Positions 1-64,000 of a stretch of DNA of 64,000 bases are shown here, piece after piece; within the stretch, counting starts at the first letter, position 1; each line of letters starts with the position of its first letter. The stretch is from Pedobacter psychrophilus (GTDB lineage: Bacteria; Bacteroidota; Bacteroidia; Sphingobacteriales; Sphingobacteriaceae). The notes beneath the pieces were generated by a model, which saw nothing but the letters and a program-made list of their open reading frames with translations, ran no database searches and was not told the origin of the DNA. Both the position numbers and the translations under genes were made by a program. The stretch covers positions 868,001-932,000 of the forward strand of contig NZ_LWHJ01000011.1 of NCBI RefSeq assembly GCF_001652725.1, read 5' to 3'.

Positions 1-873
1 TGCAAAACCGACTGTTTCTCTGAAAAATTGAGGAGATACTTCTGCATTTGTTTTAAAAAACCTGCTAAAATAATGTTCATCATCATAGCCTAATTCGTAA
101 GCGATTTCTTTAACCGTTTTTGATGTTAAATACAATTCCCTTTTGGCTTCTATTATGATTCGTTCTGAAATTAAGCTAGTTAAAGTTTTGTTGAAATGTG
201 TTTTTGTTTCTTTTGCCAATGCCTTTGAGGAAATGTTTAATAACAAAGCGTAGTCATTTGCAGTATGTTTTGTTTTGAAGTGTTTTTCTATCGCAGCTTT
301 TAAATTTTGTAAAATGAAAGGTTCTTTAAGGTTTGCAACATCTTGCTTTGCCTGCGGATTTTGATTTGTTTTAAGTCTTGATGCAGTGATAAGGAATATC
401 TTTAAATACGATACCAATAATTCATATTGTGCCAATTGCACATTTTTCATTTCCACTTTCATTTGCTCAAACAAAGTGCAAAAACTCTCTAAATCTTTTT
501 GCTCTAAATTTACAAAAGGGGGTTTATAAATATCATTAAACAAAACACCATTACAAGCTACTTCTTTTTGATGTTTATGAATACAAAAAAAATCTGGATG
601 AAAATTAATAACAAATCCACTTATTCCAGTACTTGTTTCAATCATAAAAGGCTGATATGGAGTGAAACATAAAAGGGTATTTTGAGTAAAATTATACTCA
701 GCAAAATCTACTTTTAATTTCCCTTGCCCTTTATTAATTAAAATAACGGTATAGTAGCTTAACCGTTGTAAATGGTCAAAAGAACTGTTATCCTCAAATG
801 AATAGACCTTAAATGCTAGGTTTCCGTTAGCAGGACTTATTAAGGTGTTTACTTTCTGATATTCTGTTGACAT
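1..873 (-). CDS. AraC family transcriptional regulator (3' end cut by window edge)
   Basis: The reading frame starts at an ATG at 873 and stays open to base 1, giving 291 residues without a stop, so only a few C-terminal residues should be missing. Residues about 15-170 look like an AraC-type cupin sensor domain. Residues about 195-291 form the double helix-turn-helix, ending in the family pattern EIAYELGYDDEHYFSRFFK followed by SPQFFRE. This family usually activates a neighbouring operon when a small ligand binds the N-terminal domain. It lies 5 bp after the NTF2-like gene on the same strand, so the AhpD-like, NTF2-like and regulator genes may form one autoregulated operon (inference). The ligand is unknown. 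Confidence 0.88.
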   Translation of the reverse strand, partial: MSTEYQKVNTLISPANGNLAFKVYSFEDNSSFDHLQRLSYYTVILINKGQGKLKVDFAEYNFTQNTLLCFTPYQPFMIETSTGISGFVINFHPDFFCIHKHQKEVACNGVLFNDIYKPPFVNLEQKDLESFCTLFEQMKVEMKNVQLAQYELLVSYLKIFLITASRLKTNQNPQAKQDVANLKEPFILQNLKAAIEKHFKTKHTANDYALLLNISSKALAKETKTHFNKTLTSLISERIIIEAKRELYLTSKTVKEIAYELGYDDEHYFSRFFKTNAEVSPQFFRETVGFA

Positions 874-878
874 CGCAG

Positions 879-1301
879 TTATTTTAATTTCCTATCCTTT
901 TCATCAATAGCCAAATCATTAATACTGGCATATCTTTTTTGCATTAAACCGTTAGCATCAAACTCCCATAATTCGTTTCCGTAACTACAAAACCATTGCC
1001 CGGTTTGGTCATGCCATTCATACTCAAATCTTACTGCCATGCGGTTTTCTCTAAAACCCCATAATTCTTTTTTGAGCTTGTAATCTAATTCTTTTTCCCA
1101 TTTTCGCTCAAGAAATTGCTTTACTTCTTCTCTTCCATTTATAAAATCAGTTCTATTTCTCCACTCTGTATCAATGGTGTAAGCCAAACAAACTTTTTCA
1201 GGGTCTCTTGTATTCCAAGCATCTTCTGCCATTTGTACTTTCTGTAATGCCGTTTCCATATTAAATGGTGGCAAAGGAAATTTCTTATTTTCTGAAGTCA
1301 T
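879..1301 (-). CDS. NTF2-like / DUF1348 family protein
   Basis: A complete 140-residue soluble protein. It has the cone-shaped NTF2-like fold pattern: an N-terminal helix with [17 protein letters not shown], then WRNR, a GREEV segment, and strands ending [15 protein letters not shown]. This matches the DUF1348 branch of the SnoaL/NTF2 superfamily, whose members are about 140-155 residues long and mostly uncharacterised. No catalytic residues can be assigned with confidence. It sits between an AhpD-like gene upstream and an AraC regulator 5 bp downstream, which suggests a small inducible detoxification or stress operon (inference). A perfect inverted repeat with a -7-like box lies just upstream of its start. 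Confidence 0.8.
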
Positions 1302-1321
1302 AAATAATCGATTTAGATGTA

Positions 1322-1360
1322 AAAATACAAAGGTATTTGTTTACTACACCTTTGTATTTT
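1322..1360. repeat. 13-bp perfect inverted repeat upstream of the NTF2-like gene
   Basis: Arms at 1322-1334 and 1348-1360 are perfect reverse complements around a 13-nt spacer. The arm inside the minus-strand transcript contains TACCTTTG, a match to the Bacteroidota -7 box TAnnTTTG, about 35 nt before the ATG at 1301. The repeat also lies 8 bp past the stop of the upstream AhpD-like gene, so it could be a weak AT-rich terminator. An operator for the neighbouring AraC protein is the other reading. The sequence alone does not decide. Confidence 0.5.
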
Positions 1361-1368
1361 CAGAATTT

Positions 1369-1902
1369 TTATATAGCAGAGGCAACCGGAAAATCAACTG
1401 GAACTTGTGTTAAGTTGTGTAAATAGTTCATTGCTGTTTTGTCGCTTATCTGCAAAATTAAATCTACCAAATTCTCTTTTGTATAACCTTGTGCAAAAAA
1501 GGTTTCAACAGTTTCGTTGTTTGCATTTCCTTTGGTTTTTGTGATGTCGGCTGCTAATTTTACTAAGGCATCTAATTTTGAATCTTCACTTATCCCTTTA
1601 CGGATGTCTAATAATTGTTCATCAGTAAAACCATTCATTTTACCAATAACTAAATGAGCGCTTTGGCAATAAACACAACCATTAACCTGACTTACAATTA
1701 AGTTAACAGCTTCTTTTTCTTTGTTGGTTAAGCTTGTTTTTGCATTTTGATAAGCTAAAAATTTAGCCAAGCCATTATCAGAATAGGCAATTGTTGCATA
1801 TAAATTAGGTACAAATCCTAATGCATTATTTAAATTATCAAAAATTTCTTGATTTTGTGGCGCTACTTCCTCTTTTGTTGGTACATTAAATACAGTTATC
1901 AT
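1369..1902 (-). CDS. Carboxymuconolactone decarboxylase (AhpD-like) family protein
   Basis: A 177-residue protein of the AhpD-like fold. The redox signature is complete: E64, then C76-V-Y-C79 and H83 in GCVYCQSAH. In AhpD relatives the two cysteines form a disulfide that reduces peroxidases or acts directly on peroxides, with the Glu and His in proton relay. The N-terminal part (VPNLYATIAYSDNGLAKFLAY) fits the peroxidase-related branch. It is probably cytoplasmic, as no signal peptide is seen. It is first in a likely three-gene unit with the NTF2-like protein and the AraC regulator. The family assignment is firm; the substrate is not known. Confidence 0.88.
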   Translation of the reverse strand: MITVFNVPTKEEVAPQNQEIFDNLNNALGFVPNLYATIAYSDNGLAKFLAYQNAKTSLTNKEKEAVNLIVSQVNGCVYCQSAHLVIGKMNGFTDEQLLDIRKGISEDSKLDALVKLAADITKTKGNANNETVETFFAQGYTKENLVDLILQISDKTAMNYLHNLTQVPVDFPVASAI

Positions 1903-2156
1903 CTTTTTGTTTTTTTAAAATTGATAGTCGTTATTGACAGTACAAAGATGGGGCACCAGCTAATCCCAAAAAATGGATAATGGTGGCAATATGGTGGACG
2001 ATTTTTTTTATCGTTTCAAAATTTTCAGAATTACAAAGTTTTGATTCAAATTTCTCTCACTCTTTATTGACAATCTTACCGAAATATTTATCTTTCATTT
2101 CCGCTTATGAACAAGATTTTAATTTTCTATTTGCTGTAACAAATTAATTTATCTTA

Positions 2157-2348
2157 TTATTTTAAAGCTTTAATTAATTCTTTATTTCTTCTATCAGCTC
2201 TTGAATTTTGTAAGGATAAAACACCCCAAACAGCTGCTGGAATCCAACCAATTAAAGTAATTTGTAATATTAAACAAATAATTGCTGTAAGGATTTTTCC
2301 TCTTAGAAGGAATGAAATAAAAGGGAAGAAAATTGCAATTAAGGTCAT
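2157..2348 (-). CDS. YqaE/Pmp3 family small membrane protein
   Basis: A 63-residue protein with two membrane segments (about residues 2-14 and 17-45) and a charged C-terminus (RADRRNKELIKALK). The pattern FFPFISFLLRGK followed by a second helix with GWIPAAVWGVLSL matches the Pmp3/YqaE family, small proteolipids linked to membrane potential and salt or cold stress in other organisms. The usual length is 50-65 residues, so it looks complete. It stands alone, 254 bp from the AhpD-like gene and about 170 bp from the HsdR_N gene. Identification rests on length, topology and motif. Confidence 0.75.
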   Translation of the reverse strand: MTLIAIFFPFISFLLRGKILTAIICLILQITLIGWIPAAVWGVLSLQNSRADRRNKELIKALK

Positions 2349-2514
2349 GAATTATTGGAATTTGATGTGAATTTTAACGGTTTGAAAGTTTGTACAGAAA
2401 TGGCATTGCTTGCAAAACCATTGTGGTATAGTAGTTAAATTCAATAAATAATCGATGTACTGAAATTAACTACAATCAACGATTTTTGTATAAACTTGCG
2501 TTACCAGTAGGCAT

Positions 2515-3585
2515 TTAGCCACCATAACTGGCTATTGTTTTTTCAAGTATTTCAGCAAAATCAAATATTTCGTCGATTGTTTGAATTTCACTTTTTGTTT
2601 CCTTTTTATTTTCATCGAATGTGCAAATATACTTTTTAACTCCGCTCAAGTAAAGACGACAAATAGGTTTTCTGTTATTGTCGTCAAGTAAAACCGCAAA
2701 ATAAGATTGAGCGTCTCTATAAACAATTCGGTCGGATTTTATTTTTTTTCTAAGAATTGATTTTAAAATCATAAATCCTTCAATTTCTTCTTCGGTTGTT
2801 TCAATTTTAGAGTCTTTAGAAGTTTCACCTTCTGTAGAAATTTCAATTTTGGAAGTTTCTTTTTCGTTATCATCCTCCTTTTTAAGCGCAGATTTAAGTC
2901 TTTCTGTTATCAGGTCATTTATATATTGCTGTAAAGATTTTTTCGTTAGAAGAACAAACTGTTCCATAAGTTTCGCCGTCAGAACGCCATTGTAAATCTG
3001 CTTAGCGAAATGTCTTACAAAAGTGTCTGATGGATTTTGAAATTCTGTATTGATTAGTATTTTGAGTTCATTCATAAACTTCAGTTCATTAGCTGTGTTT
3101 TGAATATTGTCAACGTCAAAATAGGATTTATGGAATTTCTTCAGTTCTTCGATTTGATTGTCTTTGATGTCTGTTACGTCAAATTCAAAAAATGGCTTTT
3201 CATCCATTTTGTTCTGTTCGATTAGGTCAGTATAAAACCTGTAAACTATTCCATTCGATAAAAGACCGAATTTAGCTTTTGTTGTATGGAAATAACGAAA
3301 TAATTGTGAATTATGTGGGTCGAGTTTTTCACTCCAATGTTTACATTCTACTAAAATGCAAGGCTTTCCGTCTTTTACAATTGCATAATCAACTTTTTCT
3401 CCTTTTTTAATACCAATGTCTGCAACAAATTCCGGAACGACTTCAAATGGATTAAATACGTCATAACCAAGAGCTTTTATAAAAGGCATTATTAGCGCAT
3501 TTTTTGTTGCTTCTTCAGTCAAAATTTGATTTTTAAGTTTTTCAACTCGATCTCCGAATTGTTTAATTTCATCTTTAAAGTCCAT
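2515..3585 (-). CDS. Orphan HsdR_N / PD-(D/E)XK nuclease-like protein
   Basis: A 356-residue protein. Residues about 10-150 match the type I restriction R-subunit N-terminal domain (HSDR_N), with the PD-(D/E)XK core D67...E80-C-K82 in VDYAIVKDGKPCILVECK. An acidic linker follows (about 235-270). The C-terminal part (about 275-350) is a small alpha/beta domain with RKPICRLYLSG. There is no helicase or translocase region and no HsdM or HsdS gene in the window, so this is not a complete type I system. Similar stand-alone proteins are common in Bacteroidota and are annotated only as restriction endonuclease-like. A defence or DNA-repair role is possible but not shown. Confidence 0.75.
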   Translation of the reverse strand: MDFKDEIKQFGDRVEKLKNQILTEEATKNALIMPFIKALGYDVFNPFEVVPEFVADIGIKKGEKVDYAIVKDGKPCILVECKHWSEKLDPHNSQLFRYFHTTKAKFGLLSNGIVYRFYTDLIEQNKMDEKPFFEFDVTDIKDNQIEELKKFHKSYFDVDNIQNTANELKFMNELKILINTEFQNPSDTFVRHFAKQIYNGVLTAKLMEQFVLLTKKSLQQYINDLITERLKSALKKEDDNEKETSKIEISTEGETSKDSKIETTEEEIEGFMILKSILRKKIKSDRIVYRDAQSYFAVLLDDNNRKPICRLYLSGVKKYICTFDENKKETKSEIQTIDEIFDFAEILEKTIASYGG

Positions 3586-3708
3586 TTTAAGTATTTGTTA
3601 AGGTTTTATTTTTTATGCTTTCGGTGAGGCTTTTGTGTAAAATGAATATATCTCCAACAAATCCATCTCCTAAATATAAAAATTTTCTTCAAACAAAACC
3701 TAAAAACA

Positions 3709-3740
3709 AAAAGTCTTTCAACTTACGCTGAAAGACTTTT
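3709..3740 (-). terminator. Rho-independent terminator after the lipoprotein gene
   Basis: Arms of 12 bp (3709-3720 and 3729-3740, core AAGTCTTTCA) enclose an 8-nt loop. On the minus strand the stem runs into a T-rich tract. It lies 26 bp beyond the stop of the lipoprotein gene at 3767. Confidence 0.85.
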
Positions 3741-3766
3741 AATATATTTAAAGAATATAATTCTAA

Positions 3767-4270
3767 TTAATCTACCAAATTCAAAACCACGCTATCCTTA
3801 ACCATAATCCCACTCATATTAACGCTATTATATTTAATCACATATTTCCCAGCTTTCGGAAAACGATACGCCTTATTTAAGTTTACTACGCTTTTTAAAC
3901 TATCACCTGGATTAATACTGACATAACTATCTGCAGGAGGCGGCATCATTCTTTTGGCCATTGGCCCTTGGTATTCTGCTTCAACTCCTTCTGTAGAAAT
4001 AACATCTAAATATTTACTCATTAAAGGTTCAAAAGGAGTATGCCATTTGCAAAATTGGCGGACGCTATCTGTTGTATTATAAACTACAAAATCCAGATTA
4101 ACAGAATCTCCTAATTTAGCTTGTGATGGAACTCGCAATATTGCAGTTAAAGAAGTGTCTTTTTGTAAACTATCCAAATTGCCTTCATTATTTTCTGAAA
4201 CCTTGCTATTGGAAGAACATGCAGCAAAAAACAAAACAGTAATTATGCTGATTATATTAAAAATTTTCAT
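3767..4270 (-). CDS. Lipoprotein with M35-propeptide-like domain
   Basis: A 167-residue predicted lipoprotein: a hydrophobic signal segment ends in the lipobox FAAC (Cys18). The mature part is a single beta-sandwich. Its pattern (QFCKWHTPFEP, then YQGPMAKR, PADSYVSINPGDSL, AYRFPKAGKYVIKY) resembles the N-terminal propeptide-like domain seen with M35/peptidyl-Lys metalloendopeptidases. The zinc-protease domain itself (HEXXH) is absent, so calling it a protease would be wrong. Related stand-alone proteins occur in Bacteroidota; their function is unknown. Its own terminator follows and about 180 bp separates it from each neighbour, so it is probably monocistronic. Confidence 0.65.
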   Translation of the reverse strand: MKIFNIISIITVLFFAACSSNSKVSENNEGNLDSLQKDTSLTAILRVPSQAKLGDSVNLDFVVYNTTDSVRQFCKWHTPFEPLMSKYLDVISTEGVEAEYQGPMAKRMMPPPADSYVSINPGDSLKSVVNLNKAYRFPKAGKYVIKYNSVNMSGIMVKDSVVLNLVD

Positions 4271-4446
4271 GCTGCAAACTTAATTATTTTAGTGAGGTTA
4301 AAACTCGCCTAATATTAAAATTACATGAAAATGTGTTGCCGATAGGATAGGGGTGGTCCTTTTAAAGAATAACCAAAAATTTTTATAGCTAGCAATTACC
4401 CTAAATTGATTCTTAAGGGAATACAAAATCTAATCGCTAAAACTAA

Positions 4447-4842
4447 TTATTTATAGCTCTGAAAAAGTCCAACGGCAATTACCAAAGCTGCAACAAGGCT
4501 AACTCCTAAATAAATAGCTCCTCCAACTGCAAGATAATGACCGGTAGTTCTCCTTTTTCTGGTTTTTACAAATGCTGCTTCTCTAAATGCTTGCACATAA
4601 ACAGAATCTTTTAATAAAGAAGTATCGCGAGTGGTGTTTGTATTGGGCTTAAAATAATCTGATCTAAAATTACTTCTCCCCGCTTTTCTAAAGGTGATTA
4701 AATCGGGCTTATTGAGTTTAAAAACATTAACGTCTGCTAAAGCAGCTTGCTTTAAAGAATCATTATTTGATGGTGTTTGCGAAAATGCAAACCCTGATGT
4801 TAAGAACATCAACAACATTATTGTGTAAATTTTATTAACCAT
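4447..4842 (-). CDS. Hypothetical secreted/membrane protein
   Basis: A 131-residue protein of no family I recognise. It has a cleavable-looking signal peptide (residues 1-21, ending GFAFSQ), a charged middle part rich in Asn, Lys and Arg, the basic stretch TRKRRTTGH around 95-103, and one C-terminal membrane helix (about 104-128, GGAIYLGVSLVAALVIAVGLF). This suggests an inner-membrane protein with a periplasmic N-terminal region. It lies downstream of rpsA but is separated from it by a strong terminator, so it probably has its own promoter. Confidence 0.6.
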   Translation of the reverse strand: MVNKIYTIMLLMFLTSGFAFSQTPSNNDSLKQAALADVNVFKLNKPDLITFRKAGRSNFRSDYFKPNTNTTRDTSLLKDSVYVQAFREAAFVKTRKRRTTGHYLAVGGAIYLGVSLVAALVIAVGLFQSYK

Positions 4843-4914
4843 AAAGCAATATACAATTTTTTTAAATTTTAATTAAATTTTTTAAAAATCGATATTGATA
4901 AGTTCTTAAAACAA

Positions 4915-4946
4915 AAAAGCCCTTCAGCTTTACACTGAAGGGCTTT
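4915..4946 (-). terminator. Rho-independent terminator of rpsA
   Basis: A 12-bp stem (4916-4927 with 4935-4946, core AAGCCCTTCAG) with a 7-nt loop is followed on the minus strand by a T-rich run. It lies 20 bp beyond the rpsA stop codon. Confidence 0.92.
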
Positions 4947-4966
4947 GATTATTTAATTTAAAAAAA

Positions 4967-6916
4967 TTAGCTTTTAGATTCTAATTTCTTTTTAGCTGCT
5001 TTTTTAGCATCGCCTTCCATTTTATCTTTCAATTGAGATAAAACATCCAAATCACCTAAAGTAGATTTCTCAACAGAATCTTTCACTTTTTTAACAGAAG
5101 CGCTAGCTGCAGAAACTTCTTTCTTTTTGGTAGCTCTTTCTTCTTGCAAAGCTTCTGCTTTTTCTTCTTCCCATATACGGGCATGAGAAACTACAATACG
5201 CTTAGCATCTTTGTTAAATTCAATGATTTTAAAATCTGCAACTTCATCAACTTTTAAAGTAGATCCGTCTTGTTTAGCAGAGTGCTTAGATGGTACAAAA
5301 CCTTCAACTCCGTAAGGTAAAGCAATAATTGCTCCTTTATCAGTAACCTTAGTCACTGTTCCTTCATGGATAGAATCTACTGTGAAGATAGTTTCGAAAG
5401 TTTCCCATGGATTTTCTTCTAATTGTTTATGACCTAAGCTTAACTTACGGTTATCAACATCTAGTTCTAATACTACGGTATCTAATTCTTCACCAACTTT
5501 AGTAAACTCGTTAGGGTGATTTACCTTTTTAGACCAGGAAAGATCAGAAATATGGATTAAACCATCAATTCCTTCTTCAATCTCTACAAACACACCAAAG
5601 TTAGTCATGTTCTTAACTGTAGCTTTGTGCTTGCTTCCAATTGGATATCTTTCTGCTGCCTTTTCCCATGGATCTGGTGTTAATTGCTTAATACCTAAAG
5701 ACATTTTGCGTTCGTCTCTGTCTAAAGTTAAAACGATAGCTTCAACCTCGTCGCCAGTCTTCATAAACTCTTGTGGATTACGCAAGTTTTGAGACCAAGA
5801 CATTTCAGATACGTGGATTAATCCTTCTACTCCTGGAATAATTTCTAAGAAAGCTCCGTAATCTGCAACGGTTACAATCTTACCTTTAACCTTAGATCCG
5901 ATAGCTAAACCAGTATCTAGAGATTCCCAAGGATGTGCAGAAAGTTGTTTTAAACCTAAAGCAATACGTTTTTTCTCATCATCAAAGTCAAGAACAACAA
6001 CGTTAACTTTTTCATCTAAAGACAATACTTCTTTTGGATGCTCTATGCGGCCCCAAGAAATATCGGTAATGTGTAATAAACCGTCAACTCCACCTAAATC
6101 GATAAATACACCGAAATCAGTAATGTTTTTAACAGTTCCTTCTAATACTTGTCCTTTTTCTAATTTAGAAACGATTTCAACTTTTTGTGATTCTAAATCG
6201 TCCTCGATAAGAACTTTATGAGAAACTACAACGTTTTTAAATTCGTGGTTGATTTTTACAACCTTAAATTCCATTGTTTTACCAACGTAAACATCGTAAT
6301 CTCTAATAGGCTTAATGTCAATTTGCGATCCTGGTAAGAAAGCCTCAACGCCCATAATATCAACGATTAAACCACCTTTAGTTCTGCTTTTCACAAAACC
6401 GTTAATGATCGTATCATTTTCTAAGGCTTCATTGATCATCTCCCAAGAGCGTTGTGTTTTAGCTCTTTTACGAGATAACACCAACTGGCCATTTTCATCT
6501 TCTCTTTGCTCAACAAATACATCCACGGTATCGCCTTTCTTAAGGTCGGGCATATCACGGAATTCGTTAACTGCTACTAAACCATCAGATTTAAAACCGA
6601 TGTTTAATACCACGTCTTTGCTGTTAATGGTTACCACAACACCAGAGATAATTTCTCCTTTAGTTACAGAATTGAAAGTACCAGAGTACATTTCTTCCAT
6701 TTTTTCACGCTCGGCTTTGCTATAATTACCAAACATTTTTACATCTGCGTCCCAATCAAAATCGTTAGGGTCTGCAATTTTTGACGACGTCTTAATATCG
6801 TCAATAGATAATGAATCAGCTTCTGACTCATATACCTCTTTTACTTTTTTCTCAGTGTCTTGAAATTCGGCCTGTTTAGACTCTAATTCCTTCTCTGCTA
6901 CTTGTTTTTTTGCCAT
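4967..6916 (-). CDS. rpsA: 30S ribosomal protein S1
   Basis: A 649-residue protein with six consecutive S1 (OB-fold RNA-binding) domains. Approximate residues are 85-155, 168-238, 253-325, 340-412, 427-498 and 512-584. Domains 3-5 carry the canonical GVFI/GAFLEI...GLLH/GLIH(I/V)S(D/E) pattern. Domains 1, 2 and 6 are divergent, as in other bacterial S1 proteins. An acidic N-terminal extension (about 75 residues) and a Lys-rich tail flank the domains. S1 helps the 30S subunit bind and unfold mRNA, which matters in a phylum that rarely uses Shine-Dalgarno pairing. It appears monocistronic, with a -7 box upstream and its own terminator. Confidence 0.97.
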   Translation of the reverse strand: MAKKQVAEKELESKQAEFQDTEKKVKEVYESEADSLSIDDIKTSSKIADPNDFDWDADVKMFGNYSKAEREKMEEMYSGTFNSVTKGEIISGVVVTINSKDVVLNIGFKSDGLVAVNEFRDMPDLKKGDTVDVFVEQREDENGQLVLSRKRAKTQRSWEMINEALENDTIINGFVKSRTKGGLIVDIMGVEAFLPGSQIDIKPIRDYDVYVGKTMEFKVVKINHEFKNVVVSHKVLIEDDLESQKVEIVSKLEKGQVLEGTVKNITDFGVFIDLGGVDGLLHITDISWGRIEHPKEVLSLDEKVNVVVLDFDDEKKRIALGLKQLSAHPWESLDTGLAIGSKVKGKIVTVADYGAFLEIIPGVEGLIHVSEMSWSQNLRNPQEFMKTGDEVEAIVLTLDRDERKMSLGIKQLTPDPWEKAAERYPIGSKHKATVKNMTNFGVFVEIEEGIDGLIHISDLSWSKKVNHPNEFTKVGEELDTVVLELDVDNRKLSLGHKQLEENPWETFETIFTVDSIHEGTVTKVTDKGAIIALPYGVEGFVPSKHSAKQDGSTLKVDEVADFKIIEFNKDAKRIVVSHARIWEEEKAEALQEERATKKKEVSAASASVKKVKDSVEKSTLGDLDVLSQLKDKMEGDAKKAAKKKLESKS

Positions 6917-6954
6917 TAATTAATTTATCTCCTTTTTCCCGCTTTTGCGGACTG

Positions 6955-6962
6955 CAAAGGTA
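6955..6962 (-). promoter_or_regulatory. Candidate -7 box of rpsA promoter (TACCTTTG)
   Basis: On the minus strand TACCTTTG matches TAnnTTTG, ending 38 nt before the rpsA ATG. No clean TTTG -33 element is present; a T-rich run occurs at the expected distance. The leader also holds GGAG 12 nt before the ATG, which is too far for an ordinary Shine-Dalgarno interaction. Confidence 0.5.
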
Positions 6963-7193
6963 AGAATATATAATTTGAATAAAAAGAATTTTTTAATTCA
7001 ATTTAATTGAAAATGAACAGTTTGAGAAAAATTTTTAGATTTTTAAAAATTAGTGGATGATGATTTGAAAATAGCTAAATATTATGGAAGCTTTTTGTTT
7101 GATGAAAGAGCTGTGAATTTAATTATAAGGATAATGGGAAAGATAAAAATGAATGATATTGTTGAAAAATTGAAATGTTTTTAATTGAAAATA

Positions 7194-7296
7194 ATTTGGG
7201 CGTTTTCCGCCAGCTAACGGACGGATCGGGCTTTACACTGTATCTTTTTGTCCGCCAGCTGGCGGACAAAAAGGATGCCGTTTCAATCCCTAACGC
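7194..7296 (-). repeat. Dispersed structured element, copy A
   Basis: Read on the minus strand, this copy begins GCGTTAGGGATTGAAACGGC and ends AACGCCCAAAT, the same ends as copies at 12088 and 18107. The core is a perfect 30-bp palindrome at 7244-7273 (TCCGCCAGCT/AGCTGGCGGA inside T5/A5). A further TCCGCC...GGCGGA-type insertion makes this copy longer than the 81-bp copies. The outer GCGTT can pair with AACGC. No coding potential is seen. It is either a structured non-coding RNA or a small REP/MITE-like repeat. It forms part of a 663-bp gene-free gap (6917-7579). Confidence 0.75.
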
Positions 7297-7318
7297 AAAA
7301 GAAACCTATAAATCGGAT

Positions 7319-7475
7319 CTACCATAATGTCGTCCCTCCGTTGCTACCATAATGTCGTCCCGCTGTTGCTACCATAATATCGTCCCTCTGGGACTGAATT
7401 CAAATTTTATCAATTGAATCTACCATAATGTCGTCCCTCTATTGCTACCATAATGTCGTCCCGCTGGGACTGAAT
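7319..7475. repeat. Five-unit 25-bp repeat (CTACCATAATGTCGTCCC)
   Basis: Five copies of CTACCATAATGTCGTCCC start at 7319, 7344, 7369, 7420 and 7445. Adjacent copies are 25 bp apart. Copies 3 and 5 end in GGGACTGAAT, making a short GTCCC...GGGAC hairpin. Copies 1, 2 and 4 are cut before that point. Copies 3 and 4 are separated by about 20 bp of unrelated AT-rich sequence. There are no unique CRISPR-sized spacers. It looks like a degenerate intergenic repeat family. Confidence 0.8.
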
Positions 7476-7480
7476 CATAG

Positions 7481-7579
7481 AATCTGTGTAATCATTTTAA
7501 ACTGTGCAATCCCAAAGACAATCTGTGAAATCATTTTAATCTGTGTAATCAAGAAAACAATCTATGCAATCACGAAAAC
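7481..7579. repeat. 39-bp tandem repeat abutting the ndh stop codon
   Basis: Two full 39-bp units (7481-7519 and 7520-7558) and a 21-bp partial third unit (7559-7579) share the pattern AATCTGTGNAATCATTTTAA...TGTGNAATC. The last base touches the ndh stop codon at 7580-7582. On the minus strand the array is therefore the first part of the ndh 3' untranslated region. Confidence 0.8.
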
Positions 7580-8878
7580 TTATACCGGTTTAGCCTCTTC
7601 GGTCATTCTATCCCTATCAAATTTTCTGATAATTACCCTTGATCCTCTATCATAACTAAAATAATTTACTATCCAATTAATTAAGGTTACCGCTTTGTTT
7701 CTAAAACCTACCAAAAATAAAAGGTGGACAAACATCCACGTTAACCAAGCGAAGAAACCTTGGAACTTCCAAAAACTTAAATCTACTACGGCTTTATTTC
7801 TTCCAACCGTAGCCATAGAACCTTTATCATAATATTCAAAAGGATGTGGTTTCTCGTTGTTAATAATTCTTAATAAATTTTCCCCCAATTGTTTCCCTTG
7901 TTGAATCGCAGTTTGTGCAACTCCAGGATGTCCGTGTGGATAATCTTTTGTCTCCATATAAGCAATATCTCCTATGGCAAAAATATTCTCGTAACCTTCT
8001 ATTAAATTATAATTAGTGGTTTTTAACCTGCCTCCTCGCACAACTTCTGCTTTGTCTAAACCCGGAATCATAGCACCTTTAACTCCTGCGCTCCAGATTA
8101 CTCCTTTGGCATGTATAGTTTGTGTATCATTATAAGTTACCAAATGTCCATCATAATGGTTAACCCTAATGTTTTCCATTACGGTTACGCCCATATTCTC
8201 TAAAAATTCCTTTGCTTTTGCTGATGCTTCTTCTGAAAATGGTGATAATATCCGTTCACTACCTTCAATTAAATAAATATTCATTTTGTGAATATCTAAT
8301 TCAGGGTAATCGTAAATTAAAACGTGGGTTTTCAATTCTGCCAAAGCACCTGCAGTTTCTACACCGGTTGGTCCGCCGCCTACAATCACAAAATTCATTA
8401 AGGCTTGCTTCTTTTCAGGATCTTTTTCAATTAAGGCTTCCTCAAAATTTTGTAGAATTAAAGAACGTAAGTTTAATGCTTCCGGAACAGTTTTCATGGG
8501 CATAGAAAAATGCTCAATCTCATCCTGACCAAAAAAGTTAGTTTCAGAACCTGTGGCAATTACCAAATAATCATATTCGTATTCGCCAATATCAGTGATA
8601 ATTTTTTTGTTTTCAGCCTGAATTTCCTTAACATCTGCAACCCTAAAATTTAGGTTTTTTTGGGTTCTAAAAACTTTTCTCAAAGGAAAGGCAATGGAAT
8701 CTGGCTCTAAACCTCCAGTGGCAACTTGGTATAACAAAGGCTGAAAAGTGTGATAATTGTGCTTATCAACCATCAAAACATCTACTTCTTTATCTTTTAA
8801 ATTTTTACCTAATTGTATGCCACCAAAACCACCACCAATAATGATAACTTTAGGAAATTGCGTATGTTCTTTATTCAT
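7580..8878 (-). CDS. ndh: Type II NADH:quinone oxidoreductase (NDH-2)
   Basis: A 432-residue flavoprotein of the two-dinucleotide-binding-domain family. The FAD-binding GGGFGG lies at residues 15-20, the NAD-binding VIVGGGPTGVETAG at about 165-178, and the second FAD motif as IFAIGDIAY at about 300. The C-terminal region (about 375-415) is hydrophobic and amphipathic, as expected for the monotopic membrane anchor of NDH-2. It passes electrons from NADH to quinone without pumping protons. It lies downstream of a ferredoxin and ferredoxin reductase on the same strand, but a 235-bp repeat-filled gap separates it from them, so co-transcription is uncertain. Repeats begin directly after its stop. 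Confidence 0.92.
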   Translation of the reverse strand: MNKEHTQFPKVIIIGGGFGGIQLGKNLKDKEVDVLMVDKHNYHTFQPLLYQVATGGLEPDSIAFPLRKVFRTQKNLNFRVADVKEIQAENKKIITDIGEYEYDYLVIATGSETNFFGQDEIEHFSMPMKTVPEALNLRSLILQNFEEALIEKDPEKKQALMNFVIVGGGPTGVETAGALAELKTHVLIYDYPELDIHKMNIYLIEGSERILSPFSEEASAKAKEFLENMGVTVMENIRVNHYDGHLVTYNDTQTIHAKGVIWSAGVKGAMIPGLDKAEVVRGGRLKTTNYNLIEGYENIFAIGDIAYMETKDYPHGHPGVAQTAIQQGKQLGENLLRIINNEKPHPFEYYDKGSMATVGRNKAVVDLSFWKFQGFFAWLTWMFVHLLFLVGFRNKAVTLINWIVNYFSYDRGSRVIIRKFDRDRMTEEAKPV

Positions 8879-8985
8879 ATCTTTTTTTATAAAAGTAGTA
8901 GGTAATAAGTAGTAAGTTATAAGTAGAAAGTATCAAGTAAAAGCATCAACTTATAACCTTCATTCATCCAATTCTTCAATTACTC

Positions 8986-9105
8986 AAAATTTAATCATTC
9001 AACCTTCAATCATTCAACCTTCAATCATTCAAAATTCAATCATTCAAAATTCAATCATTCAAAATTCAATCATTCAAAATTCATTCAGTCAACCTTCAAT
9101 CATTC
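8986..9105. repeat. Eight-unit 15-bp tandem repeat
   Basis: Eight consecutive 15-bp units with consensus AAAATTCAATCATTC or AACCTTCAATCATTC run without gaps from 8986 to 9105. Unit 7 is divergent (9076-9090). The array fills most of the 235-bp gap between ndh and the ferredoxin gene and stops 8 bp before the ferredoxin stop codon. No hairpin is formed. Such arrays are prone to copy-number change. Confidence 0.88.
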
Positions 9106-9113
9106 AAAACTAA

Positions 9114-9434
9114 CTACAAAAGGTCTCCTCTAATCTTAATCTTAATTCCTTCTAATTGTTCGTTAACACGCAATTGACATGCCAGCCTGCTATCACTTCC
9201 AGCATCAGGTAAAGTGTCTAACATATCCAATTCTTGGTCTTGTGGTTCAGGTAAATTATCTAATCCCTCTAAAACCTGTACATGGCAGGTTGCACAAAGC
9301 GCCATGCCTCCACAAGTAGCCAGAATATTATAGTCGGAAGCTTTTAGCACCTCCATTAAATTTAGATTAATCCCTTCAGGAATTTCAATTTCTTGTTCGG
9401 TATCGTCTCTGTCTACTACTGTTAATTTGATCAT
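9114..9434 (-). CDS. 2Fe-2S ferredoxin (adrenodoxin type)
   Basis: A 106-residue ferredoxin. The four cluster ligands are C41, C47, C50 and C86 (CGGMALCATC and LACQL), spaced as in vertebrate/ISC-type adrenodoxins rather than plant-type ferredoxins. The DQELDMLD segment between them is typical of the same branch. It is an electron carrier in the cytoplasm. Its start lies 8 bp downstream of the stop of a ferredoxin-NADP reductase gene, which itself overlaps a MarR regulator gene. The three genes therefore very likely form one operon, and the reductase is the probable electron donor (inference). Confidence 0.92.
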   Translation of the reverse strand: MIKLTVVDRDDTEQEIEIPEGINLNLMEVLKASDYNILATCGGMALCATCHVQVLEGLDNLPEPQDQELDMLDTLPDAGSDSRLACQLRVNEQLEGIKIKIRGDLL

Positions 9435-9442
9435 GATTTTGA

Positions 9443-10462
9443 TTAAAAACTATTTACGCCGTAAACAGTGGTATATTTAAATGATAATTTTTGATCTGGA
9501 TAAACAAATTTGAAAGCACTTTGTGCCATTAAAGCTCCTTCATGGAAACCACTTAAAATCAATTTCAGTTTTCCGGGATAAGTGTTGATATCGCCTATAG
9601 CAAAAATACCTTCTACATTTGTAGAATAATCTTCCGTATTTACCATAATTTGAGATTTTTCAATGTTTAATCCCCAATCTGCAATTGGGCCTAATTTTGG
9701 ACTTAACCCAAATAGAGGAATTAGATAATCTGCTTCCAAATTACTTTCTACTTTGTTTTTATCTAACAATGTAATTTCAGTTAAATGTCCATTTCCATTG
9801 ATTTTAGTTAAATGAGAAGATAAAATCAGATTAACTTTACCCATTTCTGCTAATTTGAAAACCTTTTCAGCAGAATCTGGCGCACCTCTAAAAGTATCGC
9901 CTCGGTGTACCAAAGTAATTTCTTTTGCGATGTTAGCTAAAAAAATAGTCCAGTCTAATGCAGAATCCCCGCCACCAGCCAAAACAATTTTTTTATCACG
10001 ATAAACTTCCGGGTCTTTCACCATATAGTTTACGCCTTTTCCTTCAAATAAACTCAAGTTTTCAATATCCGGTTTTCGAGGCTCAAAACAACCTAATCCG
10101 CCAGCAATTACAACTGCTTTACAATGAATCTCAGAATGATCACTTGTGGTTACTTTGAAAGTTCCATTTTCATCTTTATCTAATTTTTCCACTCTCTCGC
10201 CCAAAGTAAAACCAGGTTCGAAAGGTTTTATTTGAGCCATTAAATTCTCTACTAACTCTTGCGCTTTAATCTCTGGAAAACCAGGAATATCATAAATTGG
10301 CTTATGCGGATAAATTTCTGAAAGCTGTCCGCCAACTTGTGGTAAAACATCTATTAAATGGCAACGCATTTTTAGTAAGCCAGCCTCAAAAACGGCAAAT
10401 AAGCCAACCGGACCAGCTCCAATAATGCATAAGTCTGTATGTATAATAGTTTGATTGTTCAT
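9443..10462 (-). CDS. Ferredoxin-NADP reductase, thioredoxin-reductase-like type
   Basis: A 339-residue FAD/NAD(P) oxidoreductase. The FAD motif CIIGAGPVGLFAVFEAG lies at about 12-28, the NADPH motif VLAGGGDSALDW at about 160-172, and the FAD-ribityl motif FAIGDINTYPGKLKLILSGF at about 288-307. It lacks the CxxC active site of true thioredoxin reductase, as expected for the YumC-type ferredoxin-NADP reductases of Firmicutes and Bacteroidota. Its ATG overlaps the stop of the MarR gene by 4 bp, and a ferredoxin gene follows after 8 bp. This points to a regulated NADPH-ferredoxin electron supply module. Confidence 0.9.
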   Translation of the reverse strand: MNNQTIIHTDLCIIGAGPVGLFAVFEAGLLKMRCHLIDVLPQVGGQLSEIYPHKPIYDIPGFPEIKAQELVENLMAQIKPFEPGFTLGERVEKLDKDENGTFKVTTSDHSEIHCKAVVIAGGLGCFEPRKPDIENLSLFEGKGVNYMVKDPEVYRDKKIVLAGGGDSALDWTIFLANIAKEITLVHRGDTFRGAPDSAEKVFKLAEMGKVNLILSSHLTKINGNGHLTEITLLDKNKVESNLEADYLIPLFGLSPKLGPIADWGLNIEKSQIMVNTEDYSTNVEGIFAIGDINTYPGKLKLILSGFHEGALMAQSAFKFVYPDQKLSFKYTTVYGVNSF

Positions 10463-10893
10463 GATAATGTTTGATATATGTTATTCAAAATTCTTTTTAA
10501 ATCGTTATAATCTTTTTCGCTGAGATTTTCCCAGGCTTTAGTTCTAATCTCAGAAACAATTGGACTCCATTCCTCAAATTTCTGAATGCCGTGAGTTGTT
10601 AAATGAATGATAAAACTTCTACGATCGTTTGCCGAAGCTCTTCTTTCTACTAAATCTTTTTTAACCAATAAATCTAAAATCCGGGTTAATGTAGGATGGT
10701 CTTTTCCAGTCAATTCTGCCAGCTGACTTTGGTTTTGATCATTGTTTTGACTCAAAGTTTTTATGATAAGCCATTGATCTACGGTTATATCAAAATTTGC
10801 TGCTTTAAAACGATTTTGGGCATATTGCTTAATCTTTCTATTGGTACGATCTAAGAGAAAAGAATAAGCACTAAATTTTTCCGTTGTTTCCAT
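10459..10893 (-). CDS. MarR family transcriptional regulator
   Basis: The 144-residue start at the ATG at 10893 is preferred. The frame extends 15 codons further upstream, but that stretch overlaps the promoter and encodes an unlikely hydrophobic tail. Residues about 30-115 contain the winged helix (DQWLIIKTLSQN, SQLAELTGKDHPTLTRILDLLVKKDLVERRAS, the wing DRRSFIIHLT). MarR proteins are dimeric repressors that bind palindromes and respond to phenolics, oxidants or antibiotics. The stop overlaps the next gene by 4 bp. A 33-bp perfect palindrome overlaps the -33 box of its own promoter, which suggests autoregulation of the regulator-reductase-ferredoxin operon. Confidence 0.92.
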   Translation of the reverse strand: METTEKFSAYSFLLDRTNRKIKQYAQNRFKAANFDITVDQWLIIKTLSQNNDQNQSQLAELTGKDHPTLTRILDLLVKKDLVERRASANDRRSFIIHLTTHGIQKFEEWSPIVSEIRTKAWENLSEKDYNDLKRILNNIYQTLS

Positions 10894-10907
10894 AATAATT
10901 AGTGCAA

Positions 10908-10939
10908 CAAATATATGTATAAAAATTAATCCTATCAAA
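10908..10939 (-). promoter_or_regulatory. Bacteroidota-type promoter of the marR-FNR-ferredoxin operon
   Basis: On the minus strand TTTG (10936-10939) is followed by a 20-bp spacer and then TATATTTG (10908-10915). This fits the TTTG-N19-21-TAnnTTTG consensus of Bacteroidota sigma-ABfr promoters. The ATG at 10893 follows 14 nt later, implying a very short leader. Confidence 0.8.
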
Positions 10940-10955
10940 TTGATAGGATTAATTT
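10923..10955. promoter_or_regulatory. 33-bp perfect palindrome: MarR operator and/or rlmF terminator
   Basis: Arms 10923-10938 and 10940-10955 pair perfectly around one central base (half-site TTGATAGGATTAATTT). It covers the -33 box of the marR promoter, the position expected for an autorepressor operator. It also starts 4 bp after the rlmF stop and is followed on the minus strand by T5, so it may double as the rlmF terminator. Confidence 0.7.
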
Positions 10956-10959
10956 AAAA

Positions 10960-11967
10960 CTAAATTTCTTCTTTAATAATCTCTGGTTTTTCTTGCTGTG
11001 GTAAAGTACTCATCCAGGCTTCTTGCTTTTCTTTGTTTTGGAAAGTCCAGGCCAAAATTCTGCTTACTTTATTGCCTTGGCCCATTGGTAAAATTTTAAT
11101 ATCAAAAGCTTCTGCATAATCTAATTGTTTGTATGCGGCATCTAAATGAGCAACATTAGAGATTAAAGTAGTAAACCATAAACAACAATTTGCGTAAGTT
11201 TTACTTTGCTCTATCATGGTATTTACAAATTTACCTTCACCACCATAGCAGTAAACTTCTTTACTTTGGCCACCAAAATTTGCAGTTACTTCCTCTACTT
11301 TTTCTTTACCTAAATTACTCACCTTTTTAATGGCTTTGGCTTGTGCCTCATGCATAGAAGAGTAAAAAGGCGGATTACAGATGGTAACATGAAAACGTTC
11401 TGTCAATTCCATCACTCCATTGAAAATATTTTTGTTGTTTATTTGATGTCTGAATTTAATTTTTCCATCTAATTGTGGGTTGGCAGCCACTATTTTATTG
11501 GCTGAATCAATTGCTGTTTGATCAATATCAACACCAACAAAATTCCATCCATATTCGCTATTTCCTATTAAAGGATAAACGCAATTTGCGCCTACGCCCA
11601 CATCAAAACATTTAATCTGTTTCCCTTTTGGGATGATGCCTTTATTACTGGTAGCTAATAAATCTGATATATTATGGATATAATCTGCTCTCCCTGGTAT
11701 TGGCGGAACAAGATAACCTTGTGGAATCCCCCAATTTTTAACATTATAAAAATGCAACAATAGTGCTTTGTTTAATGCTTTTACTGCTTCAGGATCTGCA
11801 AAATCTAATGTTTCAATTTCATATTCATTAATAAAAATAAAAGGTTTTAAATCTGGATTGGAGATAGCTAATTCTTGTAGGTTATATCTTCCCTGATGTT
11901 TATTTCGAGGATGTAGTTTTGCCTTTATCTTTTGCTTTACGTTTCTCTTCTTATTTTTTATTGGCAT
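10960..11967 (-). CDS. rlmF: 23S rRNA (adenine-1618-N6)-methyltransferase
   Basis: A 335-residue SAM-dependent methyltransferase. The N-terminus is highly basic (KNKKRNVKQKIKAKLHPRNKHQG), fitting RNA binding. The SAM site is at CFDVGVGANCVYPLIG (about 120-135). The catalytic NPPF of N6-adenine methylases is in VTICNPPFYSS at about 198. The order and length fit RlmF (YbiN), which methylates A1618 in 23S rRNA. It lies alone between the marR palindrome and a 278-bp gap containing dispersed-element copy B. Confidence 0.93.
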   Translation of the reverse strand: MPIKNKKRNVKQKIKAKLHPRNKHQGRYNLQELAISNPDLKPFIFINEYEIETLDFADPEAVKALNKALLLHFYNVKNWGIPQGYLVPPIPGRADYIHNISDLLATSNKGIIPKGKQIKCFDVGVGANCVYPLIGNSEYGWNFVGVDIDQTAIDSANKIVAANPQLDGKIKFRHQINNKNIFNGVMELTERFHVTICNPPFYSSMHEAQAKAIKKVSNLGKEKVEEVTANFGGQSKEVYCYGGEGKFVNTMIEQSKTYANCCLWFTTLISNVAHLDAAYKQLDYAEAFDIKILPMGQGNKVSRILAWTFQNKEKQEAWMSTLPQQEKPEIIKEEI

Positions 11968-12087
11968 GAAATGAATATTTTAAAAGTCGCAATTTATGGA
12001 TTTTAAAAGTATTTTGGATTATTTAATAATATTGCAACAGATCTTTATCTGATACAATGGCACTAAATGTAAGAGATATTATGAGTT

Positions 12088-12168
12088 GCGTTAACGATTG
12101 AAACGGCATCCTTTTTTTCCTTTTCAGGAAAAAAGATATAGTGGAAAGCGTGTATAAACGCCCAAATA
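12088..12168 (+). repeat. Dispersed structured element, copy B
   Basis: An 81-bp copy starting GCGTTAACGATTGAAACGGC and ending AAACGCCCAAAT. The central hairpin is ATC-C-T7CC / GGA6-GAT with a bulged C. The outer GCGTT can pair with the 3' AACGC. It aligns without gaps to copy C at 18107 and over its ends to copy A at 7194. It lies between the rlmF start and the mlaD terminator, on the strand opposite both genes. Confidence 0.75.
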
Positions 12169-12195
12169 TTTAATTTAAGTCAATTAATTTTAAAT

Positions 12196-12230
12196 AAAAA
12201 AGCTTGTCCATTTCAATGAACAAGCTTTAA
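12196..12230 (-). terminator. Rho-independent terminator of the amidase-mlaD unit
   Basis: A stem with AAAGCTTGT (12199-12207) pairing with ACAAGCTTT (12220-12228) is followed on the minus strand by seven T residues. It lies 16 bp past the stop of the MCE-family gene. Confidence 0.9.
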
Positions 12231-12245
12231 ATATTAAAATTTATA

Positions 12246-13190
12246 TTAATCTTTTCTTCCGCCGAAAACCGAGAAGCTTACGTAGCGTTTTGGGTTTGCT
12301 TTAACATCTAGCATTAACTCATCTAAATCTTTGGCAGACTTATTTAAGTTATTATATAATTTATCATCGTTTAATAATAAAGCTATAGAACCAGTTCCTT
12401 GATTAACTTTATTAACAGCAGCTTGTAATTCTGTTACAGCTTTGTTTGCATTATCAATAGTTGCTTTAATATTTGTGGATGCCATTTGGCTAGAAAACGA
12501 GTTAAAATTGCCCACCATCTCGTTAATTTTTTGATTATTATTTTTCAAATTATTAGAGATGGATTCAGCGTTTGCTAATATCACATCAATTCTTTTTGCT
12601 TGAATTCCTACTGCACCATCAACAGTTTTAGATGTTGATTCTAAAGTTTGCAAAGTGTTGGCTATGCTAGCAAAACTCTTGTTGATGTTTCTTTGAAAAT
12701 CAGGATTCAAAATCATATTTACTGAAGAAAGTACAGAATCCATTTTAGAAACTATTTGTTGAGCTTTCTTCTGAACTGGCTCAACTTGTTCCATTAAATT
12801 AGCTTGTACATTGGCATTTAATGTGTCGCCATCAATAGCATATTGTAAGCTATTTCCTAAATCAAATACTACAGCTTTACTACCTAACAAATCTGTACTT
12901 TCTAATCTGGCAATTGTGTTTTTTGGAACTTCGTACTGAGGTTTTATTTTAAATTGAGCTAAAATTTGTCCATTTTCTAAAAGGGTAAGAGCAGAAACTC
13001 TTCCTATTTGATAACCGTTTACCAATACTGGTTTAGAGACAGCCAAACCATCTACTTTATCATATTTAGCGTAAAACTCGTTTTCGCTTACAAAAATATC
13101 ATTGCCCTTTAAAAAATTGTAGCCAATAATTAAAATGGCAATCGTAATTGCGGCTAGAATGCCGACTTTGGTTTCGTTAGAAATTTTCAA
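12246..13190 (-). CDS. MlaD/MCE family lipid-transport protein
   Basis: A 314-residue protein with one N-terminal membrane anchor (about 8-26, GILAAITIAILIIGYNFL), then a single MCE beta-barrel domain (about 38-115; DGLAVSKPVLVNGYQIGRV, LGSKAVVFDLG). A long helical tail follows with many Asn and Gln residues (about 140-300). MlaD forms a periplasmic hexamer that carries phospholipids between the membranes with the MlaFE ABC transporter. No mlaE or mlaF gene is adjacent here. The gene follows the amidase by 29 bp on the same strand and faces lptD, so three envelope functions are clustered. Confidence 0.9.
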   Translation of the reverse strand: MKISNETKVGILAAITIAILIIGYNFLKGNDIFVSENEFYAKYDKVDGLAVSKPVLVNGYQIGRVSALTLLENGQILAQFKIKPQYEVPKNTIARLESTDLLGSKAVVFDLGNSLQYAIDGDTLNANVQANLMEQVEPVQKKAQQIVSKMDSVLSSVNMILNPDFQRNINKSFASIANTLQTLESTSKTVDGAVGIQAKRIDVILANAESISNNLKNNNQKINEMVGNFNSFSSQMASTNIKATIDNANKAVTELQAAVNKVNQGTGSIALLLNDDKLYNNLNKSAKDLDELMLDVKANPKRYVSFSVFGGRKD

Positions 13191-13219
13191 AATATTTCAC
13201 TTAAGTTATACAAGCTTGA

Positions 13220-14080
13220 TTAAGATTCTACCTGTTTTTTATAATTAATTATAGCGGTGACGATGTTAGTTACGATTTCCTCTTGTCCAGCATCAGAATT
13301 CATAAAAACTTCTTCAGTTGGATTGCTTATGAAACCAATCTCTGTTAAAATAGCGGGCATTCCAGCTCTAGCCAATACGGCTAAACTTTTTTCTTGAACA
13401 CCTCTATTAACCCTACCGCTTTTAACGTATTCATCTTGCATTAATGATGCCAATTTTATGCTCTGATCCCTGAAGGCATTTTTCATTAAAGAAAAGATTA
13501 TATAGCTCTCAGGATCATTAGGATCAAATCCTTGATAATTATCTTTATAATCTTTTTCTAGTAATACAGAGGCGTTTTCACGTACTGCCGCATCTTGCTC
13601 ATCAAGTCTACCAAATCCTGATACAAAACTTTCGGTACCTTTTGGTCTTGGGTCAGGAATGCTCTTATAATATGCTTTTCCTTTAACAACGTAACGCTGT
13701 CTTATATTTGGCATTGAATTACAATGAATAGAAATAAAAAGGTCTGCTTTCTCTTTGTTAGCGATGTTTATACGTTCATATAATTTTACAAATACATCAG
13801 TTTTACGAGTATAAACCACCCTTACGCCAGGTATTCTGTTTTCTATCGCACTTCCTAATTTAAGTGCAACAGCTAAGGCTACATCTTTTTCTTTTGAAAT
13901 TGAGCCACGGGTTGCACCATCTTCCCCTCCATGGCCAGCATCAATCACAATAACTTTTATTTTATTAATTGTGGATAAATTTTTATTTCCATCTGCTATT
14001 TTTAAAGAACTAAAAATAACGAAACTAAAAATTGTTAATATTAAACAGCTAATAAACCTTTTTGATGTTGTAATTTTCAT
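13220..14080 (-). CDS. N-acetylmuramoyl-L-alanine amidase (Amidase_3)
   Basis: A 286-residue secreted zinc amidase. A signal or anchor segment covers residues 10-27. The catalytic domain begins at about 42: IDAGHGGEDGA supplies the first zinc His, SIHCNSMP the second, and the catalytic Glu lies in ILTEIGFISNP near the C-terminus. A long insert between (about 125-195, containing YKSIPDPRPKGTESFVSGFG) is typical of the Bacteroidota branch and may gate the active site. It cleaves the bond between muramic acid and the stem peptide in peptidoglycan. It is probably co-transcribed with the mlaD-like gene and divergent from lptD. Confidence 0.92.
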   Translation of the reverse strand: MKITTSKRFISCLILTIFSFVIFSSLKIADGNKNLSTINKIKVIVIDAGHGGEDGATRGSISKEKDVALAVALKLGSAIENRIPGVRVVYTRKTDVFVKLYERINIANKEKADLFISIHCNSMPNIRQRYVVKGKAYYKSIPDPRPKGTESFVSGFGRLDEQDAAVRENASVLLEKDYKDNYQGFDPNDPESYIIFSLMKNAFRDQSIKLASLMQDEYVKSGRVNRGVQEKSLAVLARAGMPAILTEIGFISNPTEEVFMNSDAGQEEIVTNIVTAIINYKKQVES

Positions 14081-14112
14081 TAATTTTGGACGTTTTTGGA
14101 TAACCTTGCTTA

Positions 14113-14120
14113 CAAAAATA
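14113..14120 (-). promoter_or_regulatory. Candidate -7 box of the amidase-mlaD promoter (TATTTTTG)
   Basis: TATTTTTG on the minus strand matches TAnnTTTG and ends 32 nt before the amidase ATG. No clear -33 box is present. It lies in the 50-bp divergent region shared with lptD. Confidence 0.45.
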
Positions 14121-14130
14121 TTATTCTTTA

Positions 14131-16788
14131 TTGATTTTGAAATTTACCTATATATTTTTTACTTGTATCTTATTATTTCTAAACATTAGTGTTAAAGCTA
14201 ATGGTTTTTATCAAGTAGATACTTTAAAAAGTAAATCTAGGTTAACTGCCATTACGCCTCTCAAAACCGATACCCTGAAAACGGATACTTTAAAGAAAAA
14301 TTCTAACAAAGGCGAAATTACTGATATAATTAAAGCTGTAGCATCTGATTCTTCATTTTATGATGCGAAGAATAATGTAATGTATCTTTATGGAAATGCC
14401 AGGATTACTTATGGAGAAAAACAGGTTGATGCAGGATATATTAAAGTTGATTATAAAACCAACACCATTTTTGCAAGAGGGAAAACGGATTCTTTAGGGA
14501 GATTTTCTGGTCTGCCAATTTTTAAAGATCCGCAACAAGGCGCTTTAACTGCCGATTCTGTTTATTATAACTTTAAAACTTCTAAAGGTAGAATCTATCA
14601 AGTTTATTCTGAACAAGATGGAGGCTACATTACTGGTGGAAAAATTAAAAAACAAGCAAATGAGGAAGTCCATCTAAAAAATGTAATTTATTCTACCTGC
14701 GATTTACCTTCGCCACACCAGCATTTTGGTATTGTAATTACAAAAGGAATTGCTACTAAAAACCAAATTGTAACTGGACCAGCTTACATGGTAATTGAGG
14801 ATGTTCCTTTACCGTTTGTAATCCCTTTTGGGTTTTTTCCGAAGCCAAATAAAAGAGCATCAGGAATTATTTTGCCGCAAATTGGCGAGGATCAAACGTT
14901 AGGTTTTTTTCTTCGTGATTTTGGTTATTACATTGGTTTAAACGATTACTGGGATATGACTTTAAAAGGTGGGATTTATTCTAAAGGTTCTTATGAAACT
15001 AATGTAGCCAGTAGATATACCAAGCGTTATAAATATAGTGGTAATATATTTCTATCATATTCCTCCCGTAAATTTGGTGTAGAAGGAACTCCAGAATATG
15101 AAAATCCGACAAAAGATTTTAGGATACAATGGTCTCATTCTCAAAATGCGAGTGCGCACCCGGGCTCAAACTTTAGTGCATCTGTAAATGCAAGTACAAG
15201 CGGTGCTTTTAGAAATGTTCCCGGAAGCAGTTATCAGCAAATAGTTCAGAACCAAATTGGATCAAGTATTTCTTACAGTAAAACTTTTGCTAATACGCCT
15301 TTTAGCTTAAGTACAGCCTTAAATCACAGTCAAGATTTAACCTCTGGAAGGGTAAATTTAGGTTTACCAGCTTTAAACTTTAGTATGACAACTTTAAATC
15401 CTTTTGATAGTAAGGATAGGATTGGAGAACAAAAATGGTATCAAAGAATAGCAGTTGGTTACGGTTTACAGGCCAATAATCAGATAAATACAATAGATAC
15501 TTTATTATTTAAGAAAGAAACTTTAAGGCAAATACAATCAGGTATTCAACATAACATTCCAATTTCATTATCATCACAAGTATTAAAATATTTTCAATTT
15601 AGCCAAAGTTTAAACTATAATGAAAGATGGTATTTTCAAACCATCAGGAAAAATTATATTGCTAGGCCCACGCCCACAGGTACCAGAGATTCATTGGCAA
15701 TTGATACCATCTCAGGCTTTAGAAGAGCAGGTGATTATAATATAAGCGGAGGATTATCTACCAAGGTTTATGGGATTGTAAAATTTAAAAAAGGAAAAAT
15801 AACCGCCATAAGACATGTGTTAACACCCAACGTTGGTTTTTCCTACCGTCCAGATTTTGGAGAACCGAGCTATGGATATTTTGATAGTGTTCAGATTGAT
15901 CAAACCGGAAGGCGACAAGCTTATTCTGTTTTTGAGCAAGGTTTATACGGAGGACCTGGTAATGGAAAAAGTGCTGCTATTACATTTGGGGTAGATAATA
16001 ATATAGAATTAAAAGTAAAATCTAGTAAAGACACGACCAATAATGGGATTAAGAAAATCCCAATTTTACAAGGTTTATCTCTAAACGGATCTTATAATTT
16101 TGTTGCCGATAGTTTAAAGCTTTCTCAATTGAGCTTTAGTGGAAGAACTTTTTTTACAGAAAAATTAGGGGTTAGTTTTTCTGGAAATCTAGATCCTTAT
16201 CAAACCTTAAGGCAAAATATAAATGGACAGGAATCTGTAAGGACAATAGATAGATACCGTTGGTTGGATGGTAAATTCCCCAGGTTAACCAATTTTAATT
16301 TTTCTTTTGATTATAGCCTAAATTCTAGTACGCTGGGCAAAAATAATAAAACAAATAATCCACCAAACCCAAATAGTGATTTATTTAATAGAGTAAATGC
16401 CCAACAAGCAGAGCAATTGCAGCAAATCAGTAGAAATTCTAACGCTTTTGTAGATTTTAATGTGCCTTGGAATTTAAGTTTCTATTATAATTTTAACTAC
16501 TCTAATAATGGGCTAAATACGGCTTTGGTACAAACATTAAATGCCAATGGCGATTTTAATCTGACGCCAAAATGGAAAGTACAATTTAATACGGGTTACG
16601 ATTTTGCAGCAAAGGCAGTCAGCTTAACTTCATTTTCTATTTACAGGGATTTACATTGTTGGGATATGTCAATCAGGTGGATTCCTTTTGGACCTTACCA
16701 AAGTTACAGTGTAGATTTAAGGGTAAAAGCTTCCATATTACAAGATTTAAAATTGAGTAAAAGGAGAGAATATTACAATCAGTTTTAA
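14131..16788 (+). CDS. LPS-assembly protein LptD-like outer membrane protein
   Basis: An 885-residue protein starting at a TTG. A signal peptide covers about 1-24. Residues about 60-230 form the OstA/LptA-like beta-jellyroll (NNVMYLYGNARITYGEKQVDAG, TADSVYYNFKTSKGRIYQ). The rest is a beta-barrel with many alternating aromatic strands and the LptD-like FVIPFGFFPKPNKRASGIILP near 235-255. LptD inserts lipopolysaccharide into the outer membrane. The length of about 880-920 residues is normal for Bacteroidota. No LptE gene is visible. It is divergent from the amidase and 2 bp upstream of cinA on the same strand. Confidence 0.85.
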   Translation: MILKFTYIFFTCILLFLNISVKANGFYQVDTLKSKSRLTAITPLKTDTLKTDTLKKNSNKGEITDIIKAVASDSSFYDAKNNVMYLYGNARITYGEKQVDAGYIKVDYKTNTIFARGKTDSLGRFSGLPIFKDPQQGALTADSVYYNFKTSKGRIYQVYSEQDGGYITGGKIKKQANEEVHLKNVIYSTCDLPSPHQHFGIVITKGIATKNQIVTGPAYMVIEDVPLPFVIPFGFFPKPNKRASGIILPQIGEDQTLGFFLRDFGYYIGLNDYWDMTLKGGIYSKGSYETNVASRYTKRYKYSGNIFLSYSSRKFGVEGTPEYENPTKDFRIQWSHSQNASAHPGSNFSASVNASTSGAFRNVPGSSYQQIVQNQIGSSISYSKTFANTPFSLSTALNHSQDLTSGRVNLGLPALNFSMTTLNPFDSKDRIGEQKWYQRIAVGYGLQANNQINTIDTLLFKKETLRQIQSGIQHNIPISLSSQVLKYFQFSQSLNYNERWYFQTIRKNYIARPTPTGTRDSLAIDTISGFRRAGDYNISGGLSTKVYGIVKFKKGKITAIRHVLTPNVGFSYRPDFGEPSYGYFDSVQIDQTGRRQAYSVFEQGLYGGPGNGKSAAITFGVDNNIELKVKSSKDTTNNGIKKIPILQGLSLNGSYNFVADSLKLSQLSFSGRTFFTEKLGVSFSGNLDPYQTLRQNINGQESVRTIDRYRWLDGKFPRLTNFNFSFDYSLNSSTLGKNNKTNNPPNPNSDLFNRVNAQQAEQLQQISRNSNAFVDFNVPWNLSFYYNFNYSNNGLNTALVQTLNANGDFNLTPKWKVQFNTGYDFAAKAVSLTSFSIYRDLHCWDMSIRWIPFGPYQSYSVDLRVKASILQDLKLSKRREYYNQF

Positions 16789-16790
16789 TT

Positions 16791-18041
16791 ATGCAAGCAG
16801 AGATTATTACCATTGGTGATGAAATATTAATTGGCCAAATAGTGGACAGCAATTCGGCTTGGATGGCAACTGAATTGAATAAGATTGGCATCAACGTAAA
16901 ACAAATTACCTCTGTTTCTGATAATGAAAACCATATTCTAGAAGCTTTTAAGGAAGCAGAAAGTAGAGCTGATATCATTTTGATTACAGGTGGCTTAGGT
17001 CCGACAAAAGATGATATTACCAAAAAAACAATGGCTAAATATTTTGGCTCTAAAGAAATGGTAATTGATGAGCCAACTTTAGAAGTTGTAAAGAAGATTT
17101 TTGCCAAGTACAAAGCTCCATTACTTGATGTAAATATTGACCAAGCCAGAGTACCAGATAATTGTGAGGTTTTATTGAATGAGCAAGGAACAGCACCTTG
17201 TATGTTGTTTAGAAAGGGAGCTAAAATTTTTATTTCTATGCCCGGTGTGCCTTATGAAATGATGAATTTGATGAGCACTAAAGTAATTCCTTTGATAAAG
17301 AAGGAATATGAACTACCTGCTATTTATCATCAAACCATATTAACTGCTGGTGTTGGAGAATCTTTTTTAGCCGAAGAGATTAAAGATATTGAGGAAGCGT
17401 TACCACCATATATTAAATTGGCTTATTTACCGAAATTAGGTTCAGTAAGGTTGAGGTTAAGTAGCACAAGCCATGCGGATGAAAATATTAAAAAAGAAAT
17501 AAATGGTTTCATAAATCAGATTATAGATAAGATTCCAAAATATTGGGTTGCTAAAGAGGATATACCGATTGAAAAAGTAATCCTAAATTTAATGATGGAA
17601 AACAACCTCACACTTTCTGTTGCTGAAAGTTGTACAGGCGGTTCAATTTCTCAAGCTATTACCCAACATGCTGGCTGCTCAGCTGTATTTGCTGGTGGAG
17701 GAATTGTGTATTCTTACGAGTTAAAAACCAAATTATTGGGGGTGAATCCTAAAACTTTAGCAGATTTTGGTGCGGTAAGTGAAGAAACGATTAAAGAAAT
17801 GGTAAAAGGAGCGTTAAATAATTTTAGTACCGATTATGCCATTGCAGTAAGTGGGATTGCTGGCCCAGATGGAGGAACTGAAGATAAACCCGTTGGTACA
17901 GTTTGGATTGCGGTAGCAAACAAAGATAAAACAGTGACTAAGAAATTCAGTTTTGGTAATAAAAGAACTCAAAATATTGAAAGATCTGTAATGGCAGCTT
18001 TTAATTTATTGTTTAGACTTTTGAAGGAGAATGTCGTTTAG
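16791..18041 (+). CDS. cinA: CinA family nicotinamide-nucleotide amidohydrolase
   Basis: A 416-residue two-domain protein. Residues 1-170 are the molybdopterin-binding-like (COG1058) domain (IITIGDEILIGQIVDSNSAW, LITGGLGPTKDDIT). Residues about 255-416 are the CinA_C/PncC domain, with AESCTGGSISQAIT and the signature GIAGPDGGTEDKPVGTVWIA. PncC hydrolyses nicotinamide mononucleotide to nicotinate mononucleotide in NAD recycling, and the N-terminal domain in some relatives acts on ADP-ribose. It starts 2 bp after the lptD stop, so both genes are likely on one transcript. Dispersed-element copy C lies 66 bp after its stop. Confidence 0.93.
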   Translation: MQAEIITIGDEILIGQIVDSNSAWMATELNKIGINVKQITSVSDNENHILEAFKEAESRADIILITGGLGPTKDDITKKTMAKYFGSKEMVIDEPTLEVVKKIFAKYKAPLLDVNIDQARVPDNCEVLLNEQGTAPCMLFRKGAKIFISMPGVPYEMMNLMSTKVIPLIKKEYELPAIYHQTILTAGVGESFLAEEIKDIEEALPPYIKLAYLPKLGSVRLRLSSTSHADENIKKEINGFINQIIDKIPKYWVAKEDIPIEKVILNLMMENNLTLSVAESCTGGSISQAITQHAGCSAVFAGGGIVYSYELKTKLLGVNPKTLADFGAVSEETIKEMVKGALNNFSTDYAIAVSGIAGPDGGTEDKPVGTVWIAVANKDKTVTKKFSFGNKRTQNIERSVMAAFNLLFRLLKENVV

Positions 18042-18106
18042 GTTTTTAGGTTTAAACTAAATTAATTCTGAGAAAAAACGTTACTGGATCACTAAATTGA
18101 TAGTAA

Positions 18107-18187
18107 GCGTTAACGATAGGAGCGATATCCTTTTTTTCTTTTTCTGAAAAAAAGATTTAGTGGATAGCGTGTTAAAACGCCCAAATT
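18107..18187 (+). repeat. Dispersed structured element, copy C
   Basis: An 81-bp copy beginning GCGTTAACGATAGGAGCGAT and ending AAAACGCCCAAAT, aligning gap-free with copy B. The central T-rich/A-rich hairpin and the terminal GCGTT/AACGC pairing are retained. It lies 66 bp past the cinA stop, in the cinA direction, within the 331-bp gap before the E2 gene. The remaining gap sequence is AT-rich and holds a possible -7 box for E2. Confidence 0.75.
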
Positions 18188-18342
18188 TAATTTTATCCTA
18201 AGTATCTTTTTTACAAATTAATAAGATACTTAAATACCCAAATTCATAACTAACAGAACAAAATAAACCTAATAGAAGTTTATAAACTCAAAACCAATTC
18301 AAAATTTTAATTTCATAATCCTGCAAAAAAGGGATATATTAT

Positions 18343-18350
18343 TAATTTTG
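18343..18350 (+). promoter_or_regulatory. Candidate -7 box of the E2 gene (TAATTTTG)
   Basis: TAATTTTG matches TAnnTTTG, ending 22 nt before the ATG at 18373. No TTTG is found at the -33 distance, so this is a half match only. Confidence 0.4.
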
Positions 18351-18372
18351 TTAAAATCATAAAATTAAAAAC

Positions 18373-19761
18373 ATGGCTCAGTACGAACTATTATTACCAA
18401 AAATGGGAGAGAGTGTTGCAGAAGCAACGGTTATTAGGTGGGAGAAAAATCCTGGAGATAATATTGCCATTGATGATACGATTTTAGAAATAGCGACGGA
18501 TAAAGTGGATTCTGAAGTTCCATCGCCTGTTTCTGGGAAAATGGTTAAGCATCTTTTTAATGAAAATGATGTTGCCCAAGTTGGTGATGTGATTGCAATT
18601 ATAGAAATTGAAAGTGATACAGCAGTTGCGGAAGAAGTTAAAGACGCCGAACTGGAAAGTCTAGAAAAAGCCACAGAAATTCCTTTTGTACCAGAAGAAA
18701 AAGAAGAAACAATAGAAGATAAAGTTGAGGAGGTGAAAACTGAAGAAACTGATGAAGTTAAACAACCAAATAATTTTAGCTCTTCAGATCGTTTTTATTC
18801 GCCTTTAGTTAAAAGTATAGCTCAAGAAGAAGGAATTAGCGTCGAGCAATTGGATAATATTAAAGGTTCTGGAAGTGAAGGAAGAGTTACTAAGGATGAT
18901 TTGCTAGATTTTATCAGTTCTAAAAACAATAATAACTCACAAACTAAAGATCAAATAAACACTACTAGTTCTCAAGAACCTGTCGAATCTAAAAAACAAG
19001 AAACTCCAGCTACTGAACCTGCAAAAGTAGTGCAGCCAGTTGCCAAAAGCGGAGGAGACGAAATAATTGAGATGGATAGAATGCGTAAACTGATTGCTGA
19101 TCATATGGTAAGCAGTAAGCAAACTTCGCCACATGTTACTTCATTTATAGAAGTTGATGTGACCAATATGGTGAATTGGAGGAATAAAGTGAAAACAAGT
19201 TTTGAGAAAAGAGAAGGAGAAAAAATAACATTTACCCCAATTTTTGTAGAAGCTGTTGCTAAAGCGCTAAAGGATTTGCCAATGGTAAATGTTTCTGTAA
19301 AGGGAAGTCAGATTATTAAGAAAAAAGATATCAATATTGGTATGGCTACGGCTTTACCAAGTGGTAATTTAATTGTACCGGTTATAAAAAATGCTGATCA
19401 GTTAAACCTAGTTGGCTTAACAAAATCTGTAAACGATTTGGCTAGAAGATCAAGAGCAAATAAATTATTACCCGATGAAGTACAAGGTGGTACTTTCACA
19501 GTAACTAACCTTGGTACTTTTGATAATACAATGGGAACACCAATTATTAACCAACCCCAAGTTGCCATTTTAGCAGTTGGTGCTATTAAAAAGAAACCTG
19601 CTGTTTTAGAAACTGAATATGGCGATGTGATTGCTATTAGACATTTAATGTACCTTTCTATGAGCTATGATCACCGAGTTGTAGATGGTTCTTTAGGCGG
19701 AATGTTCATTAAAAAAGTTGCTGATAATTTAGAGCAATGGGATGTAAATAGAGAGATTTGA
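18373..19761 (+). CDS. 2-oxoacid dehydrogenase E2 (dihydrolipoyl acyltransferase)
   Basis: A 462-residue protein with the full E2 layout. The lipoyl domain is at 1-78, with the modified lysine in EIATDKVDSEV. An acidic linker follows, then the peripheral subunit-binding domain at about 142-182 (SPLVKSIAQEEGISVEQLDN, GRVTKDDLLDFI), a second linker, and the catalytic domain at about 230-462 ending with the active-site SYDHRVVDG. The E2 core moves acyl groups from lipoyl-lysine to CoA. Which complex it serves (pyruvate or branched-chain) cannot be told from the sequence alone, and no E1 or E3 gene is adjacent. It is convergent with the alpha-2-macroglobulin gene. Confidence 0.93.
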   Translation: MAQYELLLPKMGESVAEATVIRWEKNPGDNIAIDDTILEIATDKVDSEVPSPVSGKMVKHLFNENDVAQVGDVIAIIEIESDTAVAEEVKDAELESLEKATEIPFVPEEKEETIEDKVEEVKTEETDEVKQPNNFSSSDRFYSPLVKSIAQEEGISVEQLDNIKGSGSEGRVTKDDLLDFISSKNNNNSQTKDQINTTSSQEPVESKKQETPATEPAKVVQPVAKSGGDEIIEMDRMRKLIADHMVSSKQTSPHVTSFIEVDVTNMVNWRNKVKTSFEKREGEKITFTPIFVEAVAKALKDLPMVNVSVKGSQIIKKKDINIGMATALPSGNLIVPVIKNADQLNLVGLTKSVNDLARRSRANKLLPDEVQGGTFTVTNLGTFDNTMGTPIINQPQVAILAVGAIKKKPAVLETEYGDVIAIRHLMYLSMSYDHRVVDGSLGGMFIKKVADNLEQWDVNREI

Positions 19762-19867
19762 TTTAGGTTTTTGAGTATTGAGATTTTAGTATTGGGTATT
19801 GAGTCTTGAGACTATTATTTATATAATCCTTAATCATCGCTTCGCTAAAGACTAAGGATAGATTATT

Positions 19868-19902
19868 AAAACTTACGAAGTTTCAAAAACTTCGTAAGTT
19901 TT
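19868..19902. terminator. Bidirectional terminator between E2 and alpha-2-macroglobulin genes
   Basis: Perfect 16-bp arms at 19868-19883 and 19887-19902 (AAAACTTACGAAGTTT and its complement) enclose a 3-nt loop. It has A/T-rich flanks on both sides and lies between two convergent genes. A second, weaker AAAGCTC...GAGCTTT hairpin lies at about 19910-19932. Confidence 0.8.
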
Positions 19903-19951
19903 ACAAGTTTAAAGCTCTTTGCTTTGAGCTTTTTGCTTTATGCCTTTAGCT

Positions 19952-22900
19952 CTACTTCACAACCTCCACCCACTTTCCTGTATTCACTGCAGAAATATCA
20001 TTGTCATACATCGCTTCACAACTTACTGAAGGAAGATAAAACTTCCCTAAATAAGCAGCATTCAACAATACTTGATACGTTAAACTTTGTCTTGGATTGA
20101 TGTTAAAATAAGTCAAAACCCGATCATCTCTAATATCACGATAAGTATAATCAGAACTTGAATTTTCACCATCATTATCATTTAATCTGGTATTAATAAT
20201 TTCCCAACCTGATGGAAAAATTTGGGTTAACGCCATTTGTTCATAAACACCTCTTTTGCCAGGATTATTGATAGTTACTTCGGCTACAAAATCTGTTCCT
20301 TGTGAAATCGAAGTTGGGTCTATTAACCTTCCGTTTAAAGTTTTATAAATCACATCCATTGATAATGTTTCTGGATTATTATTTTGTGGAGGATTTTGAC
20401 CTTGAGGAGGTTGCCCTTCTCTTATCACTCTTACATACAATAAGTTATCCCCTTTATTTTGGATTTTGATATTTGCATTTCCGCTTTTAAAATCTACCGG
20501 AATTCGCTCTAAATAAGTATTTGTACTTACGGACTTTGTTACACCATTTATCGCGTAAGCAAAGTTTAATTTAGAGCCATCTTTATTAACTCCGCAATAT
20601 TTTGCGATTGCAATTAAGGAATAAGCGGTTGTTTGAGTGCTATACCAACTTTCCTGAGATAATTTAGCAGCGATAGATTTTACCAAACTTAAAGCTTGGG
20701 CTTTTCTGCCCATTTGTGTCAAGGTTTCTAAAATCATGGCTTCATCCCTTAAATTAGAACCAAAAGTATAACCCATTTGTTGATAAGGTTTGATTTCCAA
20801 ACTTAATCCTTTAATCATCTGAGATGCAACTCCTGTTTGCCCAATTAAATGATAAGCCGCAGCTAATCTCCATTTTGCGGCATCAGAAAGATATTGGAAT
20901 TCTCTTAATCTATTCATCGCACCAATCTCAGGCGATTTTGCCAGTGCTAAAAGATATAATCTGTAAGCTTGCGTTAAATCTCCACCATAAAAATTACTAC
21001 TATTTGGTGTGTAAGAATTGGCTTGTCTACTTTGGTAACGTTTCCAGTTATCTAAAATTCCAACTGGCATTTGATAACCTTTTTTCTGTGCTTCTAACAA
21101 GAAATGTCCTGCATAATTTGTTCCCCATTCATCGGCTTCTCTATAGCCTGGCCAATAGGAAAAACCACCATCTTCTGTTTGAAAAGTCCTCAATTTATTG
21201 ATTCCAGCTTTAATATTTCTTTCAACTTGTGCTTTTTGCGAACCTCCTAATTCTGTCAGTTGGTTTAAAACTAACTGTGGAAAAATAGCAGAAGTAGTTT
21301 GCTCAACACATCCATGTGGATATTGAATTAAATAATTTAAGCGCTTAGTCAAATTCATAGCCGGAATACTAGAAATTTCTAGCTGAGCTGTATTTGTTCC
21401 ATAAATCCCAATAGGTTGAAAAGAACCTGACCAGCTGCTTTTTGCATTAATTTCAGTAGCGTCTACTTTTGTGATAAATGGATTTGGATTTCTGATGTCC
21501 ATTTCCACATCATATTCTGCTTTTTCATTTCCGCTTTTGGCGATGATTTTAACCTTTGCGATACCGATTGCATCTTTTACATTGATATCGGCGAAAGCCA
21601 TTTTCTCGCCTATTTCTGAAAAAGTAATTACCTGTTTGCTATTTGAGGAAGAAAGTAAGCTGCTTGTTTGGATCTCTAAACTCACATTTTTGATGTTTTT
21701 ATCCATCGCAAAAACAGTAATTGGGAGTTTAAAAGTTTCTCCCGGACCTGCAACTCGTGGTAAAGTGGCCAAAATCATCAAAGGTTTTTTTACCTGAACG
21801 CTTTTTTCTGCATAGCCATAAGCTCCATTTTGCCCAGCAACAACCATCGCCCTAACAGCACCAATATATTGCGGTAATTTAAATTGATGAGTTGCTTTTT
21901 GTCCAGCTTTTAAAGTAAACGGACCCATATATTTTATGATTGGTTTAAAACGATTTGCCTTTGCAGGATCAACATTCCTATTGATATTTCCATCGCCACC
22001 GATGCTTAAAATACGAACTAAATCGCCGCCCCAAGCTCCAATTACATCATCAAATAAATCCCATGTTTTAACGCCTAAGGCTTCCCGAGCATAAAAACTA
22101 CTGTGCGGATCAGGGGTTTTAAAACGTGTCAAATCTAGCAAGCCCTCATCAACAATCGCAATGGTATAAGTCATGGCTTTTCCATTGGTTTCGCTTACGC
22201 TGATATTGTTATTTACTTCTGGTTTAATTACAGAAGCCATATTAATAAATGGTTTCAGAATGGTTTGCGGATCTTCTACTAAAATTGGAATAACACCGTA
22301 CATTCTAATTGGTAAGTCATTAATGGTTTGCGAATGAGGTTGTAGCATGGTTACATTCACAAAAATATTAGGTGCCATTTCCTTTTCTACCTCAAAAGAG
22401 AATTTGGTTTGCCCTTGAGTAGTTTTAACCCAAAAGGTTTTTAAAACTTTACTGCCTGTTTCTATGCTTATTAATCCTCTTCCGTTTGCGCTACTTGGTA
22501 TGGTCAAATTAACTTTCTCGCCGACTTTATAATTGTCTTTATCTGCAGTAAAAGAAAGCATCGCCGCATCTGTTGGGTTGTTTTGTTGTTCCCTTTGTTG
22601 CCATCCCGGCCAATCAATATAAACCGTTTTTCCGGTAGTATGTCCGCTGCTTAAATCTTTTATCCTCACTAAATAACGTCCCCATTCAGGTTCATTAATC
22701 CTTAATTTCCATTTTCCTTTTCCGTTTGTTAATTGTACGGTTTCCTTTTTTAGTAATTGATTGTAGCGATTTTGGGTAAAATTAGAAAGCGCACCTTCTT
22801 GCTCATCCCACCACCAACGCCATTCAATTTTATATAATTCTACTTGTACGGCTTGCTGTCCTCGCAACAAATTGCCTTTATTATCAACGTTTGCAATATC

Positions 22901-25543
22901 AATATAATGGTCTTGTCCGGTTACCAACAAGCCTGAAAGTTTTTGTCCTTCTGGCGTTTGTATGCCAACATAAGTATCATAAACATGATATGGCATAGAA
23001 AAATTATCGATGCTAAAATTCCCACCAGGTTCAAAAACCTTGGTCATAAATGTGGCTTTCAAAACACCGGGTGCACTTTCTGTTGCACTTAAATTTGCAT
23101 CTATTGTTGCTTGTCCGTTTTCATCTAAATTGCCTTCAAAAACAGTTTTGCTTTCGGTTTGGAAAGCAGTTGTAGGGTCATCAAAAGTATAATTCTCTAA
23201 ATTTTTGAATGTAGTTGTTGATGGAGACAAAGTAGCATCTACCTTTGCTTTTAGGTTTTTTGCAGTTGCACCAAATAACCATTTGGAGGTTAAAGTACCT
23301 CTGTTATCTCTGCCTTTTCCTAATTCTTTTGCACCGTTAAAATCTAAATTGATTTTTAAACGGTTAGGCATAATGGTCTCAATCTTAATAGATTTCGTAA
23401 ATGTGGCACCGCCAACTTTAACTTTTGCCAACCAATTACCAGTTGGTGCACCATTTTCGGTTTTAAAATGGAAACTGTAAAAGCCATTGATGCCTTTTGA
23501 GGAAATTAGTTTTTTATTGAGTTGATTTTGAGGGTTATATAGCTCAAAAATTACTGGTAAATCCTGAGGTAAAGCTTTTAATTTATCCTCTAAAATAAAG
23601 CTGACATAAACGGAATCACCTGGTCGCCAAACGCCACGCTCTCCATAAATAAAACCTTTAATACCATTTTGTACAACATCACCACTTACATTAAAACGGC
23701 TAAGTGGGAGGGAAGAACCATCGTCTAATTTTAGAAAATTTCTGTCGTTACCTTTTTTTGCAAGCAATAAAAAAGGTTTTCGTTTGGTATCAAATTTGGC
23801 AATTCCATCACCATCTGTGGTTGCCGTTTGAATGATTTGATTTTGATAATCTAATATTTTAATTTCTACACCGCCCATTGGGTCAGTTGTTAAAATATCG
23901 GTTGCAAAAACCATTACAGAATTATCATTTCCTCTTTTAGTGATCAAACCAATGTTAGAAGCAATGATATTTCTTGAAACCCATCTTTCTTTATTATAAT
24001 AGGAAGGCGTACAAGGATTGTCTTTTTCATCCCAATTATAACCTTGTGGATAATAAGAATTATAGCGCTGCCAAAAACTATCATCCTCGTCTATATTTTC
24101 ACTACCGTAATAATCTTCTTCGTAACCATCGTCCTCATTACTATTTTCACTTTTGATATTTCCATCGCAACCATAAAGCGAATATTCTTTTCTAAAACCA
24201 ATAGTTATGCGATACATCGCTCCGGGTTCTGTCTTAATCAACCGATCAATATCTAAAGCAAAACGATTTTTCTTTTTTAGATCGATGGATTTATCATCAT
24301 CTAAACGGATGGTTTTTTCAACAACTGGTTTTCCTACTCTTCGCAAATCATTTTCACCATTTCGCTCATTATTTTGTAAAAATTGTGGAATGTTATTTTC
24401 ATAAATTTTAATGATGCTTACATCAACCGCTTTTAAATTAATAGCATCAAAAGGATAAGTTAGTTTCCCCGAATCAGGAATAATCGTCCCTTTACTTGGG
24501 ATCGTTATGTTTGGCTCTACATTCTCAAAATTGACGTTTGCATTAACCGGTTTTTGAAGCTTCTTACCAATGATATTTTCTATTCCTTGATTTACGTTTA
24601 CCGCATAATTGCCTAAAAACTTTTCAGAACCATAAACTTTAACTTCACTACCTTCAATTGTAAAACTAGTTTCAGAAATATTACTAATACTTATTAAACC
24701 AGCCAAATCTTGGGCAACCATCACGGGATTAGAAAACTGAACTAAAACATATTGTTCTGGTTCTTGCATTGCTTTCACATCTAAAACTTTAAACACTCCA
24801 TTTGCCGGAAGTTCAAACTTTTTGTTTCCTTTTACATCGGCATTTATAGCATCACCGTCCCAGGTTAAATCTAAATTCTGGTCGGTTTTACTCATTTTTA
24901 AACTATCAATGGTAAAGCTAGAAACCTGTGTTGTAGGATTATGTATCCATTTTATTTTTGTCGATTTATCACTATAAGTTGCATGTAATAGTTTTTCTAT
25001 TTCTTTAGGAATTTCTTCATCAGAAGTGTAAACATTTCCGGTAAGCTTAAGATAATCTAAAGAGGAACTATTTATCGATTTTAAACCGTTAAATTCTACT
25101 TTAAACGATGGTTTGATGACTTGAAAACTGAAATTAAATTCAGCCAATTCTAATGGAACTTCTGTTAATTTTTTAAGATTTAAAGTAACGTTATAATTTT
25201 TTCCAGGTTCTAAATCTTCTTTGGGAGTAAAACTGATAGTTCTTTCATCTGTCCAAACGGCAGAACCATTAATGCTGGGGCTAAAGTCTAAAATATCATC
25301 CTTCAATGCCTCGTTAATAGCATGTAAACCTTTAACTTCCCCAGCTAATTGAATCCTAATACTTGCTTTTTTAGAAATAGTACCAGAAGTATATGCCTCA
25401 ATATATTTAGCATAAGCTGGATTATTTTCATCATTCTGCTGTTTATTTAAACTGAAATAAACAATAACAGCAATAACGATGATACCTAATGCGATTAATG
25501 ATGCAGTAAGGATCCGTTTTTTAGATGAAAAACTAGATGTCAT
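19952..25543 (-). CDS. Alpha-2-macroglobulin family protein
   Basis: An 1863-residue membrane-anchored protein. An uncleaved helix at about 11-30 is followed by tandem macroglobulin (MG) domains. The bait and A2M domains lie near 1100-1200 (YGEKSVQVKKPLMILATLPR-type strand pairs). The thioester site is intact at C1412-V-E-Q in YPHGCVEQTTS, followed by the alpha/alpha toroid with GFSYWPG. The C-terminal domain ends near 1863. Bacterial A2Ms trap foreign proteases in the periplasm and often pair with a PBP1C gene; none is adjacent here. Residues 455-500 are unusually acidic and Tyr/Asn rich. No repeats or frameshifts interrupt it. Confidence 0.93.
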   Translation of the reverse strand: MTSSFSSKKRILTASLIALGIIVIAVIVYFSLNKQQNDENNPAYAKYIEAYTSGTISKKASIRIQLAGEVKGLHAINEALKDDILDFSPSINGSAVWTDERTISFTPKEDLEPGKNYNVTLNLKKLTEVPLELAEFNFSFQVIKPSFKVEFNGLKSINSSSLDYLKLTGNVYTSDEEIPKEIEKLLHATYSDKSTKIKWIHNPTTQVSSFTIDSLKMSKTDQNLDLTWDGDAINADVKGNKKFELPANGVFKVLDVKAMQEPEQYVLVQFSNPVMVAQDLAGLISISNISETSFTIEGSEVKVYGSEKFLGNYAVNVNQGIENIIGKKLQKPVNANVNFENVEPNITIPSKGTIIPDSGKLTYPFDAINLKAVDVSIIKIYENNIPQFLQNNERNGENDLRRVGKPVVEKTIRLDDDKSIDLKKKNRFALDIDRLIKTEPGAMYRITIGFRKEYSLYGCDGNIKSENSNEDDGYEEDYYGSENIDEDDSFWQRYNSYYPQGYNWDEKDNPCTPSYYNKERWVSRNIIASNIGLITKRGNDNSVMVFATDILTTDPMGGVEIKILDYQNQIIQTATTDGDGIAKFDTKRKPFLLLAKKGNDRNFLKLDDGSSLPLSRFNVSGDVVQNGIKGFIYGERGVWRPGDSVYVSFILEDKLKALPQDLPVIFELYNPQNQLNKKLISSKGINGFYSFHFKTENGAPTGNWLAKVKVGGATFTKSIKIETIMPNRLKINLDFNGAKELGKGRDNRGTLTSKWLFGATAKNLKAKVDATLSPSTTTFKNLENYTFDDPTTAFQTESKTVFEGNLDENGQATIDANLSATESAPGVLKATFMTKVFEPGGNFSIDNFSMPYHVYDTYVGIQTPEGQKLSGLLVTGQDHYIDIANVDNKGNLLRGQQAVQVELYKIEWRWWWDEQEGALSNFTQNRYNQLLKKETVQLTNGKGKWKLRINEPEWGRYLVRIKDLSSGHTTGKTVYIDWPGWQQREQQNNPTDAAMLSFTADKDNYKVGEKVNLTIPSSANGRGLISIETGSKVLKTFWVKTTQGQTKFSFEVEKEMAPNIFVNVTMLQPHSQTINDLPIRMYGVIPILVEDPQTILKPFINMASVIKPEVNNNISVSETNGKAMTYTIAIVDEGLLDLTRFKTPDPHSSFYAREALGVKTWDLFDDVIGAWGGDLVRILSIGGDGNINRNVDPAKANRFKPIIKYMGPFTLKAGQKATHQFKLPQYIGAVRAMVVAGQNGAYGYAEKSVQVKKPLMILATLPRVAGPGETFKLPITVFAMDKNIKNVSLEIQTSSLLSSSNSKQVITFSEIGEKMAFADINVKDAIGIAKVKIIAKSGNEKAEYDVEMDIRNPNPFITKVDATEINAKSSWSGSFQPIGIYGTNTAQLEISSIPAMNLTKRLNYLIQYPHGCVEQTTSAIFPQLVLNQLTELGGSQKAQVERNIKAGINKLRTFQTEDGGFSYWPGYREADEWGTNYAGHFLLEAQKKGYQMPVGILDNWKRYQSRQANSYTPNSSNFYGGDLTQAYRLYLLALAKSPEIGAMNRLREFQYLSDAAKWRLAAAYHLIGQTGVASQMIKGLSLEIKPYQQMGYTFGSNLRDEAMILETLTQMGRKAQALSLVKSIAAKLSQESWYSTQTTAYSLIAIAKYCGVNKDGSKLNFAYAINGVTKSVSTNTYLERIPVDFKSGNANIKIQNKGDNLLYVRVIREGQPPQGQNPPQNNNPETLSMDVIYKTLNGRLIDPTSISQGTDFVAEVTINNPGKRGVYEQMALTQIFPSGWEIINTRLNDNDGENSSSDYTYRDIRDDRVLTYFNINPRQSLTYQVLLNAAYLGKFYLPSVSCEAMYDNDISAVNTGKWVEVVK

Positions 25544-25647
25544 GATACAGATTTTTGATTTACCAAATTAGACAAATGTTCCTGAAGTTTATGAAGATTT
25601 AAACTTTGGGTCAAAAACTTGTTTTTAATACAAAGTTTGTGATACAA

Positions 25648-25812
25648 TTAAGGTTGTTCTTCTTTGTTCTTCTGTAAATCTATTTCGGTATTTTGTTGGT
25701 TAAGGTTTTCGGCAAAAGATTTTTTATCCTTTGCATTTTTCTTTAAGTAAAAAAATAAAAGGATAATTAAGATAAAGACAACTAGTAAAATAATTAGGAT
25801 ATTTATTTCCAT
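25648..25812 (-). CDS. Small one-helix membrane peptide
   Basis: A 54-residue frame with ATG at 25810-25812 and stop at 25648-25650, in the 318-bp gap between two larger minus-strand genes. Residues 3-22 are a continuous hydrophobic helix (INILIILLVVFILIILLFFY), followed by a Lys/Gln/Asn/Glu-rich cytoplasmic tail (LKKNAKDKKSFAENLNQQ). Nothing in it identifies a function. The arrangement of a helix plus a charged tail, and the clean start, make it a plausible real small gene rather than chance. It is separate from its neighbours by about 50 and 100 bp. Confidence 0.55.
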   Translation of the reverse strand: MEINILIILLVVFILIILLFFYLKKNAKDKKSFAENLNQQNTEIDLQKNKEEQP

Positions 25813-25861
25813 GGTATGTTTTTAGGCAAAGTAGCATTTTAATGTTAACATAAGGTCTGTT

Positions 25862-26410
25862 TCATAAAATCCTGATCACCTTAACAAATCTACCTTGATA
25901 ATATTTATTTAAAGGCGTTGTAGTTACACCATAATCTTTTCCAGAAGTAGAATGGATGAATTCTATTTCATTATTTTTGGAAATAATGATGCCCATGTGT
26001 CCAACATTTCTTATGGTGCTATCCGTACCGGTAAATAAAATCAAATCACCTGGTTTAACATTATTCCATTCTATTTTTTTACCGTAATTAGTAAAATCTA
26101 CAGAGCTTCTTGGCACCTTAATATTAAAATGATTATAAACAGATGTGATAAAACCCGAACAATCTAAACCTACATTAATATCTGTAGAGCCATATTTATA
26201 AGGAACACCTATTAAAGTTTTAGCATAATCAATAATTTGGTTTGGAAGGGGTTTAGAGATTGTATCTTTTTGTGAGATGGTTTCTTTTGAATCAATTTGA
26301 GATTGAATAGCAATAGAATCATTAATTGTTTTCAATTCTATTTTTTTACTCTTGTTTCCTGTACAATTGGAAAAAAGGTAAACAAAGGAAATAAGGAATA
26401 TTTTAATCAT
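25862..26410 (-). CDS. C40 family peptidase (NlpC/P60)
   Basis: A 182-residue secreted cell-wall hydrolase. The signal segment ends at YLFSNC, a possible weak lipobox. The NlpC/P60 domain covers about 60-182. The catalytic Cys is in LDCSGFITSVY, the His in NVGHMGIII and the third polar residue in FIHSTSGKDYG. Members cut the gamma-D-glutamyl to meso-diaminopimelate bond in peptidoglycan stem peptides. There is no SH3 or LysM targeting domain, so it is a minimal version. It is divergent from the lutA-like gene. Confidence 0.9.
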   Translation of the reverse strand: MIKIFLISFVYLFSNCTGNKSKKIELKTINDSIAIQSQIDSKETISQKDTISKPLPNQIIDYAKTLIGVPYKYGSTDINVGLDCSGFITSVYNHFNIKVPRSSVDFTNYGKKIEWNNVKPGDLILFTGTDSTIRNVGHMGIIISKNNEIEFIHSTSGKDYGVTTTPLNKYYQGRFVKVIRIL

Positions 26411-26496
26411 AGACTGTTAAATATAGGATTTTAAGATGAGTAACAAATATTAACAAAGCCTTTTCAATATTAGTCCCTATTTGCAAATCAAATTTC

Positions 26497-26504
26497 TATT
26501 TTTG
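26497..26504 (+). promoter_or_regulatory. Candidate -7 box of the lutA-like gene (TATTTTTG)
   Basis: TATTTTTG matches TAnnTTTG and ends 28 nt before the ATG at 26533. A TTTG is present upstream but only 13 bp away, so the -33 element is not convincing. Confidence 0.45.
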
Positions 26505-26532
26505 AAACTTATCTCAGCAGAAACACAATTAA

Positions 26533-27261
26533 ATGAATGTAGAGCTTTTTATTCCTTGTTTTGTCGACCAACTTTATCCAACAACCGCTGCAAATACAGT
26601 AAAGGTTTTAGAAAAAGCGGGTTGTAAAGTGATTTATAATCCAGAACAAACTTGTTGCGGTCAGCCTGCATACAACGCCGGTTTTTGGGATGAAGCAAAA
26701 GAAGTTGGAACTAAATTTCTGAATGATTTTTCTGAACAAAATTATATCGTTTCTCCATCAGCCTCTTGTACCGGGATGGTTAAAAATGGCTACAACGATT
26801 TATTTTTTAATACCGCTATTCATAACAAATGCAAAAGCATTCAAGGTAATATTCATGAGCTTTCCGAATTTTTAATTAACGTAGCTAAGAAAGATTATTT
26901 TGGTGCTGAGTTATTAGGAAAAGCTGTTTATCACGATTCTTGTGCTGCTTTAAGAGAATGTAAAATTAAAGAAGAACCAAGGTTACTTTTAGAAAAAGTT
27001 TTAGGTTTAGAGATTGTACCTATGAAGGACCAAGAAGTTTGCTGTGGTTTTGGAGGCACTTTTGCGGTAAAATTTAGCGGTATTTCTAGTGCTATGGCAG
27101 AGCAAAAAGTAATGAACGCTTTAGATGTTGGTGCCGAATATATCATCTCTACTGATGCTTCTTGTTTATTACAATTACAGGCTTACATCGTTCAAAAAAA
27201 CCTCCCAATTAAAACGATGCATTTAGCTGATGTTTTGGCTACAGGATGGGGCAATGTTTAA
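26533..27261 (+). CDS. (Fe-S)-binding protein, LutA/YkgE type
   Basis: A 242-residue protein with two CCG (cysteine-rich) domains. The first has CCGQPAYNAGFWDEA at about 42 and the second has DSCAALRE at about 139 and CCGFGGTFAVK at about 178. This is the LutA/YkgE subunit of the LutABC L-lactate oxidase complex, and also resembles the heterodisulfide-reductase-like subunit of glycolate oxidase. The usual length is 238-245 residues, so it is complete. LutB (ferredoxin-type plus CCG) and LutC are not in the window. The three genes are commonly adjacent, so the orphan placement is noteworthy but not unusual in Bacteroidota. Confidence 0.88.
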   Translation: MNVELFIPCFVDQLYPTTAANTVKVLEKAGCKVIYNPEQTCCGQPAYNAGFWDEAKEVGTKFLNDFSEQNYIVSPSASCTGMVKNGYNDLFFNTAIHNKCKSIQGNIHELSEFLINVAKKDYFGAELLGKAVYHDSCAALRECKIKEEPRLLLEKVLGLEIVPMKDQEVCCGFGGTFAVKFSGISSAMAEQKVMNALDVGAEYIISTDASCLLQLQAYIVQKNLPIKTMHLADVLATGWGNV

Positions 27262-27384
27262 GTTTTATAACTTTAAAACGAAATTTATCTGATATCGATT
27301 GACTTAACTTTTCAAAAAACTAATTCTAGAATTGAAATTTAATTGATATTCTGAAATGACGATTTTTAATTCAAACATTTAAGC

Positions 27385-27687
27385 ATGAGAAAATTAGAGC
27401 CATACTTATTTTTATCTGGTATTTTAATTCAATTTTATTTTCTGATATCATCTATTTATGCAAGTAACCTGAATTTAGTTTATGAAGAAAAGCAAAATAG
27501 TTTTGTGAAATTTTGGCCTTTTTTTAATGATCCTTACCATATAGTATTTCTAGTTTTTATTATAACCATCGGTTTAGTTTCTCTAATAATATATAATATA
27601 GCAACGTCAAACAATACATTACTTAAAAAGGCATTTCTAATTGTTGAAAGTATATTTATGGCTTGGGTAGGTTTTAGCCTACTTTAA
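27385..27687 (+). CDS. Hypothetical three-helix membrane protein
   Basis: A 100-residue hydrophobic protein with three predicted membrane segments (about 5-25, 49-69 and 78-98). A conserved-looking WPFFNDPYH sequence lies in the first loop. No family is recognised. The ATG has clear spacing to lutA (about 120 bp) and to the thrS promoter region (about 60 bp). It could be translated alone. The long hydrophobic frame, with no disruption, supports it being real. Confidence 0.5.
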   Translation: MRKLEPYLFLSGILIQFYFLISSIYASNLNLVYEEKQNSFVKFWPFFNDPYHIVFLVFIITIGLVSLIIYNIATSNNTLLKKAFLIVESIFMAWVGFSLL

Positions 27688-27750
27688 AATTGAATATCGC
27701 TTGCTAAAGAAATCCTTCTCAAACTCCACTCAACATTCTAAAATTTCTCG

Positions 27751-27758
27751 TATTTTTG
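27751..27758 (+). promoter_or_regulatory. Candidate -7 box of the thrS operon promoter (TATTTTTG)
   Basis: TATTTTTG matches TAnnTTTG, 72 nt before the thrS ATG. No good -33 TTTG is present at 19-21 bp. The predicted start site is near 27763, giving a leader of about 65 nt that contains the hairpin at 27772-27791. Confidence 0.5.
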
Positions 27759-27771
27759 CACCTCACAAAAA

Positions 27772-27791
27772 ACACTCATTTGTATGGGTGT
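27772..27791 (+). promoter_or_regulatory. Leader hairpin of thrS with a Thr-anticodon-like loop
   Basis: ACACTC (27772-27777) pairs with GGGTGT (27786-27791), including one G-U pair, around the loop ATTTGTAT. The loop holds TTTGTAT, the sequence expected for a tRNA-Thr(UGU) anticodon loop. It lies 39 nt upstream of the thrS ATG. In E. coli, ThrRS represses its own translation by binding a leader hairpin that mimics the tRNA-Thr anticodon arm. The similarity here may be chance. Confidence 0.35.
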
Positions 27792-27830
27792 GAATTAATA
27801 AATTTTTACAACTTATAAATCATATCGTAG

Positions 27831-29759
27831 ATGATTAAAATTACACTTCCCGACGGTTCTGTTAGGGATTATGACAAAGGAACCAATGCGCATCAAATTG
27901 CGCTCTCTATCTCAGAAGGCTTAGCCCGTAACGTTTTAGCTGCCGAAGTAAACGGTAAAGTAGTAGATTCTTCTCAATCTATTGAAGAAGATTCATCGGT
28001 TAAATTATTAACCTGGAATGATACCAACGGTAAATCAACTTTTTGGCATTCTTCTGCTCATTTACTAGCCGAAGCTTTAGAATCTCTTTACCCAGGCACA
28101 AAATTTGGAATTGGGCCAGCTATTGAAACTGGTTTTTATTACGATGTTGATTTTGGCGACAGAGAATTTTCTTCTGATGATTTTAAAAAGATCGAGGATA
28201 AATTTTTAGAACTTGCTCGTACAAAATCCGAATATGTTAAAACAGCTGTTTCTAAAGCTGATGCTACAAAATACTTTGAAGAAAAAGGAGATGAATACAA
28301 GCTTGATTTGATCAAAGATTTAGAAGATGGTAAAATCACTTTTTATACTCAAGGTAACTTTACAGATTTATGCCGTGGTCCACATATACCAAATACAGGT
28401 TTCATCAAGGCAGTAAAACTGATGAATGTTGCAGGAGCATATTGGCGTGGCGATGAAAGTAGAAAACAACTAACTCGGATTTACGGAGTTACTTTCCCTA
28501 AACAAAGTGAACTGACTGAGTATCTTCATATGATTGAAGAGGCTAAAAAACGTGATCACAGAAAATTAGGTAAAGAATTAGAACTTTTTACTTTTTCTGA
28601 AAAGGTAGGAATGGGTTTACCAATGTGGTTACCTAAAGGAACTGCTTTAAGAGAAAGATTAGTCGGATTTTTACAAAAAGCACAACAAAAAGCCGGTTAT
28701 GAACAAGTAATTACACCGCATATTGGGCACAAAAATTTGTATGTAACTTCTGGCCATTATGAGAAATATGGAGCTGATGCATTTCAACCGATAAAAACTC
28801 CGCAGGAAGGAGAAGAGTTTTTTCTAAAACCGATGAACTGCCCTCACCATTGTGAGATATATAAATTTAAACCTCGTTCTTACAAAGATTTACCAATCCG
28901 TTTGGCAGAGTTTGGGACAGTTTATAGATACGAACAAAGCGGAGAATTACATGGTTTAACTCGTGTAAGAGGATTTACTCAAGACGATGCTCACTTATTT
29001 TGTCGTCCAGATCAAGTAAAAGAGGAATTCAAAAAAGTGATAGATTTAGTACTTTATGTTTTTAAAGCTTTAGGTTTTGAAAATTATACTGCACAAGTTT
29101 CTTTACGAGATCCTCAAAACAAAACCAAATATATTGGCTCTGATGAAAATTGGGAATTAGCTGAGGCTGCCATCATTGAAGCCGCTGAAGAAAAAGGTTT
29201 AAGTACAGTTGTAGAGTTAGGTGAAGCGGCTTTCTATGGACCAAAACTAGATTTTATGGTTCGTGATGCTTTAGGAAGAAAATGGCAGTTGGGAACAATT
29301 CAGGTAGATTATAATTTGCCTGAAAGATTTGAGCTGGAATATACTGGTAGCGATAACCAAAAACATCGTCCTGTAATGATTCATAGGGCACCATTTGGAT
29401 CTTTAGAACGATTTGTTGCGGTTTTAATTGAGCATTGTGCAGGAAACTTTCCATTATGGCTTACGCCAGAGCAATTTATCGTTCTACCAATCTCAGAAAA
29501 ATATGAAGAATATGGTAAAAATGTTTTGGATTCATTAAATAATTCCGATATTCGCGGCTTGATTGACTTCCGCGACGAGAAGATTGGTCGAAAAATTAGA
29601 GACGCCGAGGTCAAGAAAATTCCTTTTATGCTTATTATAGGGGAGAAAGAGATGCAGGATGGTACGGTTTCTGTAAGAAAGCATGGCGAAGGTGATATAG
29701 GAGTGATGAGTATAGAAGAGTTCAGCAATCATCTTCAAAAAGAAATTTTAATTAACTAA
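27831..29759 (+). CDS. thrS: Threonyl-tRNA synthetase
   Basis: A 642-residue enzyme with all ThrRS domains: TGS (1-61), the second N-terminal editing domain (about 65-225, with [11 protein letters not shown]), the class II catalytic core (about 245-535), and the anticodon-binding domain (about 540-640). The zinc-binding Cys is in [10 protein letters not shown] at about 336. Motif 2 is [20 protein letters not shown] and motif 3 ends [13 protein letters not shown]. It charges tRNA-Thr and edits mischarged Ser. It is first in thrS-infC-rpmI-rplT, an order conserved widely in bacteria. A 40-nt leader region with a hairpin precedes it. Confidence 0.97.
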
Positions 29760-29760
29760 A

Positions 29761-29767
29761 AGGGAGG
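29761..29767 (+). promoter_or_regulatory. Strong Shine-Dalgarno site of infC (AGGGAGG)
   Basis: AGGGAGG immediately follows the thrS stop. It is 6 nt from an ATC, 3 nt from an ATT and 18 nt from the TTG at 29786. In a phylum where such sites are rare, this one decides the likely start of infC as ATC or ATT. Confidence 0.7.
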
Positions 29768-29773
29768 CCGATT

Positions 29774-30328
29774 ATCAGACCAAAATTGAATCCGAATAGA
29801 AGCAGAAGAACCACAGAACCAGCTCATAATATCAATAAACGTATTAGAGCTAGAGAAGTAAGGGTAGTAGGCGAGGATATAGAGCAGGGAATTTACCCTA
29901 TTGAAAAAGCGTTGGCAATGGCAGAAGAGCTAGATCTTGACTTGGTTGAGATTTCTCCAAACGCCGTTCCACCAGTTTGTAAAATTGTTGATTACAACAA
30001 GTTTGTTTACGAGCAAAAGAAAAAACTTAAGGAAATTAAGTCAAACGCTAAACAAACCGTAATTAAGGAAATTAGATTTGGTCCTAATACTAGTGATCAC
30101 GATTTTCAATTCAAATTAAAACATGCCGTTTCATTTTTAGAGAATGGAGAGAAAGTAAGAGCTTATGTTCACTTTAAAGGTAGAGCTATCGTTTATAAAG
30201 AGCAAGGTGAAATTTTATTATTAAAATTTGCACAAGCCTTAGAAGACGTAGGAAAAGTAGAACTATTACCTAAATTAGAAGGTAAAAGAATGTTCTTAAC
30301 AGTTGCGCCTAAAGCAGGAAAGAATTAA
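29774..30328 (+). CDS. infC: Translation initiation factor IF-3
   Basis: About 184 residues. The N-domain (about 20-90; [37 protein letters not shown]) and C-domain (about 95-175; [33 protein letters not shown]) are complete. The frame has no ATG at its beginning. A TTG at 29786 is possible, but a strong AGGGAGG lies 6 nt before an ATC at 29774 and 3 nt before an ATT at 29771. IF-3 genes classically start with AUU, AUC or AUA, which IF-3 itself discriminates against, giving autoregulation. The ATC is chosen here for spacing; ATT is the alternative. It sits 14 bp after thrS. Confidence 0.93.
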
Positions 30329-30358
30329 TATAAACAGGTTAAAACAAAAAGCATTATT

Positions 30359-30559
30359 ATGCCAAAAATGAAAACCAATTCCAGTGCAAAAAAGCGTTTT
30401 TCGCTTACTGGAACAGGTAAAATCAAGAAAAAAGGTGCGTATAAAAGCCACATCTTAACAAAAAAATCGACAAAGCAAAAACGTAACTTAACTAAAACCA
30501 GCTATGTATCTGATGGTGATTTAGGAAATGTTCAACGTATGCTTTGCATCGGAAAGTAA
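30359..30559 (+). CDS. rpmI: 50S ribosomal protein L35
   Basis: A 66-residue, strongly basic protein. [20 protein letters not shown] at the N-terminus and the Lys-rich middle are characteristic of L35. It is encoded 30 bp after infC in the conserved thrS-infC-rpmI-rplT order. In other bacteria, L20 (encoded next) represses translation of this gene; no candidate site was examined in detail here. Confidence 0.97.
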
Positions 30560-30631
30560 ATAATTATTAACCAGGGATTGGGTTTAAGCATTCCGCTAGC
30601 GGATTCACCTCTTACCAAAAACAATTAAATT

Positions 30632-30976
30632 ATGCCACGTTCGGTTAACGCAGTAGCGTCAAGAAGAAGAAGAAAGAAAGTCCTAAATATGGCCAAAGGC
30701 TATTGGGGATCAAGAAGCAAGGTTTTTACCATTGCTAAAAATACTGTTGAAAAAGGTTTACAATACGCCTTTAGAGATAGAAAAGTTAAGAAAAGAGAAT
30801 TCAGAGGTTTGTGGATTCAGCGTATTAACGCTGCTGCTCGTGAGCATGGAATGTCTTACTCTCAATTTATTGGAAAAGTTGCTGTTAAAAATATCGGCTT
30901 AAACCGTAAGGTTCTTGCAGATTTAGCAATGAATCATCCAGATGCTTTTAAAGCAATAGTTGATGCAGTAAAATAA
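30632..30976 (+). CDS. rplT: 50S ribosomal protein L20
   Basis: A 114-residue basic protein of normal L20 length. The N-terminal tail ([20 protein letters not shown]) threads into 23S rRNA. The globular part includes [19 protein letters not shown] and the C-terminal [15 protein letters not shown]20 is needed early in 50S assembly. The 72-bp gap after rpmI contains the short palindrome TCCGCTAGCGGA. A strong terminator follows, ending the operon. Confidence 0.97.
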
Positions 30977-30999
30977 ATAATATTCTGTTTTAGGAAAAC

Positions 31000-31035
31000 A
31001 AAAAAAGGAATCCAAATTTGGATTCCTTTTTTTTT
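31000..31035 (+). terminator. Rho-independent terminator of the thrS-rplT operon
   Basis: GGAATCCAAA and TTTGGATTCC form a near-perfect palindrome centred at 31016/31017, flanked by A7 and T9. It lies 24 bp beyond the rplT stop. Confidence 0.95.
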
Positions 31036-31213
31036 GAGTATAATTTTTTGGTTATCAACATTATAATATAATATGTTCATAATTTTAAAACTCCACATTT
31101 TAACCTTTATATATTTTTACTCAAATAAATTTCAGTAACTAAAAGTTGATTTTAAGAAAAACTTTTAAAACAGTATATGCGTAAACAAACAATCCTCCAG
31201 ATCTATTAATTAT

Positions 31214-34200
31214 ATGCCCTCAGTAAAACGTTTAGTTTTAATTACTTTCTTAAAAACGGCAATAATTATTAATTTCTTAGTTTTTAATTCTTTTATTTCA
31301 AAAGCACAAAATAACCAATCAGATTTATTTTTAAGTTTAAGTTCAAATACAGCAATTGCACAAGTTGGAGACAATGTAAGTTTTACAATTAATGTTAAAA
31401 ACAATGGATTTTCTAATGCATCAAACGTTAGAATTACAGATGTTTTGCCTTCCGGTTTTACTTTTGTTAGCGCAAATCCTAATCAAGGTAGTTTTAACAA
31501 TCCAATTTGGACTTTAGGAAATTTTCCCGTTAATGCTACAGCAACAATTACAATTGTTGCTAAAGTAAATCCATTTGGCAATTATGCCAACACAGCTGCA
31601 ATAAAAGCAGACGAACCAGACCCAAATCTAAACGATAATTTCGCTAAAATTTCTATTGGAGTAATTAGGGCTATTGATGACTACGCCTATGTTAATGCAA
31701 ATTTTAGTGGTGCAGTTATCAATAATATTTTAGTGAATGATTTTATTAATGGTACCTCAGCAGATATTTCTAAAGTCAATATCGTTCAGGTTTCTACAAG
31801 TAATCCAGAAATTAATATTGAGACTGGAACAGGGAAAGTAACAGTTAATAATTCATTACCAAGTGGTAATTATAATTTAGTTTATAAAATATCAGATAAA
31901 AATAATCCTTTGCTTTCTAGTACTGCAAATATCAATATAAGTATTAGTACAAATAATCAAGGGAATATAGATGCTCCAATATTGGCTACACATGATGCTG
32001 GTCAAGTTCCAGAAATTACTGGGGGAATAGCCGTAGCGAATGTTTTAGCAAATGATAAAGTTGCAGGACAAGCAGCAACTTTGGCAAACGTTAATTTAGA
32101 GTTTGTTTCTAGCTCAAATCCAAATATTACTTTAGATGTTTCTTCTGGGAAGGTTATTGTCGCCCCAAATACTCCTGGCGGACCATACATTCTAAACTAC
32201 AAGATTACAGATAAAAATGATGTTTCTATTTCTGCGATAACCTATGTTACCGTTAATGTTTCTGGGACTGGCTCATTAGACTTAAATGATGATTTTGGTA
32301 GTGCAAATAGTATAACTGGAGGAATAACTGTTCAAAATGTTTTGCAAAATGACTTGTTAAACGGCTCTGTAATAAATATTGTAGATGTAAGTTTAACCAA
32401 ACTTTTTTCTAATAGCCCTGGTATTGATTTAGATTTAAACACAGGATCAGTAAGTGTTGCAGCGGGAACTCCGAATGGATTTTACACCTTAACTTATCAG
32501 GTTTCTGAAAATTCAAATCCTGCAAATAAAGGAGCGGCTGATGTAATTATTACAGTTACAGGTGGCCCAAATTTAATAAAAGCAAACGAGGATAATTGTA
32601 CAGCAAACGGCACAACTGGAGGGATTGCATTGGAAAACGTTCTCGCAAATGATGATTTTGGTGGAGCTCCTCCTCTAATTAATCAAGTCAATCTTTATCA
32701 GGTTTTTTCTAATAATTCGGCAATTAATTTAAACTATAATACAGGACAAATAATAGTAAATCCCGGCACAAAAAATGGATTTTATACTATAACTTACGTA
32801 ATTGAAGATAAAACAAATAATGCCTTTTCTTCATTTGCAGATGTAATTGTTGAAATTAATGGTGGACTATCACAACTCATTGCAAAAGAAGATGCTGGTT
32901 CTGTTTATGGAATATCCGGAGGCATTGCAGTAAATAATATTCTTGCTAATGATGATTTAGAAGGGCATATCCCCGTATTATCAGAAGTTATATTAACTCA
33001 AATTTTCACTAATAATATTGGAATTAGCTTAGATGTTAATACAGGACAAGTTATAGTTGCGCCAGGGACTGCAAATGGAGTTTATACTTTAGCTTACAAT
33101 ATAGAAGATAAGCTAAAACCAGAAAGCACTTCTTATGCCGATGTTATTATTACAGTTACAGAAGGAAATGTTAACATTTTGGCTAATCCAGATAATGGTA
33201 ATGTTGATGGAGGATTAGGAGGAATTGCGTTACAAAATGTTCTAGCTAATGATTTTTTTAAAGGTGCAGTTCCACAAATTTCTGATGTTAATTTGTTGGA
33301 AATAAACACCGATAATCCTGGAATACATTTAAATCTCAATAATGGGGCTATAAATGTTGCTGCAGGTACACCACAAGGAATATATACCCTAACTTATAGT
33401 ATTTCAGATAAACTTAATCTAAATGATGTTTCCACAACTACGGTAACCGTTACGGTTAATGTTACACCCTCTATTATTGAAGCAAATGAAGATAAAGGAA
33501 CTGTAAATGCATCAGGTGGTTTAGCTGTTTTTAATGTTTTAGCTAACGATAAATTGAATGGTAAAGCACCTCTAATTTCTGAAGTGAAAATATCTCAATT
33601 ATTTACAAATCAACCTAATGTAGTTTTAGATTCAAGTACAGGGAATGTTACGGTAGCACCAAATACGCCAGAAGGTTTTTACACAGTTACCTATCAGATA
33701 GAAGAAAGATTAAACACAGGAAATACTGCTTCAGCAGATATAATTATCGAAGTCAATAATGATGCTTCAGTGATACTGGCCGTTGATGATGCTGGACAAA
33801 TTAATAATGCCGGTGGTGTAGTAATACAAAATGTAATGATCAACGATTTATTAAACGGAGCACCTGCAAATTTATCAAATATTGATTTAACACAAATTTC
33901 TTCTGATAATGCTGGTATTAGTTTAGATGTTAATACAGGTATTGTTAATGTTGCTGCGGGTTTACCTTTCGGCGATTATATCCTAAAATATCAAATTACA
34001 GATAAAACAACTTCAAATTCTTCATCAGAAGCTACAGTAAGAATAAAAATTTTTTCAAACTCTCCAATTGCAGTTGACGATGCAGGAAGCGTCAATGGAT
34101 TTAACGGAGGCGTCGTGGTTAATAACGTTGTTGTAAACGATAAATTTAAAAATGCTCCAGCCTTATTTAATGATGTTAGTTTAAGTCAAATTTCAACGAC

Positions 34201-36559
34201 AAACTCTAACATTACTTTAAACCCAACTACAGGTCAGGTAAGTGTTGCTCCAAACACACTAGCAGGAACTTATACAATAATTTATAGACTTGCGGATAAA
34301 CTTAATTCAAATGATTTTTCTAATGCAAATGTCTTGGTTACGGTAAACGCACCAAGTATTTCTGCTTTGGATGATTCCGGAGCAATCAATGGATTATCTG
34401 GGGGTATTGTAATTAATAATATTTTGATTAACGATAGTTTTAATGGAGTAACTGCGACTTTAGCAAATGTCAATATTTCCCAGATTACTGTAAATCCAAA
34501 TATCAATATTGATGTAGCGACCGGAAAAGTAAATATTTTACCGAATACTCCAGCTGGAATTTATGTCATCAATTATCAGATTACTGATAAAATTAATCCG
34601 TCTAACTCGGCGCAAGCCAAAATAACCATTACTGTTACTGCTCCAGCAATTCTAGCGACAGATGATGCAGCTTCAATAAACGGATTTTTAGGAGGAGAAG
34701 CAATTGCTAATATTTTGGTAAACGATAGTTTTAATGGAGTAACTGCAACTTTAACAGATGTTAAAATCTCCCAAATTACAGTAAATCCAAAAATCAGTAT
34801 TGATGCAGCGACAGGAAAAGTAAATATTTTACCAAATACTCCAGCTGGAATTTATATTATCAATTATCAGATTACTGATAAATTAAATCCGTCCAATTCG
34901 GCGCAAGCAAAAATAACCATTACTGTTACTGCTCCAACAATTTTAGCCACAGACGATGCAGCTTCAATAAACGGATTTTTAGGAGGAGAAGCAATTGCTA
35001 ATATTTTGGTAAACGATAGTTTTAATGGAGTAACTGCAACTTTAGCAAATGTTAAAATCTCCCAGATTACGGTAAACCAAAACATCAATATTGATGTAGC
35101 AACAGGAAAAGTAAATATTTTACCAAATACTCCAGCTGGAATTTATGTCATCAAATATCAAATTACAGATAAAATAAATCCGTCCAACTCGGCGCAAGCC
35201 AAAATAACCATTACTGTTACTGCTCCAACAATTTTAGTCACAGACGATGCAGCTACAATAAACGGATTTTTAGGAGGACAAGCAATTGCTAATATATTGA
35301 TTAACGATAGTTTTAATGGAGTAACTGCAACTTTAGCAAATGTTAATATTTCCCAGATTACAGTAAACCCAAATATCATTATTGATGTATTAACAGGAAA
35401 AGTAAATGTATTAGCAAATACTCCAGCTGGAATTTATGTTATCAATTATCAGATTACAGATAAAATAAATCCGTCCAACTCGGCGCAAGCCAAGATAATA
35501 ATTACTGTTAAGCCAAGATCGATTTTAGCAGTTGATGACGCTGCAACAGTAAATGTTTTAACAACAACAATTGCAATTGATAACATCCTAGCCAATGATT
35601 TTTTGAATGATCAGGCAACCAATTTATCGAGGGTTAACATAGTAAATATCAACCCTAATAATCCAAATATTTTAGTTGATGCAGCTACGGGAAAAGTAAC
35701 TATTTTGCAAGGCATATTAGCTGGAATTTACACCATCAATTATACGATTGAAGATAAAGATAATCCCAGTATAAATTCTACAGCAAAAGTTTTAATTACT
35801 GTTAATCCATTATCAAAACTTGGAATTTCTAAACTGGCAGCTTTGTCCAAAAAGCAAATAAATGGTTCTTTTGATGTTACTTATACTTTAAACGTTAAAA
35901 ATCACGGTAATACGCCATTAAATGATATTGGTATTCAAGATGATCTAACAAAGACTTTCGTCGGTTCTGTGGTCTTTAATATTGTAGGAACTGTCAATGC
36001 TACAGGAACTTTAAAAGCGAATCCGTTTTATAATGGAAAATTTGATGTGCAGCTTTTATCTCCCGGTAGCACATTAATTCCAAGTCAAACAGAATCTATA
36101 TCTTTTACTGTAAACGTAATCATTACACAGCCTGCCGATTCCGTTTTTTATAATATTGCAACTGGTTTAGCAAATAGTTTGGGAGGAAATGCCGAAGATG
36201 AATCTACAAATGGAATAAATCCTGATCCAAATAATGATAATAATCCATCAGAAAATGAACCAACTCCCATTACCTTAATAGGTTCAGACTCGAAATTTCC
36301 TGCAGGGTTTTCTCCTAATAATGATGGGGTACATGATAAATTTGTAATAGAAAATACAGCAGGTAAATTGGTGAGTTTAGAGGTTTACAACCGTTGGGGA
36401 AATGTGGTTTATAAAAATGAAGATTATAAAAATGATTGGACCGGAATTGCTAACAAAGGAGTAATTATTGGACAGGATTTGCCAGACGGTACTTATTATT
36501 ACGTGGTGATAGTGGATAGGAAAGATAAATATGTAAAGTACTTAACCATAAAGAGATAA
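31214..36559 (+). CDS. Giant repeat adhesin with T9SS (CHU_C-type) C-terminal domain
   Basis: A 1781-residue surface protein. The signal peptide covers about 1-31. Residues about 36-148 form a DUF11-type domain (VKNNGFSNASNVRITDVLPS). Fourteen tandem beta-rich repeats of about 95 residues follow, with recurring DDAG..NG..GG..(V/I)NN(I/V)L.ND...G and later PNTPAGIYxxxYQITDK. Four of these are nearly identical and exactly 97 codons long. A second DUF11-like domain (about 1540-1680) precedes the gliding-motility-type sorting domain (FPAGFSPNNDGVHDKFVIEN, YNRWGNVVY, DLPDGTYYYV). It is exported by type IX secretion and probably anchored at the surface. A PorP/SprF gene overlaps its stop codon by one base. 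Confidence 0.92.
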   Translation: MPSVKRLVLITFLKTAIIINFLVFNSFISKAQNNQSDLFLSLSSNTAIAQVGDNVSFTINVKNNGFSNASNVRITDVLPSGFTFVSANPNQGSFNNPIWTLGNFPVNATATITIVAKVNPFGNYANTAAIKADEPDPNLNDNFAKISIGVIRAIDDYAYVNANFSGAVINNILVNDFINGTSADISKVNIVQVSTSNPEINIETGTGKVTVNNSLPSGNYNLVYKISDKNNPLLSSTANINISISTNNQGNIDAPILATHDAGQVPEITGGIAVANVLANDKVAGQAATLANVNLEFVSSSNPNITLDVSSGKVIVAPNTPGGPYILNYKITDKNDVSISAITYVTVNVSGTGSLDLNDDFGSANSITGGITVQNVLQNDLLNGSVINIVDVSLTKLFSNSPGIDLDLNTGSVSVAAGTPNGFYTLTYQVSENSNPANKGAADVIITVTGGPNLIKANEDNCTANGTTGGIALENVLANDDFGGAPPLINQVNLYQVFSNNSAINLNYNTGQIIVNPGTKNGFYTITYVIEDKTNNAFSSFADVIVEINGGLSQLIAKEDAGSVYGISGGIAVNNILANDDLEGHIPVLSEVILTQIFTNNIGISLDVNTGQVIVAPGTANGVYTLAYNIEDKLKPESTSYADVIITVTEGNVNILANPDNGNVDGGLGGIALQNVLANDFFKGAVPQISDVNLLEINTDNPGIHLNLNNGAINVAAGTPQGIYTLTYSISDKLNLNDVSTTTVTVTVNVTPSIIEANEDKGTVNASGGLAVFNVLANDKLNGKAPLISEVKISQLFTNQPNVVLDSSTGNVTVAPNTPEGFYTVTYQIEERLNTGNTASADIIIEVNNDASVILAVDDAGQINNAGGVVIQNVMINDLLNGAPANLSNIDLTQISSDNAGISLDVNTGIVNVAAGLPFGDYILKYQITDKTTSNSSSEATVRIKIFSNSPIAVDDAGSVNGFNGGVVVNNVVVNDKFKNAPALFNDVSLSQISTTNSNITLNPTTGQVSVAPNTLAGTYTIIYRLADKLNSNDFSNANVLVTVNAPSISALDDSGAINGLSGGIVINNILINDSFNGVTATLANVNISQITVNPNINIDVATGKVNILPNTPAGIYVINYQITDKINPSNSAQAKITITVTAPAILATDDAASINGFLGGEAIANILVNDSFNGVTATLTDVKISQITVNPKISIDAATGKVNILPNTPAGIYIINYQITDKLNPSNSAQAKITITVTAPTILATDDAASINGFLGGEAIANILVNDSFNGVTATLANVKISQITVNQNINIDVATGKVNILPNTPAGIYVIKYQITDKINPSNSAQAKITITVTAPTILVTDDAATINGFLGGQAIANILINDSFNGVTATLANVNISQITVNPNIIIDVLTGKVNVLANTPAGIYVINYQITDKINPSNSAQAKIIITVKPRSILAVDDAATVNVLTTTIAIDNILANDFLNDQATNLSRVNIVNINPNNPNILVDAATGKVTILQGILAGIYTINYTIEDKDNPSINSTAKVLITVNPLSKLGISKLAALSKKQINGSFDVTYTLNVKNHGNTPLNDIGIQDDLTKTFVGSVVFNIVGTVNATGTLKANPFYNGKFDVQLLSPGSTLIPSQTESISFTVNVIITQPADSVFYNIATGLANSLGGNAEDESTNGINPDPNNDNNPSENEPTPITLIGSDSKFPAGFSPNNDGVHDKFVIENTAGKLVSLEVYNRWGNVVYKNEDYKNDWTGIANKGVIIGQDLPDGTYYYVVIVDRKDKYVKYLTIKR
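34370..35533 (+). repeat. Four near-identical 291-bp tandem units inside the adhesin gene
   Basis: The same in-frame unit begins at GATGA(T/C)G-like positions 34370, 34661, 34952 and 35243, each exactly 291 bp (97 codons) apart, with the next, more divergent repeat at 35534. Long stretches of the units differ by only a few bases, unlike the other ten repeats. This indicates recent duplication or gene conversion and a copy number able to change. Confidence 0.9.
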
Positions 36560-37503
36560 TGAAGTTAAGAACTATAAAAAAGCTTTTTTTTGTGTTGATG
36601 TTTCTCGCATTTGGACAAAACATTTTTGCCCAGCAAGATGCCATGTATACGCAATATATGTTTAATACTTTGGCTATCAATCCAGCTTATGCGGGTAGCC
36701 GAGATCTAATTAGTGCAACTGCCTTGGCTAGAAAGCAATGGGTTGGTATTGATGGCGCCCCACAAACTCAAACTATTTCTATTGATGGTCCAATTGGCGA
36801 TAGTAAAGTGGGTTTAGGTTTACAAGCTTTTAATGATAAAATTGGGATTACACAAACTACAGGAATTTATGGTACCTACGCCTACAGGTTAATGATGGAA
36901 AACTCTACTTTAGCTTTTGGCATTCAAGGTGGCGTTAGTCGTTTTTGTGCTAACTATGCAGGAGTAGATTTAGGTAGCGATGGTTTGCCTGATGCGGCCT
37001 ATTCCGATAATGTAACTAAGTTTCTCCCAAATTTTGGAGCAGGAATTTATTTTAATACCGATAAATTTTATGCCGGTTTATCTGCACCACATTTATTAAA
37101 TAACTCTTTAAATACTGGACAAAAACTGGCAGGTGATAAATTTATTGCAAGACAATACATTCATTTATTTTTTACTGCTGGTTATGTTTTTGATTTGAGT
37201 GAAAACATAAAATTAAAACCAAATTTATTATTAAAAGGGGTTAGGGGAGCTCCTTTAGAGGCAGACATTAATGCAAATGTTTGGCTTTACGATTTATTCT
37301 CTGTAGGTGTTTCTTACCGTACCGAAGCTGATATTTCTTTTCTTACAGAAATACAGATAAACAAAAACATCAGATTGGGTTATGCTTATGATGCTAGTAC
37401 TACAGGATTAATCAAATATAATTCTGGTAGTCATGAAATTATGTTGAGGTATAACTTCGCTAAGGAAAATAGTAGAACAATATTGAATCCAAGGTATTTT
37501 TAG
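36559..37503 (+). CDS. PorP/SprF family type IX secretion membrane protein
   Basis: A 314-residue outer membrane beta-barrel protein. A signal peptide (1-24, ending QNIFAQ) is followed by the family hallmark QDAMYTQYMFNTLAINPAYA, then repeated amphipathic beta strands and a C-terminal ...RTILNPRYF. PorP/SprF proteins are typically encoded just downstream of large CHU_C-domain proteins and are needed for their export or attachment by type IX secretion. Its ATG shares one base with the adhesin's TAA (TAATG), so translational coupling is likely. This strongly suggests it is dedicated to the giant adhesin. Confidence 0.95.
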   Translation: MKLRTIKKLFFVLMFLAFGQNIFAQQDAMYTQYMFNTLAINPAYAGSRDLISATALARKQWVGIDGAPQTQTISIDGPIGDSKVGLGLQAFNDKIGITQTTGIYGTYAYRLMMENSTLAFGIQGGVSRFCANYAGVDLGSDGLPDAAYSDNVTKFLPNFGAGIYFNTDKFYAGLSAPHLLNNSLNTGQKLAGDKFIARQYIHLFFTAGYVFDLSENIKLKPNLLLKGVRGAPLEADINANVWLYDLFSVGVSYRTEADISFLTEIQINKNIRLGYAYDASTTGLIKYNSGSHEIMLRYNFAKENSRTILNPRYF

Positions 37504-37569
37504 GGTATTGATTTAAACTATAAAATTCTGATATTCATATAGTTTTGATTTTTTATTTTAAATTTAACC

Positions 37570-38856
37570 ATGCTCATTCCATCATCAGAAGCTATTCTAC
37601 ATTTTATTTGGAAATATAAAATGTTCAATCCTTTGGGATTGAGAACAACTGATGGAGAAACTTTGCAAATTCTAGCTACAGGAATTCATAATTTGGATGC
37701 TGGTCCAGATTTCCATCAATCAAAAATTAAGATAGGAGAAACCATTTGGGCTGGGAATGTAGAAATCCATCTAAAATCTTCTGATTGGTTAAAACATCAT
37801 CATAATATTGATAGAGCCTATGATAACGTGATTCTTCATGTAGTTTGGGAAAATGATATTGATATTAAAAGAACTGACGAAACTGTTATTCCAGTTCTAG
37901 AATTAAAGAATATCATTGATAAAAGAATTATTGAAAATTACGATCAGCTAAGACAAAATAATTATTGGATTCCTTGCGAAAACCAGTTGCCAAATGTTGA
38001 TAGTTTTATCAAGCAACAAACTTTAGATAGGATGATGATGGAGCGTTTGGAAGATAAGGCTAACATCATCAATGAAATTTATCAACTAAACAAAGGGAAT
38101 TGGGAAGATACTTTTTATATCACCTTAGCCAAAAGCTTTGGTTTTAAGGTTAATAATTTACCTTTTGAGATTTTAGCCAAGCAGTTACCACAAAATATAT
38201 TAGCAAAACATAAAAACAATCCTTTACAGATTGAAGCTTTAATTTTTGGAATTTCTGGATTGTTGGATAGAAAGTTTGAAGATGTTTATCCAAATCAATT
38301 GAAAACTGAATTTGAGTTTTTAAAAAATAAATATCAATTGATTAGTTTAGATGCAAGTCTTTGGAAATTTTCTAAAACGCGACCAGATAATTTTCCAACT
38401 ATCAGACTTTCTCAATTTGCAGCATTAGTGATAAAATCGTTTCATTTATTTTCTAAGATTATTGAGATAAAAAATCAATCAGATTATGTAAAGTTATTTG
38501 AGGATTTGGTGATCAATAATTATTGGGAAAAGCATTTTATGTTTGATAAAGAAGTGGAGGAAAAATCAGTAAATCTTGGAAAATCTAGTATTCAAATCAT
38601 TTTAATAAATGCAATAGCTCCACTTTTATTTTTTTATGGCAAGCAAATTGGTAATAAACAATTTATTGATAGCTCCTTAGAGATTTTAGAAAATGTTAAA
38701 GCAGAAAGTAATATCATCACTAAAGGATTTAAAGAACGTGGACTTTTTGTACAGAACAGTTTTGATAGCCAAGCGGTAATTCATTTGAAAAAAAACTATT
38801 GTGATCAAAAAAAATGTTTAAATTGTGGAATTGGATTAAAAATACTTAGCGCATAA
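37570..38856 (+). CDS. DUF2851 family protein
   Basis: A 428-residue protein of the Bacteroidota DUF2851 family. The family opening is clear: IPSSEAILHFIWKYKMFNPL, then TGIHNLDAGPDFHQSKI and WAGNVEIHLKSSDWLKHHH. The C-terminus has a Cys cluster (NYCDQKKCLNCGIG) that may bind a metal. The family is uncharacterised. The His/Asp/Glu-rich N-terminal part hints at a hydrolase-like fold, but no known active site can be assigned. It is 3 bp before the PspC gene and likely co-transcribed with it. Confidence 0.9.
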   Translation: MLIPSSEAILHFIWKYKMFNPLGLRTTDGETLQILATGIHNLDAGPDFHQSKIKIGETIWAGNVEIHLKSSDWLKHHHNIDRAYDNVILHVVWENDIDIKRTDETVIPVLELKNIIDKRIIENYDQLRQNNYWIPCENQLPNVDSFIKQQTLDRMMMERLEDKANIINEIYQLNKGNWEDTFYITLAKSFGFKVNNLPFEILAKQLPQNILAKHKNNPLQIEALIFGISGLLDRKFEDVYPNQLKTEFEFLKNKYQLISLDASLWKFSKTRPDNFPTIRLSQFAALVIKSFHLFSKIIEIKNQSDYVKLFEDLVINNYWEKHFMFDKEVEEKSVNLGKSSIQIILINAIAPLLFFYGKQIGNKQFIDSSLEILENVKAESNIITKGFKERGLFVQNSFDSQAVIHLKKNYCDQKKCLNCGIGLKILSA

Positions 38857-38859
38857 ATT

Positions 38860-39081
38860 ATGTTAGACCGTATTTTAATATTTTTTGAAAGGTACTCTTT
38901 TGGGGTTTGTACTTATTTGGGAGAAAAATTTGAAATATCTCAAACTAAAATCAGGCTGTTTTTTATCTACACTTCTTTTTTAGCAGTTGGTTTTCCTCTA
39001 ATTTTTTATTTTTTTGCGGCTTTTTTTTTAGACATCAGAAATTACGTCAAAAAAATCAGGTTTCAATTTAAGGAAATTTAA
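38860..39081 (+). CDS. PspC domain-containing small membrane protein
   Basis: A 73-residue protein. The PspC-like pattern includes FGVCTYLGEKFEISQTKIR followed by a double membrane segment (about 32-58, FFIYTSFLAVGFPLIFYFFAAFF) and a basic tail. PspC is an inner-membrane stress-response sensor in proteobacteria; in Bacteroidota the isolated domain is common with unknown partners. It follows DUF2851 by 3 bp. Its stop codon overlaps the stop codon of the convergent ankyrin gene, so the transcripts must overlap. Confidence 0.82.
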   Translation: MLDRILIFFERYSFGVCTYLGEKFEISQTKIRLFFIYTSFLAVGFPLIFYFFAAFFLDIRNYVKKIRFQFKEI

Positions 39082-39728
39082 GCGCTCAAAATTTCAGCTA
39101 TTTCTAAATAGCCTTTTTCGCTTGCTAAATCGGCTGGTAACTTTCCGCCTTCCATTCTTACATCAACTTTAGCTCCTTTTTCCAATAACAAAATTATTAG
39201 TGCTACATTCCCATTTTGTGCGGCTGAATGTAAAGGTGTAACACCAGATTGTTGCGCAATATTAATCAATGAGTGGTTTTCAATCAGCATTTTAGAAATA
39301 TTTACATTATCGGCCGCAACGGCAGAGTGTAGTGGAAACACATTAAAACCATTATTGGATGGTAAATTTACATCTGCCCCTTTTAAAACTAAATATCTGG
39401 CAACTTCTTCGTTTTGAAAATAACATGCCAATCCTAAAGCTGTGAAACCATCTGGAGAGTAATCATTTATTTTTTCTGGTGCAACAAATATTAAATGGGC
39501 AACTTCATCAAATTTACCCGAAGCCGCAGCCTCAAAAAGATTTAAATCCTTAATAAACTCTAATATAACTTTTGTAGAATTTGCTTTATGAAAATAACAG
39601 GAAAGCATTAATGGGGAAACATCATGAGATGTGACCTGTTTTAGTAAAGAAGCATCCTTATTTAAGAAATCTCTAAGGGCGTTCTCATCATTCTTAATAA
39701 TTAATTCTTCTAAATCGTTGTGAAGCAT
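39078..39728 (-). CDS. Ankyrin repeat protein
   Basis: A 216-residue cytoplasmic protein made of about six ankyrin repeats. The repeats are clear in DGFTALGLACYFQNEEVARY, VNLPSNNGFNVFPLHSAVAA and SGVTPLHSAAQNGNVALIIL. No signal peptide or other domain is present. Ankyrin repeats mediate protein-protein contact; in bacteria small stand-alone ones are often unassigned. It is convergent with the PspC gene with overlapping stop codons. The gene has no operon partner. Confidence 0.9.
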   Translation of the reverse strand: MLHNDLEELIIKNDENALRDFLNKDASLLKQVTSHDVSPLMLSCYFHKANSTKVILEFIKDLNLFEAAASGKFDEVAHLIFVAPEKINDYSPDGFTALGLACYFQNEEVARYLVLKGADVNLPSNNGFNVFPLHSAVAADNVNISKMLIENHSLINIAQQSGVTPLHSAAQNGNVALIILLLEKGAKVDVRMEGGKLPADLASEKGYLEIAEILSA

Positions 39729-39802
39729 TATTCTAAATTAAAATAATAATCGCAATTATAAGTATTTGATCAATATATGGCTAATTAAATCTATACATTA
39801 AA

Positions 39803-39833
39803 AAACCCTAGCTAAATTAATTAACTAGGGTTT
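39803..39833 (-). terminator. Orphan terminator-like hairpin upstream of ftsK
   Basis: AAACCCTAG (39803-39811) pairs with CTAGGGTTT (39825-39833). A T-run follows only on the minus strand. No minus-strand gene is seen to its right. The 345-bp gap (39729-40073) otherwise holds degenerate AT-rich sequence, a tiny frame MEKIPK starting at 39856, and a -7 box for ftsK. It may end an unseen minus-strand transcript or be an attenuator remnant. Confidence 0.5.
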
Positions 39834-40046
39834 AACCATCAAAACCTAAAACATCATGGAAAAAATTCCTAAATGAATTATAATATAATTTACGAAGATT
39901 TTTGGAGGTTGGATTTTTATAAGCAATTAAACACAAAGCTCACAAATGGAATTACAAAGTTCTCAATGCCTAAATCTTTGCAATCTCTTAATCTGGGAAA
40001 TCAAGAAAAATCTGTTCAATCTATACCACCATCTAAATCATTAAAT

Positions 40047-40054
40047 TATATTTG
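40047..40054 (+). promoter_or_regulatory. Candidate -7 box of ftsK (TATATTTG)
   Basis: TATATTTG matches TAnnTTTG, ending 19 nt before the ftsK ATG. No TTTG is seen at the -33 distance. Confidence 0.4.
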
Positions 40055-40073
40055 TTGAGTAAATAGTTAACGA

Positions 40074-42647
40074 ATGCCTGTAAGAGGAAACCAGTTTAAA
40101 AAAAACACAATAAGGGAAGAAGTTCTAGAAGGACAACAACAACCTTACAAAAAGAAAATATCAAGTGAATCTAGAGAAGGATTGCCAAAATTCAACTTTA
40201 ATAATGATAGAGCAATTAAAATTGTTGGGCTATTTTTATTGTTGCTTTCTCTCTATTTTTTGGTATCGTTTACTTCTTATCTTTTTACCTGGCAAGATGA
40301 TCAAAGCTATGTTGTAGATGCCAATGGTGGTTGGAGTAATCTTTTTAAGACCGTTGCCGAATTAAAGTCTAACGGTGCAATAAATCCAAATATCCAAAAC
40401 TGGACAGGCAAATTGGGAGCTTTGCTTTCCCATCAATTTATGTACGAATGGTTTGGATTAGCCTCTTTTATATTTGTTTTTGTTTTTGTTGTTATTGGTT
40501 ACAGGTTATTGTTTAAAGTAAAACTATTATCAATCCACAAAACATTAGCTTACAGTTTTTTTGTGCTGATATTCACTTCTATTACTTTAGCATTTTTTCA
40601 TTCTTTCATTGGCGATTATCCGCATTATATAGAAGGTGAATTTGGTTATTTTTCTAACCTTTTATTGCAGGCACAAATTGGCTCTACTGGGGTTGGTGCT
40701 TTATTGGTTTTTGCAGGATTAACCTGTTTAATTATTGCTTATAATTTAGATTTTAAAATCCCGGAAAGGAAACCAAAACCTTTAAAGGAAAGTTTTATAG
40801 CTGATGATGTTTTAATTGAGGAAGAAGAAGAGGATGAAGAACAGTTAAATGATGAGGATTACATTCCAAAACACGTCGATTTTCCTATTAGGAATAATCA
40901 ATCAAATCCAAAAGTAATCCCAATTGTGCAGACAATGGATAACTCTTTTGAAGTAGAAAACACATTAGAAAAGGAAGAGTTTATCAGTGAGGTAAATGAC
41001 GATTTTGATGAGGTTGTTAATAAAATCAGCAAACCAAGTCCAAAAGTTGAAGATCAGGAAGATTTATCTTTGACTATTGAAAGGACACAGGAGGATGCTA
41101 AAGCAGCAGAATTAGTAGAGCAATTTGGAGCGTTTGACCCAACTTTGGATTTAGCATCTTACAAAAATCCAACACTAGAATTATTAGAGCAATATGGTTC
41201 TGGGAAAATAGCTGTCGATACTTCAGAATTAGAAAACAATAAAAATAAGATTGTTGAGACTTTAAATAATTATAATATAGAAATTGATAAAATTAAAGCG
41301 ACTATAGGTCCAACTGTTACGCTTTATGAAATTATCCCGGCAGCAGGAGTTAGGATTTCTAAAATCAAAAATTTAGAGGATGATATTGCTTTAAGTTTGG
41401 CAGCCTTAGGGATTAGGATAATTGCACCAATGCCAGGTAAAGGAACTATTGGGATTGAAGTGCCTAATTCTCATCCAGAAATGGTTTCTATGCGTTCAAT
41501 TATCGCGACAGAGAAATTTCAAAACACCACGATGGATTTGCCTATTGCTTTGGGTAAAACTATATCTAACGAAGTATTTATAGCCGATTTAGCTAAAATG
41601 CCGCATATGTTAGTTGCTGGTGCAACAGGTCAAGGAAAATCAGTTGGGATTAATACGATATTGGTCTCATTACTTTATAAAAAACATCCATCACAATTAA
41701 AGTTTGTTTTAGTAGACCCAAAAAAAGTAGAATTATCATTATTTAAAAAAATTGAGAGACACTTTTTAGCAAAGCTTCCCGGTGAAGATGATGCGATTAT
41801 CACTGATACAAAAAAAGTAATCAATACGCTTAATTCACTTTGTATTGAAATGGATCAACGTTATGATTTGTTAAAAGATGCAGGTGTAAGAAATTTAAAA
41901 GAATACAACGAAAAGTTTGTCAAGCGAAAGCTTAATCCTAATAATGGCCATAAATTTTTGCCATTTATTGTTTTGGTGATAGATGAATTTGCAGATTTAA
42001 TGATGACCGCCGGTAAGGAAGTGGAAACACCTATCGCAAGATTGGCACAATTGGCCAGAGCTATCGGTATTCATTTGGTTTTAGCTACTCAAAGACCTTC
42101 AGTTAATATCATTACAGGTACAATTAAAGCAAATTTTCCTGCTCGTTTGGCTTTTAGAGTTACTTCTAAAATAGATTCAAGGACAATTTTGGATAGCGGC
42201 GGTGCCGATCAATTGATTGGAAAAGGAGATATGCTTTTATCAACAGGAAGTGATTTAATTCGTTTACAATGTGCATTTGTAGATACACCAGAAGTTGACC
42301 GTGTAACCGATTTTATTGGAGAACAACGCGGTTATTCATCAGCTTACATACTTCCAGAATATGTAGGTGATGATGGCGATGGCGGAAGCATCAAAGATTT
42401 TGACCCAAATGATCGTGATGCAATGTTTGAGGATGCTGCCCGTTTAATAGTGATGCACCAACAAGGTTCTACTTCTTTAATCCAGCGAAAGCTAAAATTA
42501 GGTTACAATAGAGCAGGTAGAATAATTGATCAATTGGAAGGTGCTGGAATTGTTGGGCCATTTGAGGGAAGTAAAGCTAGAGAAGTGTTGATGCCTGATG
42601 AATATGCATTGGAACAGTTCTTGTCTAACTTGAACAAAAAGGATTAA
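40074..42647 (+). CDS. ftsK: DNA translocase FtsK
   Basis: An 857-residue septal DNA pump. The N-terminus has four to five membrane helices (about 45-220). An acidic linker follows (about 235-340). The motor covers about 375-790: the alpha/beta domain includes IGPTVTLYEIIPAAGVRISK, Walker A is GATGQGKSVGINT, Walker B is FIVLVIDEFADLMM, and RAIGIHLVLATQRPS follows. The gamma winged helix is at the C-terminus (about 795-850, GYNRAGRIIDQLEGAGIVGP). FtsK clears chromosome ends from the septum and supports XerCD dimer resolution. lolA begins 1 bp after it. Confidence 0.96.
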   Translation: MPVRGNQFKKNTIREEVLEGQQQPYKKKISSESREGLPKFNFNNDRAIKIVGLFLLLLSLYFLVSFTSYLFTWQDDQSYVVDANGGWSNLFKTVAELKSNGAINPNIQNWTGKLGALLSHQFMYEWFGLASFIFVFVFVVIGYRLLFKVKLLSIHKTLAYSFFVLIFTSITLAFFHSFIGDYPHYIEGEFGYFSNLLLQAQIGSTGVGALLVFAGLTCLIIAYNLDFKIPERKPKPLKESFIADDVLIEEEEEDEEQLNDEDYIPKHVDFPIRNNQSNPKVIPIVQTMDNSFEVENTLEKEEFISEVNDDFDEVVNKISKPSPKVEDQEDLSLTIERTQEDAKAAELVEQFGAFDPTLDLASYKNPTLELLEQYGSGKIAVDTSELENNKNKIVETLNNYNIEIDKIKATIGPTVTLYEIIPAAGVRISKIKNLEDDIALSLAALGIRIIAPMPGKGTIGIEVPNSHPEMVSMRSIIATEKFQNTTMDLPIALGKTISNEVFIADLAKMPHMLVAGATGQGKSVGINTILVSLLYKKHPSQLKFVLVDPKKVELSLFKKIERHFLAKLPGEDDAIITDTKKVINTLNSLCIEMDQRYDLLKDAGVRNLKEYNEKFVKRKLNPNNGHKFLPFIVLVIDEFADLMMTAGKEVETPIARLAQLARAIGIHLVLATQRPSVNIITGTIKANFPARLAFRVTSKIDSRTILDSGGADQLIGKGDMLLSTGSDLIRLQCAFVDTPEVDRVTDFIGEQRGYSSAYILPEYVGDDGDGGSIKDFDPNDRDAMFEDAARLIVMHQQGSTSLIQRKLKLGYNRAGRIIDQLEGAGIVGPFEGSKAREVLMPDEYALEQFLSNLNKKD

Positions 42648-42648
42648 A

Positions 42649-43302
42649 ATGAAGAGATTAAATATATTGATGTTAATAATGTTTTTTGCCACTACTATTG
42701 GAAGCGCATTTGCGCAATCTGATGCTGTAGCAAAATCTATATTAGCAGGAGTAAGTAAAAAATATAAATCGTATAGTGTTGTAAAGGCAGATTTTAGTTA
42801 CACCTTAAAAAATCCACAAGCTAATATCAATGAGACCCAGAGCGGAACTTTATTTGTTAAATCATCACAAAATAAATATAAAGTTAAAGTTGGAGGTCAG
42901 GAATTAATTTCTAACGGGCAGGTACAATGGACTTATTTAAAAAATGATAATGAAGTTCAGATTAGTGAGATTGATAATAGTTCTGATGCTTTAAATCCCG
43001 CTAAAATATTTACGATGTATGAAAAAGGTTTCAAATATGTTTATTTGGGAGATACAAAACTAAATGGCAGAGTTTATCAAAACATAGAGCTTGCGCCATT
43101 ACAAACCCGTTCTTTTTCTAAAATAAAGTTACGAGTAGATAAGGTAAATAAGCAAATTTCAAACATCGTTGTGAATGATAAAAATGGAAATGTTTATACC
43201 TATTCCATTAAAAGTTTTACACCAAATGTGAATGTTTCTGATGCAACATTTACTTTCGATCCAAAGGCACACGCTGGTGTTGATATAGTTGATTTGCGAT
43301 AA
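42649..43302 (+). CDS. lolA: Outer-membrane lipoprotein carrier protein LolA
   Basis: A 217-residue periplasmic protein with a signal peptide (1-22, ending GSAFAQ). The body is the LolA half-barrel (KADFSYTLKNPQ, SGTLFVKSSQNKYKVKVGGQ, VQWTYLKNDNEVQI, NPAKIFTMYEKGFKYVYLG). LolA carries mature lipoproteins across the periplasm. It begins 1 bp after the ftsK stop, in an order common in Bacteroidota. The domain is full-length. Confidence 0.9.
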   Translation: MKRLNILMLIMFFATTIGSAFAQSDAVAKSILAGVSKKYKSYSVVKADFSYTLKNPQANINETQSGTLFVKSSQNKYKVKVGGQELISNGQVQWTYLKNDNEVQISEIDNSSDALNPAKIFTMYEKGFKYVYLGDTKLNGRVYQNIELAPLQTRSFSKIKLRVDKVNKQISNIVVNDKNGNVYTYSIKSFTPNVNVSDATFTFDPKAHAGVDIVDLR

Positions 43303-43366
43303 TCATAACGCTAAGATATTTTTGAAAGCAGGGGTAATTCTCTGTTTTTTTTTGCAATTTTGAGTG

Positions 43367-43642
43367 ATGTCTATTTCTCTTACCAATCATACTTTAGAAA
43401 AATTAGAGTTTCTGCTAAAAGAGTTAGGATTTAAAGTAAGATTTGAAAAAGGAAATTTCAAAACAGGTTCCTGTCTGATTGAAAGTAGTAAAATAATTGT
43501 TGTTAATAAATTCTCTAACTTAGAAAGCAAAATCAATTCTTTAATAGATCTGATTAAAACTTTAGACATTGATATTTCTTCAATAAGCGAAAAGCAAAAA
43601 GCATTTTATTATTCATTAAAACAAACCGAGATTACATTTTGA
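43367..43642 (+). CDS. Hypothetical small protein
   Basis: A 91-residue soluble protein of no recognised family, with ATG at 43367; a GTG one codon upstream is less likely. It is predicted mixed alpha/beta: LEFLLKELGFKVRFEKGNF and LIESSKIIVVNKFS look like a strand-helix unit, with a helix-rich C-terminal part. Its stop codon overlaps the TTG start of the MBL-fold gene (TTGA), so translational coupling is probable and it may cooperate with that hydrolase. Confidence 0.7.
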   Translation: MSISLTNHTLEKLEFLLKELGFKVRFEKGNFKTGSCLIESSKIIVVNKFSNLESKINSLIDLIKTLDIDISSISEKQKAFYYSLKQTEITF

Positions 43643-44400
43643 AAGTTACTTTTTTAGGAACCGGAACTTCACAAGGTGTACCCGTAATTGCTTGCGATTG
43701 TGAGGTTTGCAAATCAACAGATTTAAGGGATAAGCGTTTAAGAAGTAGCATCTTAATTGAGTCTGATCAAAAAACTATTATTATTGATACAGGACCAGAT
43801 TTTAGGCAGCAAATGTTGCGTGAGAATGTCCAAAAGTTAGATGCAGTTGTATTTACACACTCACATAAAGATCATATTGCCGGGTTAGATGATATCCGAG
43901 CTTTTAATTATAAGCAAAAAGCTGCGATAGATATATATGCAAATGAAGCAGTTCAGGAAGCTTTAAAAAGAGAGTTTTATTATATTTTTTCAGAATATAA
44001 ATATCCAGGTATTCCTCAAATTAATCTTAAAACAATTCATTCTCAAAATTTTTCAATTGGCGATTTTGATATAAAACCCATAGAAGTAATGCACTTTAAA
44101 TTGCCTGTTTTAGGTTTTAGGATTAAAGATTTCACCTACATTACAGATGCTAAAACCATCAGCGAAAGCGAACAGGAAAAAATTAAAGGAACCGAAATTT
44201 TAGTGATTAATGCATTACAAAGAGAAAAACATATCTCCCATTTTACGCTTGATGAAGCGATTGCTTTTGCTCAAAAGATGAATGCCGATAAAACTTATTT
44301 CACCCATATTAGCCATAAATTGGGTAAGCATGAAGATGTGATGAAAGAGCTTCCGAATAATATTGAATTGGCGTATGATGGTTTAAAAATCCCGATTTAA
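43639..44400 (+). CDS. MBL-fold metallo-hydrolase
   Basis: A 253-residue metallo-beta-lactamase-fold enzyme starting at TTG and overlapping the upstream stop. GTGTSQGVPVIACDCEVCKS at the N-terminus and the metal site HSHKDHIAGLDDIRAFN place it in the PhnP/COG1235 branch, which usually hydrolyses cyclic phosphodiesters. Asp in YITDAKTI and His in FTHISHKLG supply the remaining metal ligands. The CxxC-like cysteines of DCEVCKS also bind structural zinc in PhnP. The exact substrate is unknown. Confidence 0.9.
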   Translation: MKVTFLGTGTSQGVPVIACDCEVCKSTDLRDKRLRSSILIESDQKTIIIDTGPDFRQQMLRENVQKLDAVVFTHSHKDHIAGLDDIRAFNYKQKAAIDIYANEAVQEALKREFYYIFSEYKYPGIPQINLKTIHSQNFSIGDFDIKPIEVMHFKLPVLGFRIKDFTYITDAKTISESEQEKIKGTEILVINALQREKHISHFTLDEAIAFAQKMNADKTYFTHISHKLGKHEDVMKELPNNIELAYDGLKIPI

Positions 44401-44563
44401 ATAGAGTCTTTAGAGATTTTTTTTTAATTTATTTGGATTTTAAATATTTATCTTTTTTATTTCCCATATAAATCCTTACCTTAATTGACTGATAACCACT
44501 TCTGAAACCAAACTGTTTTTAATGGTATGATTTTAGATTCTATTAATTAAACTTAGCTACCCT

Positions 44564-45019
44564 ATGTTAACAATTAATTTTATATCGATTTTATTTATTT
44601 CAATTTTACCTATTAATATTTTTTCTGATAACTTAACAGAAAATGCCATAATTGGTAAATGGATGAGCACAGAAAAAAATGTTAAGGTTGAAGTCTACAA
44701 GCTTAATGATGAATTTAGAGCTAAAGTAATTTGGTTTGATGATACAGATGACCCAGATAGACCAATGCATACAAGAAAAGATTTACATAACCCTGTTAAA
44801 GAATTAAGAAATAATAGAATTTTAGGTATGAGCGTACTTAAAAATTTAAAGTTTAATGCTAAAAGTAATAGGTGGGAAGATGGTATAATTTACGATGCAA
44901 ATAGTGGAAGGCATTTTAGCTCTGTAGTTTATTTTAATGATGAGGGTTTATTAGAAGTTAAAGGTTTCTGGAAGTTTGAGTTTTTATGTCAAACAATAGA
45001 ATTTACAAAAGCTGATTAA
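44564..45019 (+). CDS. DUF2147 domain-containing secreted protein
   Basis: A 151-residue protein with a signal peptide (about 1-21) and a single DUF2147 beta-sandwich (IIGKWMSTEKNVKVEVYKL; ILGMSVLKNLKFN; WEDGIIYDANSGRHFSS; LLEVKGFWKFEF). These small periplasmic or outer-membrane-associated proteins occur widely, with no defined function. Length is typical. Its stop overlaps the stop of the convergent membrane-protein gene. Confidence 0.88.
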   Translation: MLTINFISILFISILPINIFSDNLTENAIIGKWMSTEKNVKVEVYKLNDEFRAKVIWFDDTDDPDRPMHTRKDLHNPVKELRNNRILGMSVLKNLKFNAKSNRWEDGIIYDANSGRHFSSVVYFNDEGLLEVKGFWKFEFLCQTIEFTKAD

Positions 45020-45363
45020 CGGTTCATATATTTTAAGAAAAACAACCCTCCTAAAATATACATGAAGACATCAAAATAATCGCCCGTATATCGGGCGTTT
45101 TTTGTGGGTAAATAAATTTCAAAAATCAATGTTAGTCCAACAATTAACAAGATAATATTCCATTTAGATAATGTGTATGTAGATTTTTGAAGAATTAATC
45201 GCATCCACCACAAACACAATTGCCCAAGAATAGGCACAGCCAATAAATCAATTAAATAATACTGAATTGGCCAATAAAAGTAAAATCCCAATTTGGTACA
45301 AATAAAAATTATAAGCCAAACAAAGCTGAAAGCAACAAAATATCTGTTTAAAAGTGTTTTCAT
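45016..45363 (-). CDS. Small multi-helix membrane protein
   Basis: A 115-residue protein with about three to four membrane helices (about 8-30, 35-58, 70-84 and 97-112). Related Bacteroidota proteins are sometimes labelled a magnesium-citrate transporter, but nothing here supports a transport role. The helix-loop pattern resembles VanZ-like membrane proteins. It is followed in the same direction as the zinc-ribbon membrane protein, whose stop directly abuts its start, so the two are probably one transcript. Confidence 0.65.
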   Translation of the reverse strand: MKTLLNRYFVAFSFVWLIIFICTKLGFYFYWPIQYYLIDLLAVPILGQLCLWWMRLILQKSTYTLSKWNIILLIVGLTLIFEIYLPTKNARYTGDYFDVFMYILGGLFFLKYMNR

Positions 45364-45678
45364 TTAAGTGCTCAACATCCCAATTAGCCAAAGTAAAAAT
45401 GTCATGAAGCCAATTAATGCCGCTTGGGCAAAAACAAAGAAACGCCTGAATTTTCTTAAAAATCTTTTAGCAGCACCCACAAATTTCCCATCTGTAGGTT
45501 TAACAAAAAAAATATCGCTTTCTTCTTTAACTTCTTCCCTAAGTTTATTTTCTACTTGTTTAATAAAGACATCATTTTGCAAAAACTCATTACAATATAA
45601 GCAACGGTCGTAAGTTTCCCCTCGCCACAAAGTCCACTTTTTACAACTCGGACATTTTATTTCTTTTTTTACACTCAA
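45364..45678 (-). CDS. Zinc-ribbon protein with C-terminal membrane helix
   Basis: A 104-residue protein starting at TTG. An N-terminal rubredoxin-like zinc ribbon has two CxxC pairs (CPSCKKW and RCLYCNEF). A basic stretch and one C-terminal membrane helix (about 80-101, FVFAQAALIGFMTFLLWLIG) follow. It is a tail-anchored small zinc-ribbon protein of unknown function. It is adjacent to a small membrane-protein gene on the same strand. Confidence 0.7.
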   Translation of the reverse strand: MSVKKEIKCPSCKKWTLWRGETYDRCLYCNEFLQNDVFIKQVENKLREEVKEESDIFFVKPTDGKFVGAAKRFLRKFRRFFVFAQAALIGFMTFLLWLIGMLST

Positions 45679-45745
45679 CTAATTAAAATTCTAATCGTGA
45701 TTTTTTATACTTTTATTGTTGATGATATTTTGATCTAACCCTAAA

Positions 45746-47050
45746 ATGGAACTCAAAAATAATAAAAAGACAATAAAGGCCTGGGCAATGTTTGATTGGG
45801 CAAATTCTGCTTACAATCTTGTAATCACTTCCACTATTTTTCCTGCTTACTACACCGCTATTACTACAACAAGTAATAATAACGACAAAGTGTTTTTCTT
45901 TGGGTTTAAATTTGTGAATACAGCACTTTCCAACTATGCTTTGGCGGTTGCCTATTTAATCATCGCCTTTTTAACACCAATTTTAACGGCTACTGCAGAT
46001 TATCGTGGAAACAAGAAAACTTTTATGATGGTTTTCACCTGGATTGGTGCTTTAGCTTGCGCCGGTTTATACTTTTTTAAGATTGATACGCTAGAGTTGG
46101 GTATAATTCTATTTGCCGTTGCAGCAATTGGTTACTGCGGAGGAATTGTTTTTAGTAATTCCTATTTACCTGAGATTGCCACTTTAGATCAGCAGGATAA
46201 AGTAAGTGCAAAAGGTTTTGCTTATGGATATATTGGTAGTGTAATTTTGCAAATCATTTGTTTCGTTTTTGTATTGATTCCTGAAGCTTTTGGCATTACA
46301 GACGCATCATTTCCTGCAAGATTATCATTTTTATTGGTTGGTATTTGGTGGTTAGGCTTTTCATATTTTCCTTTTACTGTGCTGCCAAAGGCGAGTCAAA
46401 ACTATAATAAATTGGATAAGAAGAAAGTGGGTAGCGGTTTTGGTGAGCTAAAAAAAGTTTGGGATCAAGTGAAGACAATGCCCGTGTTAAAATCGTTTTT
46501 AACGGCCTATTTTTTTTATGCAATGGGCGTACAAACCATCATGTTAGTTGCAGCTAATTTTGGTGAAAAGATATTGCATCTAGGAACTTCTAAATTAATA
46601 GCGACCATATTGATTATTCAATTAGTAGCTATTATTGGTGCTTATTTAATGTCAAGGCTTTCACAAATTTATGGCAACATTAAAGTATTAATATTTGTAG
46701 TAGTGTTATGGATTTTTGTTTGCGCAGCTGCCTATTTTGTAGCTAATGAATACCAATTTTATGTTTTAGCAGCGGTAGTTGGTTTAATAATGGGAGGGAT
46801 TCAATCTTTATCAAGATCAACTTTTTCTAAATATGTACCAGAAGGAACCTCGGATACTGCTTCATTTTTTAGCTTTTATGATGTTACAGAAAAATTAGCC
46901 ATAGTTGCCGGACTTTTCAGTTTCGGATTTGTAGAAGAGTTAACTGGAAATATGCGTAACAGTGCTGCAAGTCTTGGAATGTTCTTTATTATCGGTTTAA
47001 TTCTGCTTTTTGTTACTTTAAAAAAAGAAAAACTAAACTTCAAGAGTTAA
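45746..47050 (+). CDS. MFS transporter, UMF1/Atg22 type
   Basis: A 434-residue transporter with twelve predicted helices. The family signature AMFDWANSAYNLVITSTIFP at the N-terminus, the acidic YLPEIA after helix 4, and the SLSRSTFSKYVPEGTSDTAS motif after helix 10 mark the UMF1 branch, related to yeast Atg22 amino-acid exporters. The substrate cannot be deduced. It lies alone, with a convergent neighbour downstream. Confidence 0.9.
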   Translation: MELKNNKKTIKAWAMFDWANSAYNLVITSTIFPAYYTAITTTSNNNDKVFFFGFKFVNTALSNYALAVAYLIIAFLTPILTATADYRGNKKTFMMVFTWIGALACAGLYFFKIDTLELGIILFAVAAIGYCGGIVFSNSYLPEIATLDQQDKVSAKGFAYGYIGSVILQIICFVFVLIPEAFGITDASFPARLSFLLVGIWWLGFSYFPFTVLPKASQNYNKLDKKKVGSGFGELKKVWDQVKTMPVLKSFLTAYFFYAMGVQTIMLVAANFGEKILHLGTSKLIATILIIQLVAIIGAYLMSRLSQIYGNIKVLIFVVVLWIFVCAAAYFVANEYQFYVLAAVVGLIMGGIQSLSRSTFSKYVPEGTSDTASFFSFYDVTEKLAIVAGLFSFGFVEELTGNMRNSAASLGMFFIIGLILLFVTLKKEKLNFKS

Positions 47051-47054
47051 ATAA

Positions 47055-47204
47055 TTAAGCTGCTCCTCTAATTATCGCCAGTAAAATTGCAATTACAGCA
47101 ATTACTAGTAATACATGAATTAATGCGCCTAACGAGTAAACAAAAAACCCGAACAACCAACCAATAACTAAAATAATTGCAATAATGTAAAGTATAGATC
47201 CCAT
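47055..47204 (-). CDS. lmo0937-type small membrane protein
   Basis: A 49-residue hydrophobic peptide with ATG at 47202-47204. It has two helices (about 4-22, ILYIIAIILVIGWLFGFFVY, and 26-45) and ends RGAA. The pattern IIAIILVIGWLFGFF...GALIHVLLVIAVIAIL matches the lmo0937 family (about 50 residues), often found near stress genes. It closes the metal island in the same direction as its genes, about 70 bp past the DUF3347 gene. Confidence 0.72.
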   Translation of the reverse strand: MGSILYIIAIILVIGWLFGFFVYSLGALIHVLLVIAVIAILLAIIRGAA

Positions 47205-47272
47205 ATTTTTATATTTTAAAAATTTAGCTTACGCTGATAAGTTTAACTCAAATTTTATGACTTTCGTAAAGA

Positions 47273-47806
47273 TTACTGTATGGTTTCTTTAACATCGCCA
47301 CAGCTGATCATTTTATCTCCATAAAAGGGATTTTTAACTTCTTTAGTTTTACTTAACCAAAAAGATCCATCCTTGTACATTGGGCAATTTATCTTATAAA
47401 CAGGAGCTGGTAAATCTGCAACTTTAGCATAATCATAAATATTTTCACTTAACATTTTAAAATGCTCTCGCTGATTTTCTATGTTATCAATGTTTTCGGT
47501 AATTTTTTGGGAATGCTGAATAGCATTATCTTTAATTTTTCTAAATACATTAATCTGTTTTGCATTATGCAATTTTTCGTCGAAAGATTTTATAGCTTCA
47601 ACAAGTGTTTTTGCAGCATCTGCGGCAGTTTTACTATCGTCCATTACAAGTGAATTTTCAATAGCTAAATAATTATCTATTAGTGGCTTAGATTCAAATA
47701 CAGTAGTTTTTTCTTCACTTGGATTTAACTGAATTGTTTTACTGCCTTGGTTACAGCCAACAAAAGCGATAGCTCCGATTACGATTGTTAAAATTATTTT
47801 ATTCAT
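47273..47806 (-). CDS. DUF3347 lipoprotein
   Basis: A 177-residue predicted lipoprotein (lipobox AFVGC, Cys18) with a helical-bundle DUF3347 domain (LIDNYLAIENSLVMDDSKTA; CPMYKDGSFWLS near the C-terminus, then CGD). The CPMYKDGSFWLS segment is Cu/heavy-metal-associated in this family, which is found in CusB-like proteins and as stand-alone proteins. It follows the copper ATPase by 11 bp, so it belongs to the metal island. It is probably a periplasmic metal-binding accessory protein. Confidence 0.88.
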   Translation of the reverse strand: MNKIILTIVIGAIAFVGCNQGSKTIQLNPSEEKTTVFESKPLIDNYLAIENSLVMDDSKTAADAAKTLVEAIKSFDEKLHNAKQINVFRKIKDNAIQHSQKITENIDNIENQREHFKMLSENIYDYAKVADLPAPVYKINCPMYKDGSFWLSKTKEVKNPFYGDKMISCGDVKETIQ

Positions 47807-47817
47807 CTCTTTTATTT

Positions 47818-50349
47818 TTATTTAATATTAGTTGTCTTTAATCTTAAGGCATTTATAATTACTGAAACAGAGCTGAAACTCATCGCCAATGCAGCAATCA
47901 TTGGAGAAAGTAACATTCCAAAAAATGGATAAAGAATTCCTGCAGCTATCGGAATACCAATTACATTATAACCAAGTGCAAAAAACAGATTTTGTTTTAT
48001 ATTTTTCATCACTTTATGGCTCAATTGTTTTGCTTTAAAAATTCCATTTAAATCTCCTTTAACTAAAGTAATTCCTGCACTTTGTATAGCAACATCAGTT
48101 CCTGTACCCATTGCAATTCCGATATCAGCCTGAGACAATGCAGGCGCATCATTAATACCATCGCCAGCCATGGCTACTTTTTTACCTGATGCTTGTAGTT
48201 TTTTTATTTCTTCCAGTTTATCCTGAGGTAACATTTGTGCCTTGTAACCGTCAAGATTTAAACTTTCGCTTACCGCTTTCGCAGTTTCTTCATTATCTCC
48301 AGTAAACATAAATACCTTCAAACCTTCTTTCTGTAATCGTTGTATGGCCTCTTTACTTGATATTTTAATTTTATCGGAAATTACCACAAAACCAATAACT
48401 TTGTTTTCTAAAGCCAAGTAAGAAACAGTTTTACCTTGTTTTTGGATGTTTGTTACCCTTTCATTAATTTCTTTAGTGATGTTTGCTTTAGCGTCTGCCA
48501 TCAATTTATCATTACCTAAAGCTAAGTTTTCTCCTTTCAATTCTCCTATTACTCCTTTACCAGTAATAGCCTCAAATTTAGCAATTTGCTGAGCTTTTAT
48601 ATTTTGATCTTTGCCATAATTTAAAGTTGCTTGTGCTAAAGGATGTTCACTAAAACTATTTAATGAGATAATTTTTTCCAGGATATCAGCTTCACTAAAA
48701 TCAGGATCTAAGCTTTCTACATGCTCTACTGATGGTTTTCCTTCAGTCATAGTTCCTGTTTTATCAATAATCAAAACCTCCATTTTATCCATCTTTTCTA
48801 AAGATTCTGCGTTTTTTATTAAAACCCCAGATTGTGCCCCTTTACCAACGCCCACCATTACAGACATTGGAGTAGCTAATCCTAACGCACAAGGACAGGC
48901 GATTATCAATACAGCAATGGCATTCACAAATGCGAAAACATAAGGAGGCTGCGGGCCATAAATTGCCCAAACAATAAAAGTGATTACAGAAATAAACACC
49001 ACAATAGGCACAAAAAATCCTGATATTTTATCTGCCATTTTTTGAATTGGAGCTTTAGAGCGGCTGGCACTATTTACCATTTCTATAATCTGCGAAAGCA
49101 AAGTTTCTGAACCTACTTTTTCGGTAATCATCACAAAACTTTTGTTGCCATTAATGGTTCCCGAACTCACCTTATCACTCATCATTTTTTGAACAGGAAC
49201 TGGTTCTCCAGAAATCATCGATTCATTTATTATCGCTTCCCCTTCATGGATACTCCCATCAACCGGAATTTTTTCTCCGGGTTTAACCCTCAATAAATCT
49301 CCAGGATGGATGCTATCAATTGCAACAACTTTTTCTTGTCCATCAACAATTTTGGTAGCTTTATTTGGTGCTAATTTTAGCAATTCTTTAATTGCACTAT
49401 TTGTTTTACCATGTGCTCTCGCTTCTAAAAGCTGACCCATTAACACCAAAGTGAGAATGACTGTCGCAGCTTCAAAATAAACATAAACGGTTCCTGCTTC
49501 AGTTTTAAATTGATCTGGAAATACGTTTGGAAATATTAAAGCAACCACACTAAATAACCACGCAACACCAGAACCTATTCCTATTAAAGTAAACATGTTT
49601 AAATTCCATGTAATTACTGAACGCCATGCCCTTTCAAAAAACATCCATGTGGCATAAAATATAACCGGAATAGAAAATGCAAATTCTACCCAATTCCAGT
49701 ACTTCAAATCCATTAATTTATACATCGGATTGTTTGGAATCATATCCGACATGGCAATCAAAAAGATGGGAATGGTGAATGCTGCAGCAATCTTAAATTT
49801 CCTCAATAAATTAAGATAAGTTTTATCTTCTTCTTCCTCAGCTGATTCCATTGGCACTAAATCCATTCCGCATATTGGACATGAACCTGGTTCGTTGGCT
49901 ACAATTTCTGGATGCATTGGACAAGTATACTGAGTTGCTTTTTTGGTAGAAGCTTCTTCAACCAAATCCATTCCACAAACCGGACAATCGCCCGACTTAT
50001 TGTAAGTTTTGTCACCTTCGCAATGCATTGGGCAATAGAATATTCCGTTTCCTTGCTTTAGGGAAGTATTTATATTATTATTTTGAGGTTGGATTTCAAC
50101 TTTGTTATTAGAATCGTTTCCACAGCAGGAAGATTTTTCCTTATCAATATCTGCTATCGTATAATGTGTTTTTGCACTTAAAGCTTCTTGTAATTTTTCT
50201 ATAGAAATAGGTTTTTCCGTTTCTACTATTGCTTCTGGAGGATTTAAAGTTACTGTTACTTTAATGCCATCAATAGTATTTAAGGCATTTTCTGCATTTG
50301 TACTACAACCATTACAGCTCATTCCACTTATCTTATATGTATGTTTCAT
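47818..50349 (-). CDS. copA: Copper-translocating P-type ATPase
   Basis: An 843-residue P1B-ATPase. It has an N-terminal HMA domain (GMSCNGC at about 9-15), two tandem heavy-metal-binding modules (about 103-135, FYCPMHCEGD...GDCPVCGMD; about 140-172, YTCPMHPEI...GSCPICGMD), then eight membrane helices with the ion site CPCALGLATP at about 484. The phosphorylation motif is DKTGTMTEG at about 528, and GDGINDAPA lies at about 726. It exports Cu(I) or Ag(I) to the periplasm. A -7 box lies 17 nt upstream, so it can be transcribed apart from the regulator upstream. Confidence 0.95.
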   Translation of the reverse strand: MKHTYKISGMSCNGCSTNAENALNTIDGIKVTVTLNPPEAIVETEKPISIEKLQEALSAKTHYTIADIDKEKSSCCGNDSNNKVEIQPQNNNINTSLKQGNGIFYCPMHCEGDKTYNKSGDCPVCGMDLVEEASTKKATQYTCPMHPEIVANEPGSCPICGMDLVPMESAEEEEDKTYLNLLRKFKIAAAFTIPIFLIAMSDMIPNNPMYKLMDLKYWNWVEFAFSIPVIFYATWMFFERAWRSVITWNLNMFTLIGIGSGVAWLFSVVALIFPNVFPDQFKTEAGTVYVYFEAATVILTLVLMGQLLEARAHGKTNSAIKELLKLAPNKATKIVDGQEKVVAIDSIHPGDLLRVKPGEKIPVDGSIHEGEAIINESMISGEPVPVQKMMSDKVSSGTINGNKSFVMITEKVGSETLLSQIIEMVNSASRSKAPIQKMADKISGFFVPIVVFISVITFIVWAIYGPQPPYVFAFVNAIAVLIIACPCALGLATPMSVMVGVGKGAQSGVLIKNAESLEKMDKMEVLIIDKTGTMTEGKPSVEHVESLDPDFSEADILEKIISLNSFSEHPLAQATLNYGKDQNIKAQQIAKFEAITGKGVIGELKGENLALGNDKLMADAKANITKEINERVTNIQKQGKTVSYLALENKVIGFVVISDKIKISSKEAIQRLQKEGLKVFMFTGDNEETAKAVSESLNLDGYKAQMLPQDKLEEIKKLQASGKKVAMAGDGINDAPALSQADIGIAMGTGTDVAIQSAGITLVKGDLNGIFKAKQLSHKVMKNIKQNLFFALGYNVIGIPIAAGILYPFFGMLLSPMIAALAMSFSSVSVIINALRLKTTNIK

Positions 50350-50365
50350 GGTGTTACTTTTTATA

Positions 50366-50373
50366 CAAAAATA
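50366..50373 (-). promoter_or_regulatory. Candidate -7 box of copA (TATTTTTG)
   Basis: TATTTTTG matches TAnnTTTG, ending 16 nt before the copA ATG, in the 75-bp gap after the AraC gene. A TTG occurs 26 bp upstream of it, longer than the normal spacing. Confidence 0.45.
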
Positions 50374-50424
50374 CAGTTATAAAAAAAGATGCTGTTGCAC
50401 AATTACAGGTTAGATTTATAAGAT

Positions 50425-50985
50425 TTACAGTTCCTCGATATTTGTACGTTTATTTTCTTTTAATGATTTATAGAAAGATGGAGTAAGTCCGGTTACCTTT
50501 TTAAATTGATTAGAAAGATGTGATACACTGCTATAACCTAATTGAAATGCAATCTCGGAAAGAGAAAGCTCATCATATAGAATCAATTCTTTTACACTCT
50601 CTATTCTTTGATTGATGAAATACTTTTCAATTGAGATACCTTCTAACTCAGAAAAAATATTACTTAAATGGTTATAATCGTAATTTAGCTGATCAGATAT
50701 ATGTTTAGATAAATTAACAGAATTTGCCTCATTTGAATGAAAAACTTGCGATATGATAATGGTCTTGATTTTATTTATAATTCTGCTTTTTTTATCATCA
50801 ATTAATTCAAAACCTATTTTCTTTAAAGAAGTATCTAGTTTAGATAATTCATAATCATTTAAATCCTCTTCTATTTCTACTTCGCCCAAATTAATTAAAA
50901 CTGGGTGAAGCTGATGCTCTTGTAGTATGGTTTTAACCACCATTTTGCACCTGCTACAAACCATATTCTTTATATAAATCTTCAT
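50425..50985 (-). CDS. AraC-type regulator with N-terminal HMA-like metal-binding domain
   Basis: A 186-residue protein; ATG at 50985 is used, one codon inside a TTG. Residues 1-70 resemble a heavy-metal-associated (HMA) domain: MKIYIKNMVCSRCKMVV with the M-x-C-x-x-C metal site, followed by the beta-alpha pattern. Residues about 85-180 are an AraC helix-turn-helix (ISIEKYFINQRIESVKELIL; LSEIAFQLGYSSVSHLSNQF). No cupin domain is present. The fusion suggests a Cu/Ag-responsive activator for the flanking copA and Cus genes (inference). It sits between them. Confidence 0.85.
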   Translation of the reverse strand: MKIYIKNMVCSRCKMVVKTILQEHQLHPVLINLGEVEIEEDLNDYELSKLDTSLKKIGFELIDDKKSRIINKIKTIIISQVFHSNEANSVNLSKHISDQLNYDYNHLSNIFSELEGISIEKYFINQRIESVKELILYDELSLSEIAFQLGYSSVSHLSNQFKKVTGLTPSFYKSLKENKRTNIEEL

Positions 50986-51031
50986 CAAATTTTTTTAAAA
51001 ATTACTATAATTAATTCTCTAATCCCTAAAA

Positions 51032-52243
51032 CTACATATTCATCCCACTCATCGTATTTCCACCTTTTTTTAAAATATATTCGCTTGTTAACAAATAAGC
51101 GCCGCTTATCACTATGTTTTCACCTTCTTTAATTCCACTTTTAATAACAGTAGTTTCATCGCTTTCATCACCAATTTCTACCATTCTCATATCAAATTTG
51201 TCTTTACCTGTTTTTATCCAAACATAATTTCCTTTTTCATCTCTAATTACAGCGTTATTTGGAACAGAAATAATTGAATTTTGGCTAACAGATGGAAATT
51301 TTACCTCGGCTTCCATTCCGGGTTGAAAATTTTCTTTTGTATTTGGGAGGTTAGCTCTTATTGTTAGGATTTGAGAACCAGCATTTAGTTGAGGATTTAT
51401 GAAATCAATTTTGCTTGAAATAATTTCATTTGCAAATCCGGCTACTTCAATTTTTATCGGAGTACCCACTTTAACATTCCCAATTTCTGATGGATAAACA
51501 TCTGCTTCAATCCATAAATTATCTAAATTTTCTATGGTTATTAAACTCATTCCCTCGTTAACATATTGTCCTTCAGAGATTAAGATTTCTGTAATTAAAC
51601 CACTATTTAGAGCATAAACCGTAATATATGGATTGGTTTGATTTGCTATATTCAATTGTTTAATTTGCTGGGAAGAATAACCATAAAGTGATAATTTGTT
51701 TCTAGCGGCTTCTGTGAGTTTTTTATAAATCACCTCGTTGGGGAAAGCATTTTGCTGTTTAATATTTAACAAATAATCTTTTTGCAAAGCCAATAAATCT
51801 TCGCTATAAATTTGAAATAGAGCTTGTCCTTTTGAGATTTTTTGTCCTGCTTCTTTAAAATATAAAAGATCAACACGTCCGCTAAATTTACTTGAAACAA
51901 CTTGTGTATTATTGGGATTTGTCACTAATCGAGCGTTTAACAACTTGCTATCATTAAAATTACCCTGACCAATAGTTATCGTTTTAACGTTAGCTAGTGC
52001 AATCTGACTTTGGCTAAGTCTCAAAGCAGTTTTGTTTTTTTGTGCAGATATTTTAACCAAATCCATGTTACAAATAGGGCAGGAGCCGGGAAGGTCTTCC
52101 ACTATTTGAGGGTGCATTGGGCAGGTGTATTTTGTTTCGATTGAGGTTTGTTTGGTTTTTTGATCTCCTGAAGAACAAGAAGAAAACGCTATCCCAAAAC
52201 ACAAGGAGAATAAAATCGAATGCAAATATTTTAATTTTTTCAT
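51032..52243 (-). CDS. CusB-like RND adaptor with heavy-metal-binding domain (second copy)
   Basis: A 403-residue periplasmic adaptor of an RND efflux pump. It has a lipobox (ISFSSC region, Cys about 23), then a heavy-metal-binding module at about 40-65 (YTCPMHPQIVEDLPGSCPIC), then barrel-sandwich and alpha-hairpin domains (about 75-330). The C-terminus is HIS/MET-rich (GGNTMSGMNM). CusB relays Cu(I)/Ag(I) from periplasm to CusA and TolC. The stop of the preceding adaptor gene is 1 bp away, so the two are translated together. Confidence 0.92.
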   Translation of the reverse strand: MKKLKYLHSILFSLCFGIAFSSCSSGDQKTKQTSIETKYTCPMHPQIVEDLPGSCPICNMDLVKISAQKNKTALRLSQSQIALANVKTITIGQGNFNDSKLLNARLVTNPNNTQVVSSKFSGRVDLLYFKEAGQKISKGQALFQIYSEDLLALQKDYLLNIKQQNAFPNEVIYKKLTEAARNKLSLYGYSSQQIKQLNIANQTNPYITVYALNSGLITEILISEGQYVNEGMSLITIENLDNLWIEADVYPSEIGNVKVGTPIKIEVAGFANEIISSKIDFINPQLNAGSQILTIRANLPNTKENFQPGMEAEVKFPSVSQNSIISVPNNAVIRDEKGNYVWIKTGKDKFDMRMVEIGDESDETTVIKSGIKEGENIVISGAYLLTSEYILKKGGNTMSGMNM

Positions 52244-52244
52244 C

Positions 52245-53525
52245 TTAATTTATTTTGATAAAACTTTCCGTATCAATTAAATAGCTGGCATTTTCTGCAA
52301 TCTCATCATTTAACTTTAATCCTTTTGAAATCAAATAATTTGAGTCACTATTTGCAGAAAATTCTACCTCTTTTGCTTTTAAAACATTTTTTTGTTTGAT
52401 GAAAACAATATTTCTATTCCCTAGTCTATAAACGGCCGAATTAGGAATCCATAATCCCTTTTGAGAAGCAAATGAGATTTTACCAGTTAATATTTCCCCA
52501 ATTTTAAAAGCTTGATTTGCATTGTTTAAATAGACCCTCAATACACTATAATTTTGTCCTTCGTTATAATAAGGTTGAATCAAATCTATTTTTGCAGTTA
52601 TTTTTTTATCACTGGAAGTGATGTTAATCAATTGATTTTTTTTAATTGAAACAGCTTCATTTGGATTCACATAAAACTCGCCCCAAAGTTGGGTATCATT
52701 AAAAACTTTAAAAATTACGTCTCCAGTATTAATATATGCTCCTTCTTTTAAAGTAATTGCAGTATTTTCTGTTTGCATAGATTTAGAATTATTATCATTT
52801 TCAGTTGATAGTGCTGTATCCATAATATAACCGGAAGAGTTACTATAAACAGGAATGTGATAATTAACTTTTTTGCTTTTTATAATCTGATTAATTTGAG
52901 TTTCCTCAACACCTAATAACCTTAATTTTGTTTTAGCATTTGCAAGTAATTCAACATCGCCTTTGGCAAGTAGATATAATAGTTCTTGTTGTGCAGCAGC
53001 CAATTCCGGACTATAAATTTCCATAATCTTTTGTCCTTTACTCACTTTCTGGAAGTTATATTTTACATATAATTTTTCTACCCTTCCGCCAACTCTTGAA
53101 CTCATTGTTTTTAGATTATTGGTATTATAAGTCACTTTTCCATTTAACATAAGGCTATCACCAAAATTTTGTTCTGTTACCTTAAAGGTTTTGATATTAC
53201 TGATTATGGTTTCATTAGTAGGCTGGATAAGGTTAATAAGTGATGCATCTACCTCCATTTTTACCTCATCTTGATGTCGCAATACCAGATCCATTTTACA
53301 TATAGGGCAAGTGCCTGGATGATTTTCTATAATCTGAGGATGCATAGAACAGGTGTAAGTTTTCTCTGTTTCAGTTCCTATAACCTCTTTCTTATTTTTC
53401 TGTTGACAAGCTGTAAAAAGAATTAAAACTAAAAAGTAAAAATTAAAAAATAACAAGTGTGCAGTACGTTTACATCTTTGTTCTATATTCCTTATTTCTT
53501 GTTTCACAAGATTTTGCTTTTTCAT
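52245..53525 (-). CDS. CusB-like RND adaptor with heavy-metal-binding domain (first copy)
   Basis: A 426-residue adaptor; ATG at 53525 is preferred because it begins 1 bp after the TolC stop. A longer frame with ATG at 53549 would overlap it. A hydrophobic signal ends LFTAC (lipobox). The metal-binding module follows (YTCSMHPQIIENHPGTCPIC), then hairpin and barrel domains (about 90-420). Two adaptors in one operon allow a mixed hexamer or two substrate classes. The paralogue downstream shares the module but is otherwise diverged. Confidence 0.9.
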   Translation of the reverse strand: MKKQNLVKQEIRNIEQRCKRTAHLLFFNFYFLVLILFTACQQKNKKEVIGTETEKTYTCSMHPQIIENHPGTCPICKMDLVLRHQDEVKMEVDASLINLIQPTNETIISNIKTFKVTEQNFGDSLMLNGKVTYNTNNLKTMSSRVGGRVEKLYVKYNFQKVSKGQKIMEIYSPELAAAQQELLYLLAKGDVELLANAKTKLRLLGVEETQINQIIKSKKVNYHIPVYSNSSGYIMDTALSTENDNNSKSMQTENTAITLKEGAYINTGDVIFKVFNDTQLWGEFYVNPNEAVSIKKNQLINITSSDKKITAKIDLIQPYYNEGQNYSVLRVYLNNANQAFKIGEILTGKISFASQKGLWIPNSAVYRLGNRNIVFIKQKNVLKAKEVEFSANSDSNYLISKGLKLNDEIAENASYLIDTESFIKIN

Positions 53526-53526
53526 G

Positions 53527-54774
53527 TTATTGCTCCACATTTCGTTCATACTCAGTAAGCGTTTGATAATATTCGTTTAACTTCATTAAATAAACTAATT
53601 CGCTATCATTCAATTCTTTAAACGCTGTTAAAACTGTGGTTAATTCTTCTTTATTCTCTTGATAATTCAATAAAAGTACCTCATAGCTTTTTTGCATGGT
53701 AGGTAAAATTTTATCTTTATAAGTGTCCAATTCCATTTGCATGTGCATTAAATGTTTTTGCTGTGTGGCAATTAATCCCAATAAATTATTGGTAACATTT
53801 TCTTTTTGAAATTGCATAGCGGCAACCTCAAATTGATTCGCTTTCAATTTAGATTGATAAGATTTTGCCGCCCAAGGAGCGATAGGAATACTCAAACTCC
53901 CCATTAAAGAAAACTGGTTTGGATTAACAGTATTATAAGTTTGCATGTGGTTAAACTGAACGCTAAATTCTGGCTTAGCCTCAGTAGCAATCATTTTATT
54001 TTCAAGGTTTATACTGTTAATCTGCTCATTAACTAATTTAATACTACTTCTATTATTTACTGTTTCGTTTAAATTATTTTGAATGATGTAAGTTTTAAAA
54101 GATAGAGCAGTATCAATTTGAAAATCAAGATATTTATCTCTGTTCATTAAAGTATTGAGCTTAATTTTTCCTATTTCTAAGTTGGCTTTCGCCGATGTTA
54201 TCTGATTTTCTATCTCATAAATCTTGGCCTGCATGCTGTAAATTTGAGCTAATCCAGCTTTATTATAGGTATATCTTATTTCCGAAAGCTTCTTCAAATT
54301 TTGTAACACTAATAGATTTTTCGAGAGATAGTTGATGCTTTTTTCAATGGTTAAAACATCATAATAATTAGAACGAGCCAATGCTCTTAAATCGTTGAAA
54401 CTCTCTGCGTTTAATTGGGCTGTGATATTAGATTGAGCTTTTAAATACGCCTCATTTGCTCTAATTTTTGATTTATTAGCTATTTTTTGTTCGGCAACCA
54501 ACATGATAGAACCATCTTGTTGATTTCCAGCTCTAGAAAAATTATTGTAAGGAGTCATAAATGTTCCGATACCCAACATTGGCGCCATCCAGGCTGATGC
54601 TCCGCTTACTAAAGCATCCTGACTTTTCATTCGTTCCTGGTAAACTTTCAATTCAGGATTATTTGCTTTAATGATGCTAATTATAGAATCCAAGCTCAAT
54701 GTATTCTGAGCAAACATTACAGAACTGATGAGCATCAGCGTAAGCGTCAAAACTATTGTTTTAATGTGTAGCAT
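53527..54774 (-). CDS. TolC family outer-membrane efflux protein
   Basis: A 415-residue secreted protein: a signal peptide (1-22, SSVMFAQ) and two OEP repeats rich in helical heptads (about 25-200 and 215-405). Typical motifs include NPELKVYQERMKSQDALVSG and the ARSNYYDVLTIEKSINYL segment. It forms the outer-membrane channel for the CusCBA-type pump. Its ATG overlaps the end of the CusA C-terminal gene by 14 bp, and the first adaptor begins 1 bp after its stop, so translational coupling is likely. Confidence 0.9.
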   Translation of the reverse strand: MLHIKTIVLTLTLMLISSVMFAQNTLSLDSIISIIKANNPELKVYQERMKSQDALVSGASAWMAPMLGIGTFMTPYNNFSRAGNQQDGSIMLVAEQKIANKSKIRANEAYLKAQSNITAQLNAESFNDLRALARSNYYDVLTIEKSINYLSKNLLVLQNLKKLSEIRYTYNKAGLAQIYSMQAKIYEIENQITSAKANLEIGKIKLNTLMNRDKYLDFQIDTALSFKTYIIQNNLNETVNNRSSIKLVNEQINSINLENKMIATEAKPEFSVQFNHMQTYNTVNPNQFSLMGSLSIPIAPWAAKSYQSKLKANQFEVAAMQFQKENVTNNLLGLIATQQKHLMHMQMELDTYKDKILPTMQKSYEVLLLNYQENKEELTTVLTAFKELNDSELVYLMKLNEYYQTLTEYERNVEQ

Positions 54775-56695
54775 CTAACACCTCCAATTTTCCAAATTTT
54801 TTAAGTTCATATTCTTTTGCCATTAAAAATATCAACGGCGTTACCAATAATATATGGGTTGATGAGGTTAAAACTCCTCCAATCATGGGTAAAACAATAG
54901 GTAACATCACATCACTTCCAACTCCATTGCTCCATAAAACAGGGATCAAACCAAAAAGAGCTACACAAACCGTCATTATTTTTGGTCTTAATCTTTTTGC
55001 AGCACCCATTATTACATATTTTTTCAGGTCTTCTTTTGTGATTGTTTCGCTAGAATTTCCTTTTTCTTTTATTAATTGTTGCATCGCATCATTTAAGTAA
55101 ATCACCATTACAACTCCAGTTTCAACGGCAATCCCAAATAAAGCAATAAAGCCCACAGCAACAGCAATAGAAAGATTTACGCCATAAAAATAGACCATCA
55201 AAGCGCCTCCAATCAATGCAAATGGAATGGTTACCAAACTTAAAAATGCCTCTCTTAAAGATTTAAAAGCTAAATAAAGTGCAAGAAAAATGATGATTAG
55301 CACAATAGGTAAAATCGTTAAAAGTGTTTTTTCGCCACGAATTAAATTTTCGTACTGTCCGCTCCATTCAATAAAATAACCTTTTGGCAAATTTAGCTCA
55401 GCATTTATTTTATCAATAGCCTCTTGAACGGTGGTTCCCAAATCTCTATCTCGCACATTAAACATTACCGCACCTCTTAACAATGCATTTTCTGAAGTAA
55501 TCATTGGAGGACCTTCTGCTAATTTAAAATCCACCACACTAGAAAGGGGAATAACACCTGCATCAGTAGAATTAAGCGGAATACGTTTTAGTTTTTCTAA
55601 GCTGCTGCGATAATCCTGACCAATTCTTAAAGATATTCCAAATCGCTCTCGTCCTTCAATTGTTGTGGCAAAAGGCACACCACCAATTGCAGCTTCTACA
55701 GTTGTGTTTACATCATCAATGGATAAACCATATCTTGAGATTTCATCTCTTTTAATGTTCATTTCAAGATACTTGCCTCCGTTTACAGGTTCTATGTATA
55801 AATCTTTAATGCCATTAATTCCAGTTAATTTTTCTTTTAATTTTTCCTCGAGGGTATAAATATCTTTTAAATTCTGACCATAAACTTTTATCCCAACATC
55901 AGTTCTAATACCAGTAGAAAGCATGTTAATACGGTTAATAATGGGTTGAGTCCAGCCATTAACTACACCGGGAATTTGTAATTTGCTATCCAATTCGGCA
56001 ATGATTTTTTTCTTGGTCATTCCTACCCGCCATTGGTCTTTTGGTTTTAGTTGAATAATGGTTTCAATCATGTTTAATGGCGAGTTATCCGTAGCGGTAT
56101 TTGCCCTGCCTGCTTTACCTAAAACTTGTTCAACTTCTGGCAAAGATTTAATGATTTTATCCTGAACCTGTAAAATCCTTTTAATCTCTGAGTTAGAAAC
56201 ATCGGGCAAAGTAACAGGCATAAAAAGTATGGATTGTTCATCTAATGGTGGCATAAACTCTCTACCCAAACTAAACAGTAAAGGAATACTAATCAGCAAC
56301 GCTAAGATGTTGATACCAATAGTGGTTTTTCGATAGTTTAAACAGGCCTTTATCGTTGGCTCGTAAATTCTTTCTAAAAATCTATTGATTGGGTTATGAT
56401 GATCTGGTTTGAAATTTCCTTTCATAAAAAAGAAGATTAAAACCGGAGCAAGTGTTACCACTAAAAAAGCATCGATAATTAAAATAAAAGTTTTGGTATA
56501 TGCCAACGGATGAAAAAGCTTTCCTTCTTGTCCGCCTAATAAAAAAACAGGTAAAAAAGAAGTGATGATAATTATAGTTGAATAAAAAACACCTCTGGAT
56601 ACTTGTTTACAAGCTCTTTCTATAATATTAAGACGTTCTTTATTATCGAGTTTTACGTAATTTTGCTCGGAACTATTTTTAAATATATTTCTCAT
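54761..56695 (-). CDS. CusA/CzcA-type RND pump, C-terminal part
   Basis: A 644-residue frame starting 1 bp after the stop of the N-terminal half and covering the rest of the pump: helix 5 onward (VSRGVFYSTIIIITSFLPVF), the second periplasmic porter region, and helices 7-12 (LPIVLIIIFLALYLAFKSL; GFIALFGIAVETGVVMVIYL; AAKRLRPKIMTVCVALFGLIP). The sequence is not degraded. It begins with extra residues (MRNIFKNSSEQNYVKLDNKE) before the conserved RLNIIERACKQVSRG. Its stop overlaps the TolC start by 14 bp. See the N-terminal part for the split. Confidence 0.85.
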   Translation of the reverse strand: MRNIFKNSSEQNYVKLDNKERLNIIERACKQVSRGVFYSTIIIITSFLPVFLLGGQEGKLFHPLAYTKTFILIIDAFLVVTLAPVLIFFFMKGNFKPDHHNPINRFLERIYEPTIKACLNYRKTTIGINILALLISIPLLFSLGREFMPPLDEQSILFMPVTLPDVSNSEIKRILQVQDKIIKSLPEVEQVLGKAGRANTATDNSPLNMIETIIQLKPKDQWRVGMTKKKIIAELDSKLQIPGVVNGWTQPIINRINMLSTGIRTDVGIKVYGQNLKDIYTLEEKLKEKLTGINGIKDLYIEPVNGGKYLEMNIKRDEISRYGLSIDDVNTTVEAAIGGVPFATTIEGRERFGISLRIGQDYRSSLEKLKRIPLNSTDAGVIPLSSVVDFKLAEGPPMITSENALLRGAVMFNVRDRDLGTTVQEAIDKINAELNLPKGYFIEWSGQYENLIRGEKTLLTILPIVLIIIFLALYLAFKSLREAFLSLVTIPFALIGGALMVYFYGVNLSIAVAVGFIALFGIAVETGVVMVIYLNDAMQQLIKEKGNSSETITKEDLKKYVIMGAAKRLRPKIMTVCVALFGLIPVLWSNGVGSDVMLPIVLPMIGGVLTSSTHILLVTPLIFLMAKEYELKKFGKLEVLDATH

Positions 56696-56696
56696 A

Positions 56697-57986
56697 TCAT
56701 TCCGATTTAAAATTTAAATTAAGTTCTTCTTGCCTTATAGAAAGCTGTTTATAAGCATTTTCACTCATAATAATTCCATTATCTACAATAACACCAATGG
56801 CTAAAGCAATACCGGTTAACGACATGATATTTGAGCTGATACCAAAAGCATTTAGTAAAATAAAACTTGCTGCAATGGTGATAGGGATTTGAATGATGAT
56901 ACTAATTGCGCTTCGCCAGTGTAAAAGAAAAATGAAAACAATAATAGAAACCACCACCATTTCTTCAATCAAAGTGTTTTTGATGCTATTGATAGATTCT
57001 TTAATCAATTTACCACGGTCATAAACTATATTAAATTTCATACTTGCTGGTAAACCTTTAGCAACTTCATCCATTTTTAGTTTAACACGATTGATCACTT
57101 CATCTGCATTTTCACCTGTCCTCATTACTACAATTCCTCCAACGGCTTCTCCGTTCCCATTCAAATCAAAAATACCTAGCCTTGCTTCTCCCGCCATTTG
57201 AACTTGAGAAACGTCTTTAATTCTTACAGGGATTGAGTTTTTAGTTTCTATAGCAATGTTTTCAATTTCTTGGATAGATTTCAGATAGCCAGAAGTTTTA
57301 ATGATGTAACCCATGTCACTGAGTTCAAATTTTCGTCCACCAGCTTCATTATTATTACTATTAACTGCATCCATTACTTCCTTAATGCCAACTTTATAAT
57401 AATTCAATTTATTTGGGTCGATGGTGATTTGATACTGTTTTTGAAAACCTCCAAAAGAAGCAATCTCACTTACACCTTCCACATTTTGAAGCGCAAATTT
57501 TACATACCAATCCTGGGTTGCTCTTTGCTCTCCTAAATCCATTCCGTCTGTTTCTAAAGTGTACCATAAAACATGGCCAACTCCAGTTCCATCTGGCCCA
57601 AGTGTTGGTGTAATTCCATTTGGCAAACTTGCGTTAACAGTACTTAGTTTTTCTAAAACCCGTGATCTAGCCCAGTAAGTGTCTACACCATCTTTAAAAA
57701 TGATATATATAAAACTCATCCCAAACATAGAATTTGCCCTTACGTATTTAACATTAGGAATGCCTTGTAAACCAGTTACTAAAGGATAAGTAACTTGATC
57801 TTCAATTATTTGAGGGCTACGACCTTGCCATTCTGTAAAAACAATCACTTGATTCTCTGATAAATCAGGAATAGCATCAATTTTATTGTTTTGGATTGCA
57901 AATATGCCAAATCCGAAAATTATGGCTGCCAGTAGCAATACAACAAATCTATTGCGGAGTGAAACCGAAATTAGTTTCTCAATCAT
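56697..57986 (-). CDS. CusA/CzcA-type RND pump, N-terminal part (split reading frame)
   Basis: A 429-residue frame covering helix 1 (RFVVLLLAAIIFGFGIFAIQ), the first porter region (DLSENQVIVFTEWQGRSPQI), and helices 2-4 (VVVSIIVFIFLLHWRSAISI; AIGVIVDNGIIMSENAYK). Normal CusA is one polypeptide of about 1040 residues. Here a TGA at 56697-56699 ends the frame in the variable loop after helix 4, and the rest continues one frame over from an ATG at 56695 (TGATATG). It is either a frameshift or a two-subunit pump. Both halves keep conserved residues. Confidence 0.85.
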   Translation of the reverse strand: MIEKLISVSLRNRFVVLLLAAIIFGFGIFAIQNNKIDAIPDLSENQVIVFTEWQGRSPQIIEDQVTYPLVTGLQGIPNVKYVRANSMFGMSFIYIIFKDGVDTYWARSRVLEKLSTVNASLPNGITPTLGPDGTGVGHVLWYTLETDGMDLGEQRATQDWYVKFALQNVEGVSEIASFGGFQKQYQITIDPNKLNYYKVGIKEVMDAVNSNNNEAGGRKFELSDMGYIIKTSGYLKSIQEIENIAIETKNSIPVRIKDVSQVQMAGEARLGIFDLNGNGEAVGGIVVMRTGENADEVINRVKLKMDEVAKGLPASMKFNIVYDRGKLIKESINSIKNTLIEEMVVVSIIVFIFLLHWRSAISIIIQIPITIAASFILLNAFGISSNIMSLTGIALAIGVIVDNGIIMSENAYKQLSIRQEELNLNFKSE

Positions 57987-58058
57987 GAAAAAATTATTAA
58001 ATAGGATTTTAATCAGCTTAAAGCCGATGATTAATTAGAGATTGGGGAATATAAAATT

Positions 58059-58493
58059 CTAATTACGGAAATTTTGAAGAAGGATGTAGAGCCCTTCTTT
58101 AAGTATGGGAAAAATTGATATTTCTGTATCTTCTTTTTCATTAGCATCATCATTTGAAAAAGAAAAAAGAGAGGTAAAGTAAGTGCTTACAAAAGAAAAA
58201 GTTTTAACAAAAGCATTGTTTTCATTATCTTTTTTAACAGTTGTTTTGTTATCAGTTTTGGTTATGACCTTATGATTTTGACAGCAAAGGTCTTTTTTAC
58301 CCATGCTCTTGTCACAATCTTTTGAAGCTGATTTATTTGAGGTTTGACTCATCATGCAGTTAGCATGATTATTTTGAAGACTTACATTAGCTAATTTTCC
58401 TGCACAGTAATGTAAATTAACCGTCAATCCGGATGATGTGATGAACACCATTGCAGAAAGTAAGATTATTAAACTGTGTCTCAAAAATTTCAC
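58059..58493 (-). CDS. HYC_CC_PP-type small secreted protein
   Basis: A 144-residue predicted secreted protein with a GTG start at 58493. The longer TTG frame (58529) would overlap the promoter. A signal peptide (about 1-22) precedes the family markers HYCAGKL and, later, CCQNHK. It ends in a short hydrophobic segment. Such HYC...CC proteins are Bacteroidota-specific, of unknown function, and often near metal-efflux genes. A good promoter lies 4 bp upstream, suggesting a leaderless mRNA or a later start. It is the first gene of the island. Confidence 0.75.
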   Translation of the reverse strand: MKFLRHSLIILLSAMVFITSSGLTVNLHYCAGKLANVSLQNNHANCMMSQTSNKSASKDCDKSMGKKDLCCQNHKVITKTDNKTTVKKDNENNAFVKTFSFVSTYFTSLFSFSNDDANEKEDTEISIFPILKEGLYILLQNFRN

Positions 58494-58497
58494 GAAG

Positions 58498-58529
58498 CAA
58501 AAATAATACAATTTAATTGAAAATGACAA
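58498..58529 (-). promoter_or_regulatory. Bacteroidota-type promoter at the head of the metal-efflux island
   Basis: On the minus strand TTG (58527-58529) is followed by a 21-bp spacer and TATTTTTG (58498-58505), a good match to TTTG-N19-21-TAnnTTTG. It is 4 bp before the GTG at 58493, so the mRNA may be leaderless. It could drive the whole HYC-CusA-TolC-CusB set. Confidence 0.65.
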
Positions 58530-58672
58530 CTTCTTTTTGTGTGAATTAAAAATTTTAAGATTTAATATTTATTGAGATTGAAGTGATTCCCTAATTTTAT
58601 TAGCCAACACAATATTATTGTAATAAAAAAGTTACATTAATAAAATATTCTAACCTTTTAAAAATCAAAGCT

Positions 58673-59182
58673 ATGGCAGAATTAAACACCTCCGAAAAAT
58701 CCTCATCAAAAACAAAAAAAATGAGCAAAAAAGTAGATTTAACCGCAATGGTAGATTTAGCTTTTTTATTAATTACTTTTTTTATGCTTACCACTACTTT
58801 ATCAAAACCAACAGCAATGAATATCATTATGCCATTTGGTGATGAACCTAGTCCGGTAAAATTATCTAATACTTTAACACTATGTTTAGGTGCGAATAAT
58901 AAGTTAGCATGGTACAGTGGCACTAATGAAAACCCGGATAATTTTGACGTTACCAATTTTGACAAAAACGGCATTAGAAGTGTTTTAATTAATCGTTCTA
59001 AAAATATTTTACAGCAAACAGGTAAAAATTTAATGGTTTTGGTAAAGCCTTCAAATCATTCTCAGTATAAAAATCTGGTAGATATTATTGACGAATTGAA
59101 TATCACAAAAATACCATCTTATGCTATTGTGGATATTACCAAAGAAGATATCTCCCGTTTGGAGAAAAAAGGCATTTATTGA
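58673..59182 (+). CDS. Biopolymer transport protein ExbD-like
   Basis: A 169-residue protein with one membrane helix (about 24-42, KKVDLTAMVDLAFLLITFFM) containing the key Asp of MVDLAFLLITFFML. It has a periplasmic C-terminal domain (about 45-165). ExbD and ExbB form the proton-driven motor for TonB. Neither exbB nor tonB is nearby, and the N-terminus is Ser/Lys-rich (NTSEKSSSKTKKMSKK). It may pair with a motor elsewhere or be part of a gliding-type system. It precedes a 14-bp inverted repeat at the proB start. Confidence 0.88.
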   Translation: MAELNTSEKSSSKTKKMSKKVDLTAMVDLAFLLITFFMLTTTLSKPTAMNIIMPFGDEPSPVKLSNTLTLCLGANNKLAWYSGTNENPDNFDVTNFDKNGIRSVLINRSKNILQQTGKNLMVLVKPSNHSQYKNLVDIIDELNITKIPSYAIVDITKEDISRLEKKGIY

Positions 59183-59200
59183 TAAAAACACTAATATATT

Positions 59201-59242
59201 TAATATTTAAGCCTGAGATTTATAATTTAGGCTTAAATATTA
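59201..59242 (+). repeat. 14-bp perfect inverted repeat abutting the proB start codon
   Basis: TAATATTTAAGCCT (59201-59214) and its exact complement (59229-59242) enclose a 14-nt loop; the right arm ends 1 nt before the proB ATG at 59244. No T-run follows on the plus strand, so it is not a clear terminator for exbD. In mRNA the stem would cover the proB translation start; in DNA it could be an operator. Confidence 0.75.
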
Positions 59243-59243
59243 C

Positions 59244-60281
59244 ATGTTGAAAAAGCCAATCCTCGTTATAAAATTCGGTTCTGCATCTATTACCAACGCT
59301 AATCAAGAATTAGATGAAGATGTGATTGCAATCATTGCCAAACAAGTTTCTTCTTTAAGCAAAATTTATAATATTGTTTTGGTGTCTTCCGGAGCTGTAG
59401 CTGCAGGTAAAAAAAACCTAAAAAATTATAAGGGAACCTTAAGTGAGAAAAAAGCTGCAGCAGCAGTTGGTAACCCGCTTTTACTTCAAAAATATAGTCA
59501 GTATTTTGCCCCTTATGGTGTTTTTATAGCCCAAAGCTTGTGCGAGCGACATCACTTTTCTAATAGAAATCAATTTCTACAGTTAAAAAAAACTTATGAA
59601 GAGCTTTGGAAAAGTAACATTATTCCTATCGCAAATGAAAATGACGTAGTTAGTAATTTAGAGCTAAAATTTTCTGATAATGATGAATTGGCAACATTAA
59701 TTGCGGTTGGTTTTGGAGCTGACATGATTTTATATTGCACTTCTGTTCCAGGTGTTTTTGATGCAGATGGAAAGGTAATTGAAGAAATTAAATTGATTGA
59801 TAAACAAGCTCTATCATTGGCAAAGAAAGAAAAATCTAGCGTGGGTTTAGGCGGAATGACTTCTAAATTAACATTTGCAAGATTGGCCACTCAAATGGGT
59901 ATTAAGGCTGTCATTTTTGGTATTAAGAATGAAAATTCTATTTTAAACGCCGTTAGGGGACAAACCGGTACGATATGCCATGCCCAAAAAAGCGATATAT
60001 CTGCAAGAAATAAATGGTTGGCGAGTGGTAGTTTAATTAAAGGTAAACTACAGATTGATGAAGGCGCAGTAAAAGCTTTAATAAACAGACATAGTTTATT
60101 AGCAGTTGGTGTAAGCAAAATTATAACCGATTTTGATGCCGGAGAAGTGATAGAAATCTTAGATGCTGATAAAGTGGTAATTGCTGTCGCAAAAAGTAAA
60201 ATCGACTCGGTAATTTTAAAACAGGCAGAAAGTAAACAAAATTTAGAGATTGCTCATGCTGATGATATTGTATTGATTTAA
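59244..60281 (+). CDS. proB: Glutamate 5-kinase
   Basis: A 345-residue enzyme: amino-acid kinase domain about 1-240 (VIKFGSASITN; VLVSSGAVAAGKKNL; IPIANENDVV; GLGGMTSKLTFARLATQMG) and a C-terminal PUA domain about 255-340 (GSLIKGKLQIDEGAVKAL; HSLLAVGVSKI). It phosphorylates glutamate in the first step of proline synthesis. The PUA domain helps feedback inhibition by proline. proA begins 1 bp after its stop, so the two form one operon. The start is covered by an inverted repeat. Confidence 0.95.
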   Translation: MLKKPILVIKFGSASITNANQELDEDVIAIIAKQVSSLSKIYNIVLVSSGAVAAGKKNLKNYKGTLSEKKAAAAVGNPLLLQKYSQYFAPYGVFIAQSLCERHHFSNRNQFLQLKKTYEELWKSNIIPIANENDVVSNLELKFSDNDELATLIAVGFGADMILYCTSVPGVFDADGKVIEEIKLIDKQALSLAKKEKSSVGLGGMTSKLTFARLATQMGIKAVIFGIKNENSILNAVRGQTGTICHAQKSDISARNKWLASGSLIKGKLQIDEGAVKALINRHSLLAVGVSKIITDFDAGEVIEILDADKVVIAVAKSKIDSVILKQAESKQNLEIAHADDIVLI

Positions 60282-60282
60282 A

Positions 60283-61530
60283 ATGGAAAACATTACCCAA
60301 TTATTAATTGACGCTTCTGGCGCAACATCGCAAATAAGAAGTTTATCGGCTGAAAAAAAGCAGCAAGTTTTAGAGCAATTGGCTTTAAGATTAGAAGAAA
60401 ATATTGCTATCATCATCATAGAAAATAAGAAAGATTTAGATAGAATGGATGATGATGATCCTAAAAAAGATCGTTTACTTTTAAATGAAGAGAGGATTTT
60501 AGAATTAGCTGCTAGCGTTAGGGAGGTTGCTGTTTTAGAGGATCCTACCAATAAAGTTATATCAGAAAAAACTTTAGCTAATGGATTGTTTATCCAAAAG
60601 AAATCTGTTGCATTAGGCGTTGTTGGCGTTATTTATGAAGCAAGACCTAACGTTACCGTAGATGTTGCTGCGCTGTGTATCCGTTCTGGAAATGTATGTG
60701 TTTTGCGTGGTGGTTCTGATGCAGATGATACTAACAAAATTTTAGTGGGCATCATTCAGGAAACGCTTGTTCAATTTGGCTTAAATAAAAACATTGTCCA
60801 ACTTTTACCAATAGACAGAAAATTTGTAGAGGAATTGCTTACCGCAGATAAATATGTAGATATCTTGATTCCTCGAGGCTCTCAATCTCTGATAGATTTT
60901 GTGCGTAAAAACGCAAAAGTGCCCGTAATTGAAACTGGTGCTGGTGTTTGCCATACTTATGTGGAAAGTTCTGCAAATCTGGAAGATGCTGCAAAAATCA
61001 TAAGAAACGCTAAAGTAACTCGTCCTTCGGTTTGTAATGCCTTGGACACGGTATTGATCGATCAATCTATCGCTGAGGATTTTATCCCGATGATGGCTAA
61101 GCTTTTAAAAGAAGACCAAGTAGAGATTTTTGCTGATGATGTATCTTATCAACTATTAAAAAAAATAGACTATCCTTTAATTAATAAAGCTGAGGAAGAA
61201 GATTTTGGACGTGAGTTTTTATCTCTAAAATGTTCAGTTAAAATAGTTAATGGAATTGATGAAGCCTTATCCCATATCAAAAAATATTCCTCTAAACATT
61301 CTGAAGCCATTGTTTGTGAAAATGCTTTTAAAATTGAAAGGTTTTTAAACGAAGTTGATGCTGCTGCCGTTTACGCTAACGCATCTACTCGTTTTACGGA
61401 TGGCGGTGTTTTTGGATTGGGTGCAGAAATAGGGATTTCTACTCAAAAGCTTCATGCCCGCGGGCCTTTTGCATTAGAAAAATTAGTAACCGAAAAGTGG
61501 ATTGTAAAAGGTAACGGACAAGTGAGGTAG
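60283..61530 (+). CDS. proA: Glutamate-5-semialdehyde dehydrogenase
   Basis: A 415-residue enzyme of the aldehyde dehydrogenase superfamily. Cofactor and active-site regions are visible: GVVGVIYEARPNVTVDVAAL and the catalytic Cys region RPSVCNALDTVLI at about 255. The C-terminus has DAAAVYANASTRFTDGGVFG. It reduces glutamyl-5-phosphate to the semialdehyde, the second proline step. Its ATG is 1 bp after proB. Length is normal. Confidence 0.96.
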   Translation: MENITQLLIDASGATSQIRSLSAEKKQQVLEQLALRLEENIAIIIIENKKDLDRMDDDDPKKDRLLLNEERILELAASVREVAVLEDPTNKVISEKTLANGLFIQKKSVALGVVGVIYEARPNVTVDVAALCIRSGNVCVLRGGSDADDTNKILVGIIQETLVQFGLNKNIVQLLPIDRKFVEELLTADKYVDILIPRGSQSLIDFVRKNAKVPVIETGAGVCHTYVESSANLEDAAKIIRNAKVTRPSVCNALDTVLIDQSIAEDFIPMMAKLLKEDQVEIFADDVSYQLLKKIDYPLINKAEEEDFGREFLSLKCSVKIVNGIDEALSHIKKYSSKHSEAIVCENAFKIERFLNEVDAAAVYANASTRFTDGGVFGLGAEIGISTQKLHARGPFALEKLVTEKWIVKGNGQVR

Positions 61531-61761
61531 TAAAACTTATCTTTCTTAACTAGATTTTACAATATATAACCAAATGTGTTTCCACCCATAAAACTAATTA
61601 ATATACTTTCAAAGATCATCAAAAAGTGATTGAGGTTAGTAAATTTATAGTTTTACATCATCTAAATTTCCATTTGATTTAGTGAAATTGAATGCGTTAA
61701 GCCCAAAGTTATTTTCAAAAAAAAATAATTAGAAAAGCTTTTTAATCGCATTTAATTAAAA

Positions 61762-63384
61762 ATGGTCATGAACAATTTCCCCATAAAATATTTTCTTGTT
61801 TTGGTATTGGCAGGTATGGCATTATACAGTTGCGGCCAACCATACAAGTCTGATGAAATATTAACTAAGAATGCCCAATTATGGGATGAAAGTATTAAAG
61901 GAAGCTTTGTAGAAAACAGTAAACTGATAATTGATAGTACAGAAATCATCGACTTTTTTAAACATTATTCTCAATTAAAAACAGTTGAAAAGGATGTTTT
62001 AAGCTTTTATAGCAGCCGAGATTACGCCTATGCTTGGTTTGATAATGGAAAGCCGATAGAACAGGCTGGAAATCTTTTTAATAGGATCATTAACTTAGAG
62101 AGTGAGGGCATTTATAGTAAAGTTCCTTATCAGGATAAATTAGATTCTTTGTTTAATTTATCAGGAACAGAAACAAAACCCAGTATCTTATTAGAATTGA
62201 TGCTTACCGCAGATTATTTTATATTTTCAAAATTAAGTTGGGAAGGTATGGATCAATCGGTAAGTGAATCTTTAAAATGGCATTTGCCCCGTAAAAAAGT
62301 AAATTATGAACAGTATTTGGATAGCATTTTAGATAATCATAACTCCGAAAAAACCATCAAAGAACCTGTATACAGACAATATGAATTATTAAGGGCCTTT
62401 CTTAAAAAATATAAAGTTTTAGAGCGCCAACAGTCTTGGCCAAATATTAAATTTATTAAAAACGGAACTCAGCCAGGAGATTCTTCCACAATTATTTCTT
62501 CAATTAAAAAAAGACTTTATTTATTGAATGATTTTCACGGAGACACCACCAATACGGTTTTTGATGAAAACTTATCACAATCTATAAAAATCTATCAGCA
62601 AAGAAATGGAATAAATCCAGACGGAAAGATTAATAAAGAAACCATCAATACTTTAAATATCCCATTGAAAAATCTGATTAAGCAGATTATTGTAAATATG
62701 GAACGTAACCGATGGTTGCCAATAGCTAAATATGAAGATGTTTTGGCAGTTAATATCCCCGATTTTAAATTACATGTTTTCCATTTAGATAGCTTATTAT
62801 GGAGTTGCAAAGTAGTTGTAGGAAAAACTACGAGACCTACTACGGTTTTTTATGGTGACTTAAAATATGTGGTATTTAGTCCTTATTGGAATATCCCAGA
62901 AAGTATCACTAAAAATGAAATAGTGCCGCAAATGAGGAAAAACGCAAACTATCTAAAGAACCATGCGATGGAAATTATTGGTTATAGTAACGGATTACCT
63001 ACAGTAAGACAAAAACCAGGTCCTGATAATGCTTTAGGTTTGGTAAAATTTCTTTTTCCCAACAGTTACAACATTTATTTGCATGATACACCAGCCAAAT
63101 CATTATTTGGAGAAACGTCAAGAACATTTAGTCATGGATGTATAAGAGTAGAAGAGCCTGTAAAACTTGCTAATTTCCTACTCCAATACCAAATCGATTG
63201 GACACCAGAAAAGATAAATTTAGCCATGCACAATGGTAGAGAAATTAATGTGAGCCTAACCAAAAAAGTGCCTGTTTTTATAGCCTATTTTACTGCATTT
63301 GTAGGTAAAGATCAAAAGTTAAACTTTAGAAAAGATATTTACAATTTGGATAAGCACTTAGCAGATATGTTATTATTGGATTGA
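61762..63384 (+). CDS. L,D-transpeptidase family lipoprotein (YcbB-like)
   Basis: A 540-residue protein with a signal peptide and lipobox (MALYSC, about residue 24; a second ATG lies at 61768). It has an N-terminal domain of about 250 residues, a peptidoglycan-binding domain at about 240-305 (KKRLYLLNDF; YQQRNGINPDGKINKETINT) and a YkuD catalytic domain at about 325-470 with the Cys in TFSHGCIRVEEP. This resembles YcbB/LdtD, which makes 3-3 cross-links in peptidoglycan or attaches proteins. It faces the ABC ATPase gene. Confidence 0.92.
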   Translation: MVMNNFPIKYFLVLVLAGMALYSCGQPYKSDEILTKNAQLWDESIKGSFVENSKLIIDSTEIIDFFKHYSQLKTVEKDVLSFYSSRDYAYAWFDNGKPIEQAGNLFNRIINLESEGIYSKVPYQDKLDSLFNLSGTETKPSILLELMLTADYFIFSKLSWEGMDQSVSESLKWHLPRKKVNYEQYLDSILDNHNSEKTIKEPVYRQYELLRAFLKKYKVLERQQSWPNIKFIKNGTQPGDSSTIISSIKKRLYLLNDFHGDTTNTVFDENLSQSIKIYQQRNGINPDGKINKETINTLNIPLKNLIKQIIVNMERNRWLPIAKYEDVLAVNIPDFKLHVFHLDSLLWSCKVVVGKTTRPTTVFYGDLKYVVFSPYWNIPESITKNEIVPQMRKNANYLKNHAMEIIGYSNGLPTVRQKPGPDNALGLVKFLFPNSYNIYLHDTPAKSLFGETSRTFSHGCIRVEEPVKLANFLLQYQIDWTPEKINLAMHNGREINVSLTKKVPVFIAYFTAFVGKDQKLNFRKDIYNLDKHLADMLLLD

Positions 63385-63430
63385 TCAATCGAATTATTAT
63401 TTTGAAGTAAATAAAGGGAGGCAGCTTTAT

Positions 63431-64000
63431 TTATGATAGCTCTGTTTTTATAATTTTTCCATCTTGCATCGTAATAATCCGATTTGTTTTTTTGGCGAAA
63501 TCTAAATCATGGGTAACTATCAATAAAGTTTGATGATATTCTTCAGCCAGTTCTTTAAAAATATTAAACACTACATCGCTATTATGTTTATCTAAATTTC
63601 CTGTTGGTTCGTCTCCCATAATAATCAATGGCTCGTTAATTAGTGCCCTTGCAATAGCTACTCTTTGTTTTTGCCCACCGCTTAATTGGTTAGGATATTT
63701 TAATGCCTCATTTTCTATACCTAATATTTTTAATTTTTCATAAGCATGGTGCTCTACTTCCTTGCTGGTGAGTTTTCCAAATTTAAGCCCAGGCAACATT
63801 ACATTTTGGAGGTTATTAAATTCATTTAGTAAGTAATGAAATTGAAAGACGAAACCAATTTTTTCATTTCTTACTTGAGCAAGTTCTTTGTCGTTTTTAG
63901 TTTTCATGGAGATGCCATCTAACAATAGCATTCCTTCATAGCTGGTATCCATAGTAGACAATATATAAAGCAAGGTAGATTTACCACATCCAGATTTACC
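63431..64000 (-). CDS. ABC transporter ATP-binding protein, LolD/MacB type (5' end cut by window edge)
   Basis: The frame runs from the stop at 63431 to the window edge; 189 residues are seen. The Walker A motif GKSGCGKST sits exactly at the edge, so about 35-45 N-terminal residues are missing. Also visible are the Q-loop (NEKIGFVFQFHYLLNEF), the signature LSGGQKQRVAIARALI, Walker B IIMGDEPTGNLD, and the H-loop TLLIVTHDLDFAKK. The VFQFHYLL and GNLDKHNS patterns fit LolD or MacB-type ATPases that drive lipoprotein release or efflux. The permease is outside the window. Confidence 0.92.
   Translation of the reverse strand, partial: GKSGCGKSTLLYILSTMDTSYEGMLLLDGISMKTKNDKELAQVRNEKIGFVFQFHYLLNEFNNLQNVMLPGLKFGKLTSKEVEHHAYEKLKILGIENEALKYPNQLSGGQKQRVAIARALINEPLIIMGDEPTGNLDKHNSDVVFNIFKELAEEYHQTLLIVTHDLDFAKKTNRIITMQDGKIIKTELS

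What the first reader, a model, noticed from the sequence alone, without database searches (positions are those of the whole stretch)
7194..18187. Three-copy dispersed structured element with conserved ends and a conserved hairpin
Copies lie at 7194-7296 (minus), 12088-12168 (plus) and 18107-18187 (plus). All share GCGTTA..GAT.G.A.CG..ATCC at one end and A(G)ATNYAGTG.A.AGC...AACGCCCAAAT at the other. Copies B and C are both 81 bp and align without gaps. The outer GCGTT can pair with AACGC. The middle hairpin is kept while its sequence changes: T7CC/GGA6 in B, and a 30-bp perfect palindrome with GTCCGCC/GGCGGAC in A. Flanking single-stranded parts are better conserved than the stem. That pattern fits a structured RNA or a REP/MITE-type repeat. 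I know no named family for it.
Basis: partly seen in the sequence, partly recalled or inferred. Interest (0 to 1): 0.7.

Follow-up and report, generated by a model that had tools for sequence, protein, structure and literature searches.

The report
Dispersed Flavo-1 hairpin elements
The three repeats belong to Flavo-1, a family of folded elements listed in 2010 and still without a known function; this bacterium carries over a hundred scattered copies, and comparison with relatives suggests that their fold is preserved where each copy sits.

Summary
The genome has 119 matches, 99 over the score; congeners have 1 to over 80.

New here: in 97 of 113 extracted copies, 1131 of 1164 checked pairs are Watson-Crick, with strong covariation; G·T pairs outnumber A·C 22 to 4, so one strand is the folded one. 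Internal loops keep G-N-A on both sides. Most copies are intergenic, in either orientation, with no target-site duplication. They are not tied to Y1 (RAYT/IS200) transposases: three genomes with copies have no Y1 hit. At sites shared with two relatives, orientation is mostly the same, and stems change on both sides together (22 compensated double changes; 3.6 expected if the sides changed independently), while tips turn over.

Best reading: a REP-like dispersed hairpin of a known family, whose single-strand fold is kept in place, probably as a protein-docking structure. Spread mechanism and partner are unknown; gene conversion between copies is not excluded.

The parts
7194..7296 (-). Copy A of Flavo-1 (103 bases, GGG/CCC type, with a second hairpin in the linker)
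   Evidence: Rfam RF01705 58.6 bits at 7220-7301; sequence; same fold shape by DNA folding
7205..7226 (-). Linker of copy A with the second small hairpin (three-way junction)
   Evidence: parse; DNA fold
12088..12167 (+). Copy B of Flavo-1 (80 bases, ACG/CGT type, TATA linker)
   Evidence: Rfam RF01705 56.5 bits at 12080-12159; sequence
18107..18186 (+). Copy C of Flavo-1 (80 bases, ACG/CGT type, TTAA linker)
   Evidence: Rfam RF01705 50.6 bits at 18098-18178; sequence; a copy in the same spacer in relative G012

Best explanation
Each copy is a member of Rfam Flavo-1, about 80-105 bases whose + strand folds into one long hairpin: outer 5-bp stem, 3-bp stem, two 3x3 internal loops (the lower one G-N-A facing G-N-A) with a 2-bp stem between them, a bulged C under a T-run/A-run stem, and a fast-changing tip; some copies carry a second small hairpin, making a three-way junction. 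Shown: over 100 mostly intergenic sites in either orientation, no target-site duplication, strong differences in copy number between congeners, covariation, one folded strand, and compensated stem changes at sites shared with relatives. Inferred: the element spreads rarely, as DNA, by machinery not identified; a landed copy is then kept because its folded + strand is a docking structure for a protein, in transcripts or in transient single-stranded DNA, in the manner of REP elements. The partner and the effect on neighbouring genes are unknown.
For: Rfam match of all 3 copies; 119 matches in the genome. Pairs in 97 of 113 copies: 1131 WC, 22 G·T, 4 A·C, 7 other of 1164, against 924/76/58/105 after shuffling. 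Loop G..A kept in 93 and 92 of 97. Shared sites: 25 of 31 pairs same orientation; 22 WC-to-WC double changes against 3.6 expected from independent change; core identity 0.854 against 0.789 for mismatched pairs, reached by 0 of 5000 permutations. Six loop G/A positions agree in 19-22 of 22 shared pairs, four free loop positions in 8-13 of 22. No orientation preference relative to genes.
Against: Single-sequence folding supports the consensus only in part: mean pair probability 0.49 as RNA and 0.39 as DNA on the + strand, above 0.5 in 40 and 23 of 97 copies; RNA z-scores of B and C are weak (-1.3, -1.5) and the RNA minimum-energy fold of A is not the consensus. Copies are related, so shuffles overstate significance. 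Gene conversion between copies would also give paired changes. Many congeners do without most copies. The transcripts, the partner and the way of spreading were not observed. Shared sites were taken mostly from relative loci chosen for carrying a copy.
Confidence: 0.5

Rival explanations
1. Neutral repeats kept alike by gene conversion between copies, or by template switching inside the hairpin, without a function in place.
For: More than 100 similar copies in one genome; tips and linkers are swapped between types, some carrying other palindromes. Paired changes follow automatically if one copy overwrites another.
Against: Shared-site copies are more alike than mismatched ones. Template switching would remove the conserved loop mismatches, which are kept. 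Double changes per pair are not obviously bimodal.
Confidence: 0.2
2. Each copy is a transcribed small RNA or a cis-regulatory RNA, as the Rfam type 'Gene; sRNA' suggests.
For: Rfam type; + strand fold with G·T tolerance; several F. psychrophilum 5' transcribed regions coincide with hits (PMC9723704, passages).
Against: Sense 33 / antisense 31 / divergent 24 / convergent 15; no promoter motif enriched upstream in 105 copies; in F. psychrophilum hits lie indistinctly sense or antisense of transcribed regions and many outside them (PMC9723704, passages).
Confidence: 0.17
3. A REP-type element moved as single-stranded DNA by a Y1 (RAYT or IS200-like) transposase.
For: Hairpin, intergenic, no target-site duplication, T before the 5' end in 92% of 95 copies; subclass 2.6 RAYTs of Bacteroidetes are said to have atypical flanking structures with copies elsewhere (PMC6006769, passages).
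Against: The six RAYT-like genes of this genome are flanked by other palindromes, seen by eye. Flavo-1 within 1.5 kb of 4 of 48 Y1 loci scanned, about 4.6 expected at own-genome density; most of those genomes have fewer copies, so a mild excess is not excluded. G033 (27 copies), G039 (9) and G123 (at least 22) have no Y1_Tnp hit; G002 has 3 Y1 hits and 1 copy.
Confidence: 0.1
4. A DDE-type MITE.
For: Inverted ends GCGTTA / TAACGC.
Against: No target-site duplication of 2-10 bases at the offsets tested in 95 of 113 copies; the inner loops and stems are constrained too, not only the ends.
Confidence: 0.03

Closest known systems
Flavo-1 RNA, Rfam RF01705 (Weinberg et al. 2010, PMC2864571)
   Same: Sequence and structure model, above gathering score in all three copies and 99 genome copies; found in Bacteroidota.
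   Different: Most copies here have an outer GCGTT/AACGC stem and a CCCAAAT tail outside the 76-position model, often a variable linker hairpin; the Rfam record is typed as an sRNA gene, for which I found no support in gene context.
REP elements with RAYT (TnpA-REP) transposases
   Same: Many short intergenic hairpins, one functional strand, no target-site duplication.
   Different: No GTAG-type foot, imperfect stem with conserved mismatches, no linkage to Y1 genes, present in genomes without Y1 hits.
MITEs
   Same: Small, dispersed, inverted ends.
   Different: No target-site duplication; constrained inside as well as at the ends.

Membership tests
Flavo-1 (RF01705) | Covariance-model score at or above the gathering score of 42 bits | tested here: met
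   58.6, 56.5, 50.6 bits; 99 of 119 genome matches
Flavo-1 (RF01705) | Expressed as an RNA (Rfam type sRNA gene) | not testable with these tools
   No RNA-seq; no promoter signature upstream
REP / RAYT system | Copies flank a RAYT gene | tested here: not met
   Own RAYT-like genes have other palindromes; 4 of 48 Y1 loci have Flavo-1 within 1.5 kb
REP / RAYT system | A Y1 transposase in genomes with copies | tested here: not met
   G033, G039, G123 have copies and no Y1_Tnp hit
REP / RAYT system | GTAG/GTGG-type tetranucleotide at the foot of the hairpin | tested here: not met
   Foot is T-GCGTTA..TAACGC-CCAAAT; the defining foot is from PMC6006769 passages
MITE | Target-site duplication | tested here: not met
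   No signal, 95 of 113 copies, 2-10 bases
MITE | Autonomous transposon with the same ends | not tested
   No search made for other transposase families

The most novel reading that the evidence does not exclude
Flavo-1 is a genome-wide set of docking hairpins for one conserved partner that binds a folded single strand: orientation-indifferent, held by selection at many loci in Bacteroidota, with stems rewritten by compensated changes while the G-N-A loops stay fixed, and so neither a decaying repeat nor a collection of separate sRNA genes.
Probability: 0.3. Interest if true: 0.7.

Novelty: new member of a known kind. Interest (0 to 1): 0.45.

Why it matters
Flavo-1 was listed in 2010 as a probable RNA, and the searches made here (PubMed Central library only) showed no functional study. 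The results turn it into testable statements: which strand folds, which letters matter (G and A of the loops, stems), which do not (tip, linker), that Y1 transposases are not required, and that shared copies change in a compensated way. If selection in place is right, a large share of Bacteroidota spacers carry an unrecognised binding site.

Tried and rejected
RAYT/IS200 linkage was the main lead, from PMC6006769 passages; it failed on the RAYTs' own palindromes, on linkage counts, and on genomes with copies but no Y1 hit.

Replication-strand polarity: local 3-kb GC skew is positive in element orientation (64 of 105; 68 of 113), but with each copy's own locus left out regional skew gives 48 against 61, and orientations in single-contig genome G209 are mixed. 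A weak positive residue in the flanks stays unexplained.

Upstream promoter motif: nothing enriched. Plasmids: no match for copy B at E <= 1e-3. Viral contigs: 9 stretches hold a 20-base pattern, not followed up. RNA against DNA folding does not tell the two forms apart. The first regex parser failed (15 of 113) and was replaced. A literature search for dispersed intergenic repeats in Flavobacterium returned nothing.

Full report
OBSERVATION. Neighbours by Pfam: A lies between a protein with six S1 stretches (4967-6916) and an NDH2-like oxidoreductase (7580-8878); B between a PF05971 RNA methyltransferase (10960-11967) and a MlaD-domain protein (12246-13190); C between CinA (16791-18041) and a 2-oxoacid dehydrogenase acyltransferase (18373-19761).

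IDENTITY. Scanning the window against Rfam 15 gives exactly three matches above gathering scores: RF01705 Flavo-1, once per copy (alignments). The genome (4.0 Mb, 33 contigs) has 119 matches at E <= 1e-3, 99 above the gathering score (recount). Of 41 genomes (own included) 29 have a match; in the 17 congeners counts run from 1 (G002, one contig) to 84 (G008), under stricter filters that gave 87 for the own genome. A 29-base pattern of the GCGTTA type occurs in at least 110 stretches of named genomes (the scan stopped at its limit); the 80 listed bear names of Bacteroidota, among them Polaribacter, Lacinutrix, Algibacter, Tamlana, Flavobacterium and the MAG Pseudopedobacter sp. LF-bin-200. Contig lengths 5184, 9030 and 5051 of that MAG equal contigs of G010, so G010 is probably it (inference).

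ANATOMY. I extracted 113 of 119 copies and parsed them by their conserved halves. In element orientation: outer stem GCGTT/AACGC; A; stem ACG/CGT, GGG/CCC or AGG/CCT; AT; a T-A or A-T pair; loop G-N-A facing G-N-A; a 2-bp stem (AC/GT, GC/GC, GT/AC and others); a second 3x3 loop; ATC(C)/GAT or AG(C)/CT with one C bulged; a T-run against an A-run; a tip (23-51 bases with its base); then a linker (TTAA in 48, CCCG in 13 of 109 parsed; in others a small hairpin) before AACGC and the tail CCAAAT. DNA folding of copy A gives this overall shape, three-way junction included. In genome G209 copies of another type (outer TAGCC.., stems CCG/CGG or CTG/CAG) stand beside a few of the GCGTTA type (by eye).

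COVARIATION. In 97 of 113 copies and 12 pairs: 1131 WC, 22 G·T, 4 A·C, 7 other of 1164 cells; with partners shuffled 924, 76, 58 and 105. Mutual information at outer pairs 2 and 4, stem pairs 1 and 2, and pairs x, y1, y2 exceeds all of 2000 shuffles; outer pairs 3 and 5 only equal the highest shuffle, and three pairs hardly vary. Copies are related, so these are not probabilities. G·T is tolerated and A·C hardly (22 against 4), pointing to the + strand as a single strand, RNA or DNA; 13 of the 22 sit at one pair, so they are not independent. Both sides of the lower loop keep G..A (93 and 92 of 97) around a free base. The third position of the upper loop is C·A in 82, T·T in 9, A·G in 4, T·A in 1 and A·A in 1 of 97; the four A·G copies have an extra A-T pair and a full G-N-A/G-N-A loop. 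A Watson-Crick pair there is rare in this genome, but 3 of 22 relative copies have T·A, so it is not strictly avoided.

FOLDING. Single-sequence folding gives partial support. The + strand reaches the consensus better than its complement with RNA (mean pair probability 0.49 against 0.30) and with DNA parameters (0.39 against 0.27), yet exceeds 0.5 in only 40 and 23 of 97 copies. RNA z-scores are -4.2 (A, but with its two palindromes pairing with each other), -1.3 (B) and -1.5 (C); DNA z-scores are -4.8, -2.8 and -2.6. This does not decide between RNA and DNA.

PLACEMENT. By simple ORF calling 105 of 113 copies lie outside open frames of 70 codons or more; of the other 8, seven overlap frames of 73-108 codons and one a 514-codon frame that runs off its stretch or overlaps it. 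Neighbour classes: sense 33, antisense 31, divergent 24, convergent 15, two at contig ends. Gaps of 60 bases or more in the same stretches: 116 co-directional, 38 divergent, 25 convergent. In G209, 24 of 30 copies usable: sense 9, antisense 7, divergent 3, convergent 5. So there is no preference. No target-site duplication was seen (95 of 113 copies); T precedes GCG in 92%, and G is almost absent for about 8 bases after the tail.

GAIN, LOSS AND FATE. At site C, G012 has a copy in the same spacer (277 bases), while in 11 other congeners the spacer is 43-51 bases (nine), 145 or 177, without a copy that I could see, against 331 here. The difference exceeds the element, so this is not one clean insertion. 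Site B is empty in G012 (195 against 278 bases); site A is occupied there by another type. Matching 800-base flanks of own copies to loci of relatives gave 43 pairs. Without 12 repeat comparisons of site C, 31 pairs (30 own copies) remain: 25 same orientation, 4 labelled opposite (one of them holds both orientations), 2 none; 25 against 4 has a two-sided binomial p of 1e-4. Most relative loci were fetched because they carry a copy, so absences are undercounted. In 22 well-parsed pairs, 226 of 264 base pairs are unchanged, 22 changed on both sides from WC to WC, 5 went from G·T to WC, 9 between WC and a mispair by one change, 2 by two; 3.6 double changes are expected if the sides change independently. 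Three of the nine mispairs come from a slipped parse of one pair, L217 (printed). Shared-site copies are more alike than mismatched ones (0.854 against 0.789; 0 of 5000 permutations), so at least many descend from one insertion, though for 17 of 22 some other relative copy is closer still. Six loop G/A positions agree in 19-22 of 22, four free loop positions in 8-13 of 22, no tip is identical. Flanks of 40 bases align only slightly better than mismatched ones (8.6 against 6.0 and 9.1 against 6.9). In this genome the 106 copies parsed are all distinct; the closest pair differs by 2 edits, the median nearest distance is 10: no fresh burst.

Y1 TRANSPOSASES. The genome has 8 Y1_Tnp genes. The six RAYT-like ones are flanked by palindromes of their own, seen by eye. 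Of 48 Y1 loci scanned (8 own, 30 of 30, 10 of 29) 4 have Flavo-1 within 1.5 kb (L037, L268, L238, L265); at own-genome density 4.6 would be expected, and since most of those genomes have fewer copies a mild excess is not excluded. G033 (27 copies), G039 (9) and G123 (at least 22) have no Y1 hit; G002 has 3 and one copy.

LITERATURE (PubMed Central library only). PMC2864571: table row seen, Flavo-1 probable RNA, probably not cis-regulatory. PMC9723704: passages seen; in F. psychrophilum several structured 5' regions coincide with hits, but hits seemed indistinctly sense or antisense and many were outside transcribed regions, giving no real clue to function. PMC6006769: passages seen, subclass 2.6 RAYTs. 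Four papers name RF01705 and two name Flavo-1 with 'RNA motif'; the others were seen as listings only.

MECHANISM. Shown: dispersal, family, fold, strand, compensated change at shared sites, loop conservation. Inferred: selection in place on a single-stranded fold, most likely as a docking structure for a protein, and rare spread as DNA by unknown means. Template switching in the hairpin would keep stems paired but should erase the conserved mismatches. Gene conversion between copies is the strongest remaining alternative.

VERDICT. Real; a known family with a large set of new copies. The family's function stays open and is now easier to test.

Noticed in passing
window 7310-7480 (beside copy A); L032 1230-1390: Tandem GGGACGACATTATGGTAG-type repeats beside copy A; the same repeat type lies beside a lone Y1_Tnp gene (L032) whose YIINQEKHH motif resembles subclass 1.2 of PMC6006769.
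   Followed up: partly
window about 7480-7600: Imperfect repeats of GATTACACAGATT type upstream of copy A.
   Followed up: no
L034 about 1374-1387: A fragment like the Flavo-1 5' end (GCGTTAGGGATTGA) directly beside a RAYT unit, as if the RAYT unit had landed in a copy.
   Followed up: no
L036 and L038: RAYT-like genes with duplicated neighbours: the 3' end of an aldehyde dehydrogenase-like gene on both sides (L036), and a truncated plus a full tandem RAYT copy (L038).
   Followed up: no
tips and linkers of own copies, e.g. C27:129967, C29:230225, C11:398464: The palindrome GTCCGCCAGCTGGCGGAC sits in tips and in linkers of several copies, as if palindromes were exchanged at these two places.
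   Followed up: partly
flanks of own copies, +-1.5 kb: Weak positive GC skew in element orientation that regional skew does not explain.
   Followed up: partly
viral-contig loci L347-L355: Nine viral contigs hold a Flavo-1-like 20-mer; phage carriage and host contamination were not separated.
   Followed up: no
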